DNA from: Acidobacteriota bacterium
GTDB lineage: Bacteria; Acidobacteriota; Terriglobia; Bryobacterales; Bryobacteraceae
Direction of reading: 5' to 3'
Length of the DNA: 45,426 bases
Assembly (NCBI GenBank): GCA_021787555.1
Contig: JAJYLS010000004.1
Location: 4,353 to 49,778, forward strand
Below are positions 1 to 45,426 of the stretch, in pieces (within the stretch, counting starts at the first letter, position 1; each line of letters begins with the position of its first letter). The position numbers and the translations under genes were made by a program. The notes under the pieces were generated by a model. It was given only the letters and a program-made list of their open reading frames with translations, did no database searches and was not told the origin of the DNA.

Positions 1-567
1 CCCGGCCTGCAGCATGTCATCGCCGCACTCGACCGCCCGAACCAGGTGAACGTCAGCGCGATGATCGATCTTCCCTTCGGCCACGGCCAGCGCTTCGGCA
101 GCTCATGGCCGGGATTCCTGAACCAGATCGCCGGCGGCTGGTCAATGGACGTGATTTATTTGTTCCAGAGCGGCGCTCCCCTGGGCTTCGGCAACGTGCT
201 GTTCACGTGTAGCAGCTACAACCAGCTCCAAATGCCGCACCAGTCGCTCCAGGAGTGGTTCAACACCGGCTGTTTCAATACCGTCCCGTCGCAGCAGCTT
301 GAAGATAACCTCCGCACCTTTCCCTCGCGTGTCGCGTCCGTGCGCTCCTACGGGATGAACGTCACCAATTTCTCGGTGCACAAGATTTTCCCGATATACG
401 AGCGCGTGAAGCTGGAGCTGCGCGGTGACGCCGAGGGCATCACCAACACGCCCAATTTCGCCCCCCCCAACCTGAACCCCACCAGCACCGCTTTCGGCCA
501 GGTGACCGACACGCAAACCAGCCAGGAGGAGCGCCGCATCTTCGTGGGGCTGAGAGTGCTGTTCTAG
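1..567 (+). CDS. Oar-type TonB-dependent receptor, C-terminal fragment
   Basis: The frame is open from the first base of the window, so this is the 3' end (188 residues) of a longer gene. The residues contain outer-membrane beta-barrel strand patterns seen in acidobacterial Oar/TonB-dependent receptors: an N-V-S-A-M-I-D-L-P-F-G-H-G strand, a G-G-W-S-M-D strand, an asparagine/proline-rich loop (TNTPNFAPPNLNP), and a final strand RIFVGLRVLF ending in phenylalanine, the usual C-terminal signal for outer-membrane insertion. Its two full-length relatives in this window, at about 13.8-17.3 kb and 32.9-36.1 kb, also end in a short strand with terminal F. Its TAG stop overlaps the stop of the convergent xseA by 3 bases within CTAG. 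The N-terminal carboxypeptidase-like and plug domains lie outside the window, so the substrate cannot be guessed. Confidence 0.85.
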   Translation, partial: PGLQHVIAALDRPNQVNVSAMIDLPFGHGQRFGSSWPGFLNQIAGGWSMDVIYLFQSGAPLGFGNVLFTCSSYNQLQMPHQSLQEWFNTGCFNTVPSQQLEDNLRTFPSRVASVRSYGMNVTNFSVHKIFPIYERVKLELRGDAEGITNTPNFAPPNLNPTSTAFGQVTDTQTSQEERRIFVGLRVLF

Positions 568-1913
568 TCCACCGTGGCGTCCAGCTCGCCCTTCGCCAGC
601 CGCACGTGAATCGCGGTCGAGCCCGGCGCCTGCGCGGCGTCCTTCACGATGCCGCTCTCGTTGGTAACGATGGCGTAGCCCCGCTCCAGAATCCGCAGCG
701 GGCTCAACTGCGAGAGTTTCCCGGTGAGCTGATCGAGCAGGCCGCGCCGCCGCGCGAGGTGCAGCCGCAGCGTCTGCGCCGCGGCAACTTCGGCGATTTC
801 CATACGCCGCCGCCCCGCGGCCAGCCGCGGCCGGATGTCGAACCGCCCCAGCCGCAGTTCCAGCGAGCGGCGCGCCCGCTCGCGCGCCTCGATCGTCCCC
901 CGCATCCGCTCGCGCATGCGGAACTCCTGCTCGTCGATGCGTTGCAGCCCGCGGCCCACCCGCCGGTCGAGCGCTCCCAGCGCCCGGTCGATCCCCTGCT
1001 GCCGCAGCCGGCGCTCGATGAGCGCCAGCCGATAGCGCATGGCCTGCGCCGCCTGTCCCCGCGCCGCCGTAATGCGGTCGAGCAACTCGCCGCGCGTGCA
1101 GATCACCAACTCGGCCGCCGCCGAGGGCGTGGGCACCCGCAGGTCAGCCACAAAATCGGCGATGGTCACGTCCGTCTCGTGTCCCACCGCGGAAATCACC
1201 GGCACCGCGCTCGCCGCGATGGCCCGCGCCACGGCTTCCTCGTTGAAGGTCCATAGGTCTTCGAGCGACCCGCCGCCACGCGCCACGATCACCACGTCCG
1301 CCCAGCCCGACCCGCTGAAATATCGGATCCCGCGGCACACATCTTCCACCGCGACCGGCCCCTGCACCTGCGCCGGATACAGCCGGATGTGCAGCCCCGG
1401 AAACCGCCGCTCCAGAATGTGCAGCATATCGGCAATCACCGCGCCGCGCGGCGAGGTCACCATGCCGATGCGCCGCGGCAGGCGCGGCAGCGGCCGTTTC
1501 CGCGCCGCCTCGAACAGCCCTTCTCCAGCCAGCTTCTTCTTGAGCTGCTCGAAGGCCAGTTGCAGCGCGCCGTAGCCTTGCGGCTCCATGGCGTCCACCA
1601 GCAACTGGTATTCGCCGCGCGATTCGTAGACGTCGATGCGCCCGCGCGCCAGCACCGCCAGGCCGTCCTTCGGCTTGAATTTCCAGTACCGGTGCGCCGA
1701 CCGGAAGGCCACACAGCGCACCTGTGCCTCGTGCTCCTTCAGGGTGAAATAGTAATGGCCGCTGGCCGCCAGTTTCACGCCGGAAATTTCGCCCGACACC
1801 CAGATATCCTGAAACTCCGCATCGAGCACCCCGCGAATCGCGGCGGTGAGCTCGCTCACGGTGTACACGCGCCGTCGCGGCGCCAGGTCGAATTCCAGCG
1901 CGAATTGCTCCAC
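564..1913 (-). CDS. xseA: Exodeoxyribonuclease VII large subunit
   Basis: A 449-residue protein, the normal size for XseA, the catalytic subunit of exonuclease VII, which degrades single-stranded DNA from both ends to acid-soluble oligonucleotides. The N-terminal OB-fold (about residues 15-110) contains VSGEISG and GHYYFTLK. The catalytic domain has GMVTSPRGAVIAD, VIVARGGGSLEDLW and VISAVGHETDVTIADFVAD, the family's hallmark blocks. An Arg-rich coiled coil (about 270-400) follows, then the conserved ILERGYAIV block. Translation appears to start at GTG (1911-1913), with no good Shine-Dalgarno. The small subunit xseB is not seen here. The gene is co-directional with the flagellar operon but separated from it by a low-complexity repeat, so co-transcription is possible but unproven. 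Confidence 0.96.
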   Translation of the reverse strand: MEQFALEFDLAPRRRVYTVSELTAAIRGVLDAEFQDIWVSGEISGVKLAASGHYYFTLKEHEAQVRCVAFRSAHRYWKFKPKDGLAVLARGRIDVYESRGEYQLLVDAMEPQGYGALQLAFEQLKKKLAGEGLFEAARKRPLPRLPRRIGMVTSPRGAVIADMLHILERRFPGLHIRLYPAQVQGPVAVEDVCRGIRYFSGSGWADVVIVARGGGSLEDLWTFNEEAVARAIAASAVPVISAVGHETDVTIADFVADLRVPTPSAAAELVICTRGELLDRITAARGQAAQAMRYRLALIERRLRQQGIDRALGALDRRVGRGLQRIDEQEFRMRERMRGTIEARERARRSLELRLGRFDIRPRLAAGRRRMEIAEVAAAQTLRLHLARRRGLLDQLTGKLSQLSPLRILERGYAIVTNESGIVKDAAQAPGSTAIHVRLAKGELDATVD

Positions 1914-1926
1914 GGAATAATCGTAG

Positions 1927-2036
1927 CGGAGTTGTGACTAGTGAGTTGTGAGTAATGAGTTTTCAGTTATCAGGGTGCTTGAGCGGCCGGAACTGAAAAG
2001 TCAGGACTCAACACTGAGAACTGAAAACTGACGACT
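1927..2036. repeat. Low-complexity ACTGA/TGAGT repeat patch, copy 1
   Basis: The left half is built of GAGTTGTGA/GAGTAATGA/GAGTTTTCAGTTATCAG units. The right half (from about 1990) is built of the complementary AACTGA/AACACTGAGAACTGAAAACTGA units, giving a loose inverted repeat. Similar patches occur at 9953-10012 and 17272-17303. The repeat supplies the last residues and the stop of the small gene at 2008-2289. Confidence 0.7.
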
Positions 2037-2289
2037 CTATGTACCGCGCCGCCGTCTGCGTCCGCCGCAGGTCCCCGGCCAGCCGCGCGCGCGCGACCTT
2101 CAAATTGCGGCCGGCCCAGGCGAAAAGCTCGCAGGCTCCCGCAAGGTGCGGCATGCGCTCCGCCGGCGGCAGGCCGTCGATCAGCCGCCGGTAGCGCACG
2201 GCGGACGCTTCCGCCGCCGCGAAGTCCCGCCGGCCCACGGCCCGGCGCAGCGCTTGTTCCTCTTCTTCAAGCTGCGTTGTTTTCGGCAT
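2008..2289 (-). CDS. Small helical protein in the FliT position (hypothetical)
   Basis: A 93-residue, strongly helical, charged protein (TQLEEEEQALRRAVGRRDF, then several Arg/Ala-rich helices). Its ATG directly follows the fliD stop codon (TAA-ATG, no gap), so it is surely co-translated with fliD. Genes in this position in other bacteria often encode FliT/FliS-type chaperones for filament-cap or flagellin export. That suggests a chaperone role here, but I see no diagnostic motif, so the function is inferred from position only. The last eight or so residues (SSVFSSQC region) and the stop codon are encoded by the ACTGA/TGAGT repeat, so the original C-terminus may have been replaced when the repeat arrived. 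Confidence 0.6.
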   Translation of the reverse strand: MPKTTQLEEEEQALRRAVGRRDFAAAEASAVRYRRLIDGLPPAERMPHLAGACELFAWAGRNLKVARARLAGDLRRTQTAARYIESSVFSSQC

Positions 2290-3654
2290 TTACAAACCGT
2301 TGTTGTTGTACTGCTGCATGGCCTGGAACATCTCGTTCAGATACAAGAACTGCTGCTCCATCGCGGCGATGGAGGCATCCGCGGCGGCCATCTGGTTTTG
2401 CAGGTTAGTTTGCAGGGTGTTCAGGCTGCTCTGCTGATCACTGATCTTCCGGTTGGTGGTGGTGATCTGGTCCTGAATGGAACTGATGTCCAGGGGGAGC
2501 ACTCCGGTGTCGGAGTCCGTGATGCCGGTCAGAGTGTCGGAGGCCAGCTTCAGGAAGCCGCCGGTCTTGCTGGACCCGAGAAAATCGCTCAACTGCTGGA
2601 AATCCGCCGTCGAGGCCTTGTTCAGCGTGGTCGGATCGAACGAAAGCACGCCGCTCTGGTCGAAAGAAAAGCCCAGCGCGATCAGCGAGGACATGCCACT
2701 CGTCCCGCTGGAGTAGCCCGAGAGGCTGTCCAGCGCCTGCGAAAGCGAGCTCAGGATGCTCTGCCCACCCAGCGCGCCGCCGCTCTGCCCGCGGTTATTG
2801 TTGATCTCCGATTGTGCCTTGTTGTAAGCCGAGGTAAACGTCTGCAGCGCGCTCGCGAGCGCAAAAGTGCTCCGGCCGACCGTCACCGTCGTCGTGCCGG
2901 TCTCCAGCATGGTGACCGAAACGCCCGGCGCGGCGGTTATCGTCCGCGAGTTGCTCTGGAGCGGCGTGCTCGGCTGCCCGTTGATCTGGTAGGTCGCCGG
3001 TGCACCCGTGGTCTCCGGCGTCAGCAGCGTCTGACCCGGATTCGAGCCGTCCACCGCGGTCAACTCGAGCGGCAGATCGCCCAGTTCCGTGCCCTGAAGC
3101 GATAGCTGGTAGCTGGGCGCCGATGCCGTGCCGAGATTCAGCACTATTGCCTGCGCGTACCCGCTGGCGTTGATGGCATCCGCCAGCGCCGAGAGCGTGT
3201 TCGATGCCGGTGTGATGGTGTGAAGTGTGCCGCCTACACTCAGGGTGTATTGAGTGGCGTCGCTGATGCTCGATTTCGCCGGGTCCGCAACCGCGGGCAG
3301 CCCGGCGTTGCTCAGCGCCGTGCTATACGCGCCCAGATCGTCCACCGTGACGCTGAACGACCCCGTCCCCGGCGTCCCCGACAGCGCCACCGAAGCCACG
3401 GAACTGTTGCTCACCGAGGGAGTGTACGAGCCCGATCCCACCGCCGATTCGATGCCCGAAACCGCCGACTGGAGCGCGCTGAAATCGCTGCTGAGGGTGG
3501 AGAGTTCCGAGCCCTGCGATTCGAGCGTGGTGACGTCGCCCTGCATCTGCTGGATGGGTTGCGAGGCTTGCGAAATGGCCTTCGCGATGGCCTGCTGGAG
3601 GGACGCGGAAAACTGGCTGGTGCCGGTGAAGATCGGATTGCTGGTGGTGCTCAT
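2290..3654 (-). CDS. fliD: Flagellar hook-associated protein 2 (filament cap)
   Basis: A 454-residue protein that forms the cap at the filament tip and guides flagellin polymerisation outside the cell. The N-terminal FliD_N helix region (about residues 8-100: SASLQQAIAKAISQASQPIQQM, then a Ser-rich coiled stretch) and C-terminal FliD_C region (about 225-450: FTSAYNKAQSEINNN, ending in a coiled coil rich in Gln: ISDQQSSLNTLQTNLQNQMAAADASIAAMEQQF) are typical. The central part carries a flagellin-IN-like segment (QYTLSVGG, about residues 130-190). I chose ATG at 3654 because AAGGG lies 5 bases upstream. A TTG 15 bases earlier is a poorer alternative. It follows fliC on the same strand after 72 bases and is followed at once by the small gene at 2008-2289. 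Confidence 0.95.
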   Translation of the reverse strand: MSTTSNPIFTGTSQFSASLQQAIAKAISQASQPIQQMQGDVTTLESQGSELSTLSSDFSALQSAVSGIESAVGSGSYTPSVSNSSVASVALSGTPGTGSFSVTVDDLGAYSTALSNAGLPAVADPAKSSISDATQYTLSVGGTLHTITPASNTLSALADAINASGYAQAIVLNLGTASAPSYQLSLQGTELGDLPLELTAVDGSNPGQTLLTPETTGAPATYQINGQPSTPLQSNSRTITAAPGVSVTMLETGTTTVTVGRSTFALASALQTFTSAYNKAQSEINNNRGQSGGALGGQSILSSLSQALDSLSGYSSGTSGMSSLIALGFSFDQSGVLSFDPTTLNKASTADFQQLSDFLGSSKTGGFLKLASDTLTGITDSDTGVLPLDISSIQDQITTTNRKISDQQSSLNTLQTNLQNQMAAADASIAAMEQQFLYLNEMFQAMQQYNNNGL

Positions 3655-3726
3655 GACGCCCTTGCTCAAAATGGCCCGGGCAGCAAGCGCGGGTCAGCGC
3701 CGCCACCCGGGGTTAGGCAAGCCATC

Positions 3727-5274
3727 CTAGAGGTTCTTGAGAAGCGCCAGGACGGATTGCGGCTCCGCATTGGCCTGGGCCATGGCCGCGATGGATGCCT
3801 GTTGCAGCACCTGCGCCTTGGTCAGGTTGGCCGCCGCCTCCGCGACGTTGGCGTCGCGGATCTGCGATTCGGCCGAAGAAAAGTTCGTGATCTGCGACTG
3901 CGCCAGGTTCATGGCGTAGTTCATCATGTTCATGCCCGCGCCGATCTTGCCTTGCACCAGGCCGAGTTTCCCCACCGCCGCGGTGATCGCGTCAATGGCG
4001 GCCAGGGCGTTTCCGGTGGCCGAGGCGCTGGAGGTAATCGCCGGCGCAGCATACGCGCCGGTCGCCTGCGCCGACGCGCCGAAGCCCGTGTCGCCGGTGC
4101 CCCCACCCGCGGCGGCCGTGCTGGCCGTCTCCACCGCAGTGAAGGTCCCCGAGGACTGGAACGAAAGCGTCCCGTTGACATCCAGGGCGCGAATGTTCAC
4201 CCCCGCCTGCTCGAAGGTCGTATTCAGGTTGTTGATCGCGGTACTCTCGCTGGACGCCGTCGTGGTATTGAAGGTAAAGTTCACGGAGTTGCCGCTCCCA
4301 TCGGTGAACTGGACCGTGTCCGTCGGAGCGGTGCCGCCGCCGGTCGCGTAGCCCGCGAACGCTCGGGCACCTTGGGTGTTATAGATCCCCGAGTTGACCA
4401 GCGTCATGGTGCTATGGCCGGTGTTGTCCACAGCCGCGTTCGCCGTGCCAGTGGTCGTGACCGTGAACGCGCCGCTGCCGACGAACTGCAGCATTCCGTC
4501 GCTGCCAATCTGGGCCGTGATGCCGATCCCCTGCGAAGTGAAGCTGGCGTTGAGGTCCGAAACGACCTGCGCGCCCGTCTTGCTGGCACTGCCGGTGTAG
4601 CTGACCGTGGCCGAACTTGCCACGCCGTTACCGTTGATGTAGTTAACGGTGAAGGACTGGCTGGCGCTGAACACGGAGGCAGGGTTGTCGAGCCGCGCGT
4701 TAGTGGCGCTGGCGAACTCCACGCCGCCGCCCAGGACCGAGCTTGTACTGATCCCCAGCGCCTCCGAATCCACCTTCGAGGTGCTCAGATCCACGCTGAC
4801 CATGGCATTCGAGTTGGTGGCATTGGTCGAGTTGCCTCCGCCGATGTACACCTTCATGTCGGTGGCCAGGCTGCCGCTCGAATCCAGCTTGATATTCTGC
4901 GCCTGCCGGTTGATTTCCGTCAACAGCGACTGGTACTCGTTGTTCAGCGTGCTGCGGTCGCCGGTGAAGGTGGTCGTGGCAGACTGCGTTGCCAGGGTCT
5001 TCAGCCGGTCCAGCATCTGCGAAATGTTGCTCAGGCCGCCGTCGATGATCTGCAACTGCGCCAGGCCGTCGTTGGCGTTGGCCACGCCTTGCGTCAACTC
5101 CGCCGTCTCGTTCCGGTATTTGTTCGCCACCGACAGGCCGGCGGCGTCGTCCGCCGAGGAGTTGATGCGGTAGCCGGAGGTCAACTGGTTAATGGTCTTG
5201 CTTTGAAACGCGCTGTTGACCTGCAAATTCTGCTGGGCCGTCAGCGAATCCACGTTGGTTTGAATGGAAAGCAT
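3727..5274 (-). CDS. fliC: Flagellin
   Basis: A 515-residue flagellin, the secreted filament subunit. The N-terminal D0/D1 region (about 1-140) is canonical: SIQTNVDSLTAQQNL, LTSGYRINSSADDAAGLSVA, then ANDGLAQLQIIDGGLSNISQMLDRLKTLA. The C-terminal D1/D0 helices (about 430-515) include VQGKIGAGMNMMNYAMNLAQ and RDANVAEAAANLTKAQVLQQA, ending in LLKNL. The variable middle holds two flagellin-IN-like modules (around residues 205-265 and 315-375) rich in Ser, Thr and Gly. No separate sigma-28 promoter is visible directly upstream, so it is probably read from the operon promoter at 8045-8071. The 61-base leader after csrA carries two CsrA-type GGA elements, listed separately, which suggest translational control by the neighbouring CsrA/FliW pair. 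Confidence 0.97.
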   Translation of the reverse strand: MLSIQTNVDSLTAQQNLQVNSAFQSKTINQLTSGYRINSSADDAAGLSVANKYRNETAELTQGVANANDGLAQLQIIDGGLSNISQMLDRLKTLATQSATTTFTGDRSTLNNEYQSLLTEINRQAQNIKLDSSGSLATDMKVYIGGGNSTNATNSNAMVSVDLSTSKVDSEALGISTSSVLGGGVEFASATNARLDNPASVFSASQSFTVNYINGNGVASSATVSYTGSASKTGAQVVSDLNASFTSQGIGITAQIGSDGMLQFVGSGAFTVTTTGTANAAVDNTGHSTMTLVNSGIYNTQGARAFAGYATGGGTAPTDTVQFTDGSGNSVNFTFNTTTASSESTAINNLNTTFEQAGVNIRALDVNGTLSFQSSGTFTAVETASTAAAGGGTGDTGFGASAQATGAYAAPAITSSASATGNALAAIDAITAAVGKLGLVQGKIGAGMNMMNYAMNLAQSQITNFSSAESQIRDANVAEAAANLTKAQVLQQASIAAMAQANAEPQSVLALLKNL

Positions 5275-5280
5275 TGTGTC

Positions 5281-5290
5281 ACATCCTGTT
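5281..5290 (-). promoter_or_regulatory. CsrA-type site over the flagellin Shine-Dalgarno
   Basis: Read on the minus strand this is AACAGGATGT, matching the ACA-GGAUGU core of the CsrA consensus (RUACARGGAUGU). Its AGGA is also the only plausible Shine-Dalgarno for fliC, 9 bases before the ATG, so bound CsrA would block ribosome access. Confidence 0.65.
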
Positions 5291-5301
5291 TGGTTGAGAT
5301 T

Positions 5302-5316
5302 GCGGCGTCCTGCCGC
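5302..5316 (-). promoter_or_regulatory. CsrA-type hairpin-loop site in the flagellin leader
   Basis: On the minus strand the sequence folds as GCGGC-AGGAC-GCCGC: a perfect 5-bp stem presenting GGA in a 5-base loop, the preferred form of a CsrA target. It lies 24 bases upstream of the Shine-Dalgarno-overlapping GGA, a spacing that would allow one CsrA dimer to bridge both sites. Confidence 0.6.
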
Positions 5317-5335
5317 GCGCCGGCCGCGCCGGCGT

Positions 5336-5617
5336 TCAACTCTTCATATCGGCCTCTCGCGGCGGAGCTTGAATCGCCAGTTCCTCCAGCCGCCATTCCC
5401 GGGCCCCCACCCGCGTTCCGGCACGGTTTGCCGCCAGCGACCCGGCGGCCGCCAGGTTCTGCTCCCGCGTCTGCCGGGCCTCCGCTCGCATCACCGGAAT
5501 CTCCTTGGGCGCCCGGATCCCCAGCTTGACCCGGTTGCCGCCGCACTCCATCACCTCGATTTCCACGGCGCCGCCGATCAGAATCGATTGCCGGGCGTGC
5601 CGGCGGATCACGAGCAT
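5336..5617 (-). CDS. csrA: Carbon storage regulator / flagellin translational repressor CsrA
   Basis: A 93-residue RNA-binding protein. Residues 1-50 match CsrA: MLVIRRHARQSILIGGAVEIEV, then the conserved block KLGIRAPKEIPVMRAE that contributes the RNA-binding arginine. CsrA dimers bind GGA elements in mRNA leaders and usually block translation. Most CsrA proteins have 60-75 residues; this one has an unusually long tail (about 30 extra residues, Ala/Arg/Glu-rich). In FliW-containing bacteria a C-terminal extension of CsrA contacts FliW, so the tail may serve that purpose (inference). The ATG lies inside the end of fliW (10-base overlap) with GGAGG upstream. The adjacent downstream gene is its likely target, fliC. 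Confidence 0.93.
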   Translation of the reverse strand: MLVIRRHARQSILIGGAVEIEVMECGGNRVKLGIRAPKEIPVMRAEARQTREQNLAAAGSLAANRAGTRVGAREWRLEELAIQAPPREADMKS

Positions 5618-6078
5618 ACCGCCTCCAGATGCCGGGCCGCCTCCGCCTCCGGGACCAGCGGTTCGCTACACCCGTAGCGCCCGTCCGGCCGGATGGCCTG
5701 CACCGCGCGCCGCGTGCGCATGTGAATCACGATGGGCCCCAGCAGGTTGACCGTGGGATCGCGGCCTTCCACCAGCGAAACGAGGGCCAGCGCCACGGCG
5801 TCTTTTCCGATCGCCGGCTGGCGTACGAACCCCAGCAGTTCGCGGTCCTCGGCCGAAAGCGCCAGTTCATAATCCGGCCGCACGGTGCGCACCGGCAGCG
5901 CCGGGAAGCACAGGTCCGGGCGGTCCAGGCTTTGCAGAAACACCAGCGCCGGACGGGCGGGGTCGTGCAGCGGCACGAAACGGTGCTGGTCCTCGAAGCC
6001 GGGCAGCCCCTCGGGGAATACCAAAGCCCCGGATTCAGTCACCGTCAGCGGCCCGAAATGCGCGCTCACAAACGTCAT
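5608..6078 (-). CDS. fliW: Flagellar assembly factor FliW
   Basis: A 156-residue protein of normal FliW length. Family features are LVFPEGLPGFEDQHRFVPL near the N-terminus, CFPALPVRTVRPDYELALS in the middle, and the VNLLGPIVIHMRTRRAVQAI block (about residues 108-130). FliW binds free cytoplasmic flagellin. When flagellin has been exported, FliW instead binds CsrA and relieves its block on flagellin translation (established in Bacillus subtilis). The ATG overlaps the motB stop as ATGA, and the 3' end overlaps csrA by 10 bases, so motB, fliW and csrA are translationally linked. The order fliW-csrA-fliC puts sensor, repressor and target in a row. Confidence 0.95.
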   Translation of the reverse strand: MTFVSAHFGPLTVTESGALVFPEGLPGFEDQHRFVPLHDPARPALVFLQSLDRPDLCFPALPVRTVRPDYELALSAEDRELLGFVRQPAIGKDAVALALVSLVEGRDPTVNLLGPIVIHMRTRRAVQAIRPDGRYGCSEPLVPEAEAARHLEAVCS

Positions 6079-6866
6079 TGGCTTTTCCCCTGGGGCGCCG
6101 GGCCCGGAGGGCGCCCCGGTTCGGAAAGCAGCCCCTCCGCGCTCAGCAACACCACGTCCACACGCCGGTTATGCGCCCGCCCCTCGGGGGTCGCGTTGCT
6201 GTCCGATGGCGCGTTTTCGGCGTAACCGGCCACCGCCATCCTCCCCGGCGGGATGGCGTAGCGCTCCGCCAGCACGTCCAGCATGGCGATGGCACGCGCC
6301 GCGGAAAGCTCCCAGTTGCTGCGGAAGCGCGAATTGTGGATGGGCACGGAATCGCTGTGCCCTTCGAGACGCACCTGGTTGGGCAGCCTGGAAATGACCG
6401 CCGCGATCTTGGCCAGGGTCGGAAAACTCCGCGGCGCCACGCTATCGTCGCCCGAGGCGAAAAAGGCGGCTTCCCGCAAGCTGATCACCAGACCGCGGCC
6501 CTCCAGCCGCAACTGCACCTTGCCGGCCTTCAACTCCATCGCAAGCTCCTGTTGCAGCGTGGCCAGCGACTGCTTCAGATCGGCCACCGGCGGGGCCACG
6601 GGAGTCGGCGCCGCATCCGCCGCAGGCTTTGCCGGTGCTTTGGTGTCATGTTTCGTGCGTCCCAGGACCACCGAAATGGCATTGCTGAGCTGGCCGCGCT
6701 CCAGGGCATTGCGCACCGCTTCGGAAACCTGCCGGGCTTTGTTCTTGTCCTGATGCGCGGTGGCGAACATCACCACGAAAAACGCGAACAGCAGCGTGAT
6801 AAAGTCCGCGTAGGACACCAGCCAGCGCTCGTGATTCTCGTGGGCTGCCGCGTGGTGCCGTTTCAT
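6075..6866 (-). CDS. motB: Flagellar motor stator protein MotB
   Basis: A 263-residue inner-membrane stator protein that anchors the motor to peptidoglycan. One N-terminal membrane helix (about residues 16-38, WLVSYADFITLLFAFFVVMF) contains Asp21 in the SYADF motif, the proton-binding residue. A Pro/Ala linker follows (about 75-95), then an OmpA/MotB peptidoglycan-binding domain (about 120-245) with VRLEGHSDSVPIHN, NWELSAARA and NRRVDVVLL. The start overlaps the motA stop (ATGA) and the stop overlaps the fliW start in the same way. The membrane Asp and ordinary proton-type sequence suggest a proton-driven motor, but the coupling ion cannot be settled from sequence alone. Confidence 0.95.
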   Translation of the reverse strand: MKRHHAAAHENHERWLVSYADFITLLFAFFVVMFATAHQDKNKARQVSEAVRNALERGQLSNAISVVLGRTKHDTKAPAKPAADAAPTPVAPPVADLKQSLATLQQELAMELKAGKVQLRLEGRGLVISLREAAFFASGDDSVAPRSFPTLAKIAAVISRLPNQVRLEGHSDSVPIHNSRFRSNWELSAARAIAMLDVLAERYAIPPGRMAVAGYAENAPSDSNATPEGRAHNRRVDVVLLSAEGLLSEPGRPPGPAPQGKSQ

Positions 6867-7762
6867 GCCTCTCCTCCGGCCGGAGCGCCGCGTTCCGCCC
6901 TGCCCGCACCCTTCTTCGGCTGCGGGTTGTAGGCCTCCAGCTTCATGCGGATCAGCGTGGGGTTGAGTCCCTCGACGATTCCCACCACGCCATCGAGCGT
7001 CATTTCCTTCAGCACCGAGGCCTGCCGCATGCGCGCCCGCAGCTTGTTGGCGGCCGGCAGAAAGAAGATGTTCGCGCTGCCCACGCCGTAGACCGTGGCC
7101 ACAAACGCCACGGCGATGCCATGCCCCACTTCTTTGATGTCTTCCAGGTGCTTCATAACCTGAATGAGTCCCAGCACCGCGCCGATAATTCCGATGGTCG
7201 GCGCGTATCCTCCGGCCGCTTCCCAGACCTTGGCTTCGGACTCCGCCGCCTGCTCGCCCAGGCTGATCTCTAACTCCATCATCTTGCGGAGTTCCTGGAG
7301 ATCCGTCCCATCCACCGCGAGATTCAGCGCCTTGCGCAGGAACGGATCGGCGATACGGGCGGCCTCCATTTCCAGGCTGACGATGCCGTTCTTGCGCGCC
7401 CGCGTGGCGAACTGGATGAGCGATTCGATGGTCGCCGAAGCCAAGCTGGCGCGTTCGAAAAATACCGCGTTCAGCCCCTTCAGGGCCCGCAGCACGATAG
7501 GCAGAGGCGTAGTCACCAGGACCGCGCCGAAGGTCCCGCCGAGCACGATCATAGCCGCGGTGGTCTGGGCGATGTCCTGGATCTTGCCCTTCTCCAGCAG
7601 CAGCCCGCCGAGAATTCCCGAGAGCGCAATGGCAATCCCGGCCAGCGAAGCAATGTCCGGCCGGAGCCCTCCATGGCCCGCCGCCTTGGACCCGGTAACA
7701 CCGGATCGCGCGGCACCGGAGGCCGCCGGTTCAGTTTTGGGAGCTGCCGCGCTCGCTGCCAT
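6863..7762 (-). CDS. motA: Flagellar motor stator protein MotA
   Basis: A 299-residue four-helix membrane protein that, with MotB, forms the ion channel driving flagellar rotation. Helices lie at about 36-56 (DIASLAGIAIALSGILGGLLL), 68-88, 186-206 (APTIGIIGAVLGLIQVM) and 217-238. The conserved proline of helix 3 sits in YAPTIGIIG. The cytoplasmic loop between helices 2 and 3 (about 95-180) holds the charged residues that contact FliG. An Ala/Ser/Gly-rich extension of about 33 residues precedes the first helix and is longer than usual, so a later start is possible, but no other in-frame ATG offers a better site. The ATG is 5 bases after flbD; the stop overlaps motB (ATGA). Confidence 0.94.
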   Translation of the reverse strand: MAASAAAPKTEPAASGAARSGVTGSKAAGHGGLRPDIASLAGIAIALSGILGGLLLEKGKIQDIAQTTAAMIVLGGTFGAVLVTTPLPIVLRALKGLNAVFFERASLASATIESLIQFATRARKNGIVSLEMEAARIADPFLRKALNLAVDGTDLQELRKMMELEISLGEQAAESEAKVWEAAGGYAPTIGIIGAVLGLIQVMKHLEDIKEVGHGIAVAFVATVYGVGSANIFFLPAANKLRARMRQASVLKEMTLDGVVGIVEGLNPTLIRMKLEAYNPQPKKGAGRAERGAPAGGEA

Positions 7763-7767
7763 AGGCG

Positions 7768-8028
7768 TCAGCCGGCGGTCTCCAGTGACTCGTCCGGATT
7801 TCCATCGTCCTCCCTCTCCCCGCTGAGCCCCTCGGGGAAAGCGTCCGCTCCGAAGACTTTCCGGCGGAACTCCACAATCCGGCGGATCACCTCGTCGGCG
7901 CTTTCGCGCACCCGCAAAATCTGGCCGGTCGTCAGAGTAATGACGGTATCGGGCGTAACGTCGATATGTTCAATCAGATCCGAGTTCAACACCATCGGCA
8001 TACGATTCAGCCGTGTCAGCCGGATCAT
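7768..8028 (-). CDS. flbD: Flagellar FlbD family protein
   Basis: An 86-residue protein that matches the small FlbD family of spirochaetes, Firmicutes and other flagellated bacteria: MIRLTRLNRMPMVLNSDLIEHIDVTPDTVITLTTG, then LRVRESADEVIRRIVEFRR. The family is typically encoded just upstream of motA, as here. Its exact biochemical role is unsettled; it is unrelated to the Caulobacter regulator of the same name. It is the first gene of the late flagellar operon. The GGAG Shine-Dalgarno is 5 bases from the ATG and lies almost at the predicted transcript start, leaving a leader of only about 10 bases. The C-terminal 25 residues are acidic and less conserved. Confidence 0.92.
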   Translation of the reverse strand: MIRLTRLNRMPMVLNSDLIEHIDVTPDTVITLTTGQILRVRESADEVIRRIVEFRRKVFGADAFPEGLSGEREDDGNPDESLETAG

Positions 8029-8044
8029 ATAGACTCCGAGGGTA

Positions 8045-8071
8045 TTATCGGCGGGGGCACGGAAAACTTTA
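8045..8071 (-). promoter_or_regulatory. Sigma-28 (FliA/SigD) promoter, exact consensus
   Basis: Read on the minus strand: TAAAGTTT (8071-8064), 11 bases, GCCGATAA (8052-8045). This equals the textbook sigma-28 consensus TAAAGTTT-N11-GCCGATAA at all 16 positions. It lies 16 bases upstream of the flbD ATG and would drive the whole flbD-motAB-fliW-csrA-fliC-fliD unit. The -35 element begins 11 bases from an inverted-repeat element. Confidence 0.93.
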
Positions 8072-8081
8072 GAAAAACGAA

Positions 8082-8156
8082 TTCACCACAGAGACACGGA
8101 GGCACGGAGAAACACCAGAGATTGTTCTCTCCGTTCCTCCGTGTCTCCGTGGTGAA
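8082..8156. repeat. CACGGAG/CTCCGTG inverted-repeat element, copy 1
   Basis: The left arm is TTCACCACAGAGACACGGAG onward (8082-8111) and the right arm is its near complement, ending CTCCGTGGTGAA (8125-8156). The arms are imperfect, about 30 bp, around a short centre. The element shares its sequence with those at 13426-13522 and 39744-39817. It lies between the divergent flagellar operon and the ORF at 8192. It is a mobile or amplified non-coding palindrome; no protein is encoded. Confidence 0.88.
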
Positions 8157-8191
8157 TCGATTGGTTCGATAAGAAAATCTGGAGGCGCAAC

Positions 8192-8470
8192 GTGGATTCT
8201 TGGGAACAGGAGCGGCGGGAAATCCTCGAAGGTGTTCTGGACGCGCTGGGCATGCCCGAGCCCGATGGCGATCGCGCGGCCGTGTGCCTCTCCCTCTTGC
8301 GCCACCTGCGGTCCGCGGCCGGCGGGTTTTCGGGTATGATGAGGAAACCTGAGGAGGGTTGCCATGGAATCCGCCACAATGCCTGCCCGCTCCTTTTCCG
8401 GCCTCTCCACCATCGGACAGATCGGCATCACCGTCACGGACGTGGACCGGTCCGTGACCTTCTATCGTGA
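8192..8470 (+). CDS. Possible small protein overlapping the VOC gene (doubtful)
   Basis: A GTG at 8192 follows a strong GGAGG at 6 bases spacing and opens a 92-codon frame. The first 45 or so residues look protein-like and helical (WEQERREILEGVLDALGMPE). The last third overlaps the VOC gene at 8364 in another frame and reads as a His/Arg-rich shadow. It could be a short real gene, a decayed gene whose 3' end was lost, or chance. No family is recognised. Confidence 0.3.
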   Translation: MDSWEQERREILEGVLDALGMPEPDGDRAAVCLSLLRHLRSAAGGFSGMMRKPEEGCHGIRHNACPLLFRPLHHRTDRHHRHGRGPVRDLLS

Positions 8471-8771
8471 TGCGCTGGGGCTGGAGTTCCTGTTCCAATA
8501 CCCCGGCCTGGGCTTCTTCGATTGCGGCGGCGTGCGGCTGATGCTCTCGCGGCCGGAAGGCGGGCGCGAGTCCTGCGGCTCCGTGCTGTATTTTCGCGTG
8601 CCGGATATCGACGCCGCCTTTCAGTCCCTGGCCGGTCGCGGGGTGGCGTTCGAGGGCGAACCGCACGTGGTGGCGCGCATGCCCGACTATGACCTGTGGA
8701 TGGTCTTCTTCCGCGACCCCGACCGCAACCTGCTGGCGCTCATGTGCGAGGTGCCGCGCGAGGCGGCCTGA
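8364..8771 (+). CDS. VOC (glyoxalase/bleomycin-resistance fold) family protein
   Basis: A 135-residue cytoplasmic protein with one vicinal-oxygen-chelate domain: IGQIGITVTDVDRSVTFYRDALGLEFLFQ at the N-terminal beta-alpha-beta unit, then LYFRVPDIDAAFQSLAGRGVAF and the C-terminal strand WMVFFRDPDRNLLALM. These are the two half-modules of the fold. Members bind a metal and include glyoxalases, extradiol dioxygenases and antibiotic-binding proteins; nothing here distinguishes among them. The ATG follows a good GAGGAGGG Shine-Dalgarno. The gene stands alone between two minus-strand transcription units. Confidence 0.85.
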   Translation: MESATMPARSFSGLSTIGQIGITVTDVDRSVTFYRDALGLEFLFQYPGLGFFDCGGVRLMLSRPEGGRESCGSVLYFRVPDIDAAFQSLAGRGVAFEGEPHVVARMPDYDLWMVFFRDPDRNLLALMCEVPREAA

Positions 8772-8783
8772 GCCAGTGCGCGG

Positions 8784-9860
8784 TTACCGCCGTCCCAGCT
8801 CTTCCGGATGAAACACCAGGTCGCGGTCGAGCACCATCTCGACGTGCGTGCCGGGGCGCAGGACCACGTCGCGCTTGCGCGAGAGCAGCACCCCCGCGAG
8901 CGCGCCCGCCCCACCGCCGATCGCCGCACCCGGAAGCCCGCGCGTGATGGCTCCGATGGTCGCGCCCATGCCCGCGCCTTCCATGACCGTACGCGGGTTG
9001 GCTCCGCCTCCCTGGCCCTCGACCCCGCCTTCGTCGCCGGACGGCCGCGCGCGGAAATCCCGCGAGACGCCGTTGGGCAGAATCAGGCTGTCGAACCGGA
9101 TGAACAACTCGCCCTTACCCTTGAGCTGCCCGGCGCGCTTGGTGCGGGTAATGGTGCCCTGGACGTCGCTGCCGCGCGGGATGACCACGCGGCCGTTTTC
9201 GGCCACCGGGACGTCGGTGCGGAGATACACGCGGTCGCCTTCCTTGGCGTGCTTGGTGCTGATCTCGCCCACCAGCGACAGCAGCACCCGGGTACCGGCC
9301 GGAACCCTGATATCCCCCGGCCCGGCTTCGGGCGGGCGCTCCAGGGTCTTCTGCGGCGCCTCGGGCAGGACCGGCGCCGGCTGCACTCCGGCGGTCGCGG
9401 CATCCGCCTTATGCCAGCCCGGGTCTTCGTGCCGGTATACCAGCTTGCCTTCCGCCTCGCCCGAAGCGCGCACAATCTGCCGCGCGATCGTCAGCTTCGA
9501 ACGGTCGCGCGAAAGCTCCCAGCGGTCCATGATGCTGTAGTTCTCCGGACCGGAAACCAGCGTGTTGACGAGCAGCGCCGCTCCCTCCCACTTGACCACG
9601 CTGATGCGCGATTCCCCGCCGATTTCGGTACGGCTATCGCTGCCGTCGAGAGCGTACGACCACTGCGCCCCGCCGCCCGAGCACAGAATTCTGCCGCTCT
9701 CCTCGGTCACGTCCAAAGTTGCCGCGACCTCTCCCAGCGTGCGTGCATTGCTGGCCGCGCGATCGAGCACCCACTTGCCCGAAAAATCCCGCTCCGGATC
9801 GGTGGCGCGAAGAGGGACAAAAGCGGTCAGAAAAAGAACGGCGGAAAGGAAACACCGCAT
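8784..9860 (-). CDS. Secreted protein with VirB10-like and glycine-zipper regions
   Basis: A 358-residue predicted exported protein. A signal peptide (MRCFLSAVLFLTAFVPLRA) fixes the start at 9860; an in-frame extension upstream lacks signal features. Residues about 25-130 resemble a lipocalin-like or calycin sheet (DFSGKWVLDRAAS, then a strand series ending in LTIARQIVRASGEAEGKLVYR). The second half (about 170-270) has the IRVPAGTRVLLSLVGEISTK / VVIPRGSDVQGTITRTK pattern of TrbI/VirB10-type beta barrels. A glycine zipper (GAGMGATIGAITRG, then GAAIGGGAGALAGVLL) follows, then LRPGTHVEMVLDRDLVF. No type IV secretion genes are nearby, so it is probably a stand-alone envelope protein of unknown role; similar proteins are common in Acidobacteria. 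Confidence 0.75.
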   Translation of the reverse strand: MRCFLSAVLFLTAFVPLRATDPERDFSGKWVLDRAASNARTLGEVAATLDVTEESGRILCSGGGAQWSYALDGSDSRTEIGGESRISVVKWEGAALLVNTLVSGPENYSIMDRWELSRDRSKLTIARQIVRASGEAEGKLVYRHEDPGWHKADAATAGVQPAPVLPEAPQKTLERPPEAGPGDIRVPAGTRVLLSLVGEISTKHAKEGDRVYLRTDVPVAENGRVVIPRGSDVQGTITRTKRAGQLKGKGELFIRFDSLILPNGVSRDFRARPSGDEGGVEGQGGGANPRTVMEGAGMGATIGAITRGLPGAAIGGGAGALAGVLLSRKRDVVLRPGTHVEMVLDRDLVFHPEELGRR

Positions 9861-9906
9861 GACTGAAGGGTAGCACCTCAGGCAAAAGGCGGGTATTGCA
9901 ATGCGC

Positions 9907-9937
9907 CGGGAGCTGGAGTTGTGACCTCCAACTCCCG
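9907..9937 (-). terminator. Stem-loop after the DUF2264 gene, no U-run
   Basis: CGGGAGCTGGAG (9907-9918) pairs with CTCCAACTCCCG (9926-9937) with one mismatch around a 7-base loop. It lies in the 144-base gap between two minus-strand genes. There is no T-run on either side, so it may be a transcript-stabilising or factor-assisted stop rather than an intrinsic terminator. Confidence 0.5.
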
Positions 9938-9952
9938 GGACGGGCATCGCCA

Positions 9953-10012
9953 GTCGTCAGTTCGTAAACTGATAACCGATAACTGAAAACTCATAACTGA
10001 TAACTCATATCG
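9953..10012. repeat. Low-complexity ACTGA/TGAGT repeat patch, copy 2
   Basis: Units of about 9-11 bases (AACTGATAAC, CGATAACTGA, AAACTCATAACTGA) are reiterated and end in ACTCATATCG. The TGA stop of the DUF2264 gene is formed by the edge of this repeat. Confidence 0.65.
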
Positions 10013-11186
10013 CATGATCCGCCGCCGCATCCTCCCCGCGCCACAGCCGGCGGGCGGTCCAATCCGCTGCCGGCGCGGACCAGAACGGGTCGGCTGGCGG
10101 CAGGCCCAGCGGCAACAAAACTACGGAACAGAGATATAAGCTTCCGGTCGAAATGTAGCTCTCGCCGAGGTGCGGCTGGTGGCCGCAAAGGCCAATGGTC
10201 AGCCAGCCGTTTTTGTCGAAGGTCTCAGGCGCATCGAGTGTGCGCCGCATTACAGCGGTCAGCGCGGCGCGCGCGTGCGGGAATTCGCCGTCGAGCGCCA
10301 TCTGCGCCAGCACGTGGAACGCCCCGCAGCGGTAGGCGATCGAACGGCCCACCGCCGGGTAGCTGCCGTCCGGCGCGATCAGCCGCTCCTGAATCGCGGC
10401 GTAACGCCGGGCGCGCGCCTTCACGTCCGGCAGCAGCCCGGTCCAGGTGCGGTTATGGGTGCTCACCGCGCGAAGCACGTCCACCAGCATGGGCTGAATG
10501 ACAAAGCTGTTGTAGTAATCCCAGTGGAAATGCGGGCCGTCGCCGTAAACGCCATCGCCCAGATACCATTCCTGGTGCTGGCGGACGGCGTAATCCACGC
10601 GCATGCCATCCCAGCGCTCGCCCATCGCCGCCAGCGCCGCTTCCACCGTGGCGGCGAACAGCAGCCAGTTGTTGAAGCCCGGCGTGATGGCGCGCGAGGA
10701 GACCAGCGCGGCAGCCAGGTTGCGCTGCGTCGTGCTGTCCAGCTTTTTCCAAAGCTCGTTGGGCGCGCGGAGAATCGCCTGCGCCAGAAAACCGCAATCC
10801 ACCACCGGCTGGCTGCCCTCGTGGAAGTTGAGGTAGTCGGGCGAATGCGGGTCGGTGGCCGAATGGATGGCCTGGCGCGCGAGCACGGCGTAATGCCGGC
10901 GCGCCTCGTCCTCGGCCCCGGTTTCGAGCCACGGCGCGATGCCCGCCAGCAGGCGGCCGAGCGCTTCCAGATGCGTATAGCGGCGGCGGTCCGTTTCATG
11001 GCCGGCGGCGCATTCCACCGGCATGTTGCGCTTGAGCGTGCCGGCGGCCAGATTGCCGAGCACCGGGTCGGCCAGGCGGCCCAGCGTGCGCAGCCAGTAT
11101 TGGCGGTCGGTTTCCGTCTGCCCCTGCGCGGCCGCGGCCATGCCCAGGCCGGCGATGGATTTAAAGAACGTGCGGCGTGCGGTCAT
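10005..11186 (-). CDS. Tat-exported DUF2264 family protein
   Basis: A 393-residue protein of the DUF2264 family. Its N-terminus, MTARRTFFKSIAGLGMAAAA, has a twin-arginine motif followed by a hydrophobic stretch, so it is probably exported folded by the Tat system. The body is a helical, Trp/His-rich alpha/alpha-barrel-like sequence: RRYTHLEALGRLLAGIAPWLE, YLNFHEGSQPVVDCGFLAQAIL, GDGVYGDGPHFHWDYYNSFVI and RSIAYRCGAFHVLAQMAL. Proteins of this fold act on polysaccharides or glycosides, but no activity is established for this member. I place the start at 11186 because the frame upstream is a shadow of the phosphatase gene. The ATG overlaps the phosphatase stop (ATGA). The stop codon is formed at the border of a low-complexity repeat. 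Confidence 0.85.
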   Translation of the reverse strand: MTARRTFFKSIAGLGMAAAAQGQTETDRQYWLRTLGRLADPVLGNLAAGTLKRNMPVECAAGHETDRRRYTHLEALGRLLAGIAPWLETGAEDEARRHYAVLARQAIHSATDPHSPDYLNFHEGSQPVVDCGFLAQAILRAPNELWKKLDSTTQRNLAAALVSSRAITPGFNNWLLFAATVEAALAAMGERWDGMRVDYAVRQHQEWYLGDGVYGDGPHFHWDYYNSFVIQPMLVDVLRAVSTHNRTWTGLLPDVKARARRYAAIQERLIAPDGSYPAVGRSIAYRCGAFHVLAQMALDGEFPHARAALTAVMRRTLDAPETFDKNGWLTIGLCGHQPHLGESYISTGSLYLCSVVLLPLGLPPADPFWSAPAADWTARRLWRGEDAAADHAI

Positions 11187-12874
11187 TTTGCGGAACCTGC
11201 GAATTCCAGCACCAGCAGCGTGATGTCGTCGGATTGCGGCGCGCCTTCGGTGAAGGCCGCCACCGCTTCCTGAATGGCGTCGTGTAGCGCCCCGCAGGAC
11301 TCGGCCGCGCGCGCGGCGGCAATCGCCTCCAGGCGCTTCCGGCCGAAAAACTCGCCGGCGGTGTTCTGCGCCTCGCTCACGCCGTCGGTGTAGATGATGA
11401 TCTTGTCGCCCGGCGCGAGCTGCCGCACCGCCACCGCGAACTGTGCCTCCGCTATCAGCCCTACCGGCATGCCCGTGGCATCCAGCATCTCGCGCGCTCC
11501 GCCGGCGCGCAGCAGAAGGGGCGGGCAGTGCGCCGCATTGACGTAGCTGAACCGCCCGCCCATCTCCAGCAGGCAATAGAAAATGGTGGCGTACTTCTCG
11601 CCGCTGGTGCGGTCCAGCAGAAAATGGCTCAACCCTTCGATACGCCGCCCCAACATCTCGGGATGATCGGTGGCGGCGATCAGCGCGCCTTGCAGCAGCG
11701 ACGCCAGCAGCGCCGACCCCACCCCCTTCCCGGAAACGTCCGCCACCACGGCCGACCAGCAGCCCGCGTTCACCGGGCGCGCATCGAAGTAATCGCCGCC
11801 CACCTGGTGCGACGCCACGCTCGAACCGCACGCGCGCACCCACCCATCGCCCGGCAGCTTGCCGGGCAGCAGGCTCTGCTGAATCGTGCGCGCCAGGCGC
11901 AGCTCTTCTTCCAGCTTCTGCTTGGCGCGCTCCTCTTCCAGCAGGCGGGCGTTCTCCAGAACGGTGGAAGCTTCCATGGCCAGCGTCTGGAGCAGTTCGC
12001 GGTTGCCGCCGGCGAGGTCCGCCGCGGCCACGCGCGAATCCATGTACAGCACGCCGAGCGTCTCCCTCGCCGGCGAAACCACGCTGGTGGCGTCGGCCAG
12101 CGCCGTCCGGATGCGCACCAGCGGCAGGCAGATGACGCTGCGCAGTTCCAGATCGGCCACGCTGTCCTGCCCGGCGCGGACCGGGTCGAAGTTCATCGAG
12201 AACAGCTCCCGGCGGTCCTGGAGCGCGCGATGGATCACCTGCCGCGGCACACGCAGATCGCTTTCGGGGAGCTTGTGGCCGCTGCGGTGGCGGGCCACCT
12301 TGGTGACCAGCCCATCGCCCTCCCGCAGCAGCAGGAAGCCGCGCTCGGAGCCGGTGATGGCCAGCGCCGTGTCCACCACCGAGACCAGCACGTCATCGGT
12401 GGAGAATGCACTTTCGAGCGTGCGCGCCAGCTCCAGAATGGCGCGCAGCTTGGCCATGTTGCCGCCCAACCCCTGCGCCGTGGCTGAGGCATCCGAGGTG
12501 CCCACCTGTTCCATGAGGCGCTTCAGCTCGGCGCCGTCCAGCGCGAAGGTGAGCTGGTAGGAATCGGCCACCCCGAATTCGATGCGGTCGGAATTCTTCA
12601 GGGCCTGGCGTGCGATTTTCCTGCCGTTGACGAAGGTGCCGTGGCGGCTGCCGCAATCCTCGACGACATAGCCGCCGTTCTCCACCACGATGCGCGCATG
12701 CGCGCGCGAAGCACGGCTGTCGCGGATAATAAGGTCGCTGTCCGCCTGCCGCCCGATACGGAACGGCACCGGCTCGATGGCCACGCGCCGGCGCTGCCCG
12801 CGCGGATCGCTTACCACAAGGGACGCGGGTTGTGCGTGCGGAGGGTGCCCTCCGGGCCCGGCGGGCTGGTCCAT
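11183..12874 (-). CDS. FHA-GAF-PP2C serine phosphatase (RsbU/SpoIIE type)
   Basis: A 563-residue signalling protein with three domains. An FHA domain (about 18-115) carries FRIGRQADSDLIIRDSRASRAHA and GSRHGTFVNG, which bind phosphothreonine. A GAF domain (about 145-310) follows. A short coiled linker (EEELRLARTIQQSLLPGKLP) leads to a PP2C/SpoIIE domain (about 350-560) with HQVGGDYFD, VVADVSGKGVGSALLAS, IIYTDGVSEAQ and SDDITLLVLEF; the Asp residues bind the metals. Such enzymes dephosphorylate anti-sigma-factor antagonists. Start: ATG at 12874, in TGATG overlap with the upstream Fur-type gene; a longer frame upstream has no support. No kinase or antagonist partner is encoded in the window. Confidence 0.92.
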   Translation of the reverse strand: MDQPAGPGGHPPHAQPASLVVSDPRGQRRRVAIEPVPFRIGRQADSDLIIRDSRASRAHARIVVENGGYVVEDCGSRHGTFVNGRKIARQALKNSDRIEFGVADSYQLTFALDGAELKRLMEQVGTSDASATAQGLGGNMAKLRAILELARTLESAFSTDDVLVSVVDTALAITGSERGFLLLREGDGLVTKVARHRSGHKLPESDLRVPRQVIHRALQDRRELFSMNFDPVRAGQDSVADLELRSVICLPLVRIRTALADATSVVSPARETLGVLYMDSRVAAADLAGGNRELLQTLAMEASTVLENARLLEEERAKQKLEEELRLARTIQQSLLPGKLPGDGWVRACGSSVASHQVGGDYFDARPVNAGCWSAVVADVSGKGVGSALLASLLQGALIAATDHPEMLGRRIEGLSHFLLDRTSGEKYATIFYCLLEMGGRFSYVNAAHCPPLLLRAGGAREMLDATGMPVGLIAEAQFAVAVRQLAPGDKIIIYTDGVSEAQNTAGEFFGRKRLEAIAAARAAESCGALHDAIQEAVAAFTEGAPQSDDITLLVLEFAGSAK

Positions 12875-13395
12875 CACGCGCGCCGGGCGCGTTTGGCCGG
12901 CGGAAGGGGGGCGCCCACCGGGCTCGCCTCCACCTGGCTGCGCAGTTCTTCCACTTCGCGCAAACGCAGCGTCTGGCAGTGCGCGCAATACCCGCCGATC
13001 TCGGTGCGCGCCACCAGGATCTGAAACCCGAAATGGCTCTCGATCTGCTTGCGAAGCCGTTGCAGCGGCTCGCCGAAAAATTCCTCGACGCGCCCGCAGC
13101 GCAGGCAGACCATGTGGGCGTGCTCTTGTTTGAGGCGCGTTTCGTAGAAGTGCTGGTCCCCGGTGAAGTGCATCAGGTCCAGCTCGTCCACCAGGCCGCT
13201 CGATTTGAGCATCTTGAGCGTGCGGTACACGGTCACCCGGTTGAGCTTGGGGTCCCGCTCCTTGGCAAGCTGGTACAGGCGTTCGGCGTCCAAGTGCTCG
13301 CCGGTCTTGTCGATCAGTTCAAGCAGAATCTGGCGCTGGCGCGTCAGGCGGACCCCGCGCTCTTTCAGCGACCCTTCGATGGAATCGAGCGCCAT
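12874..13395 (-). CDS. Fur family transcriptional regulator (Fur/PerR-like)
   Basis: A 173-residue metal-dependent repressor. The winged-helix domain (about 1-85) contains LKERGVRLTRQRQILLELI, LDAERLYQLAKE and RVTVYRTLKMLKSSGLV, the DNA-recognition block. The dimerisation domain has HFYET, HAHMVCLRCGRVEEF and GYCAHCQTL, giving two CxxC pairs for structural zinc and His/Glu ligands for the regulatory metal. Whether it senses iron (Fur), peroxide (PerR) or zinc cannot be told from sequence. ATG at 13395 is chosen because the in-frame extension upstream runs into an inverted-repeat element. It heads an overlapping trio with the phosphatase and the DUF2264 protein. The tail is basic (PPAKRARRA). 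Confidence 0.92.
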   Translation of the reverse strand: MALDSIEGSLKERGVRLTRQRQILLELIDKTGEHLDAERLYQLAKERDPKLNRVTVYRTLKMLKSSGLVDELDLMHFTGDQHFYETRLKQEHAHMVCLRCGRVEEFFGEPLQRLRKQIESHFGFQILVARTEIGGYCAHCQTLRLREVEELRSQVEASPVGAPLPPAKRARRA

Positions 13396-13425
13396 AGGTG
13401 ACGCTTCAATTCTAGCAAGTCTATG

Positions 13426-13522
13426 AATCACCACAGAGCCACGGAGAACGCAGAGGTTATACCCAGAAAAGCTCAAGAATTTCTCTGTGCTTCCTCCGTA
13501 TTCTCCGTGGCTCCGTGGTGAA
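13426..13522. repeat. CACGGAG/CTCCGTG inverted-repeat element, copy 2
   Basis: The left arm from 13428 (TCACCACAGAGCCACGGAGA) and right arm to 13521 (ending CTCCGTGGCTCCGTGGTGA) are near complements around a central AT-richer segment. It is the same family as 8082-8156 and 39744-39817 and sits just upstream of the Fur-type gene start. Confidence 0.87.
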
Positions 13523-13619
13523 TTCTTACGGGCGGGCTTCGGTTCATTGCGGCATTTTAATCGCGAACATAACGTAGAATCTTAATCAAGCGGTGGGTTA
13601 ATCGAACCGGGAGGAAGCG

Positions 13620-13760
13620 ATGATGCGTAGATTTCTGGCCGCCAGGCGAACCAGGAGCGCCGGCAGTAGCCGCTCGGTGAGCCCTGGGGCAGGCTCTAAC
13701 CCCTGCCCCACCACAAAGTTCCATATTATTTTCTGCTATTGGATGCAACCGGACAGGTAA
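13620..13760 (+). CDS. Possible 46-residue leader ORF upstream of the Oar receptor
   Basis: ATGATG at 13620 follows a near-ideal GGGAGGAAGCG Shine-Dalgarno. The frame runs only 46 codons (MMRRFLAARRTRSAG at the start) and ends 38 bases before the ATG of the receptor gene. The peptide is Arg/Ser-rich with no recognised domain and contains a hairpin in its coding sequence (13686-13709). It may be a regulatory leader, the remnant of an earlier start of the receptor gene, or chance. Confidence 0.3.
   Translation: MMRRFLAARRTRSAGSSRSVSPGAGSNPCPTTKFHIIFCYWMQPDR
13686..13709. repeat. GGGGCAGG/CCTGCCCC hairpin
   Basis: Perfect 8-bp arms GGGGCAGG (13686-13693) and CCTGCCCC (13702-13709) around CTCTAACC. 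There is no following T-run. It resembles other short GGRCAGG hairpins in the window (19435, 36094) and lies between the Fur-type gene and the receptor gene. Confidence 0.55.
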
Positions 13761-13798
13761 CGTCCGGCGTCCGGCCAGCGCCCTAGTTGGATAGAGCG

Positions 13799-16700
13799 AT
13801 GGCTGCAAATTCAACTTTCCAGTTCCTCGGGCGCCTTCTGGCAGCTTGCATAGCCGCCAGCGGCCTGATGGCCGCTGAGCATCACGGTCTTGTGCAATCC
13901 GACGGCCTGCCGGTACCGGGCGCTACAGTTACCGCCACGAAAGGCGATCAAAAGCTGGCCACCACGACCGATGATCGGGGCGCCTATTCTTTCCGCAACC
14001 TGCCGGATGGCATTTGGACCATCAAGGTGGAAATGCTCGGCTTCGCCACCCTGAGCACGGACGTAGCGATCGCGCCGGACGCACCCAGCCCCACGTGGGA
14101 CTTACAATTGCTTTCGGCGCAGCAACTGGCGGCGGCGCTCTCGCCCGCCAGGCAGGAGCCGGCTGCGGCCGGCGCCAAGGCAGCGCCCGCTGCGACGACT
14201 GCCGCCGCGCCTGCGGCATCTTCGAAGCCTGCCGCGCCGGGCACACCAGCAAGGCCCACACAGGCAAGAATGGCTGAACCGCAGCGGCAACAGCAGCGGC
14301 CGTCGCTGCGCGATGCGCTGGAAAACGAGAACGGCGGCTTCCAGCGCATGGACGTGAACCAGGCGGCCGATCTGGGCCTGGCCGGCACGGACGGCGCGCT
14401 GACCAATAGCGATCTTTCGGGCGACCTGGCGCAGAGCGCCAACGACGCCTATGTCGTGAACGGCAGCGTCAGCAGCGGGTTGGGTATGCCGCAGCAGAAC
14501 GACTGGTTTCAGCACGGCGACGGCATGGGCCCGGGCATGATGATGGGCGGACCGGGCGGACCCGGCGGACCCGGCGGTGAGGGACCGAGCCCTCCCGATA
14601 TGGGCGGCCGCCGCGATATGAGCAGCCGCGGCGGCGGGCCTCCCGGAGGCGGACCCGGCGGCTTCCCGGGCGGCGGTCCCGGCGGATTCGGCGGCCGGCA
14701 CGGCGGCGGATTCAGTGGGCACGACCACCACGACCGTGGCTCCAGCCGCTCGAGCGCGAATTCCTTCGGCAACGGGCGCCGCAACTCGCGCCCGCACTAC
14801 ATCGCCAACCTGGCCTTCATCCTCGACAACTCCGCGCTGGACGCCCGGCCGTTCTCCCTCACCGGCCAAGCTACTCCCAAGCCCTCGACGGCCAACGCGC
14901 GCATGACCGGCATCCTCGGCGGACCGCTGAAGATCCCCCACCTGCTGAGCGGCGACCACACCTTTTTCATGATCAATTACCAGCTCACGCGCTCGCGGCA
15001 GGGCAACACCGTGACCGGGCTGGTGCCCACCGCGGCCGAGCGCGCCGGCGATTTCTCGCAAGCGGTGACGCTCAGCGGGAAGCCGGCCTCCATCTTCGAT
15101 CCGCTCACCGGCCAGCCGTTCCCCGGCAACATCATCCCCCAGAACCGCATCAATTCGGCGGCCGCCGGGCTGTTGAATTACTATCCGCTGCCTAACTTCC
15201 TCAACAACGCACGCTATAACTATCAGGCCGCCCTGGTCAACACCAGCAACCAGGACAACATCAATACGCGCATCAGCCAGACCATCAACGCCAAGAACCA
15301 AGTCAACGGCAACTTCTCCTTCCAGCGCGCCAACGGCATCACGCCGAACCTTTTCAACTTTACCGACACCAATCAGCAGAATGCCTACAACAGCGGGGTG
15401 AGCTGGACCTATCACTTCACCACGCACCTGATCAATTCGGCGGGCGTCAACTTCAGCCGGAATTCCACGTCCACGAACCCGTATTTCGCCAACTTCCAGA
15501 ACGTCTCGGGCCTCCTCGGGATCACCGGCAACGATCAGAACCCGGCTTTCTGGGGGCCGCCGAAGCTTTCCTTCGCCAACGGCTTCTCCTCGCTCTCGGA
15601 TGGCAGCACCACGCTCGGCCGCGTGCAGACTTCGTCCGTGAACGAGAGCGTGAAGTGGTACAAAGGCAAGCACAATATGACGTTCGGCGGTAATTTCCGG
15701 ATCCTGGACAACAGCCCGCTTTCCGAGCAGAATGCGCGCGGCACCTTCATGTTTACGGGCGGCAACACCGCCGGTCCGGGAAACGTGGGCGGATATGATA
15801 TGGCCGATTTTCTGCTGGGCAATCCGGATACCCGCGCCATCGCCTACGGCAATGCGGACAAATATTTCCGCAGCGGGTGGCTGGATGCGTACATGGTGGA
15901 CGACTGGCGCATCAGCACCAGGCTTTCCCTCAACCTGGGCCTCCGCTGGGAATACCAGATGCCCACCACGGAAGAGTACGGCCGGCTGGTGAACCTGGAT
16001 ATCACGCAGAATTTCACCAACGCCACGCTGGTGTGCGCCACCACCGTGGCCGGCTGCACGCCCAACACCGCCGTCGGCTTCCCGTCCTCGCTCATCCGCG
16101 GCGACCCGCTCGAGTTCCAGCCGCGCATCGGATTCGCCTGGCGGCCGGCGCACAACACGGTGGTACGCGGCGGCTACGGCATCTATTTCAATACATCGGT
16201 CTTCCAGAGCATCGTCACCCAGATGGCGCAGCAGCAGCCGCTCTCCATCAGCTATAACAGCCCCGGCTGCGTCGGCTTGACGGGCTGCATGTTCTTCCCG
16301 GCGACGTCCACGCTGGCCAACCCGGTCACCACCTTCGCCGTGAATCCGAATTTCGACCTGGGCTACGTGCAGTCCTACCAGATGTCCGTGCAGCAGACGC
16401 TGCCCTGGGCTGGGCTCGTCGCCACCGCCACTTATTCGGGAATGAAGGGCACACACCAGCAGCAGGAGTTCATTCCCAATTCCGCACCGCCGGGAGCCCG
16501 GTATCTCTGCGGGGAGGGAGCGATCTGCCCGACCAATTTCGATTACCTGGCCTCCGGCGGCAACACCGTCTCGAATAACCTGTGGCTGCAATTGCAGCGG
16601 CGCTTCCACAGCGGGCTCATGGGTAATCTGGTGTTTGCGCACAACGTCACCATCACCGACGGCGCGGTGGGCGGGCGCGGCGCCAGCGCGCCGGTGGCCC

Positions 16701-17269
16701 AGAACTGGCTGGACCTGGATGCCGAGCGCGGGCTCGCCCCGGGCATCCGCGTCAACACGCTGACCGCCTCCCTGGTCTACAGCACCGGCATGGGAATGCA
16801 CGGCGGCGGCCTCATGAAAGGCCCCAAAAGCGTACTCCTCAGGGATTGGACCATCAGCACTAACATCACCCTGGCCGGCGGAGCGCCGCTGACCCCGACG
16901 GTGATGAACAGCGCACTCGGCGGCACCAGCATCGTGGGTCCGCTGCGCCCGGATTACACCGGCCAGCCGCTATTCCTCGACGGCTTGCTGAACCCGGCGG
17001 CGTTCTCTCTTCCGCCCACCGGCACTTACGGCAACACCGGCCGCGGCGTCATCACCGGGCCGGGACTGTTCAGCCTCAACGCTTCCGCCGGCCGCATCAT
17101 CCGGCTGGGCGAGCGGCGCAGCGTGGATATCCGGCTGGACGCGACCAACGCGCTCAATCACGTCAGCATCGCGAGCTGGATCACCACCGTCAACTCGCCG
17201 CAGTTCGGCCTGCCTTCCGGCGCCGCGGCCATGCGCAGCGTGCGCGCCATGGTGAGGTTCCGATTCTAG
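13799..17269 (+). CDS. Oar-type TonB-dependent receptor with Gly/Pro/Met/His-rich insert
   Basis: A 1156-residue outer-membrane receptor of the acidobacterial Oar type. After a signal-like segment (about 8-28) comes a carboxypeptidase-regulatory-like domain (about 28-105: GLPVPGATVTATKGDQ, DDRGAYSFRNLPDGIWTIKVEMLGFATL). An Ala/Pro-rich linker follows (about 108-165), then a plug-like region (AYVVNGSVSSG). A low-complexity insert (about 241-317) has GPGMMMGGPGGPGGPGG, repeated GGGPGGF and a GHDHHDRG patch. The rest (about 330-1156) is beta-barrel with typical loops such as FFMINYQLTRSRQGN, LNLGLRWEYQMP and RGGYGIYFNTS, ending MVRFRF. Such receptors import substrates with TonB energy; the substrate is unknown. 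I chose ATG at 13799; a TTG 12 bases upstream is weaker. It is followed after 34 bases by the VWFA-related gene. Confidence 0.9.
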   Translation: MAANSTFQFLGRLLAACIAASGLMAAEHHGLVQSDGLPVPGATVTATKGDQKLATTTDDRGAYSFRNLPDGIWTIKVEMLGFATLSTDVAIAPDAPSPTWDLQLLSAQQLAAALSPARQEPAAAGAKAAPAATTAAAPAASSKPAAPGTPARPTQARMAEPQRQQQRPSLRDALENENGGFQRMDVNQAADLGLAGTDGALTNSDLSGDLAQSANDAYVVNGSVSSGLGMPQQNDWFQHGDGMGPGMMMGGPGGPGGPGGEGPSPPDMGGRRDMSSRGGGPPGGGPGGFPGGGPGGFGGRHGGGFSGHDHHDRGSSRSSANSFGNGRRNSRPHYIANLAFILDNSALDARPFSLTGQATPKPSTANARMTGILGGPLKIPHLLSGDHTFFMINYQLTRSRQGNTVTGLVPTAAERAGDFSQAVTLSGKPASIFDPLTGQPFPGNIIPQNRINSAAAGLLNYYPLPNFLNNARYNYQAALVNTSNQDNINTRISQTINAKNQVNGNFSFQRANGITPNLFNFTDTNQQNAYNSGVSWTYHFTTHLINSAGVNFSRNSTSTNPYFANFQNVSGLLGITGNDQNPAFWGPPKLSFANGFSSLSDGSTTLGRVQTSSVNESVKWYKGKHNMTFGGNFRILDNSPLSEQNARGTFMFTGGNTAGPGNVGGYDMADFLLGNPDTRAIAYGNADKYFRSGWLDAYMVDDWRISTRLSLNLGLRWEYQMPTTEEYGRLVNLDITQNFTNATLVCATTVAGCTPNTAVGFPSSLIRGDPLEFQPRIGFAWRPAHNTVVRGGYGIYFNTSVFQSIVTQMAQQQPLSISYNSPGCVGLTGCMFFPATSTLANPVTTFAVNPNFDLGYVQSYQMSVQQTLPWAGLVATATYSGMKGTHQQQEFIPNSAPPGARYLCGEGAICPTNFDYLASGGNTVSNNLWLQLQRRFHSGLMGNLVFAHNVTITDGAVGGRGASAPVAQNWLDLDAERGLAPGIRVNTLTASLVYSTGMGMHGGGLMKGPKSVLLRDWTISTNITLAGGAPLTPTVMNSALGGTSIVGPLRPDYTGQPLFLDGLLNPAAFSLPPTGTYGNTGRGVITGPGLFSLNASAGRIIRLGERRSVDIRLDATNALNHVSIASWITTVNSPQFGLPSGAAAMRSVRAMVRFRF

Positions 17270-17271
17270 GG

Positions 17272-17303
17272 CAGGAGTCATAAGACAGGAGTCAGGAGTC
17301 AGA
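17272..17303. repeat. CAGGAGT repeat patch supplying a Shine-Dalgarno (copy 3)
   Basis: Three copies of CAGGAGT at 17272-17278, 17286-17292 and 17293-17299, joined by CATAAGA. The last GGAGT lies 5 bases before the ATG at 17304 and would serve as Shine-Dalgarno of the VWFA-related gene. The composition relates it to the TGAGT patches at 1927 and 9953. Confidence 0.6.
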
Positions 17304-19433
17304 ATGCGATCGGTAGTTGCCACATTTTTGGTTTGGTTGCTGGTTGCCTCGGCCCAGCCGCCTGCTCCTCAAAAGGCGCCGTCCACCGCCAAAGGCTTCA
17401 AGTTCGAAGCCAACACGGAACTCGTGGTGGAAGACCTCATTATCAAGGACAAGAGCGGCAAGCCCATCACCAACCTCAAACCCGGCGATTTCGTCATCAC
17501 CGAGGACGGCAAGCCGCAAGAGGTCCGGTTCGCCGAGTTCCAGCAGCTCGAAGATACCACCGTCCCGCTGCCCGAGCCCCCGCCCAAGGCCCTCGAGGCG
17601 CGCGCGCCCGCGGCGCCCACACCCGCGGTGAAGCCCATCACCGGCGTCGAGATCGCCCCCGAAAAACCCGGCGACATCAAATATAAGGACCGCCGCCTGC
17701 TGGTGCTCTTCTTCGACATGACCTCCATGCCCATCGACGACCAGATCCGCGCGCAGGACGGAGCGAAGAAATTCATCAAGACCCAGATGACCAAGTCCGA
17801 CCTCATGGCCATCATGACCTTCGCCAGCGATATCAAGGTGGTCGAGGACTTCACCGAGGACCGCGATCAGCTCTTGAAAGACGTGGACAACCTGATCGTC
17901 GGCGAAGGGCAGGGCCTGGACGAGCAGGTCAGCGACGACAGCTCCGAGGATACCGGCGCGGCCTTCACGCAGGACGACACCGAGTTCAACATCTTTAATA
18001 CCGACCGGCAGTTGTCCGCGCTCGAAACCGCCGTCAAGATGCTCGGCACGCTCAACGAGAAAAAGGCGCTGGTATATTTCGCCAGCGGCATGACGCGCAA
18101 CGGCCTCGACAACCAGGCGCAGTTGGCGGCCACGGTGAATGCCGCGCTGCGCGCCAACGTGTCTTTCTACCCCATCGACGCGCGCGGGCTGGTGGCCTCG
18201 GCGCCGATGGGCGACGCCACGAAATCCTCTCCGGGCGGCTCGGGCATGTATACCGGCAGCTCGTCGCGCGCCGGCCAGAGCAATTTCCAGGGCCAGCAGG
18301 AAACGCTCTATACGCTGGCCGAGGATACCGGCGGCAAAGCGCTGCTCGACGACAACGACCTGGCCGTGGGCATCCAGCAGGCGCAGAAGGACATCTCCAG
18401 CTATTACATCCTGGGCTACTACACCACCAACGAAAAGCTGGACGGCCACTACCGCTCGATTAAGATTTCGCTCAAGGATAAAGCCCTGCAAGCGAAGCTT
18501 TCCAAATTTGACTATCGCCGCGGTTACTACGCCGGCAAGGAATTCAAGGCGTACACCTCCACCGACAGGGAGCGGCAGCTCAGCGAAGCGCTGATGCTGG
18601 GCGACCCCATCACCGACATCGACCTCACCATGGAAATCGATTATTTCCGCCTGGCGCACGATCGCTACTTCGTGCCTGTGGTGGTGAAGGTGCCGGGCAG
18701 CGAACTGGAACTGGCGCGCCACGGCGGCGCCGAAAGCACCACCATCGATCTGTTGGGCGTGATCAAAGATGCCAACGGCAAGCAGGTGCAGAATTTCCGC
18801 GATTACGTGCCCTTCAAGCTGAAGGGCGAGACGGCGCAGGATCTTTCCAAGCACTCGGTGGAATACGATTCGGGCTGCGTGCTGGCGCCCGGCAGCTATA
18901 CGCTGCGCTTCGTGGCGCGCGAGAACAGCACGGGCAAGATCGGCACATATGATGCCAGGTTCGTGGTGCCGGACCTCGGCGCAGAAAGCAAGGGGCTGCC
19001 CATCAGCTCGGTGATCCTGAGCAGCCAGCGCACCGACCTGGCCAACGCGGTCTTCAACGCCGAAAAGGACAAGAAGCTGCTGGCGGCGAATCCGCTGATC
19101 GAGGACGGCAAGAAGCTGGTCCCGAGCGTCACGCGCGTGTTCACTAAGAGCCAGGAGATGTACGTGTATCTCCAGGCGTACGAGCCGGCGGCCGAAACCA
19201 TGCAGCCGCTCGTGGCGACGGTGAGTTTCATCCGCGGCCGGGTGAAGACCTTCGAGACCGCGCCGCTCCAGATCACCGACGGTCTGAACCCCACCTCCAA
19301 GGCGGTGCCGCTGAAGTTCAGCGTGCCGCTGGCCAAGCTCGCCCCCGGCAAGTACACCTGCCAGGTGAGCGTGCTCGACCCCGTGGGGCGCAAATTCAGC
19401 TTTTGGCGCAGCCCGGTCGTGGTGCTCCCGTAG
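17304..19433 (+). CDS. VWFA-related acidobacterial protein (TIGR03436 type)
   Basis: A 709-residue exported protein. A signal peptide (MRSVVATFLVWLLVASAQ) is followed by a beta-sheet domain (about 33-85: VVEDLIIKDKSGKPITNLKPGDFVITEDGK). A von Willebrand A-like domain (about 130-390) has RLLVLFFDMTSMPIDDQ, DLMAIMTFASDIKVVEDFT, KKALVYFASGM and YPIDARGL, ending in YYILGYYT. The metal-site motif that is DxSxS in classical VWA domains reads DMTSM here (Asp138), so divalent-metal binding is doubtful. The remaining 300 residues are beta-rich with repeated sandwich-like segments. This architecture is expanded in Acidobacteria and has no proven function; adhesion or protein-complex assembly in the envelope is usually assumed. 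The start is supported by the CAGGAGT repeat just upstream. Confidence 0.88.
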   Translation: MRSVVATFLVWLLVASAQPPAPQKAPSTAKGFKFEANTELVVEDLIIKDKSGKPITNLKPGDFVITEDGKPQEVRFAEFQQLEDTTVPLPEPPPKALEARAPAAPTPAVKPITGVEIAPEKPGDIKYKDRRLLVLFFDMTSMPIDDQIRAQDGAKKFIKTQMTKSDLMAIMTFASDIKVVEDFTEDRDQLLKDVDNLIVGEGQGLDEQVSDDSSEDTGAAFTQDDTEFNIFNTDRQLSALETAVKMLGTLNEKKALVYFASGMTRNGLDNQAQLAATVNAALRANVSFYPIDARGLVASAPMGDATKSSPGGSGMYTGSSSRAGQSNFQGQQETLYTLAEDTGGKALLDDNDLAVGIQQAQKDISSYYILGYYTTNEKLDGHYRSIKISLKDKALQAKLSKFDYRRGYYAGKEFKAYTSTDRERQLSEALMLGDPITDIDLTMEIDYFRLAHDRYFVPVVVKVPGSELELARHGGAESTTIDLLGVIKDANGKQVQNFRDYVPFKLKGETAQDLSKHSVEYDSGCVLAPGSYTLRFVARENSTGKIGTYDARFVVPDLGAESKGLPISSVILSSQRTDLANAVFNAEKDKKLLAANPLIEDGKKLVPSVTRVFTKSQEMYVYLQAYEPAAETMQPLVATVSFIRGRVKTFETAPLQITDGLNPTSKAVPLKFSVPLAKLAPGKYTCQVSVLDPVGRKFSFWRSPVVVLP

Positions 19434-19434
19434 G

Positions 19435-19471
19435 ACAGGCCTCTGGCCTGTGCCGCCGGTTGTGCCAGAGG
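19435..19471. repeat. Alternative hairpins ACAGGCC/GGCCTGT and CCTCTGGC/GCCAGAGG
   Basis: ACAGGCC-TCT-GGCCTGT (19435-19451) is a perfect 7-bp stem. The overlapping CCTCTGGC (19440-19447) can instead pair with GCCAGAGG (19464-19471). The two structures exclude each other. They follow immediately after the VWFA-related stop and may end that transcript. No T-run follows. Confidence 0.5.
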
Positions 19472-19568
19472 AAGTTCACATGTTGACTTACAGAAAACTC
19501 GCCGCCCCTCTCAAAGCTGCTGCGCGGCCAACGGAACTTCAAGGAGATGAATCAACGCTGCTTCTTGA

Positions 19569-19590
19569 TAATCGATTGAATTATCGATTA
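19569..19590. promoter_or_regulatory. Operator-like palindrome TAATCGAT-N6-ATCGATTA
   Basis: Perfect 8-bp arms separated by TGAATT, in an AT-rich pocket (about 19561-19620) that stands out from the GC-rich surroundings. It lies 59 bases upstream of a remnant of a GntR/FCD regulator, whose intact relatives bind short palindromes near their own genes. This is an operator candidate by inference. Confidence 0.5.
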
Positions 19591-19648
19591 CACTAGCGAT
19601 CAAATATTGTGTCAAGGGAAAATTCGTGCTACCCTGCGCTTTGGCTGA

Positions 19649-19924
19649 CCTGCTCACTGCGGCGGCAATGAAACCCTGTGTCGCCTGCTGGAGCTGGTCA
19701 CGGTTCCACTCTTCGCCTTCGCGGCGATGCTCCGCAGCCATGGTTTGCAGCGCCTGACCGCGGTCGTGGCCGAGCACAGCCCGCTGATCGCCGCCCTGCG
19801 CAGCAGGGACCGCGGGCAAATCCGGGAAGCGTTTTACAAGGGCGCGACCGCCTCCTACGAAGCCTTCCTCGGCGACTCCGGAGATCTGGCCATCGCCAAA
19901 GCCTTCGGTTTCTTAGCGGGTTGA
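19649..19924 (+). pseudogene. Remnant of a GntR-family regulator (FCD domain C-terminal part)
   Basis: A frame open from 19649 to the TGA at 19922-19924 (91 codons) encodes a stretch like the C-terminal half of an FCD ligand-binding domain of FadR-type GntR regulators: GGNETLCRLLELVTVP at about 19661, then VVAEHSPLIAALRSRDRGQIREAF, matching the EH-x-x-I-x-x-A-L-x-x-R-D pattern and its metal-binding His. No winged-helix DNA-binding domain precedes it; the frame is closed by a stop at 19646-19648, and the upstream frames give only a 38-codon ORF from ATG 19480. No proper start is present except an internal ATG at 19727. I read this as a decayed regulator. It could alternatively be a frameshifted gene. 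Confidence 0.6.
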
Positions 19925-19944
19925 GCGCGCCGCCCAGCGCCGCC

Positions 19945-20979
19945 TCAAGCCGCCTCGCCCATCACGGTGGTGTGAGGCGCCATCGGAATCGGGTGCCCGC
20001 CGATCTGCGCAAAGCCGGCCTCGCGGAACATCCCCGCCAGTTCCGAAAACGTGTAGGCATCGCCCGCGGGTGTGGTTGCCAGCATGGTCAGGCTGAACCC
20101 GGCCGCCATCGGCGGCGAGACGCGGTCCTCGTTGGGTACGAATTCGAGCGCCGCCGCGCGCCCACCCTTCCGCAGCGCCGCGTGCACTTTCCGCAGCAGC
20201 GCAACATTGGTGGCCCGGTCGAAATGGTGCAGGAAATTCGTCAGCAAAACGATATCGTACGGCCCGCCGTAGTCCACCTCGAACGCGCTCCCCGGCAGGC
20301 TTTTATACCGCCCCTCCACTCCCGCTTTCCGCGCGTTCGCCCGCGCCACTTCCAGCACCGGCGCCCAATCCACCGCCACAATCCGCGCCTGCGGGTGCTG
20401 CCGGGCCACTTCGATCCCGAACAGCCCGTGCCCCGCCGCGATGTCCAGCACGCGCACCGGTCCACCTGCCAGCCCGTCCAGCACGATGGCACCCAGCGGC
20501 GCGGCCATCGGCGCCATTATTGGCGCCATGCTGTACGCGAACTCCACCCAGGCCGGATTCTCCGGCTCGACCGACCCGTCGCCCGGCATTGTCGTATGCC
20601 CGTTGCGCACGATTTCCGCCAGGTGCATGTACGGCTCGTGCATGAGCGGGTCCCCCAGAAACCTGGAAATCGACGCTACGCACGCCGGCGACCGCGGATC
20701 CAGAAACGCCGCGCTGGTGGGCGTGTGGCGATAGCTTCCGTCGCGCTTGTCGAGAAACCCGATGATCGTAAGATAGTCGCAAAGGATGCGCATGCCGCGT
20801 TCGGATGCGCCGCACTTCCGCGCCAGCGACGCGGCGTCGCCCGGTCCTTCGCCCACCGCTCGAAACAGGTCGAGCTCGATCGCCGCCTTCAGCGCCGCCG
20901 AGCGCTGGTGCGCCAGTAACGTGTCGAAAATAATCCCTGGGGACGGCGCGGCCCCCTCGCTGTGTGCGCCTGCTGTCAT
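19945..20979 (-). CDS. SAM-dependent O-methyltransferase (dimerisation plus methyltransferase domains)
   Basis: A 344-residue cytoplasmic enzyme. An N-terminal winged-helix dimerisation domain (about 15-105: ALKAAIELDLFRAVGEG, SERGMRILCDYLTIIGFLDKRDG) is typical of plant-type/bacterial O-methyltransferase family 2. The class I methyltransferase core (about 165-300) shows RVLDIAAGHGLFGIEVA (SAM-binding motif I), IVAVDWAPVLEVA (acidic residue for the ribose) and LTNFLHHFD. Such proteins methylate hydroxyl groups of small aromatic or polyketide substrates; the substrate is unknown. The ATG at 20979 has GAGGAGGG 6 bases upstream. It converges on the GntR remnant and is divergent from the cupin gene. 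Confidence 0.88.
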   Translation of the reverse strand: MTAGAHSEGAAPSPGIIFDTLLAHQRSAALKAAIELDLFRAVGEGPGDAASLARKCGASERGMRILCDYLTIIGFLDKRDGSYRHTPTSAAFLDPRSPACVASISRFLGDPLMHEPYMHLAEIVRNGHTTMPGDGSVEPENPAWVEFAYSMAPIMAPMAAPLGAIVLDGLAGGPVRVLDIAAGHGLFGIEVARQHPQARIVAVDWAPVLEVARANARKAGVEGRYKSLPGSAFEVDYGGPYDIVLLTNFLHHFDRATNVALLRKVHAALRKGGRAAALEFVPNEDRVSPPMAAGFSLTMLATTPAGDAYTFSELAGMFREAGFAQIGGHPIPMAPHTTVMGEAA

Positions 20980-21086
20980 TGGAATCCCTCCTCGCTGGGA
21001 CGATTATACACCGGCCGCGAAAACTTCGTGAAACCGCGTACCCTGCCCCATTGCCGCGGCCCGGAAGCGCTGGCTACGCTAAGGGC

Positions 21087-21188
21087 ATGGGGGCGTCCTT
21101 TCCGCTGGTGAACGTCTCGGACCGGATCCGCCGCGCCTTCGAGGTTTTGCAGCGGAACCGCGCCGGGCGCCGCATGAGGTTCCACTAA
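21087..21188 (+). CDS. Possible 33-residue ORF coupled to the cupin gene
   Basis: ATG at 21087 opens 33 codons (MGASFPLVNVSDRIRRAFEV and a basic tail) whose TAA overlaps the cupin ATG as TAATG. The coupling geometry argues for a translated upstream ORF, but its Shine-Dalgarno is weak (AAGGG 1-5 bases before the ATG) and no family is recognised. Confidence 0.35.
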   Translation: MGASFPLVNVSDRIRRAFEVLQRNRAGRRMRFH

Positions 21189-21526
21189 TGCCGGATACCA
21201 CCGTACTCAAGGTCAACTCGAATTACTCGCCCAAGGGCGACCAGGGCCAGGTCTATCTGGCGTCGGGCAAATCCATCGCCATGCGCCTGTGGCAGGAGTC
21301 CCCGCGCGAGCACGACGAAGCCCCCACCAAACGCGATTACGAAACCGCCGGCTACGTGCTCGAAGGCCGCGCCGAACTGGAGATCGAAGGCCAGACCATC
21401 CGGCTCGAACCCGGCGATTCGTGGATCGTGCCCAAGGGCGCCTCGCACCGCTACCGCATCCTGGACGAATTCACCGCGCTCGAAGCCACGTCCCCGCCCG
21501 CCCACGTGCACGGGCGGGATTTGTAG
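21188..21526 (+). CDS. Small cupin-domain protein
   Basis: A 112-residue single-domain cupin. The first cupin motif region is degenerate (RDYETAGYVLEGRAELEIEG), and the second is EPGDSWIVPKGASHRYRIL, giving the PG-D-x6-P-x-x-x-x-H signature with one clear metal-ligand histidine. The C-terminus ends in SPPAHVHGRD, which adds two histidines. Single-domain cupins serve as dioxygenases, isomerases or small-molecule sensors; the function is unknown here. The start overlaps the preceding mini-ORF (TAATG). A strong intrinsic terminator lies about 80 bases downstream. Confidence 0.82.
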   Translation: MPDTTVLKVNSNYSPKGDQGQVYLASGKSIAMRLWQESPREHDEAPTKRDYETAGYVLEGRAELEIEGQTIRLEPGDSWIVPKGASHRYRILDEFTALEATSPPAHVHGRDL

Positions 21527-21585
21527 CCCGCCTTTAGCTTCTGCTTCCAGCAGGTTTCACCTTTGCTTGGGCGGATCGACGTGGC

Positions 21586-21602
21586 GCAGCCTCACAGGCT
21601 GC
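21586..21602 (+). repeat. GCAGCCT/AGGCTGC hairpin before the terminator
   Basis: A perfect 7-bp stem (21586-21592 with 21596-21602) around CAC, directly abutting the intrinsic terminator stem that begins at 21603. Confidence 0.5.
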
Positions 21603-21631
21603 CGTGTCGGCACTCATGCCGACACGTTTTT
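21603..21631 (+). terminator. Intrinsic terminator downstream of the cupin gene
   Basis: A perfect 10-bp stem CGTGTCGGCA (21603-21612) with TGCCGACACG (21617-21626), loop CTCA, followed by TTTTT. This is the clearest rho-independent terminator in the window. Confidence 0.88.
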
Positions 21632-21699
21632 GGGCTTCGGCGAGGGAGGCGTCCTGAAGAGTCGGGACGCGGCACGCTAGATTTTCAGCCGGCATTCGT

Positions 21700-23799
21700 C
21701 TAGTCCCCGAAGCTCCCCACTTCCTCGCGTTCTTCGACCTGCTGCTCCGCCGCCGGTTGCATTCCGCCGATCTGCACCAGATCCGGCTGGGGCGGCTCCT
21801 TCATCACGTGCTGCCGGTAGAGCTTCGCCATGCGCTCATTTTCCTGCTGCTGCTTGAGCTTCGCGTCGCGCGCCCGGATCTTCTCCTCGCGCGCGTTCTT
21901 GGCGATCCCCAGCCGGTCCAGGTCGTGCTGCTCCTCGGTCGTCACGATCTCGTCGCGCAGCACCAGCCGGTGCTCTTTGCTGTGTAGCGGCACCTGCTTG
22001 CCCCCGGCGAAAATTTCGTGCCGCCCGTGCTCCTCGTACCACCTGGTCAGTGTGGCCGTCATGTGCATCTTCTCGATGATGTTGCGCCACCCGATCCCCG
22101 TGTTGTACGCGCAGAACGAAATCTCGCCTTCCTGCGTGGCGTACGGAATGATGCACTGCTCCGTCCGCCGGAAATCGTAATTGAACAGGTCCTGAAACCA
22201 CATGCCGGCGATGAACAGGAAGTTCCACCGGTCGCGCCGCCGCTGCTCGATGTCCCCCATGGTGCGGGTTTTGCCGACGTTGCCGTAGCTCTTCCCGGTG
22301 GCGCCGAAAGTCTTGTCCAGCTTCTTGTACCAGTCGCTCAGCTGGAAATGCGTGGGTGACATGAAAGGATCGTAATTGCGCGCCGCCGCCAGCGCCATCC
22401 CCACGATCGAAAGCCACTTGCCCCGCGCCGCGTCGTTGATGCGCGCTACGTCCTTCGCCAGCCGGTCGGCGTTGATGAACGCCGTCACCGGCACCTTTTC
22501 GCCGGTCTCCTTGTCCACCATGATCGCCATCCCCACGCCGCAGTTCGGATGGCAGCCGCAGCTCAACTGTCCCCAGCCGTAGCTCGGCCCGTGCACCAGG
22601 TCGCTCCAGTCGGAAAACGTGGAAATGAACGAAATCGGGAACCAGTCGCGCGCCGGCTCGCCGATCCCAAGCTGGTTCTTCACGTCGTGCGCCAGGTGCG
22701 ACAGCGTATACCGCTGCGCCGCGCGCCGCTCGTCGGTAATGGCTTCATCGCGCCCGGTGAACGACACCGGCTGAAACGAGAGGAACGGAATCTTCTTCGG
22801 GTTGTCCAGCGCGAACTGGACGATCCGGCCCACCTGCTCGTTGTTGATCCCGTTCACAATCGTGATCACCGGGATGATGTCCACGCCCGCCGTGTGCAGG
22901 TTCTCTATGGCCCGCAGCTTCACGTCGAACAGGTTGCCCACCTTGCGGTGCTGGTTGGCTGCGTTCCCGATGCCGTCGAATTGCAGGTATGCGTACCGCA
23001 GCCCGGCGTCCGCCGCCCGCTTGCAGAAATCCACGCTCTTGGCGAACTCGATGCCGTTGGTCGCCGCCTGCACCGAAGTGTAGCCCACCTCGCGCGCGTA
23101 CCGCACCGCGTCGACGAAATACGGCGACAGCGTCGGCTCGCCGCCCGAAAACTGCACCGACATCTGCCGCTTCGGCTTGATCGTGATGGCATTGTCCAGC
23201 AGCGCCTTGATGTCGTCCCAGCTCAGCTCGTGCACGAACCCCACCTGGTTGGCGTCCATGAAACACGGATCGCACATCATGTTGCAGCGGTTGGTCAGGT
23301 CGATCGTCAGCACCGACCCGCGCCCGTGCGTGATCGTGCTTGACCCGTGCCGGTGCAGCCGGGAATCGTTGTGCGCCCGGATGTCGCGCCCCGGAAATAC
23401 TTCTTCCAGGTGCCTGAAGAATTTCGTATCGATGGCCATCACATCTTCGAAATGGCCATGGATCGGGCAATCCTTCACCATCATGATCTTGCCGTCGCGC
23501 TCCACGATCTGCGCCTTGATCTCGCCCGGCCGCTGGTTGTAAAGTACGTCCAGCGGCGTTTCGCCGTCCAGAATCTTCTTACGGATTTCCGGCACGCACT
23601 TCGGGCACAGGGAGTCCGTTTCGCGCGGCCAGCCCAGCGGCGGCTTCATTTTCTCCCACGATTTCAGCAGCGGCTTCTCCGACCATGCCGGAACGAATCC
23701 GGGATTCTGGCGAATCTGGTTGAGCTTGTCGAAAACGAACCACGCGGCCCCCGCGGCATAGGTAAACGCCTTCTCGGCGTATTTGATCGGTTTATGCAT
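21700..23799 (-). CDS. Radical SAM protein of the tetraether-synthase (Tes/MJ0619-like) group
   Basis: A 699-residue iron-sulfur enzyme. An N-terminal Cys/His unit (Cys65-x2-Cys68, SLCPKC; Cys111-P-x-His114-G) resembles the rubredoxin-like iron site of archaeal Tes. The radical SAM core has Cys172-x3-Cys176-x2-Cys179 (CNMMCDPCF) and SGGEP (218-222). Further cysteines (414, 416, 420 in LSCGCHPNCG; 549 and 563 in the QCIIPYA...SFCAYN block) fit auxiliary Fe-S clusters. Tes couples lipid tails into membrane-spanning chains, and relatives do so in bacteria. Acidobacteria are known for membrane-spanning iso-diabolic acid and branched tetraethers, so that role is likely but inferred. Residues about 590-665 add a charged coiled coil (EEKIRARDAKLKQQQENERM) and a Gln/Glu-rich tail. 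The ATG at 23799 follows GAGGGAG and AGAGAG. It stands alone, with no other lipid gene nearby. Confidence 0.82.
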   Translation of the reverse strand: MHKPIKYAEKAFTYAAGAAWFVFDKLNQIRQNPGFVPAWSEKPLLKSWEKMKPPLGWPRETDSLCPKCVPEIRKKILDGETPLDVLYNQRPGEIKAQIVERDGKIMMVKDCPIHGHFEDVMAIDTKFFRHLEEVFPGRDIRAHNDSRLHRHGSSTITHGRGSVLTIDLTNRCNMMCDPCFMDANQVGFVHELSWDDIKALLDNAITIKPKRQMSVQFSGGEPTLSPYFVDAVRYAREVGYTSVQAATNGIEFAKSVDFCKRAADAGLRYAYLQFDGIGNAANQHRKVGNLFDVKLRAIENLHTAGVDIIPVITIVNGINNEQVGRIVQFALDNPKKIPFLSFQPVSFTGRDEAITDERRAAQRYTLSHLAHDVKNQLGIGEPARDWFPISFISTFSDWSDLVHGPSYGWGQLSCGCHPNCGVGMAIMVDKETGEKVPVTAFINADRLAKDVARINDAARGKWLSIVGMALAAARNYDPFMSPTHFQLSDWYKKLDKTFGATGKSYGNVGKTRTMGDIEQRRRDRWNFLFIAGMWFQDLFNYDFRRTEQCIIPYATQEGEISFCAYNTGIGWRNIIEKMHMTATLTRWYEEHGRHEIFAGGKQVPLHSKEHRLVLRDEIVTTEEQHDLDRLGIAKNAREEKIRARDAKLKQQQENERMAKLYRQHVMKEPPQPDLVQIGGMQPAAEQQVEEREEVGSFGD

Positions 23800-24038
23800 C
23801 TCTCTTGACTCCCTCGGACAGCACCCGGTATTAAAACGTGCAGCGCCACCTTAGCGACGGAATGACGCGCTTGTTTCAAGTATAGGAGCGGCACCCCGGC
23901 GGGCCTATGGATTGGCATTAAAACGCTGAAATGATTGGTTGTACGGTGGGAGATAGGGTTGAACGGGGCGGGTGGGACAGGCGACCCGATGGTCGCTGCG
24001 GGGCGCCCTCTGCGCCAGCAATCCAACTGCGTGCTCGG

Positions 24039-25232
24039 TTACTGCCCCACGCGCCAGGGAGACACATCGGGCCAGCTTCGCAACGCCTCCTCTGCCCACT
24101 TCGTCGACTTATCCCTGTGGCAGCCGTTGCAAGCATTGGGGATGCCCAGCCGCTCCGTTTCACGGGGCGGAATAAAACGAAATGTGTGGCTGCTCACGTT
24201 CACATCGGCGATGGTTTGTTCCATGCGCGGCATGTGGCAGCCGATACACTGGCTGCCGCTCGATCCCGCCTTGTGGTGCGTGTGCTGTTCGATGGTCGCC
24301 GCCCGCGGCCCGTTCGGCGAGCGCGGCCCGTGGCACTCCAGGCACAGCACGTTCGCCGGCCGGAGGAGGTCGGCGTCGTTCGACGTGCCGTGCACGTCAT
24401 GGCAACTGAAGCAGGCCACCCCGCGCGTGTACATCAGGCTGGTCACGAAATCGTTGCCCTGCATCCGGTTCTTGTGCGCCGTCCCGTCGGCGAAATGCGT
24501 GAACGTCGTCTCTCCGAGTTTGTGGTCTTCCAGCCGCCAGAAGTTCTTCAACTCGCGCCCCGCCTGGAACCCCACCGGCCAATCGAAATACTTGCCGCCG
24601 ATCGGGTTCTCCAGCGGCCGTCCCTGCGAGTGGCATTGAATGCATACGTCGTTGGCGCGGACGAAATCGAGCCGCGCGGGGTTCACGACATTCGCCGCCG
24701 AAGGCCGCGCGGCGTGCTCGCTCCCCGGACCGTGGCACTTCTCGCAGCCCACGTTCCACTCCGTCACGGTCTTGGTCCGGATATCGTAATTCACCGAGTG
24801 ACAACCGTCGCACAGCGGCCCTGTCGGCCGTTGCATGTTGTCCGGTGGGTACAAGCCCGCCCACCAGTCCGCCCCCTGGCGAACGAAGTAAGGGCGCCAC
24901 ACCTTATGCGTTATGTCCCATTGAGCCGGAAGTACGTAATAGTCGTCGCCCACTTTCTTGAAGTATCGCTGCTTCCACTTGCTGCCGTAGACCAGCGCGA
25001 TGTCTTCCCGCTTGAACGTGACCAGCGGATCGGGCCTGCTGAGATCCGGAATGATGGCGTCGGGGTGCTCGCGCGGATCGCGCACCACGTTGGCCATGCG
25101 GGTGTGCTGCCAGCGCTCATAGATCGCCGCATGGCACCCCTTGCACGCGGCGGAACCAATGTACCGCGCCTGCCCCCAAACCCACGCCGGAGCGGCGACG
25201 AATAACAACAGCGCGGCGGCGTACCGTGGCAT
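24039..25232 (-). CDS. Exported octaheme c-type cytochrome
   Basis: A 397-residue periplasmic electron-transfer protein. The signal peptide is MPRYAAALLLFVAAPAWVWGQA. There are eight CxxCH heme-attachment motifs, at Cys30, 141, 163, 197, 274, 297, 329 and 368. The long gap between the first and second holds a beta-rich segment (VYGSKWKQRYFKKVGDDYYVL) and conserved aromatic residues, as in cytochrome c-552/c-554-like proteins. The C-terminus (ACNGCHRDKSTKWAEEALRSW) matches a family that often continues into TPR repeats, which are absent here. Its ATG follows the upstream kinase by 8 bases, with the GAGAGGG Shine-Dalgarno overlapping the kinase stop, so translation is coupled. Multiheme proteins of this kind act in respiratory reduction of nitrogen or sulfur compounds or metals; the substrate is unknown. 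Confidence 0.88.
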   Translation of the reverse strand: MPRYAAALLLFVAAPAWVWGQARYIGSAACKGCHAAIYERWQHTRMANVVRDPREHPDAIIPDLSRPDPLVTFKREDIALVYGSKWKQRYFKKVGDDYYVLPAQWDITHKVWRPYFVRQGADWWAGLYPPDNMQRPTGPLCDGCHSVNYDIRTKTVTEWNVGCEKCHGPGSEHAARPSAANVVNPARLDFVRANDVCIQCHSQGRPLENPIGGKYFDWPVGFQAGRELKNFWRLEDHKLGETTFTHFADGTAHKNRMQGNDFVTSLMYTRGVACFSCHDVHGTSNDADLLRPANVLCLECHGPRSPNGPRAATIEQHTHHKAGSSGSQCIGCHMPRMEQTIADVNVSSHTFRFIPPRETERLGIPNACNGCHRDKSTKWAEEALRSWPDVSPWRVGQ

Positions 25233-25240
25233 GATCCCTC

Positions 25241-27607
25241 TCAGTGCGACGCCGAGCCTTCGCTCTGGGCGCCCCCCAGGGCTTCGCGTACCTTGCGCGC
25301 CAGGCCGCCCGCGGTGAACGGCTTCTGAAGAAACGGCATATGCGGATCCAGTACCCAACTGCCGCTCACCTGGTTGTCCGTATACCCGGACATGTACAGC
25401 ACCTTGATGTCCGGCCGTATCTCGCGGATCGTCTTCGCCAGGTCGAACCCGCTGGTGTGCGGCATCACTAAGTCGGTCACCAGCAGATCGATCGCGCCCC
25501 CGTGCTCGCGCGCCCTCCGAATCGCCTCCTGCGCGTCGTCCGTGTCCAGAACCGTATAGCCCTGTTTGGAAAGCATGGCCTCCACGAGCTTGCGGATGGA
25601 GGCTTCGTCCTCGCACACCAGCACGGTTTCGGTACCCCGTGCCTCGGCGTCCAGTTCCTCCGCGGCTACGAAATCGGCGGGCACCTCCGCCACCGGCAGA
25701 TAGACCTTGAACGTCGTCCCCTTGCCCGCTTCGCTGTAGACCATGACCTCGCCGTCGCTCTGCTTGACGATGCCATAAACGATCGACAGCCCCAGCCCCG
25801 TGCCTTTGCCGGGCTCCTTGGTGGTGAAGAACGGCTCGAACAGCCGGCTCTTCACCTCCGGAGTCATCCCCGTCCCGGTGTCGCTGATGGCCAGCATGCA
25901 ATACGGGCCGGGCGCCACGCCGAGGTGCCGGCCCACGTATTCGGGGCCCAGGCTCACGTTGGCCGTCTCGATGGTCAGCTTCCCGCCGCCCGGCATGGCA
26001 TCGCGCGCGTTCACCACCAGGTTCATGATGAGCTGGTCGACATGGCTGGGGTCCGCCTTCACCCGCGCCAGGTTCGGGTCCAGGTGCGTCGCGATCTCCA
26101 CGTCCTCCCCGATCACCCGCCGCAGCAGCTTCATCGAATGCGCCACCACTTCGTTCAGGTCCAGCACCCGCGGCTGGCTGATCTGCCGCCGGCTGAATGC
26201 CAGAAGCTGCGCCGTCAGCGAGGTCGCGCGGTTGGCCGCGTACTGCACTTCGTGGGCGTAGTCGAGCAGGTGGGGACGGTCCTGAGCTTCCATCAGGATC
26301 ATCTCCACGTATCCCATGATCACGGTCAGCAGATTGTTGAAGTCGTGCGCCACGCCGCCCGCCAGCCGGCCCACAGCCTCCAGCTTCTGCGATTGCCGGA
26401 ACTGCTCCTCGAGCACCTTCCGCCCGGTAATGTCGCTGTCGATGGTCAGCGTGCCGTCGATGTTGCCGGCCGCGTCGCGCAGCGGCGCCGTCCAGATCAG
26501 CACATCGAGCTTGGAGCCGTCCTTCCTTTGCCGCGTCCGCTCGATTCCCGCCAGGCTTTCGCCTTTCTGGAACCGCTCCATCCATTCCCGGAATTCTTCC
26601 TCCTGCCCCGGCATGAGAATCGGGGCCGGGCGGCCGATCACTTCGGCCGCCGTCCAGCCGAAGATACGCTCGGCCGCGGGGTTCCAGAATGTCACCTTTC
26701 CTTCGGAGTCTACCGCCCAGATGGCCAGCGGCGAGGACTGAATCACCGTCTGCCGCACCTCGTTCGCCTGCCGCAGCGCTTCGTTCGCCGCCATCAGCTC
26801 TGCCGTGCGCCGCTGGACGCGCAGCTCCAGGTCCGCGTGCGCCGCGCGGAGTTCCTGGCTCTGCGCGGCGAGCATCTCCGAGGTCTGCTTCAGCGTCTCA
26901 TGCAGGCGCGCGATTTCGTCGCGCCCGATTTCCTCGCCGGTAACGGGTTCGCCGCGCGCCACGCGCCGTGCATCCTCTTCCACGTGCACCACGCGGCGCG
27001 AAATGCTTGTCGTGAAGAAGAGAGCCGCGAGCAGTCCGCCCAAAAAACCCAGCCCGCCGCCGGCGAAGATCACCGCCTGAAGCCGCTGCTCCGCCTCACG
27101 CGCCCGATTCGTACGCTCCACCAGCAGCCGCTGCTCCTGGCTCTCCATGGCTAGCACTTCGCTGCGCAATTCGTCCATGCGGGCCCTGCCGGCTTCCAGT
27201 TGCGCCATCCCGGCGGCCTGGTCGTGGGCCGCCGCGTCCCTTCGCATCTCCTCCAGCGATTGGAGCGCCTCGCTCTCCAGCGTTTCCGCGCGGTTCAATC
27301 GCGCGAGTTGCGCCGGATTGCTCGCCAGCAGCCGGTGCAACTCCCCGATCGCGGCCGGCAGTTCCCGGCTGGCCTCCAGATAGGGTTGCAGGAATGCCCG
27401 CCGCCGCGTCAGCAGGTAGCCGCGCGTTCCCGTTTCGGCGTTGACCAGCAGCATGAGCACCTGCCGGATTTCCGCGCGCACCTCGAAGGTGTGCTCCACC
27501 GCGGCGCGCGCCCGGTCAGCCTGCTCCTCGAACTGGTAGAACACAGCCATCGCCGCCAGCAGCGCGGCCGTCGGGATGGCCACCACCAGCACGCCTTTGC
27601 GAGCCAA
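25241..27607 (-). CDS. CHASE3-PAS hybrid sensor histidine kinase with receiver domain
   Basis: A 788-residue membrane sensor. Domains in order: membrane helix (about 5-24), periplasmic CHASE3 domain (about 35-170, VNAETGTRGYLLT is its signature), second membrane helix (about 178-198), HAMP-like linker and coiled coil, PAS (about 288-400), HisKA with phospho-acceptor His421 (GGVAHDFNNLL), HATPase (about 520-640, NLVVNARDAMPGGG, DTGTGM, GTGLGLS), and a receiver domain (about 660-780) with phospho-acceptor Asp712 (LLVTDLVMP). No DNA-binding output is present, so it should pass phosphate to an unlinked partner. Start uncertain: the frame shown begins at TTG 27607, right at the first membrane helix. 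In-frame residues upstream (IRRLFTWLIHPS) look native but no ATG/GTG precedes them; an ATT at 27643 with GGAGG upstream is possible. Confidence 0.9.
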   Translation of the reverse strand: MARKGVLVVAIPTAALLAAMAVFYQFEEQADRARAAVEHTFEVRAEIRQVLMLLVNAETGTRGYLLTRRRAFLQPYLEASRELPAAIGELHRLLASNPAQLARLNRAETLESEALQSLEEMRRDAAAHDQAAGMAQLEAGRARMDELRSEVLAMESQEQRLLVERTNRAREAEQRLQAVIFAGGGLGFLGGLLAALFFTTSISRRVVHVEEDARRVARGEPVTGEEIGRDEIARLHETLKQTSEMLAAQSQELRAAHADLELRVQRRTAELMAANEALRQANEVRQTVIQSSPLAIWAVDSEGKVTFWNPAAERIFGWTAAEVIGRPAPILMPGQEEEFREWMERFQKGESLAGIERTRQRKDGSKLDVLIWTAPLRDAAGNIDGTLTIDSDITGRKVLEEQFRQSQKLEAVGRLAGGVAHDFNNLLTVIMGYVEMILMEAQDRPHLLDYAHEVQYAANRATSLTAQLLAFSRRQISQPRVLDLNEVVAHSMKLLRRVIGEDVEIATHLDPNLARVKADPSHVDQLIMNLVVNARDAMPGGGKLTIETANVSLGPEYVGRHLGVAPGPYCMLAISDTGTGMTPEVKSRLFEPFFTTKEPGKGTGLGLSIVYGIVKQSDGEVMVYSEAGKGTTFKVYLPVAEVPADFVAAEELDAEARGTETVLVCEDEASIRKLVEAMLSKQGYTVLDTDDAQEAIRRAREHGGAIDLLVTDLVMPHTSGFDLAKTIREIRPDIKVLYMSGYTDNQVSGSWVLDPHMPFLQKPFTAGGLARKVREALGGAQSEGSASH

Positions 27608-27770
27608 TGAAGGATGGATCAGCCAGGTGAACAGTCTCCGAATATGCCCCCTGCCTCCACCATCATTCTAGCGGGTATTTGTTCCGGACTGCGAGGTTCC
27701 CGTTCGACAGCAAAACGCAGCCCCAGAAAGGTAGCGTATCCGCGCCCACCGCTCTTGTAACTCCGCCAGA

Positions 27771-29288
27771 TCAATGCCGAAAAACGAAAACGAATGGGAG
27801 ACACGCGAGCGTGAGAACGCCGAGCAGCCGGAAATCGTCCACGTAGGCCCAGAGCGTCGCCTGCTGCAACAGCATGTGGTAGATTTCGCCCAGCGCCTGC
27901 GCCGACGTCAGGCCCATGTGATCGAGGAGCCTAAGGGTGTGCTCGTATATCAGGCTCAACGGCGTTAAATCGCCCACCATGTCGGCCTGATGCGTTTGCG
28001 AACCGCGCGCCAGCATCGTGGCCACCATGGAAATCCCAAAACTCGCGCCGATGTTGCGTAAGAGATTGTAAAGCCCCGTGCCGCGGCTAATCAGCGCCTT
28101 CGGCAGCGTCTCCATCGTCATGGTGGTCAGCGGGACGAACAGGAAACCGTTGGCGAAACCGTTTACGATGTTAGGCCACACGATGTTCCCCAGGCCCGCC
28201 GAAAGATTCAGGCCCCCAAGCATGAACAGCGATGTCGCGCGGATCACGATGCCCGTACAAATCAGAATGCGGCCGTCCACCCGTCCCACCAGCCGCGCCG
28301 CAATAATCATGGAAGCAATCGCGCCGATTCCGCGCGGCGATACAGCCAGGCCGCTCTGGTACGCCGGAAAGCCCAATAGGTCCTGGAGAAATAGTGGCAG
28401 CAGCGCCGTGGTCCCGTAGATCACCACCCCGATCAAGCCGATCAAAAACGTTCCCACCGCGAGATTGCGGTCCTTCAGCACGCGCAGGTCGACAATGGGA
28501 TCGTCCGTCCGCAACTCCCGAATGATGAAAGCCGCCAGGAATACCACCGATGTCACGGCGAACCAGCGGACCCACGTGGCGCCGAACCAGTCCGCTTCCT
28601 GCCCCTTGTCCAGGATCACCTGAAGCGCCGCCAGCCAGACCGCCAGAAATCCCAGCCCCAGAAAATCGATGCGCCCCTGCCGCGACCGCCGCGCGTAAGG
28701 CGGATCTTCCACGAAAGTCTGGATCATGAGCAGGGCGACGAGCCCCACCGGCACGTTGATGTAGAAGATCCACCGCCAGGAGTAATTGTCCGTGATCCAC
28801 CCGCCCAGCAAGGGGCCCACCAGTGGCGCCACGATGATTCCCATTCCGTAAACCGCCATGGCCGTGCCCCGGCGCTCGCGCGGAAAGCTCTCCAGCAGCA
28901 CCGCCTGCGAGACCGGTTGCAGCCCCCCGCCCGCGGCTCCCTGGAGCACCCGCGCCGCGATCAGCATTCCCAGGCTCGTGGCCGCGCCGCACCACATCGA
29001 AGCCAGCGTGAACACCAGCACCGAAAGCAGTTGGTATTGTTTCCGCCCCAGGAAGTTGCCCAGCCAACCCGACGTGGGCAGCACGATCGCGTTCGAGATC
29101 AGGTAACTGGTGAGAACCCAGGTCGCTTCGTCGGTGGTGGCCGAAAGGTTCCCCGCGATGTGCGGCAGCGCCACCGTGGCAACCGAGGTGTCCAGGACCT
29201 CCATGAAAGTGGCCAGCATGACCGAGGCTGCAATCAGCCACGGGTTGAAACTGGCCTGCCACTCCGAGTCCGCCGTGAGCGAACTCAT
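27771..29288 (-). CDS. DHA2 family MFS multidrug exporter (EmrB/QacA type)
   Basis: A 505-residue inner-membrane transporter of the length expected for 14-helix drug:proton antiporters. Family markers include LDTSVATVALPHIAGNL (motif D1 in helix 1), TSYLISNAIVLPTSGWLGNFLGRK (motif A), and RVLQGAAGGGLQPVSQAVLLE followed by YGMGIIVAPLVGPLLGGWI (motif C, the antiporter motif). Helices continue to the C-terminus. It probably expels hydrophobic toxic compounds using the proton gradient. No MarR/TetR repressor and no EmrA/TolC partner is adjacent. The ATG overlaps the stop of mtaB (ATGA), so both are in one transcript; 163 bases separate it from the downstream kinase. The C-terminal end (LACLPFVFVFRH) looks complete. 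Confidence 0.92.
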   Translation of the reverse strand: MSSLTADSEWQASFNPWLIAASVMLATFMEVLDTSVATVALPHIAGNLSATTDEATWVLTSYLISNAIVLPTSGWLGNFLGRKQYQLLSVLVFTLASMWCGAATSLGMLIAARVLQGAAGGGLQPVSQAVLLESFPRERRGTAMAVYGMGIIVAPLVGPLLGGWITDNYSWRWIFYINVPVGLVALLMIQTFVEDPPYARRSRQGRIDFLGLGFLAVWLAALQVILDKGQEADWFGATWVRWFAVTSVVFLAAFIIRELRTDDPIVDLRVLKDRNLAVGTFLIGLIGVVIYGTTALLPLFLQDLLGFPAYQSGLAVSPRGIGAIASMIIAARLVGRVDGRILICTGIVIRATSLFMLGGLNLSAGLGNIVWPNIVNGFANGFLFVPLTTMTMETLPKALISRGTGLYNLLRNIGASFGISMVATMLARGSQTHQADMVGDLTPLSLIYEHTLRLLDHMGLTSAQALGEIYHMLLQQATLWAYVDDFRLLGVLTLACLPFVFVFRH

Positions 29289-30607
29289 TCTATAGACGCC
29301 TGGTCCGCCTGGTCCTTAATAGACCCCTCTTTCAGGCCCACGGCCGTGACCTCGCCGATCTCCAACTCCACCAGCCGGTTCGTCTCGCGGCATCGCGCCA
29401 TTTCCACCTTCAAATAATTGGCCGTCAGCGCCGCGCCCGCCTCGTGCAGCGTCACCGCCGAAAGCGTGCGCCCCACCATGCGCTCGCGGAACGCGCGGTT
29501 CTTTTCCGTCGCCAATTCCCGCAGCACGCGGTTGCGCTCCTTGCGCACCGCCATCGGCACCGAATCGGGATCCGCGGCAGCCGGCGTACCCGGCCGCTCC
29601 GAATAAGTGAACGCGTGCAGGTAAGTGAAGGGCAAGGAAGCGATGAACCGCCGGTTCTCCTCGAAATCCTCGTCCGTCTCCCCCGGAAACCCCACCATCA
29701 CGTCCGCGCCGATGGCCGCGTCCGGCATCAGCGCCCGCGCCCTTAGAATGCGGTCGGCATAATGCCGCGGCCGGTACTTGCGGTGCATCCGCCGCAGGAT
29801 GCGGTCGCTGCCGGTTTGCAGCGGCGCGTGCACGTGCGGCGCAATGCGCGGCGATTCCGCCATCAGCCCCAGCAAATCGTCCGAAAAATCCATGGGTTCC
29901 ACCGAGCTCAGCCGCAGCCGCTCGACATCCGTTTCCGCCAGCAGCAGCCGGATCAGATCCGCCAGCCGCATCCGGCTTCCCGGCTCCCGTCCCCAGCGGC
30001 CCAGGTTGATGCCGCTCAGCACGATCTCGCGGTACCGCCGCGCCAGCCCGCGCACCTGCTCCACCACCGGCTCCGCCGGCGCGCTCCGGCTCCTTCCCCG
30101 CACGAACGGAATAATGCAGAACGAGCACCGGTTATTGCACCCGTCCTGAATCTTCAGGTTCGGCCGCGTGCGGTCCCCCGCCGCATCTTCCACCGGCGCC
30201 GAGAGAAAATCGTGCTGCGCGAAAATGTCGCCCACGTGAATGTTCCCGTGATACGGCGCCGCGCCATTCCCGTCGATCCTCACCAGCTCCGCAATCTGCG
30301 TCTTGTGCGAATTGCCCACCACCCACTCGACGCCCGGAAGCTGCGCCAGTTCCTCCGGCGCCCGCTGCGCGTAGCATCCGGTCACCAGGATGCGCGCCGC
30401 CGGGTTCTCCCGATGCACGCGCCGGATCGTCTGCCGCACGTCATCGTCCGCCGCCGAAGTCACCGTGCACGTGTTCAGCACCACCAGGTCGGCGGCCGGC
30501 CGCTCGCCGGTCTCTTCCATTCCCTTGGCGGCCAGCAGCGCTTCGAGCGCCGCGCCGTCCGCCTGCGCCGCGCGGCAGCCGAAATTTTGCACGAAGAACT
30601 TGGTCAC
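29285..30607 (-). CDS. mtaB: tRNA (N6-threonylcarbamoyladenosine-37, C2) methylthiotransferase
   Basis: A radical SAM/Fe-S enzyme converting t6A37 to ms2t6A37 in tRNAs reading ANN codons. The N-terminal UPF0004 domain carries its three cluster cysteines in FVQNFGCRAAQADG, LNTCTVT and VTGCYAQ. The radical SAM domain contains CNNRCSFC (C-x3-C-x2-C), then FVRGRSRS and GYREI-like RYREIVLSGINLGRWG; HAPLQTGSDRILRRMHRKY is family-typical. The C-terminal portion (about 380-440) is a short TRAM-like domain. MtaB rather than MiaB or RimO is inferred from FGCRAAQAD and the QTGSDRILRRM block. I prefer GTG at 30607 (440 residues) since homology begins at once. ATG at 30688 would add 27 unconserved residues and leave only 11 bases to the divergent gene. 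Confidence 0.9.
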   Translation of the reverse strand: MTKFFVQNFGCRAAQADGAALEALLAAKGMEETGERPAADLVVLNTCTVTSAADDDVRQTIRRVHRENPAARILVTGCYAQRAPEELAQLPGVEWVVGNSHKTQIAELVRIDGNGAAPYHGNIHVGDIFAQHDFLSAPVEDAAGDRTRPNLKIQDGCNNRCSFCIIPFVRGRSRSAPAEPVVEQVRGLARRYREIVLSGINLGRWGREPGSRMRLADLIRLLLAETDVERLRLSSVEPMDFSDDLLGLMAESPRIAPHVHAPLQTGSDRILRRMHRKYRPRHYADRILRARALMPDAAIGADVMVGFPGETDEDFEENRRFIASLPFTYLHAFTYSERPGTPAAADPDSVPMAVRKERNRVLRELATEKNRAFRERMVGRTLSAVTLHEAGAALTANYLKVEMARCRETNRLVELEIGEVTAVGLKEGSIKDQADQASIE

Positions 30608-30699
30608 TCTATTCTCATTATGCGCGACGATCTGCGCGCCCCGCGCCGCGACGTTTCTGTAACCGCTGAACCCGCTCGCGCGTCTCATCTGCCAAGCCC

Positions 30700-32568
30700 A
30701 TGCTTCAGGCCCATCTGCATCCTAAAGTCCTGATCTGCCTGGCCTGCGCGCTCGCGCCGGCGCTGTGCCGCGCCCAGGCAACCTCTTATACGATTTCGAC
30801 TTTCGCCGGCACCGGCGTCGCCGGGTATTTCGGCGACGGCCTCGCGCCCGCCAATGCCCGCCTCAACGGCCCCGTCCAACTCGCGCTCGATTCATCCCAC
30901 AATCTCTACATCGCCGATACCGGCAACCAGCGCGTGCGCAAGGTCTCGGGCGGCAAGGTCAGCACGGTTGCCGGCCTCGGAAGCGAGGGCTACAGCGGCG
31001 ATGGCGGCCCCGCCACCGTCGCCCAACTCTCCAGTCCTTACGGCCTCTATGTCGATCCCGCCGGCAACCTCTACATAGCCGACTTCCTCAACCACATCGT
31101 CCGCGAGGTCACCACCGACGGCAAGATCAATACCGTCGACGGCAACAACAGCCTTGGCTACGGCTACTCCGGCGATGGCGGTCCAGCCACCAGCGCCCAA
31201 CTCAATAAGCCCTTCGGCGTGGCCGAAGATGCCGCCGGCAATCTCTATATCTCCGACAGCTTCAACGACCGCATCCGCGTGGTCACGCCCGGCGGCAACA
31301 TCAATACCGTCGCCGGCAACGGCAATTACCAGACGCCGCCCGAGGGCGCCTATTCCGGCGATGGCGGCCCCGCCACCCAGGCCGCGCTCAATGAGCCTTT
31401 CGGCATCGCCGTCGATCCCGCCGGCAATATCTACTTCGCCGACAGCCACAACAACCGCATCCGCAAAATAACTCCCGGCGGCACCATCACCACCGTCGCC
31501 GGCAACGGCACCGCCGGCTTTTCCGGCGATGGCGGCACGGCCACCAGCGCCCAGCTCAACGAGCCCTACGACGTGAAAGTGGATGCCTATGGCGACCTGT
31601 TCATCGTCGATTACAACAACAACTGCATCCGCATGGTCACGACTGACGGCATCATCACCACCATCGCCGGTTCGCCCACTGCCATCGGCTACGCCGGCGA
31701 TGGCGGCCCGGCACTCTCCGCCCAATTGAACTATCCCACCGGCCTCGCCGTGGATACCGACGGCAAAGTCTACATCGCCGATTCCAATAACAACGTCATC
31801 CGCCTGCTCACCCCCGCCGCGCCCTCCATCGGCGCTGGCGGCGTGGTCAGCGCTACCGCCTTCGGCGGCGCTTCCGCCATCGCACCCGGCTCCTGGATCG
31901 AGATCTACGGCACCAATCTCTCCACCGGCCGCCGCTCGTGGACCTCCGCCGATTTCAACGGCGCCAGTGCTCCCACTTCGCTCGACGGCACCAGCGTCAA
32001 AATCGGTGGCCAGTCCGCCTTCGTCGATTACATCAGCGGTACCCAGGTCAACGCCCAGGTCCCCTCCAACGTGCCCACCGGCTCGCAATCCGTCACCGTC
32101 ACCTCGCGCGCCGGAACCAGCGCCGCCTTCACCGTCACCGTCAATGCCACCCAGCCCGGCCTCCTCGCGCCATCGTCCTTCCAGATCGGAGGCGTCCCCT
32201 ATATTGCCGCGCTCTTCTCCGACGGTACGACCTTCGTCCTTCCGCCCGGCGCCATTCCCGGCGTGCCCTCGCGCCGCGCCAAGGCCGGCGACACCATTGT
32301 CCTCTACGGCATCGGATTCGGCCCGGTCACTCCCAACATCCCCGCCGGCCAGATCGCCAGCCAGTCCAGTCAACTCGTGGTCGCGCCGCAGATCCTTTTC
32401 GCCGGCACGCCCGCCACCGTGACCTATGCCGGCCTCGCACCGAACTTCGTGGGCCTGTATCAGTTCAATGTGGTCGTGCCCGGCGTGGCGGCCGGCGATA
32501 AGGTGCCGGTCACTTTCACCCTCGGCGGCGCGAAGGAGAACCAGACCCTCTATACCGCGATTCAGTAA
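30700..32568 (+). CDS. Secreted NHL-repeat protein with TIGR03437-type C-terminal domain
   Basis: A 622-residue exported protein. The signal peptide ends in ALCRAQA (about residue 25). Residues about 30-375 form six NHL-type beta-propeller blades, each with a GYSGDGGPATxAQLNxPxGxAVD-like segment followed by G-N-x-Y-I-A-D-x-x-N-N-x-I-R and T-V-A-G-N; the repetition is also visible in the DNA (period about 165-180 bases). Residues about 380-622 match the C-terminal module typical of Solibacter-type Acidobacteria (SATAFGGASAIAPGSWIEIYG, VNAQVPSNVPTGSQSVTV, GLYQFNVVVPG). Such proteins are probably cell-surface or secreted carbohydrate- or protein-binding factors; no catalytic residues are evident. 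It is divergent from mtaB. The stop is followed by about 330 bases of structured non-coding DNA. Confidence 0.9.
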   Translation: MLQAHLHPKVLICLACALAPALCRAQATSYTISTFAGTGVAGYFGDGLAPANARLNGPVQLALDSSHNLYIADTGNQRVRKVSGGKVSTVAGLGSEGYSGDGGPATVAQLSSPYGLYVDPAGNLYIADFLNHIVREVTTDGKINTVDGNNSLGYGYSGDGGPATSAQLNKPFGVAEDAAGNLYISDSFNDRIRVVTPGGNINTVAGNGNYQTPPEGAYSGDGGPATQAALNEPFGIAVDPAGNIYFADSHNNRIRKITPGGTITTVAGNGTAGFSGDGGTATSAQLNEPYDVKVDAYGDLFIVDYNNNCIRMVTTDGIITTIAGSPTAIGYAGDGGPALSAQLNYPTGLAVDTDGKVYIADSNNNVIRLLTPAAPSIGAGGVVSATAFGGASAIAPGSWIEIYGTNLSTGRRSWTSADFNGASAPTSLDGTSVKIGGQSAFVDYISGTQVNAQVPSNVPTGSQSVTVTSRAGTSAAFTVTVNATQPGLLAPSSFQIGGVPYIAALFSDGTTFVLPPGAIPGVPSRRAKAGDTIVLYGIGFGPVTPNIPAGQIASQSSQLVVAPQILFAGTPATVTYAGLAPNFVGLYQFNVVVPGVAAGDKVPVTFTLGGAKENQTLYTAIQ

Positions 32569-32647
32569 TAACTTTTCGCCCTTTCGATTCACCACCTTAC
32601 CCGCCCGAAACGGCCATTTTCGAGCCCGAAATTTGGAAACCACTCTG

Positions 32648-32796
32648 TATAATAAAAGACGTAAGTCGTGGTGCAGATTTGTAATCTGCCATGCCGGCAT
32701 GTTGCCGGTATACCCGCAAGAAAGCGGAAAGCCGCCTGCGTGCAGGCGGTTTGGCTTCGCCTTAGCCAGAAAACCGGCGCTCAACCGCCGGTTTTT
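32648..32796 (+). ncRNA. Candidate small structured RNA (inverted-repeat array ending in a terminator)
   Basis: A perfect TATAAT at 32648-32653 (no convincing -35) precedes a chain of hairpins: GCAGATT-TGT-AATCTGC (32673-32689), the 12-base palindrome CATGCCGGCATG (32690-32701), CCGCCTGC-GT-GCAGGCGG (32732-32749), and AAACCGGCG-N6-CGCCGGTTT followed by TT (32770-32796). No ORF of note is present. It could be a small RNA, a family of dispersed palindromic repeats, or read-through structure from the NHL gene. Confidence 0.35.
32770..32796 (+). terminator. Intrinsic-terminator-like stem, first of two identical stems
   Basis: AAACCGGCG (32771-32779) pairs with CGCCGGTTT (32786-32794) around CTCAAC, flanked by A on the left and TT on the right. 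It lies downstream of the NHL-repeat gene and would end that transcript or the candidate RNA. It can also work for the opposite strand, because the left side is A-rich. Confidence 0.7.
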
Positions 32797-32823
32797 GCAA
32801 ACAACTCCTTTACTTCCGTAAAA

Positions 32824-32847
32824 AAACCGGCGCCCGGCCGCCGGTTT
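32824..32847. terminator. Second identical 9-bp stem AAACCGGCG/CGCCGGTTT
   Basis: The arms (32824-32832 and 32839-32847) are identical to those of the preceding stem, with loop CCCGGC. Left of it is an A-run (32820-32826); to the right GGCTTCG follows without a T-run, so as a terminator it would suit minus-strand transcripts better. The pair looks like a duplicated element. Confidence 0.5.
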
Positions 32848-32862
32848 GGCTTCGTTCTGTGA

Positions 32863-32868
32863 TATACT
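32863..32868 (+). promoter_or_regulatory. Possible -10 box for the third Oar receptor
   Basis: TATACT lies 29 bases upstream of the ATG at 32898 and just after the tandem stems. No -35 match sits at the usual distance (the region is inside the hairpin). TTGGAGG (32881-32887) is the clear Shine-Dalgarno. Confidence 0.3.
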
Positions 32869-32897
32869 GCCCCAAACTGATTGGAGGTAGTTTTCGC

Positions 32898-35800
32898 ATG
32901 CGTAACGGCTTTTGTCTCCTTCTGCTGCTACCCGCGTTCTTATTCGCGCAAGGCACGGTGACCATCTACGGTAGCGTGAGCGATCCGAGCGGAGCGGCCA
33001 TCTCCGGTGCCAAGGTGGAGGTCACCAACCAGGCCACCGGCCAGATGCGCAACACCGCCTCCGGCGTGGACGGCAACTATGTTGTCCCCGATCTGCCCAT
33101 CGGGACTTACCAGCTCAGCGTCACCGCCTCCGGCTTCAAGACTTTTGTCCAGGGTGGCATCGTCGTTCAGGTCGATGAGAACCGGCGCATCCCGGTGAAG
33201 TTGACCGTGGGCGCCGTGAGCGAGAGCGTGACCGTGGCCGCCGACGTCACCCAGGTGGAGACCCGCTCGGCCGCCTTGCGCCAGGTCGTGGATTCGCAGC
33301 ACATCGTCGAACTGCCGCTCAACGGGCGCAATCCCCTCCAGCTTCAGTTCCTCGTGGCCGGCTCTTCCAACGCCTCCGATCCCTCCGGCGGCCAGGGCGA
33401 AAACGGCTCCCTGTCCATCAACGGCTCGCGGCCCAACTCGAACAACTACTCGCTCGATGGCGCCGACAACCAGGACCCCTTCTTCAACACGCCTTCGGTC
33501 TTTCCCAATCCCGATGCGCTCGAGGAATTCAGCATTCAGACCAGCAACTACAGCGCCGAGCTCGGGCGCAACGCCGGCGCGGCCATGAATGCCGTCACCC
33601 GCTCGGGCACCAACAATCTGCACGGCACCCTCTTCGAATTCCTCCGCAACCAGGATTTCGACTCCCGCCCCTTCTTCGCCAAGTCCGTCTCGCCGTTCAG
33701 GCGCAACCAGTTCGGCTTCACCGTCGGCGGCCCCATCCGCAAAGACAAAACCTTCTTCTTCGCTTCCTACCAGGGCACCCGCGTGAACAGTTCGCCCGGT
33801 ACTCAGACCCCCATCGTTCCCACCGCCGCGCAGCGCACCGGCGATTTCACCGGCTCCAAGGCCATCAAGGACCCCACCACCGCCAGTCCCTTCCCCAACA
33901 ACATCATCCCCGCCAGCCGCTTGAGCCAGCCGGCCTTGAATTTCATCCAGGATTTCGTCCCCCTGCCCAACGCGCCGAACAACATCTACGCCTTTCCCAA
34001 TACCTCCACCACCGTTGACGACCAGGCGGTGCTCAAAATCGACCACACCGTCACCGCCGCCAATCATCTTTCCGGCCGCATGCTCTACGAGCGCAACAAC
34101 ACCAACCAGGTGCCGGCCGCGACCGATCTCCCCGGCTTCTGGGCCATCATCCCATACTCCAACTACAACATCGCGGTGAACGATATCCATACCTTCTCCG
34201 CGAATATGGTCAACCAGTTCACCTTCGGCTTCGATTACATCACCCGCGAACAGCTTCCCCACGTGGCGAAGGACGTTGCCTGGCCGGATCTCGGCGCTGG
34301 CTTCATCCGTGCCGCCCCCGGACCCATTGCCTGGGATACGGTGGTCGCGAGCTACTTCCAGGCCTTCTCGCGCTATCCGCTCAACCAGTACCGCAAGTAT
34401 GTCCAATACAGCGATGGCCTGAGCTGGATGCGCGGCGCCCACAGTTTGAAGATCGGTGTGGATGCCCGCCAGAATATGTGCGATCAGAGCCAGACTTTTC
34501 TGGCCGATCCGTCGGTCAACTTCGCCGCCACCTTCACCGGCCTGTCGCTGGCCGATTTTATGCTGGGCCGGCCGAATACTTTCACTCAGAACTCCCCCAA
34601 CGCCGGCAGCCCCCGCACCTTCGAGTTCGCCGGCTACATCCAGGACGATTGGAAAGCCTCCCAGCGCCTCACCCTCAACCTCGGCCTCCGCTGGGACCCC
34701 TGGCTGCCGTACCAGGATTTCAAGAATGCCATCTCGCAGTTCCGCCCCGGCGTGCAATCCACCGTTTTTCCGAACGCCCCCCTCGGATATGTCTTCCCCG
34801 GCGATCCGGGCATCTCGAACACGATGCTGAATGCCGCCTGGAACAACTGGGGACCGCGCGTCGGATTCGCCTATGACTTAACCGGCAAAGGCAAGACTAG
34901 CATCCGCGGTGGTTGGGGCATCTTCTATTCCGACATCCGCCAGCAGGCGCTCAACAACTTTTCTTCCAACGAGCCGTACGGCCTTTCCATGGTCGTCCCG
35001 CAGCCCAGTGGTGGTCTGGCCAATCCTTACACCGATTCCGGCAATCCTTTCCCGTTTGTGCCGCCCACCACCGCCCAGGAGAAGCAGAACTTCAACTTCG
35101 TCCTGCCCCTGACCACCATCACCGAGTTCGATCCCCACTTCCGCGATGCCATTATCGAGCAGTGGAACATAAGCCTCCAGCAGCAAATTGCCTCGGACTG
35201 GGTGGTCAGCGTGGCCTACGCCGCCAGCACCGGCAACCACCTGTTCATGCAGAATGAGCTCAACCCCGCGATCTACGGCAAGCCCGGCGCCACGGCCAAC
35301 GCGCGCCGCCTCTATGCCCCCGATTACACCTCCATCGTCGATTACCTCAGCGTGGCCAATTCCAATTACAACTCCCTGCAACTGAGCGCCAACAAGCGCT
35401 TCCACCACGGCTTGACGGCGCTCCTCAATTACACCTGGAGCAAGTCCATCGACGACGGCTCGGGCGATGGTGCCTCTCCCTGGGATCCCTTCAGCATCGC
35501 CGGGAACCGCGCCGTCTCCGATTTCAACCTGCCGCAGAAGTTCGTCGGCTCCTTCGTCTGGGACCTCCCCGGTTCTTCCATTCGCCGCCGCTGGCTGCGC
35601 GGCCTGGCGAGCGGATGGGAGCTTAACGGCATCTTCACCTTCACCAGCGGATCGCCCTTCACCGTCGTCTCGGGAAGGGACAATTCCCAGAGCGCCGTGA
35701 ACGCGGACCATGCCGACGTGGTGGGCAATTGGCGTTTGAGCGGCAACCGCTCCGAGGCGGCGATGCTGAACGAGTACTTCAATACCGCGGCTTTCACGGC

Positions 35801-36059
35801 GAACCAGGTGGGCACCTTCGGTGACGCCGGCCGCAATATCCTGACCGGGCCGGGGAACGCCAACATCGATTTCGGCGTCATCCGCAACATCGATATTACC
35901 GAGCGCTACAAGGTCCAGTTCCGCGCCGAAGCTTTCAACGTGATCAATCACCCGAATTTCAACAATCCCAACGCCAACGTCTCGGCCGGCACCTTCGGAA
36001 CGATCACCGGCGCCGCCGCGCCCCGCGTGTTGCAGTTGGCCCTGAAAGCGATGTTCTGA
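32898..36059 (+). CDS. Oar-type TonB-dependent receptor
   Basis: A 1053-residue outer-membrane receptor. The signal peptide MRNGFCLLLLLPAFLFAQG fixes the start at 32898, preceded by GGAGG at a normal distance; a longer frame from GTG 32859 is unsupported. A carboxypeptidase-regulatory-like domain (about 20-105) contains IYGSVSDPSGAAISGAKVEV, GNYVVPDLPIGTYQLSVTASGFKTF. A plug domain (about 110-230) has VVDSQHIVELPLNGRNPLQLQ and SLDGADNQDPF. The beta-barrel (about 240-1053) has typical loops and strands (NAVTRSGTNNLHGTLFEF, RNQFGFTVGGPIRKDKTFFFASYQG, LNLGLRWDPWLP, FRAEAFNVINHPNFNNPN) and ends in LQLALKAMF. It is a TonB-energised importer or surface organiser of unknown substrate. Downstream, a hairpin at 36094-36114 separates it from convergent trpD. 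Confidence 0.93.
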   Translation: MRNGFCLLLLLPAFLFAQGTVTIYGSVSDPSGAAISGAKVEVTNQATGQMRNTASGVDGNYVVPDLPIGTYQLSVTASGFKTFVQGGIVVQVDENRRIPVKLTVGAVSESVTVAADVTQVETRSAALRQVVDSQHIVELPLNGRNPLQLQFLVAGSSNASDPSGGQGENGSLSINGSRPNSNNYSLDGADNQDPFFNTPSVFPNPDALEEFSIQTSNYSAELGRNAGAAMNAVTRSGTNNLHGTLFEFLRNQDFDSRPFFAKSVSPFRRNQFGFTVGGPIRKDKTFFFASYQGTRVNSSPGTQTPIVPTAAQRTGDFTGSKAIKDPTTASPFPNNIIPASRLSQPALNFIQDFVPLPNAPNNIYAFPNTSTTVDDQAVLKIDHTVTAANHLSGRMLYERNNTNQVPAATDLPGFWAIIPYSNYNIAVNDIHTFSANMVNQFTFGFDYITREQLPHVAKDVAWPDLGAGFIRAAPGPIAWDTVVASYFQAFSRYPLNQYRKYVQYSDGLSWMRGAHSLKIGVDARQNMCDQSQTFLADPSVNFAATFTGLSLADFMLGRPNTFTQNSPNAGSPRTFEFAGYIQDDWKASQRLTLNLGLRWDPWLPYQDFKNAISQFRPGVQSTVFPNAPLGYVFPGDPGISNTMLNAAWNNWGPRVGFAYDLTGKGKTSIRGGWGIFYSDIRQQALNNFSSNEPYGLSMVVPQPSGGLANPYTDSGNPFPFVPPTTAQEKQNFNFVLPLTTITEFDPHFRDAIIEQWNISLQQQIASDWVVSVAYAASTGNHLFMQNELNPAIYGKPGATANARRLYAPDYTSIVDYLSVANSNYNSLQLSANKRFHHGLTALLNYTWSKSIDDGSGDGASPWDPFSIAGNRAVSDFNLPQKFVGSFVWDLPGSSIRRRWLRGLASGWELNGIFTFTSGSPFTVVSGRDNSQSAVNADHADVVGNWRLSGNRSEAAMLNEYFNTAAFTANQVGTFGDAGRNILTGPGNANIDFGVIRNIDITERYKVQFRAEAFNVINHPNFNNPNANVSAGTFGTITGAAAPRVLQLALKAMF

Positions 36060-36093
36060 ATCAACACTGTTCAGCTTGCGCTGCGGACAGGTG

Positions 36094-36114
36094 GGACAGG
36101 CGATTCGCCTGTCC
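36094..36114. terminator. Shared hairpin between convergent Oar gene and trpD
   Basis: GGACAGGCGA (36094-36103) pairs with TCGCCTGTCC (36105-36114). A second pairing, GCGGACAGG (36083-36091) with CCTGTCCGC (36108-36116), is possible. There are no T-runs, so it is at best a weak bidirectional stop. It belongs to the same GGACAGG hairpin type as 19435-19451; the single-arm string GTGGGACAGGCGA also occurs at about 23970. Confidence 0.5.
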
Positions 36115-36161
36115 GCGCTTGCCTCCCGCGAAGCGGGACGCAGCGTGCGGCCCGGGCCCTG

Positions 36162-37184
36162 TCACCGCCCCAGCGTAAACCGCGCCAGCGCCTCGGCTTT
36201 TTCACGCGCGGCGCCGCTGTCGATCGAAACCGCGGCGATGGCCATGCCTTCGAGGAAGGTCTCGACCTTTCCCGCGGCCACCAGCGCGGCGGCCGCGTTC
36301 ACCAGCACAATGTCGCGGTGCGGGCCGCGACCGCCGCCGAGCACCGCCCGGGCGATTTCCAGGTTGCGCTCGCGGTCGCCGCCCTTCAGCGCTTCGGGCG
36401 CCGCGATGGGCACCGCGAAATCGGTGGGCTCGAGCGTGCGGCGCTCCACCTTGCCGTCGTGAATCTCGAAGACCAGCGTGGGGCCGGTGGTGGTGATCTC
36501 GTCCAGCCCGTCCGAGCCGTGCACCACGAACCCGCGATGCAAGGCTAGCGCGGCCAGCGCCCCGGCCATCAACTCGGCCGCCCGCACCGAAGGAGCGCCC
36601 ACGATCTGCGCCGTCGCTCCGGCCGGATTGGTCAGCGGGCCGAGGAAATTGAACACCGTGCGCATCCTCAGGTCCTTGCGCACCGGGTTCGCGTGCTTCA
36701 TGGCGGTGTGGAAGGCCGGCGCGAAGAAGAATCCGATCCCCACTTCGCGGATGGCGCGCGCCGCCTCGGCCGGTGGAACCGCAATCTCGATGCCCAGCGA
36801 TTCCAGCAGGTCCGCGCTGCCGCAGCGGCTCGACATCGAGCGGTTGCCGTGCTTGGCCACGCGCACGCCCGCGCCCGCCGCTACGAACGCTGCCAGCGTC
36901 GAGATGTTGAACGTTCCGGTGCCGTCGCCGCCCGTGCCGCAGGTGTCGAGCAGCGTCTGCCCGTTCAGCCCCACGGCCACCGGCGCCGCCATTTCCCGCA
37001 TGGCGCGCGCGAACCCGACCAGCTCGTCCACCGTTTCGCCCTTCATCCGCAGGCCCATCAGGAAGGCGGCGATCTGCGGCGCGCTGGCATCGCCGCTGAG
37101 AATGGCATGCATCGCCGCTTCCGCCTCTTCAGACGACAGGTTCTGTTTTTCGCAAATGCGCTCCAGGTATGTCAGCAGAGGCAT
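36162..37184 (-). CDS. trpD: Anthranilate phosphoribosyltransferase
   Basis: A 340-residue cytoplasmic enzyme of tryptophan biosynthesis that joins anthranilate to PRPP, giving N-(5-phosphoribosyl)-anthranilate. The length is normal. The N-terminal helical domain (about 1-75) includes LSGDASAPQIAAFLMGLRMKGET. The PRPP-binding glycine-rich loop is LLDTCGTGGDGTGTFNIST (about residues 78-96). KHGNRSMSSRCGSADLLESLG (about 108-128) is the second signature, and FFFAPAFHTAMKHANPVRKDL with RTVFNFLGPLTNPA the third. No other trp gene is in the window, so trpD is separate from a trp operon here. The ATG at 37184 is divergent from sucC by 110 bases. It converges on the third Oar gene. Confidence 0.97.
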   Translation of the reverse strand: MPLLTYLERICEKQNLSSEEAEAAMHAILSGDASAPQIAAFLMGLRMKGETVDELVGFARAMREMAAPVAVGLNGQTLLDTCGTGGDGTGTFNISTLAAFVAAGAGVRVAKHGNRSMSSRCGSADLLESLGIEIAVPPAEAARAIREVGIGFFFAPAFHTAMKHANPVRKDLRMRTVFNFLGPLTNPAGATAQIVGAPSVRAAELMAGALAALALHRGFVVHGSDGLDEITTTGPTLVFEIHDGKVERRTLEPTDFAVPIAAPEALKGGDRERNLEIARAVLGGGRGPHRDIVLVNAAAALVAAGKVETFLEGMAIAAVSIDSGAAREKAEALARFTLGR

Positions 37185-37294
37185 GATATAGTGGGTCTTC
37201 CGGCTTGTCCGTCATACTAGCACAAGCCCGTGCCGGTTCGGTGCGCGCGCTTCAAGTGCCGGCCGGACGAGCGCGGAACAAGCGGCTTTTCCAA

Positions 37295-38452
37295 ATGAAA
37301 ATTCACGAATATCAGGCAAAGGCCATTCTGGCCCAGTACAACGTTCCTGTGCCGCGCGGCGAGGTGGCCTTCACCGCCGAAGAAGCCGAAGCGGCAGCCA
37401 AGAAAATCGGCGGCAGCGTGGTGGTGAAGGCGCAGATCCACGCCGGCGGCCGGGGCAAGGGCGGCGGCGTGAAGATCGCCAAGAACGTCTCCGAGGCCGC
37501 CGAAATCGCGCGCAAGATGATCGGCATGAAGCTGGTGACCCACCAGACCGGCCCCGAAGGCCGCATCGTGCAGCGGCTGCTCGTCGAAGAGACGCTGCCC
37601 ATCGAGCGCGAACTCTATCTCGGGATCGTGCTCGATCGCGTGCAGGCCAAGCCGGTGTTTATGGCCTCGGCTGCCGGCGGCATGGAGATCGAGGAGGTCG
37701 CGGCCAAAACGCCCGAGCTCATTCTCAAGGAAACCATTGAGCCCGGGCTCGGCCTCGCACCCTTTCAGGCGCGCAAACTGGCGTTCGGAATGGGTATCCC
37801 GCCGGCCAGCGTGAACGGCGCCGCCGCGGCCATGATCGCGCTCTCCCGCGCGTATGTCGCCATGGACGCCTCGCTGGCCGAGATCAACCCGTTCATCCTC
37901 ACGAAGGATGGTAAGGTCTACGCGCTGGACGCCAAGATCAATTTCGACGACAACGGCATCTATCGCCACAAGGAGTTGATGGATCTCCGCGACCTGAACG
38001 AAGAGGACCCGCTGGAAGTCGAGGCCTCGCGCTTCGGGCTGAACTACATCAAGCTCGACGGCAACGTCGGCTGCATGGTGAACGGAGCCGGTCTGGCCAT
38101 GGCCACCATGGACATCATTAAATATGCGGGCGGCAGCCCCGCCAATTTCCTGGACGTGGGCGGCGGCGCCAGCGCCGAGCAGGTCAAGAACGCTTTCCGC
38201 ATCCTGCTCAGCGACAAGCTGGTGAAAGCCGTGCTGATCAATATTTTCGGCGGCATCCTGCGCTGCGATACGCTGGCCACCGGCGTGGTGGCGGCGGCGC
38301 GCGATCTGAACATTCAAGTGCCCATCGTGGTTCGTATGGAAGGCACCAACGTCGAACTGGGCCGCAAAATCCTGATGGAATCCGGCCTGAATTTCACCGT
38401 GGGCGCCGATATGCGCGATGCCGCGGAGAAGGTGGTCAAACTAGCCGCATGA
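37295..38452 (+). CDS. sucC: Succinyl-CoA synthetase (ADP/GDP-forming) beta subunit
   Basis: A 385-residue cytoplasmic subunit of the TCA-cycle enzyme that interconverts succinyl-CoA and succinate with substrate-level phosphorylation. It carries the ATP-grasp nucleotide-binding domain and the succinate site. Family blocks: [22 protein letters not shown] at the N-terminus, [23 protein letters not shown] (about 42-65), [27 protein letters not shown] (about 195-222), and the C-terminal [30 protein letters not shown] followed by [11 protein letters not shown]. The start at 37295 is set by homology; a 30-residue in-frame extension upstream is unsupported. Its TGA overlaps the sucD ATG (ATGA). Confidence 0.97.
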
Positions 38453-39315
38453 GCGTACTCGTCGATCGGAATACTCGTTTAATTGTCCAGGGATTCACGG
38501 GGCGCGAAGGCACCTTCCACGCCCAGCAGGCCATCGCTTACGGGACCAAAGTGGTTGGCGGCGTGGTGCCGGGGAAGGGGGGCACCAAGCATCTCGACCT
38601 GCCGGTGTTCGATACCGTCGCGCAGGCGATGAAGGAAACCGGCGCGAATGCCACGGTGATCTTCGTTCCGCCGCCGTTCGCGGCCGATGCCGTGATGGAA
38701 GCCGCCGAAGCCGGCATCCCCCTGGCCGTCTGCATCACTGAGGGCATTCCCGCGCTGGACATGGTGAAGGCGTGGCAATTCCTTCAGGGCAAGCGCACCC
38801 GCCTGATCGGCCCGAATTGCCCCGGCATCATTTCGCCGGGCAAGTGCAAGATCGGGATCATGCCCGGGCATATTCACAAGGAAGGCGGCGTGGGCGTGAT
38901 TTCGCGCTCCGGCACCCTGACCTATGAAGCCGTCGGGCAGTTGACCGCGCTGGGCATTGGCCAATCCACCTGCATCGGGATTGGCGGCGATCCGATCATC
39001 GGCACCAATTTCCTGGACGCGCTGAAGCTGTTTAACGAAGATCCGCAGACCGAAGCCATCGTGATGATCGGCGAGATCGGCGGCAATGCCGAAGAGACTG
39101 CCGCGGCGTACGTCAAGGCCAATGTGAAGAAGCCGGTGGTCGGATTCGTGGCGGGCCAGACCGCCCCGCCCGGACGGCGCATGGGTCATGCCGGCGCCAT
39201 CATCGCCGGCGGATCGGGCAAGGCGTCCGACAAGATCAAGGCCATGAAGGAAGCCGGCATCACGGTTTGCAACTCGCCCGCCGAAATTGGCGAAAAGGTG
39301 AAATCCCGCCTATGA
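38449..39315 (+). CDS. sucD: Succinyl-CoA synthetase alpha subunit
   Basis: A 288-residue subunit carrying the CoA-binding Rossmann domain and the phosphohistidine. N-terminal [35 protein letters not shown] is the CoA-binding signature. The [30 protein letters not shown] block and the active-site histidine in [17 protein letters not shown] (about residue 244, phosphorylated during catalysis) are intact. Both ends overlap neighbours by the ATGA arrangement (sucC upstream, ndk downstream), so the three genes are one translational unit. Confidence 0.97.
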
Positions 39316-39728
39316 GCGAACGCACGTTTTCCATGATCAAGCCCGATGCCGTTTCGGCCGGGCAGGCCGGCGACATTCTCGGCATGCTGGAGAAGGCCGG
39401 CTTCCGGATTCTGGCGCTGCGCATGACGCGCATGACCGAAGCGCAGGCGCGGGCGTTTTACGCCGTCCACAAAGAGCGGCCGTTTTACGCCGGCCTGGTG
39501 AAGTTCATGACCGAAGGGCCGATCGTCGTGATGGCGCTGGAGCGCGAGGACGCCATCAGGAAGTTGCGCGACGTGATGGGTGCGACCAACCCGGCCAACG
39601 CCGCCGAAGGCACCATCCGCAAGCGCTTCGCCTCCAACATCGAGCGAAACTGCATCCACGGCTCCGACGCACCGGAAACGGCCGAGACCGAGCTGAGGTT
39701 CTTCTTTAGCACTGCGGACCTGCTGTAA
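39312..39728 (+). CDS. ndk: Nucleoside diphosphate kinase
   Basis: A 138-residue cytoplasmic enzyme that passes the gamma-phosphate of ATP to nucleoside diphosphates through a phosphohistidine. Length and motifs are standard: [53 protein letters not shown], and the active site [16 protein letters not shown] with the catalytic His (about residue 116). The ATG at 39312 overlaps the sucD stop (ATGA); the longer frame from 39267 is a shadow of sucD. The link to sucCD makes sense: NDP kinase can equilibrate GTP or ATP formed by succinyl-CoA synthetase, and complexes between the two enzymes are reported in pseudomonads. It is followed within 16 bases by an inverted-repeat element. Confidence 0.97.
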
Positions 39729-39743
39729 GAGCCAAAGACCTTT

Positions 39744-39817
39744 TTCACCACGGAGACACGGAGGCACGGAGAAATGCATACATGTTTTTCTCCGTGCCTC
39801 CGTGCCTCCGTGGTGAA
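39744..39817. repeat. CACGGAG/CTCCGTG inverted-repeat element, copy 3
   Basis: 30-bp arms (39744-39773 and 39788-39817; first arm TTCACCACGGAGACACGGAG onward) are complementary with a single mismatch (at 39756), around a 14-base centre. It is the best-preserved of the three copies. It lies between ndk and the Gfo/Idh/MocA gene and may end the sucCD-ndk transcript. Confidence 0.9.
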
Positions 39818-39838
39818 TATGGTGTTATAAGATTTCCT

Positions 39839-41197
39839 ATGGACCCGCTTACCCGCCGCGATTTTGCGCGAGGCGCCGGCCTCGCGACGGCTCTCAGCTA
39901 TTCCCGGATTTTGGGCGCGAACGACCGCGTCGGCATGGGCTTCATCGGCCTCGGAAACCGGGGCGATCAGGTCCACGACGCCTTCCTGGAACACGGCGAC
40001 GCGCAGACCGTCGCCATCTGCGACCTGCGCGACGATTACCTGGATCTCGCCGCGAAGAAATCGCGCGGCAATCCCACGCGCTACAAGGAATACAAGAAGC
40101 TGCTGGAGGACAAGACCGTCGATGCCGTAGTCATCGCCGCGCCGGACCACTGGCACGCGCTGATGTTCATCGACGCCTGCCATGCCGGCAAAGACGTGTA
40201 CGTGGAGAAGCCGCTCAGCCTGACGGTGGTGGAAGGGCGCAAGATGGTCGAGACCGCGGAGCGGACGAAGCGCGTGACACAGGTCGGCACCAACCGGCGC
40301 TCGTGGAAATCATACATGGAGGCCGCGGAATTCGTCCGTTCTGGCGGCCTCGGGCACGTCACCGCCGCCCGCTGCTTCCATATTCATAACGAGTGGCCCA
40401 ACGGCCTCGGGCCGGGGACGGGCGGCCGGGTGCCGAGCGATTGGGAATGGGACCACTGGCTCGGGCCGGCGCCCTACGTGCCCTACAACGCCAATCGCGA
40501 GTTCTACAATTTCCGCTGGTTCTACAACTACTCGGGCGGCCAGCTCACCAATTTCGGCGTGCATTACATGGACGCGATCCGGTGGTTGATCGGCCAGGAT
40601 TCGCCGCGCGCCGTGGCGGCCATCGGCGGGCAGTTCGCGCATATTAAGGACAACCGCGAGATCCCCGACACCATGCAAGTGCTGTGGGAATTCGACGGCA
40701 CGCTGGTGGCCTTCGAGCAGTACAACGCCAATTCCGCGCCCGGCAGTGGGCCCAGTTGCGAAATCGAGCTGCGCGGCACGAAGGGCACCATGTACCTCCG
40801 CAGCGCGAACTGGGATGTGGTGCCGGAAAAGGTCAGCGACGGCTATGTCGGCTACAACCACGGCCACGGCTACGGCAACCCGGTAGACCGCAGTCATGGC
40901 CGGGACGTGGATGCGTCGCGCCACGCGCTCATCGAGGCGAAGAGCGTGAAGGGCGCCAAGGGTGGCGACACCATGGCGCACGCCCGCAATTTCCTGGATT
41001 GCATCAAGACGCGTGCCAAGTGCCACGCCGACGTGCTGATCGGGCACCTCTCCACCAGCGCGACGCTCATCGGCAACATCGCCCATCGCCAGCGGGTTTT
41101 CCTGGAGTGGGACGCCCGCGCCGAGCGCTTCCCCAACAACTCCGCCGCCAACCGCTGGCTGAGCTACCAGTACCGCGCGCCCTACAAGCTGGGGTGA
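39839..41197 (+). CDS. Tat-exported Gfo/Idh/MocA family oxidoreductase
   Basis: A 452-residue predicted NAD(P)-dependent sugar or inositol-type dehydrogenase. The N-terminus (LTRRDFARGAGLATALSYSRILGA) is a twin-arginine export signal, common in acidobacterial and planctomycete members, which act outside the cytoplasm with pre-bound cofactor. The Rossmann domain follows: VGMGFIGLGNRGDQVHDAF (about 30-50), VVIAAPDHWHALM (about 98-110) and the catalytic-lysine motif YVEKPLSLT (about 121-129). The C-terminal alpha/beta domain has WFYNYSGGQLTNFGVHYMD, with His in the substrate site, and LRGTKGTMYLRS. ATG at 39839 is chosen because an in-frame extension would run through the repeat element. The substrate is unknown; nearby DUF1080 and GH51-like genes suggest carbohydrate turnover. 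Confidence 0.9.
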   Translation: MDPLTRRDFARGAGLATALSYSRILGANDRVGMGFIGLGNRGDQVHDAFLEHGDAQTVAICDLRDDYLDLAAKKSRGNPTRYKEYKKLLEDKTVDAVVIAAPDHWHALMFIDACHAGKDVYVEKPLSLTVVEGRKMVETAERTKRVTQVGTNRRSWKSYMEAAEFVRSGGLGHVTAARCFHIHNEWPNGLGPGTGGRVPSDWEWDHWLGPAPYVPYNANREFYNFRWFYNYSGGQLTNFGVHYMDAIRWLIGQDSPRAVAAIGGQFAHIKDNREIPDTMQVLWEFDGTLVAFEQYNANSAPGSGPSCEIELRGTKGTMYLRSANWDVVPEKVSDGYVGYNHGHGYGNPVDRSHGRDVDASRHALIEAKSVKGAKGGDTMAHARNFLDCIKTRAKCHADVLIGHLSTSATLIGNIAHRQRVFLEWDARAERFPNNSAANRWLSYQYRAPYKLG

Positions 41198-41247
41198 TGC
41201 TCGGCGAGTTTCGCGCTTCTGCCTTCCGTCAGGACAGATGGCAAATG

Positions 41248-42102
41248 TCAGTGGGTCATGGCGTAGACGATATAGTTGACGCCGATGCGGATGCCGAGGG
41301 CGGAGAACTGCTGGGGATATCTGACATCGTCGGCGTTCTCCCAGGAATCGCCGAGGTCCATGTTGTGGCAGATGGCGATCACGATGCGGCCGTGATCGTC
41401 GTAGACGCCGCGCCATTGGGGAACATCGCCGCCGCTCCCCCAGCCTGGGTTGGTGCGGCACTTCTCGCAGACGCTGTGGGTGTAGACATATTGCATCCCC
41501 GGGACCTGGTAGCGGTGGTCGAGATCGTAGACGGTGTGGAAGATGGGGCTGTCGTTGGGCAGATCAACGATCTCGCGATCGGGGATCACCTTCTTCATGC
41601 TGTGGAGGAAGACCTGCCACTCGGTAGTGCCGTGGAAATCGTCGCACATGAAGAAGCCGCCGCGGGCAAGGTATTCGCGGAACTTGGCCACTTCCTTATC
41701 GGTAAGTTCCCAGTGGCCGACTTCAACGGCGTAGAGCCAGGGATAGTTGAAGACGTCGTCATCGTCTTCGAGGTTGATGGGCTGCTCGGCGGAGCGGGCG
41801 TCGATGCGGGTGAGGCGGCGCATGGCCATGGCGAGATGGCGGTCGGAGCGGGGGTAGTCGATGGTCCAGTTGGTGTAGCCGTCATGCCAATCGTATTGGG
41901 GACGAAATTGCCAATCGATGGGGAGGTGGAAGGTGGGATACATGAGGCGCGCGAAAGTCCATTCCGCCGGTACGTTGTAATCCGGGGGGAGCGGGAAATT
42001 GTTGTACTCCCACGCGGGGTATTCGCGGAAGGGGCGCTGGGCGAAGAGGGTCACGCAGAGGACCAAAGCCGCGGCGAGCGGAACCGGGAGGAGACGCCTC
42101 AT
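41248..42102 (-). CDS. Exported DUF4159 family protein
   Basis: A 284-residue protein. The signal peptide MRRLLPVPLAAALVLCVTLFAQ sets the start at 42102. The mature part contains WTFARLMYPTFHLPIDWQF and TNWTIDYPRSDRHLAMAMRRLT, then FNYPWLYAVEVGHWELTDKEVAKFREYLARGGFFMCDDFHGT, the core of the DUF4159 (glutamine-amidotransferase-like fold) family. The middle Cys/Asp (MCDD) replaces any classical catalytic triad, so enzymatic activity is uncertain. Members are common in Acidobacteria and Planctomycetes, often beside MoxR/VWA genes; none is here. The stop is 50 bases from the convergent Gfo/Idh gene. Confidence 0.85.
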   Translation of the reverse strand: MRRLLPVPLAAALVLCVTLFAQRPFREYPAWEYNNFPLPPDYNVPAEWTFARLMYPTFHLPIDWQFRPQYDWHDGYTNWTIDYPRSDRHLAMAMRRLTRIDARSAEQPINLEDDDDVFNYPWLYAVEVGHWELTDKEVAKFREYLARGGFFMCDDFHGTTEWQVFLHSMKKVIPDREIVDLPNDSPIFHTVYDLDHRYQVPGMQYVYTHSVCEKCRTNPGWGSGGDVPQWRGVYDDHGRIVIAICHNMDLGDSWENADDVRYPQQFSALGIRIGVNYIVYAMTH

Positions 42103-42200
42103 GGAAATTTCAGTATAGCGACCGCCGCGCCTTGTCTTCGTGCCAGGGCTATGGCCGCGGCCGCCGGGTTCCGGCAAGGCGCTTTATGATGGGAAGACCT

Positions 42201-42653
42201 ATGCGCACAATTCCGGGATGGGACCAGTATTATCTGAACATCTGCAAAGCGATCGCCTGCCGGAGCAAGGACCCGAACACGCAGATCGGGTGCGTGATCG
42301 TGGGGCCGAACCACGAGATCCGGTCGACCGGGTACAACTCATTTCCACGGGGGATTCGCGACGACGTTCCGGAGAGGCTGGTGCGGCCGGCGAAATACCT
42401 GTGGATCGAGCACGCGGAGCGAAACGCGATCTGCAACGCGGCGCGGGCGGGGACGGCGACGGAGGGGTGCACGATATATGTCGAGATCATGCCGTGCATG
42501 GATTGCGCGCGGGCGATCGTGCAGGCGGGGATCACGGAGACGGTGGTCTCGACCGAGCGCATGGAACAGTACTCCAGTGCGTACTATGACGAGCATTTCG
42601 GAATGGTGGAAGTGCTGTTCGGGGAAGCCCGGGTGAAGGTGCGGCGGGTTTAA
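42201..42653 (+). CDS. Deoxycytidylate (dCMP) deaminase family protein
   Basis: A zinc-dependent cytidine/deoxycytidylate deaminase, 150 residues from ATG 42201. The zinc site is complete: His and the catalytic Glu in EHAERNAI (about residues 73-80), and two cysteines in PCMDCARAI (about 102-110). The N-terminal WDQYYLNICKAIACRSKDPNTQIGCVIV is typical of dCMP deaminase/ComEB rather than CDA. dCMP deaminase supplies dUMP for thymidylate synthesis. ATG codons at 42186 and 42189 are alternative starts with a slightly better AAGG upstream, adding five or four residues. The stop overlaps the convergent zinc-ribbon gene by 4 bases. The neighbours give no pathway context. Confidence 0.9.
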   Translation: MRTIPGWDQYYLNICKAIACRSKDPNTQIGCVIVGPNHEIRSTGYNSFPRGIRDDVPERLVRPAKYLWIEHAERNAICNAARAGTATEGCTIYVEIMPCMDCARAIVQAGITETVVSTERMEQYSSAYYDEHFGMVEVLFGEARVKVRRV

Positions 42654-42847
42654 AGGCGGTAGGCGGAGTCGTCTTTTTCGTCGTCGGAATGCGCGAGGGC
42701 GATGGCGGACTCGGAGCGATAGAAACGGCGGCGGCATTGCCGGCAGCGGAGGGGGTGCCGGCGGAAGAGCACCGACATCAGAGGATCGAACAAATTGTGG
42801 GAAACGGAAGCGCGCACGTCGGCGCTCCCACAATAGGGGCACCGCAC
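42650..42847 (-). CDS. Small zinc-ribbon protein (hypothetical)
   Basis: A 65-residue protein with two CxxC knuckles, MRCPYCGSADVRAS and LRCRQCRRRFYRSES, which together form a four-cysteine zinc-ribbon site of the kind found in small nucleic-acid-binding or RNA-polymerase-associated proteins. The tail is acidic (HSDDEKDD). It starts at GTG (42845-42847) without a good Shine-Dalgarno. It overlaps the end of the dCMP deaminase gene by 4 bases on the opposite strand. The intact Cys pattern argues for a real gene despite its size. Confidence 0.7.
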   Translation of the reverse strand: MRCPYCGSADVRASVSHNLFDPLMSVLFRRHPLRCRQCRRRFYRSESAIALAHSDDEKDDSAYRL

Positions 42848-42964
42848 AACATTGCCGAGGTCCGAAATCGCGGTTCTCCTTATCCTGCCACGCCACCGAT
42901 GGACGTTTGCGTACGCTGCAACGCCGGACTGGTATTGAAACGTCCAATAGTGTAGAATCTTGGA

Positions 42965-42984
42965 TACTAGAGTCTATTCTAGTA
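42965..42984. promoter_or_regulatory. Dyad TACTAGA-N6-TCTAGTA upstream of an unknown small gene
   Basis: Perfect 7-bp arms around GTCTAT, within an AT-rich pocket. A TAGAAT box (42954-42959) just upstream may be a -10, but no -35 match stands at the normal distance. The rest of the region 42848-43097 shows no gene. An operator for the gene at 43098 is a reasonable guess only. Confidence 0.4.
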
Positions 42985-43097
42985 CAAAAACGGGCCAGAC
43001 CTGCGGGGCGGCTTCAGGAACAAGGTACAGGTTCTTTCTCTCCGGTTGATGTTTCAGCGGCTTGCGACCAAGCCTGGCGAGAAGCGAGGGCATTCCA

Positions 43098-43406
43098 ATG
43101 CCAGACGACAACCGCCATTACGGGAAGTGGAGCAAGGAAGAACTGCGGAACGCGGAGGCGACGGCCTGCAGTTTTCTGGAAGAAAACAGCACGCAGATAG
43201 CCGATACGATGCGGGCGAAGGCCAAGTTCCTGGAGACACTGATTCAGCGCATCTCCCTGAAAAAGACTAGCTTTGACGACCGGCTGGAATATTTTGCGCG
43301 GATTTCCGAAATTGCGCAATTGATTCAGACGGACGCCGACGGGTTCTTCGAGCTGGCGTCACAGCCGGTGGTGGCAAGGATATTGGGGACGATACCGCAG
43401 AAATAA
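43098..43406 (+). CDS. Small helical protein of unknown function
   Basis: A 102-residue, soluble, almost wholly helical protein: DNRHYGKWSKEELRNAEATA, ADTMRAKAKFLETLIQRISL and RLEYFARISEIAQLIQTDAD. No family is recognised. ATG at 43098 has GAGGG at 8 bases; a TTG-started longer frame (43062) is unlikely. A Lys/Glu pattern and a Cys in the first helix are the only marked features. It is preceded by an AT-rich region with a dyad and converges on the mutarotase-like gene (15-base gap). The base composition of the gene is slightly less GC-rich than its neighbours, which might reflect later acquisition. Confidence 0.7.
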   Translation: MPDDNRHYGKWSKEELRNAEATACSFLEENSTQIADTMRAKAKFLETLIQRISLKKTSFDDRLEYFARISEIAQLIQTDADGFFELASQPVVARILGTIPQK

Positions 43407-43421
43407 AGCTACTTCGTAGAG

Positions 43422-44396
43422 CTACTGGCCGAGGCCGTAGAAATCATAGACGAGGCGCCAGCGGGCTTCCTTGCCCGGGGCGATGCGGAAATTCACGTAG
43501 GCTTCTGGGCAGATGGTGCTCCGGATAGTCCAAAAGATAATTTTCCACAGGGGCTGATCGCCTCTTACCCGCACGCCGGCACCGGTGCGCCGGTTTTCCA
43601 CCCGAATATCGAAATCCTTGGGCGTCGAGCCGAAGCCGGTGAGCTGCAACTGGGCCCAGTCGCTCGCGGCGGGAGCGATCTCACGCAGATAGACGAGTCG
43701 ATTTCCGCGGACGGCCACGAGGCCGCGGAAGTCGCCGGTAGCCCGCGGAGTGAAGGGGAAAGAAACCGAGAAATCCGGGCCGGAGGGCTGATTGTCGATG
43801 ACGAAAAATTCGTGGTTGTAGACGTTGGTCTCGATGGGTTTCGTGCCGGTATTTTTCAGGCGGTGCTCGATGACCATCCGGGTCTTGCCGCGGATGAGGC
43901 GGACGGTCTTGGTGTAGCGATAGGCATAACCGGAGGCGGGGCCGGCGAGCACGTGCGTGAATTCGACGGAATCGGGGCGGGTGTGAATGACCCACCTACC
44001 CGGGTCGACGATTTCGTAGGTTTTGAAGCGATTGAACGGGGCGGCATCCGGTTTTCGGAGGATGCCGACGCCGATGCGGATGAAGGTAGCACCGGGAGCC
44101 GCTTCGTCGTAGCCGAGAGCGCTCGTGCCGGTGCAGAACTCCTCCACCGGGCCGGTGATGGAATCGTGGTGGTGGGGATCGTAGCGGGGAAACCAGACGC
44201 CGAAGTACCTGTGACCGGCGGCTTCGAGGCTGGCGATGACGCCGGACCAATCGAAGCGGGTGGCGCGGTAGTAGCCGCGGACGGGGTCGGGAAGATAGAG
44301 AGTGGCGCGGACACGGCCGTTGGAGATTTCGGCTTGCGGAAAATCGGCGGCAAGCAAAGCCGACGCGGCGAGAAAGAAGGCGAGCGCTCTTGTCAT
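43422..44396 (-). CDS. Exported mutarotase-like (galactose-mutarotase fold) hypothetical protein
   Basis: A 324-residue protein. The signal peptide MTRALAFFLAASALLAADF is followed by a beta-rich domain: AEISNGRVRATLYLPDPVRGYYRATRFDWSG, FIRIGVGILRKPD, KTRMVIEHRLKNTGTKPIETNVYNHEFFVID. The RATRFDWSG start, the HRLKNTG strand and the YNHEF motif resemble the beta-sandwich of aldose-1-epimerase-like/carbohydrate-binding proteins, but the catalytic His and Glu of GalM cannot be assigned with confidence. Homologues are common in Acidobacteria and lack a tested function. The divergent DUF1080 gene is 30 bases away, so both may share a control region. Confidence 0.7.
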   Translation of the reverse strand: MTRALAFFLAASALLAADFPQAEISNGRVRATLYLPDPVRGYYRATRFDWSGVIASLEAAGHRYFGVWFPRYDPHHHDSITGPVEEFCTGTSALGYDEAAPGATFIRIGVGILRKPDAAPFNRFKTYEIVDPGRWVIHTRPDSVEFTHVLAGPASGYAYRYTKTVRLIRGKTRMVIEHRLKNTGTKPIETNVYNHEFFVIDNQPSGPDFSVSFPFTPRATGDFRGLVAVRGNRLVYLREIAPAASDWAQLQLTGFGSTPKDFDIRVENRRTGAGVRVRGDQPLWKIIFWTIRSTICPEAYVNFRIAPGKEARWRLVYDFYGLGQ

Positions 44397-44426
44397 GGGT
44401 TGCGCCTTTCATGTTAGCTTGGACGC

Positions 44427-45077
44427 ATGCTGCGTTGGTTGATGGTTCTCACGATGGCGACGGCGCCGCTGTGGGCGGCGGAGATCCGGCTTTTCGACGG
44501 CAAGGACCTGAACGGATGGGCGCGGATTCCGCGGCATGAGGGCGCGCCGCCGGGACAGCGGCCGGGATTCCAAGTGCGCGACCGGCTGCTGGTGTCGATC
44601 CCGGACGCGCCGGAAGACGATCTTTGGTACACGCGGGAGAAGATCGGGAACGCAACGCTGCGGGTGGTGTACAAGGTCTCGGGGCCGGCGGCGAATTCGG
44701 GGATTTTCATTCGCATTCCGGTGGCGCCGAAGTCGGAGGACGATGCGATTAATAAAGGGATCGAGGTGCAGATCCAGGACACCGGCGACGATTATCATTG
44801 CACGGGCGTGCTGTACTCGATGACGAAGGCGATGGCGCGGCCGTACCGGCCGGCGGGCGAATGGAACACGCTGGAGATTACGATGCGGGGGCCGCGGACG
44901 ATTGTGAAGCTGAATGGAAAGACGGTGACGGATTACGACGGAGTCACGCCAGTGCCGCCGAAGAAGGGGAAGTACGAGCCGGAGCGCGGGCCGCGGCCGG
45001 ATACCGGATACATTGCCGTGCAGCACCATGGCGGCAAAGAGACGCTGTGGTTCAAGGAGATTGCGCTGATCCGATGA
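44427..45077 (+). CDS. Exported DUF1080 (3-keto-disaccharide hydrolase fold) protein
   Basis: A 216-residue predicted secreted protein. The signal peptide MLRWLMVLTMATAPLWAA is followed by one DUF1080 jelly-roll domain: IRLFDGKDLNGWARI (the family's opening motif), LWYTREKIGNATLRVVYKV, NSGIFIRIP, GIEVQIQDTGDDYHCTGVLYSM, and GEWNTLEITMRGPRTIVKLNGKTVTDYDG, ending in GYIAVQHHGGKETLWFKEIALIR. Some family members hydrolyse 3-keto-disaccharides produced by Gfo/Idh/MocA oxidoreductases. The nearby Tat-exported Gfo/Idh/MocA gene makes that link attractive, though unproven. Confidence 0.9.
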   Translation: MLRWLMVLTMATAPLWAAEIRLFDGKDLNGWARIPRHEGAPPGQRPGFQVRDRLLVSIPDAPEDDLWYTREKIGNATLRVVYKVSGPAANSGIFIRIPVAPKSEDDAINKGIEVQIQDTGDDYHCTGVLYSMTKAMARPYRPAGEWNTLEITMRGPRTIVKLNGKTVTDYDGVTPVPPKKGKYEPERGPRPDTGYIAVQHHGGKETLWFKEIALIR

Positions 45078-45146
45078 GCCCTTGGCAGGGCTGCATTGCG
45101 CCTCGGGCGCAGCGGCTCTGCTCATGAGCGGGGTTAAGCATTCAAT

Positions 45147-45426
45147 ATGTTCTACCGGAGAGATTTTCTCGCGCAGGCGGCCGGCGCGGCAGCGCTGGCA
45201 CAATCGCGGCTGAGCGCGGCCGAGGGCGGCGTTATAGCCGTGGACCCGAAGCCCCTGTTCGACATTTCGCCGCTGCTCTATATGCAGTTCATGGAGCCGC
45301 TGGGGGTGTCGGACAGTTCGGTGGAGGCGTCGTGGGATTACGACCGGGACGACTGGCGGGCGGACTTCGTCGAGGCGGCGCGGGACCTGGGGCCGGGGAG
45401 CATCCTGGTGCGCGGCATGTTCAGCC
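45147..45426 (+). CDS. Tat-exported GH51-like alpha-L-arabinofuranosidase (N-terminal part)
   Basis: Starts at ATG 45147 and runs off the window end (93 codons seen). The first residues (MFYRRDFLAQAAGAAALAQS) form a twin-arginine signal. The mature start DISPLLYMQFMEPLGVSDSSVEASWDYDRDDWRADFVEAARDLGP resembles the beginning of GH51-type arabinofuranosidases (Y-x-x-x-x-E-P-L-G, D-S-S-V-E, W-R-x-D-x-x-E-A-x-R-x-L). The glutamate catalytic residues lie beyond the window. It is 69 bases after the DUF1080 gene on the same strand, suggesting a shared carbohydrate-utilisation role. Confidence 0.75.
   Translation, partial: MFYRRDFLAQAAGAAALAQSRLSAAEGGVIAVDPKPLFDISPLLYMQFMEPLGVSDSSVEASWDYDRDDWRADFVEAARDLGPGSILVRGMFS

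Follow-up and report, generated by a model that had tools for sequence, protein, structure and literature searches.

The window, the whole 45,426-nucleotide stretch of acidobacterial DNA analyzed here, encodes a radical SAM protein of the tetraether synthase (Tes) lineage with a long C-terminal tail. We suggest, at a probability of roughly 0.7, that this tailed protein is a derived and aerobe-associated Tes-lineage member, the membrane-spanning-lipid synthase of many Acidobacteria, and that it makes iso-diabolic acid. Near presence throughout the class, often as the only gene of its kind in a genome, makes it the leading candidate for synthesis of this lipid. Tail-to-tail coupling of iso-C15 chains is the most likely reaction because the residues tied to coupling are kept, and because of the distribution of the gene and its linkage to canonical Tes.

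The predicted protein has 699 amino acids, starts with ATG, and shows a strong coding signature (GC3 of 0.88 vs GC2 of 0.40; table 1). Pfam matches are to Radical_SAM (E=9e-19) and, in residues 58–122, to the HMPTM zinc ribbon (E=2e-13), named after an earlier functional guess for MJ0619. The nearest curated family is Tes (NCBIfam NF045702; 311 bits, E=1e-92). The score falls short of the 450-bit cut-off, as do those of all tailed-family members listed in our phylum and class surveys. The second-best model is TrsS (NF045646; 204 bits), but membership is rejected given its cut-off of 490 and the outgroup position of TrsS in the tree. In a phmmer search against all PDB sequences, the sole strong match is 7tol (GDGT-MAS of M. 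jannaschii; E=2e-62, residues 94–587). Orthologs across Acidobacteria are 74–86% identical to the window protein; the best 80 named matches are all acidobacterial, and the closest (85–86%) are from Bryobacteraceae/Bryobacterales and Terriglobia MAGs, which marks the source of the window as a relative of Ca. Solibacter usitatus in subdivision 3. Internal stops flagged in some orthologs are, in those re-read, ordinary C-terminal stops that the homology search overran.

Table 1. Features of the tailed gene, its paralog, and other genes in the window (window positions unless a contig or locus is given).
Feature	Position	Strand	Evidence or remark
Tes-family radical SAM protein, tailed acidobacterial variant	21700..23799	(-)	ORF, Pfam, NCBIfam Tes, PDB 7tol
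N-terminal helix, residues 3–29	23713..23793	(-)	AlphaFold2, block pLDDT 90–95; moderate hydrophobic moment
Rubredoxin-type Fe site C65, C68, C111, H114 (= MJ0619 C9, C12, C33, H36)	23458..23607	(-)	Ligand columns, Pfam HMPTM ribbon
Lost N-terminal [Fe4S4] cluster: CPxxCGxCxxH replaced by HxHGSS (residues 149–154)	23317..23373	(-)	Alignment
Radical SAM motif CX3CX2C (C172, C176, C179)	23263..23286	(-)	Pfam, alignment
CGCHPNC: C420 = MJ0619 C338 (C-terminal cluster); C414, C416 extra	22540..22560	(-)	Alignment
C-terminal [Fe4S4] cluster and catalytic residues: M533 (M439), C549 (C455), Y553 (Y459), C563 (C470)	22111..22203	(-)	Alignment
C-terminal tail, residues 600–699; charged helix 636–664, REEK...MxxLYRxxVLxE, terminal GD	21703..22002	(-)	AlphaFold2, motif count, hydrophobic moment
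Canonical Tes paralog	G000:C118:19218-20645 (L013 6976-8730)		NF045702, 574 bits
Multihaem cytochrome c (paired CXXCH, decaheme-like)	24042-25205	(-)	Upstream of the Tes-like gene, same strand
MtaB tRNA methylthiotransferase	29285-30688	(-)	Above curated cut-off
Flagellin, FliW, MotB, and MotA genes, together	3727-7762	(-)	

Three of the four metal sites of MJ0619 are conserved. Ligands and residue roles described for MJ0619 (PMC9433317) were mapped onto an alignment of acidobacterial relatives, and every cysteine motif named in an earlier, sequence-only reading of this gene is present: CPKC (C65, C68), CPIHG (C111, H114), CNMMCDPC (C172, C176, C179), CGCHPNC (C414, C416, C420), and the pair C549 and C563. 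The rubredoxin-type CX2C...CX2H site is kept with an insertion of ∼20 residues. SAM-loop residues Q343, S346, and R350 (MJ0619 Q268, S271, and R275) are also kept; Q343, R350, and the radical SAM cysteines are invariant. The C-terminal cluster (C420, C549, C563, and the labile M533) and the catalytic Y553 are retained. The site that is lost is the N-terminal auxiliary [Fe4S4] cluster, whose ligands (MJ0619 C73, C77, C80, and H83) correspond to R147, H151, S154, and T157 in the window protein. These ligands are missing in 45 of 45 tailed-family rows, which have HxHG[ST]S instead; the sequence-only reading did not remark on this loss. Among canonical rows, C77, C80, and H83 occur in 31 of 31 plus MJ0619, C73 occurs in six of six rows of a separate alignment, and CPxxCGxCxxH is visible in every row printed. 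C414 and C416 are invariant in the tailed family, and most canonical relatives have one of them at most; they may provide an added or replacement ligand of the C-terminal cluster. The earlier identification as Tes is right about lineage, but this is not a straightforward Tes, given its score of 311 bits against 450 and the loss of one of four metal sites. Because a surface Fe–S cluster is lost in a mostly aerobic lineage, we hypothesize that its loss is an adaptation to oxygen. If so, the N-terminal cluster of Tes would be dispensable for coupling.

Phylogeny places the tailed family within Tes. Acidobacterial relatives sort into clades A (long tail), A′, B, and C (canonical Tes), as well as the more distant TrsS and group D; members of clades A′ and B are without the long tail and also without the N-terminal cluster. 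In an IQ-TREE tree of 76 rows rooted on TrsS and group D, the tailed family and Tes are split from TrsS and group D at 100/98 support. Clades A, A′, and B together form one clade (100/100) on a stem of 1.3 changes per column, clade A is itself one clade (100/100), and the larger clade branches within canonical Tes, where its sister is a set of MAGs. Forcing canonical Tes into one clade is only mildly rejected (p-AU 0.034); derivation from Tes is therefore likely, with some residual probability left to a sister relationship. The window protein groups inside Tes and not with an unrelated radical SAM clade, and the rooted tree, together with fold and sequence matches to GDGT-MAS alone, bears out the Tes/MJ0619 lineage first proposed for it. 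The long stem and the lost cluster would nonetheless leave room for a new substrate. Group D (L196-L207, L215) is a further Tes/TrsS-like acidobacterial radical SAM group, several members of which have IPFDTYN or IPFDTFN at the position of the Tes FCxYN and are thus without that cluster cysteine. Two members of clade A′ (L054 and L057) have no tail and end in a short, cysteine-rich C-terminus, GCGCH.

The tail distinguishes clade A. In the window protein 136 residues follow FC563 vs 32–45 in canonical Tes relatives, so the extra, charged C-terminal region noticed in the sequence-only reading is real and amounts to ∼95–105 additional residues. Its description as a coiled coil finds no support and gives way to a single charged helix (residues 636–664; pLDDT about 63–73), as predicted from the AlphaFold2 model and an analysis of hydrophobic moment and heptads. 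The hydrophobic moment of this helix is low and its heptads are irregular; a predicted disordered linker then leads to the final GD, which is conserved. The motif MxxLYxxxVL occurs in 78 of 80 named and 48 of 52 other members of clade A and in none of 18 members of other clades (four A′, seven B, and seven C); the tail therefore arose on the stem of A. At the other end, helix 3–29 is aromatic and hydrophobic with lysines, is without an equivalent in MJ0619, and possibly contacts the membrane. The AlphaFold2 model (mean pLDDT 70.8, pTM 0.76) derives from a shallow alignment and is weak around the metal sites. A Foldseek search with the model returned 7tol/7tom as the only significant matches (E=5e-22), and in VIA-align the match to GDGT-MAS (Z of 20.9 over 436 residues) is followed, among families listed, by MoaA (13.6 over 252). 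The protein as modeled has the GDGT-MAS fold.

The window genome also encodes a canonical Tes (584 amino acids, 574 bits) with all four metal sites, to which the window protein is 34% identical over 534 residues. A HemW-like radical SAM gene follows the canonical gene on the same strand. Elsewhere in this genome, two proteins combine BcrAD_BadFG and DUF2229 (G000:C475 and G000:C201; L084 and L085) and are, by domain content only, PlsA/Ger-like candidates for ester-to-ether lipid conversion. The set is similar to that of Solibacter, for which two Tes homologs and a PlsAR homolog are reported. A conserved operon around the tailed gene is rejected, as no conserved neighbor was found in 81 loci and the commonest flanking family, QueG-like, occurs in just 16 of them. 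In six genomes selected for holding both types (L236, L239, L244, L241, L237, and L069), however, tailed and canonical genes are neighbors on the same strand with the tailed gene upstream, separated by about 0.2 kb in two genomes and by several kb in the rest. At these loci, canonical Tes is often followed by a small gene for a putative lipoprotein. In another acidobacterium (G184; L238 5181-10183), a Ger/PlsA-like gene comes immediately after canonical Tes on the same strand. The two adjacencies therefore tie three genes to one pathway.

The tailed family is near-universal in class Terriglobia, often as the sole such gene. With a threshold of E<=1e-70, 381 of 399 class genomes have a Tes-family match and just 50 have one above the canonical cut-off. 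Scores against the Tes model are bimodal, about 470–620 bits for full-length canonical proteins and about 300–350 bits for the tailed family. Genomes examined include those we take to be A. capsulatum, Terriglobus saanensis, Koribacter versatilis, Luteitalea pratensis, and Chloracidobacterium thermophilum. The finished genomes taken as A. capsulatum, T. saanensis, and Granulicella mallensis each have one match in the class survey at the search threshold, with a tailed-family score, and that taken as Koribacter has two. The tailed type is also alone in Acidipila rosea, Granulicella aggregans, and strains KBS 83 and ZG23-2. A DUF2229 protein is absent from all six genomes taken as A. capsulatum, T. 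saanensis, G. mallensis, Koribacter, Luteitalea, and Chloracidobacterium. The identity of the G. mallensis survey genome agrees with PMC3910553 (Table 3).

Across 247 phylum genomes, hand-assigned to groups from search tables, the tailed family tracks aerobic respiration and canonical Tes tracks Ger-like genes. DUF2229 is present in 10 of 10 genomes with both genes, 11 of 18 with canonical Tes only, 16 of 108 with the tailed family only, and 27 of the 111 with neither type. The difference between both-gene and tailed-only genomes is significant (Fisher 5e-8) in a test that ignores shared ancestry, with both-gene genomes drawn from three families. Subunit I of aa3-type oxidase is present in 108 of 118 genomes with a tailed-family gene vs 76 of 129 others (10 of 18 for canonical only), again with shared ancestry ignored.

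Iso-diabolic acid was not reported from Acidobacteria subdivisions 8, 10, and 23. Where reported, it makes up 12–30% of the fatty acids of Edaphobacter, in six strains (PMC11354219), is present in A. capsulatum, where brGDGTs are absent, and occurs as tetraesters in Koribacter (PMC13274423); it is also found in Chloracidobacterium (PMC12816986) and in Pyrinomonas (P. methylaliphatogenes; PMC4644332). The distribution of the tailed family fits these reports, a correlation that is phylogenetically confounded since each trait characterizes most of the class. E. aggregans, a low-level maker of brGDGTs, has one Tes homolog at 32% identity (PMC8941075), which fits the tailed type and is probably of that type. 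Ca. Solibacter usitatus is a proven producer of brGDGTs, in which "one or both" Tes homologs may act (PMC10087280). The sequence-only reading had made the gene a strong candidate for synthesis of branched tetraethers. Its link to the brGDGT question is sound, but assigning tetraether synthesis to this gene is an overstatement because finished genomes of iso-diabolic-acid makers with only the tailed type are without Ger/PlsA-like genes and A. capsulatum is reported to be without brGDGTs, and because a canonical Tes, the type statistically tied to Ger-like genes, is encoded in the window genome as well.

We propose the following steps, by analogy with MJ0619. The radical SAM cluster (C172/176/179) would cleave SAM, and the resulting 5′-dA radical would attack an iso-C15 acyl chain of a membrane phospholipid, taking a hydrogen from its terminal methyl. 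The carbon radical would stay bound to the C-terminal [Fe4S4] cluster (C420, C549, and C563, with the labile M533) until attacked by a second activated chain, yielding membrane-spanning chains of 13,16-dimethyloctacosanedioic (iso-diabolic) acid. The surface N-terminal cluster has been discarded, possibly as an adaptation to oxygen. Docking, either at the membrane or to a partner protein or complex, may be the role of the charged tail together with the N-terminal helix. The ether bonds of brGDGTs need separate Ger/PlsA-like enzymes, candidates for which the same genome encodes, and the ester or ether fate of the product would be set by Ger-like or other ether-forming enzymes.

Other assignments are less consistent with these patterns. 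Canonical Tes could form the C–C bond of brGDGTs and leave an accessory lipid step (chain methylation, unsaturation, or ring formation) to the tailed protein. Such a division would explain why Ger/PlsA-like genes track canonical Tes (10/10 with both vs 16/108 with tailed only), why canonical Tes directly precedes a Ger-like gene in L238, albeit in one genome, and why tailed and canonical genes can adjoin, as expected of partners. However, most sampled Acidobacteriaceae genomes, including those taken as A. capsulatum, T. saanensis, and G. mallensis, are without canonical Tes at the threshold used, yet iso-diabolic acid is reported there, and the catalytic residues of coupling are intact in the tailed family; we regard an accessory role as improbable. 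The acid could also come from an unrelated or distant enzyme of the Thermotoga Mss type, making the presence of the tailed protein coincidental. A second coupling family does exist: T. maritima is unmatched by the Tes model at the threshold used, and its Mss reportedly produces membrane-spanning lipids in E. coli (work cited in PMC11604127). Mss matches are nevertheless sparse in Acidobacteria, occurring in 11 of 97 MAGs (PMC11868695), against a near-universal tailed protein in the class that retains all residues of MJ0619 tied to C–C coupling, and this origin is very unlikely.

A neofunctionalized enzyme acting on a different hydrophobic or a non-lipid substrate, with the lost cluster, stem, and tail as marks of changed chemistry, is similarly improbable. 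The stem length of 1.3, scores of every listed member well under the Tes equivalog cut-off, loss of [Fe4S4]N with gain of C414/C416, and the absence of conserved gene neighbors in 81 loci are all as expected of such a change. Against it, the tailed family has kept M439, Y459, the C-cluster ligands, and Q268/S271/R275 of MJ0619, the match to the GDGT-MAS fold covers nearly the whole chain, and the distribution agrees with reports of iso-diabolic acid.

Synthesis of iso-diabolic acid by the tailed protein, as we prefer, bears on branched GDGT palaeothermometers, which rest on lipids of unproven acidobacterial biosynthesis. Finished genomes of iso-diabolic-acid producers with the tailed type alone, at the search threshold, reduce the question to one gene. 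Conceivably, though we hold this to be doubtful, the tailed Tes became an aerobic form by shedding its exposed auxiliary cluster and gaining a helix and tail for docking to membrane or partner, and makes ester-linked iso-diabolic acid in oxic soils, with canonical Tes and Ger making ether-linked brGDGTs where oxygen is low. In that case the reported effects of oxygen on brGDGT production would stem from a pair of enzymes that differ in their oxygen requirement. One diagnostic motif (CPxxCGxCxxH vs HxHG[ST]S) separates the two Tes homologs and, if this reading holds, gives metagenome surveys a means to tell ester-type from ether-type producers.

Among known systems, TrsS, a radical SAM (seleno)protein (NF045646), differs from the window protein in falling in the outgroup across the 100/98 split. 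Mss of T. maritima, compared by description, is alike in its proposed reaction, which would couple a pair of fatty acyl tails within phospholipids, and reportedly has the same catalytic architecture as Tes (PMC13274423); at the threshold used, the Tes model has no match in this species. Canonical acidobacterial Tes homologs, including the paralog in the window genome and those reported from Koribacter and Solibacter (PMC8941075), share the tree lineage. Unlike the window protein, the paralog has four metal sites, reaches 574 bits, and belongs to a type found together with Ger/PlsA-like genes. Relative to archaeal Tes/GDGT-MAS (MJ0619; 7tol/7tom; NF045702), the window protein lacks the N-terminal auxiliary cluster and has in addition two invariant cysteines, the rubredoxin insert of ∼20 residues, an N-terminal helix, and a tail of ∼100 residues; its Tes score is 311 bits against a cut-off of 450. 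The two proteins share a fold over 436 residues at 27–28% identity, the radical SAM core, the rubredoxin site, the C-terminal [4Fe-4S] cluster with a labile Met, and the catalytic Tyr. By analogy, the window protein would catalyze sp3–sp3 coupling of lipid tails.
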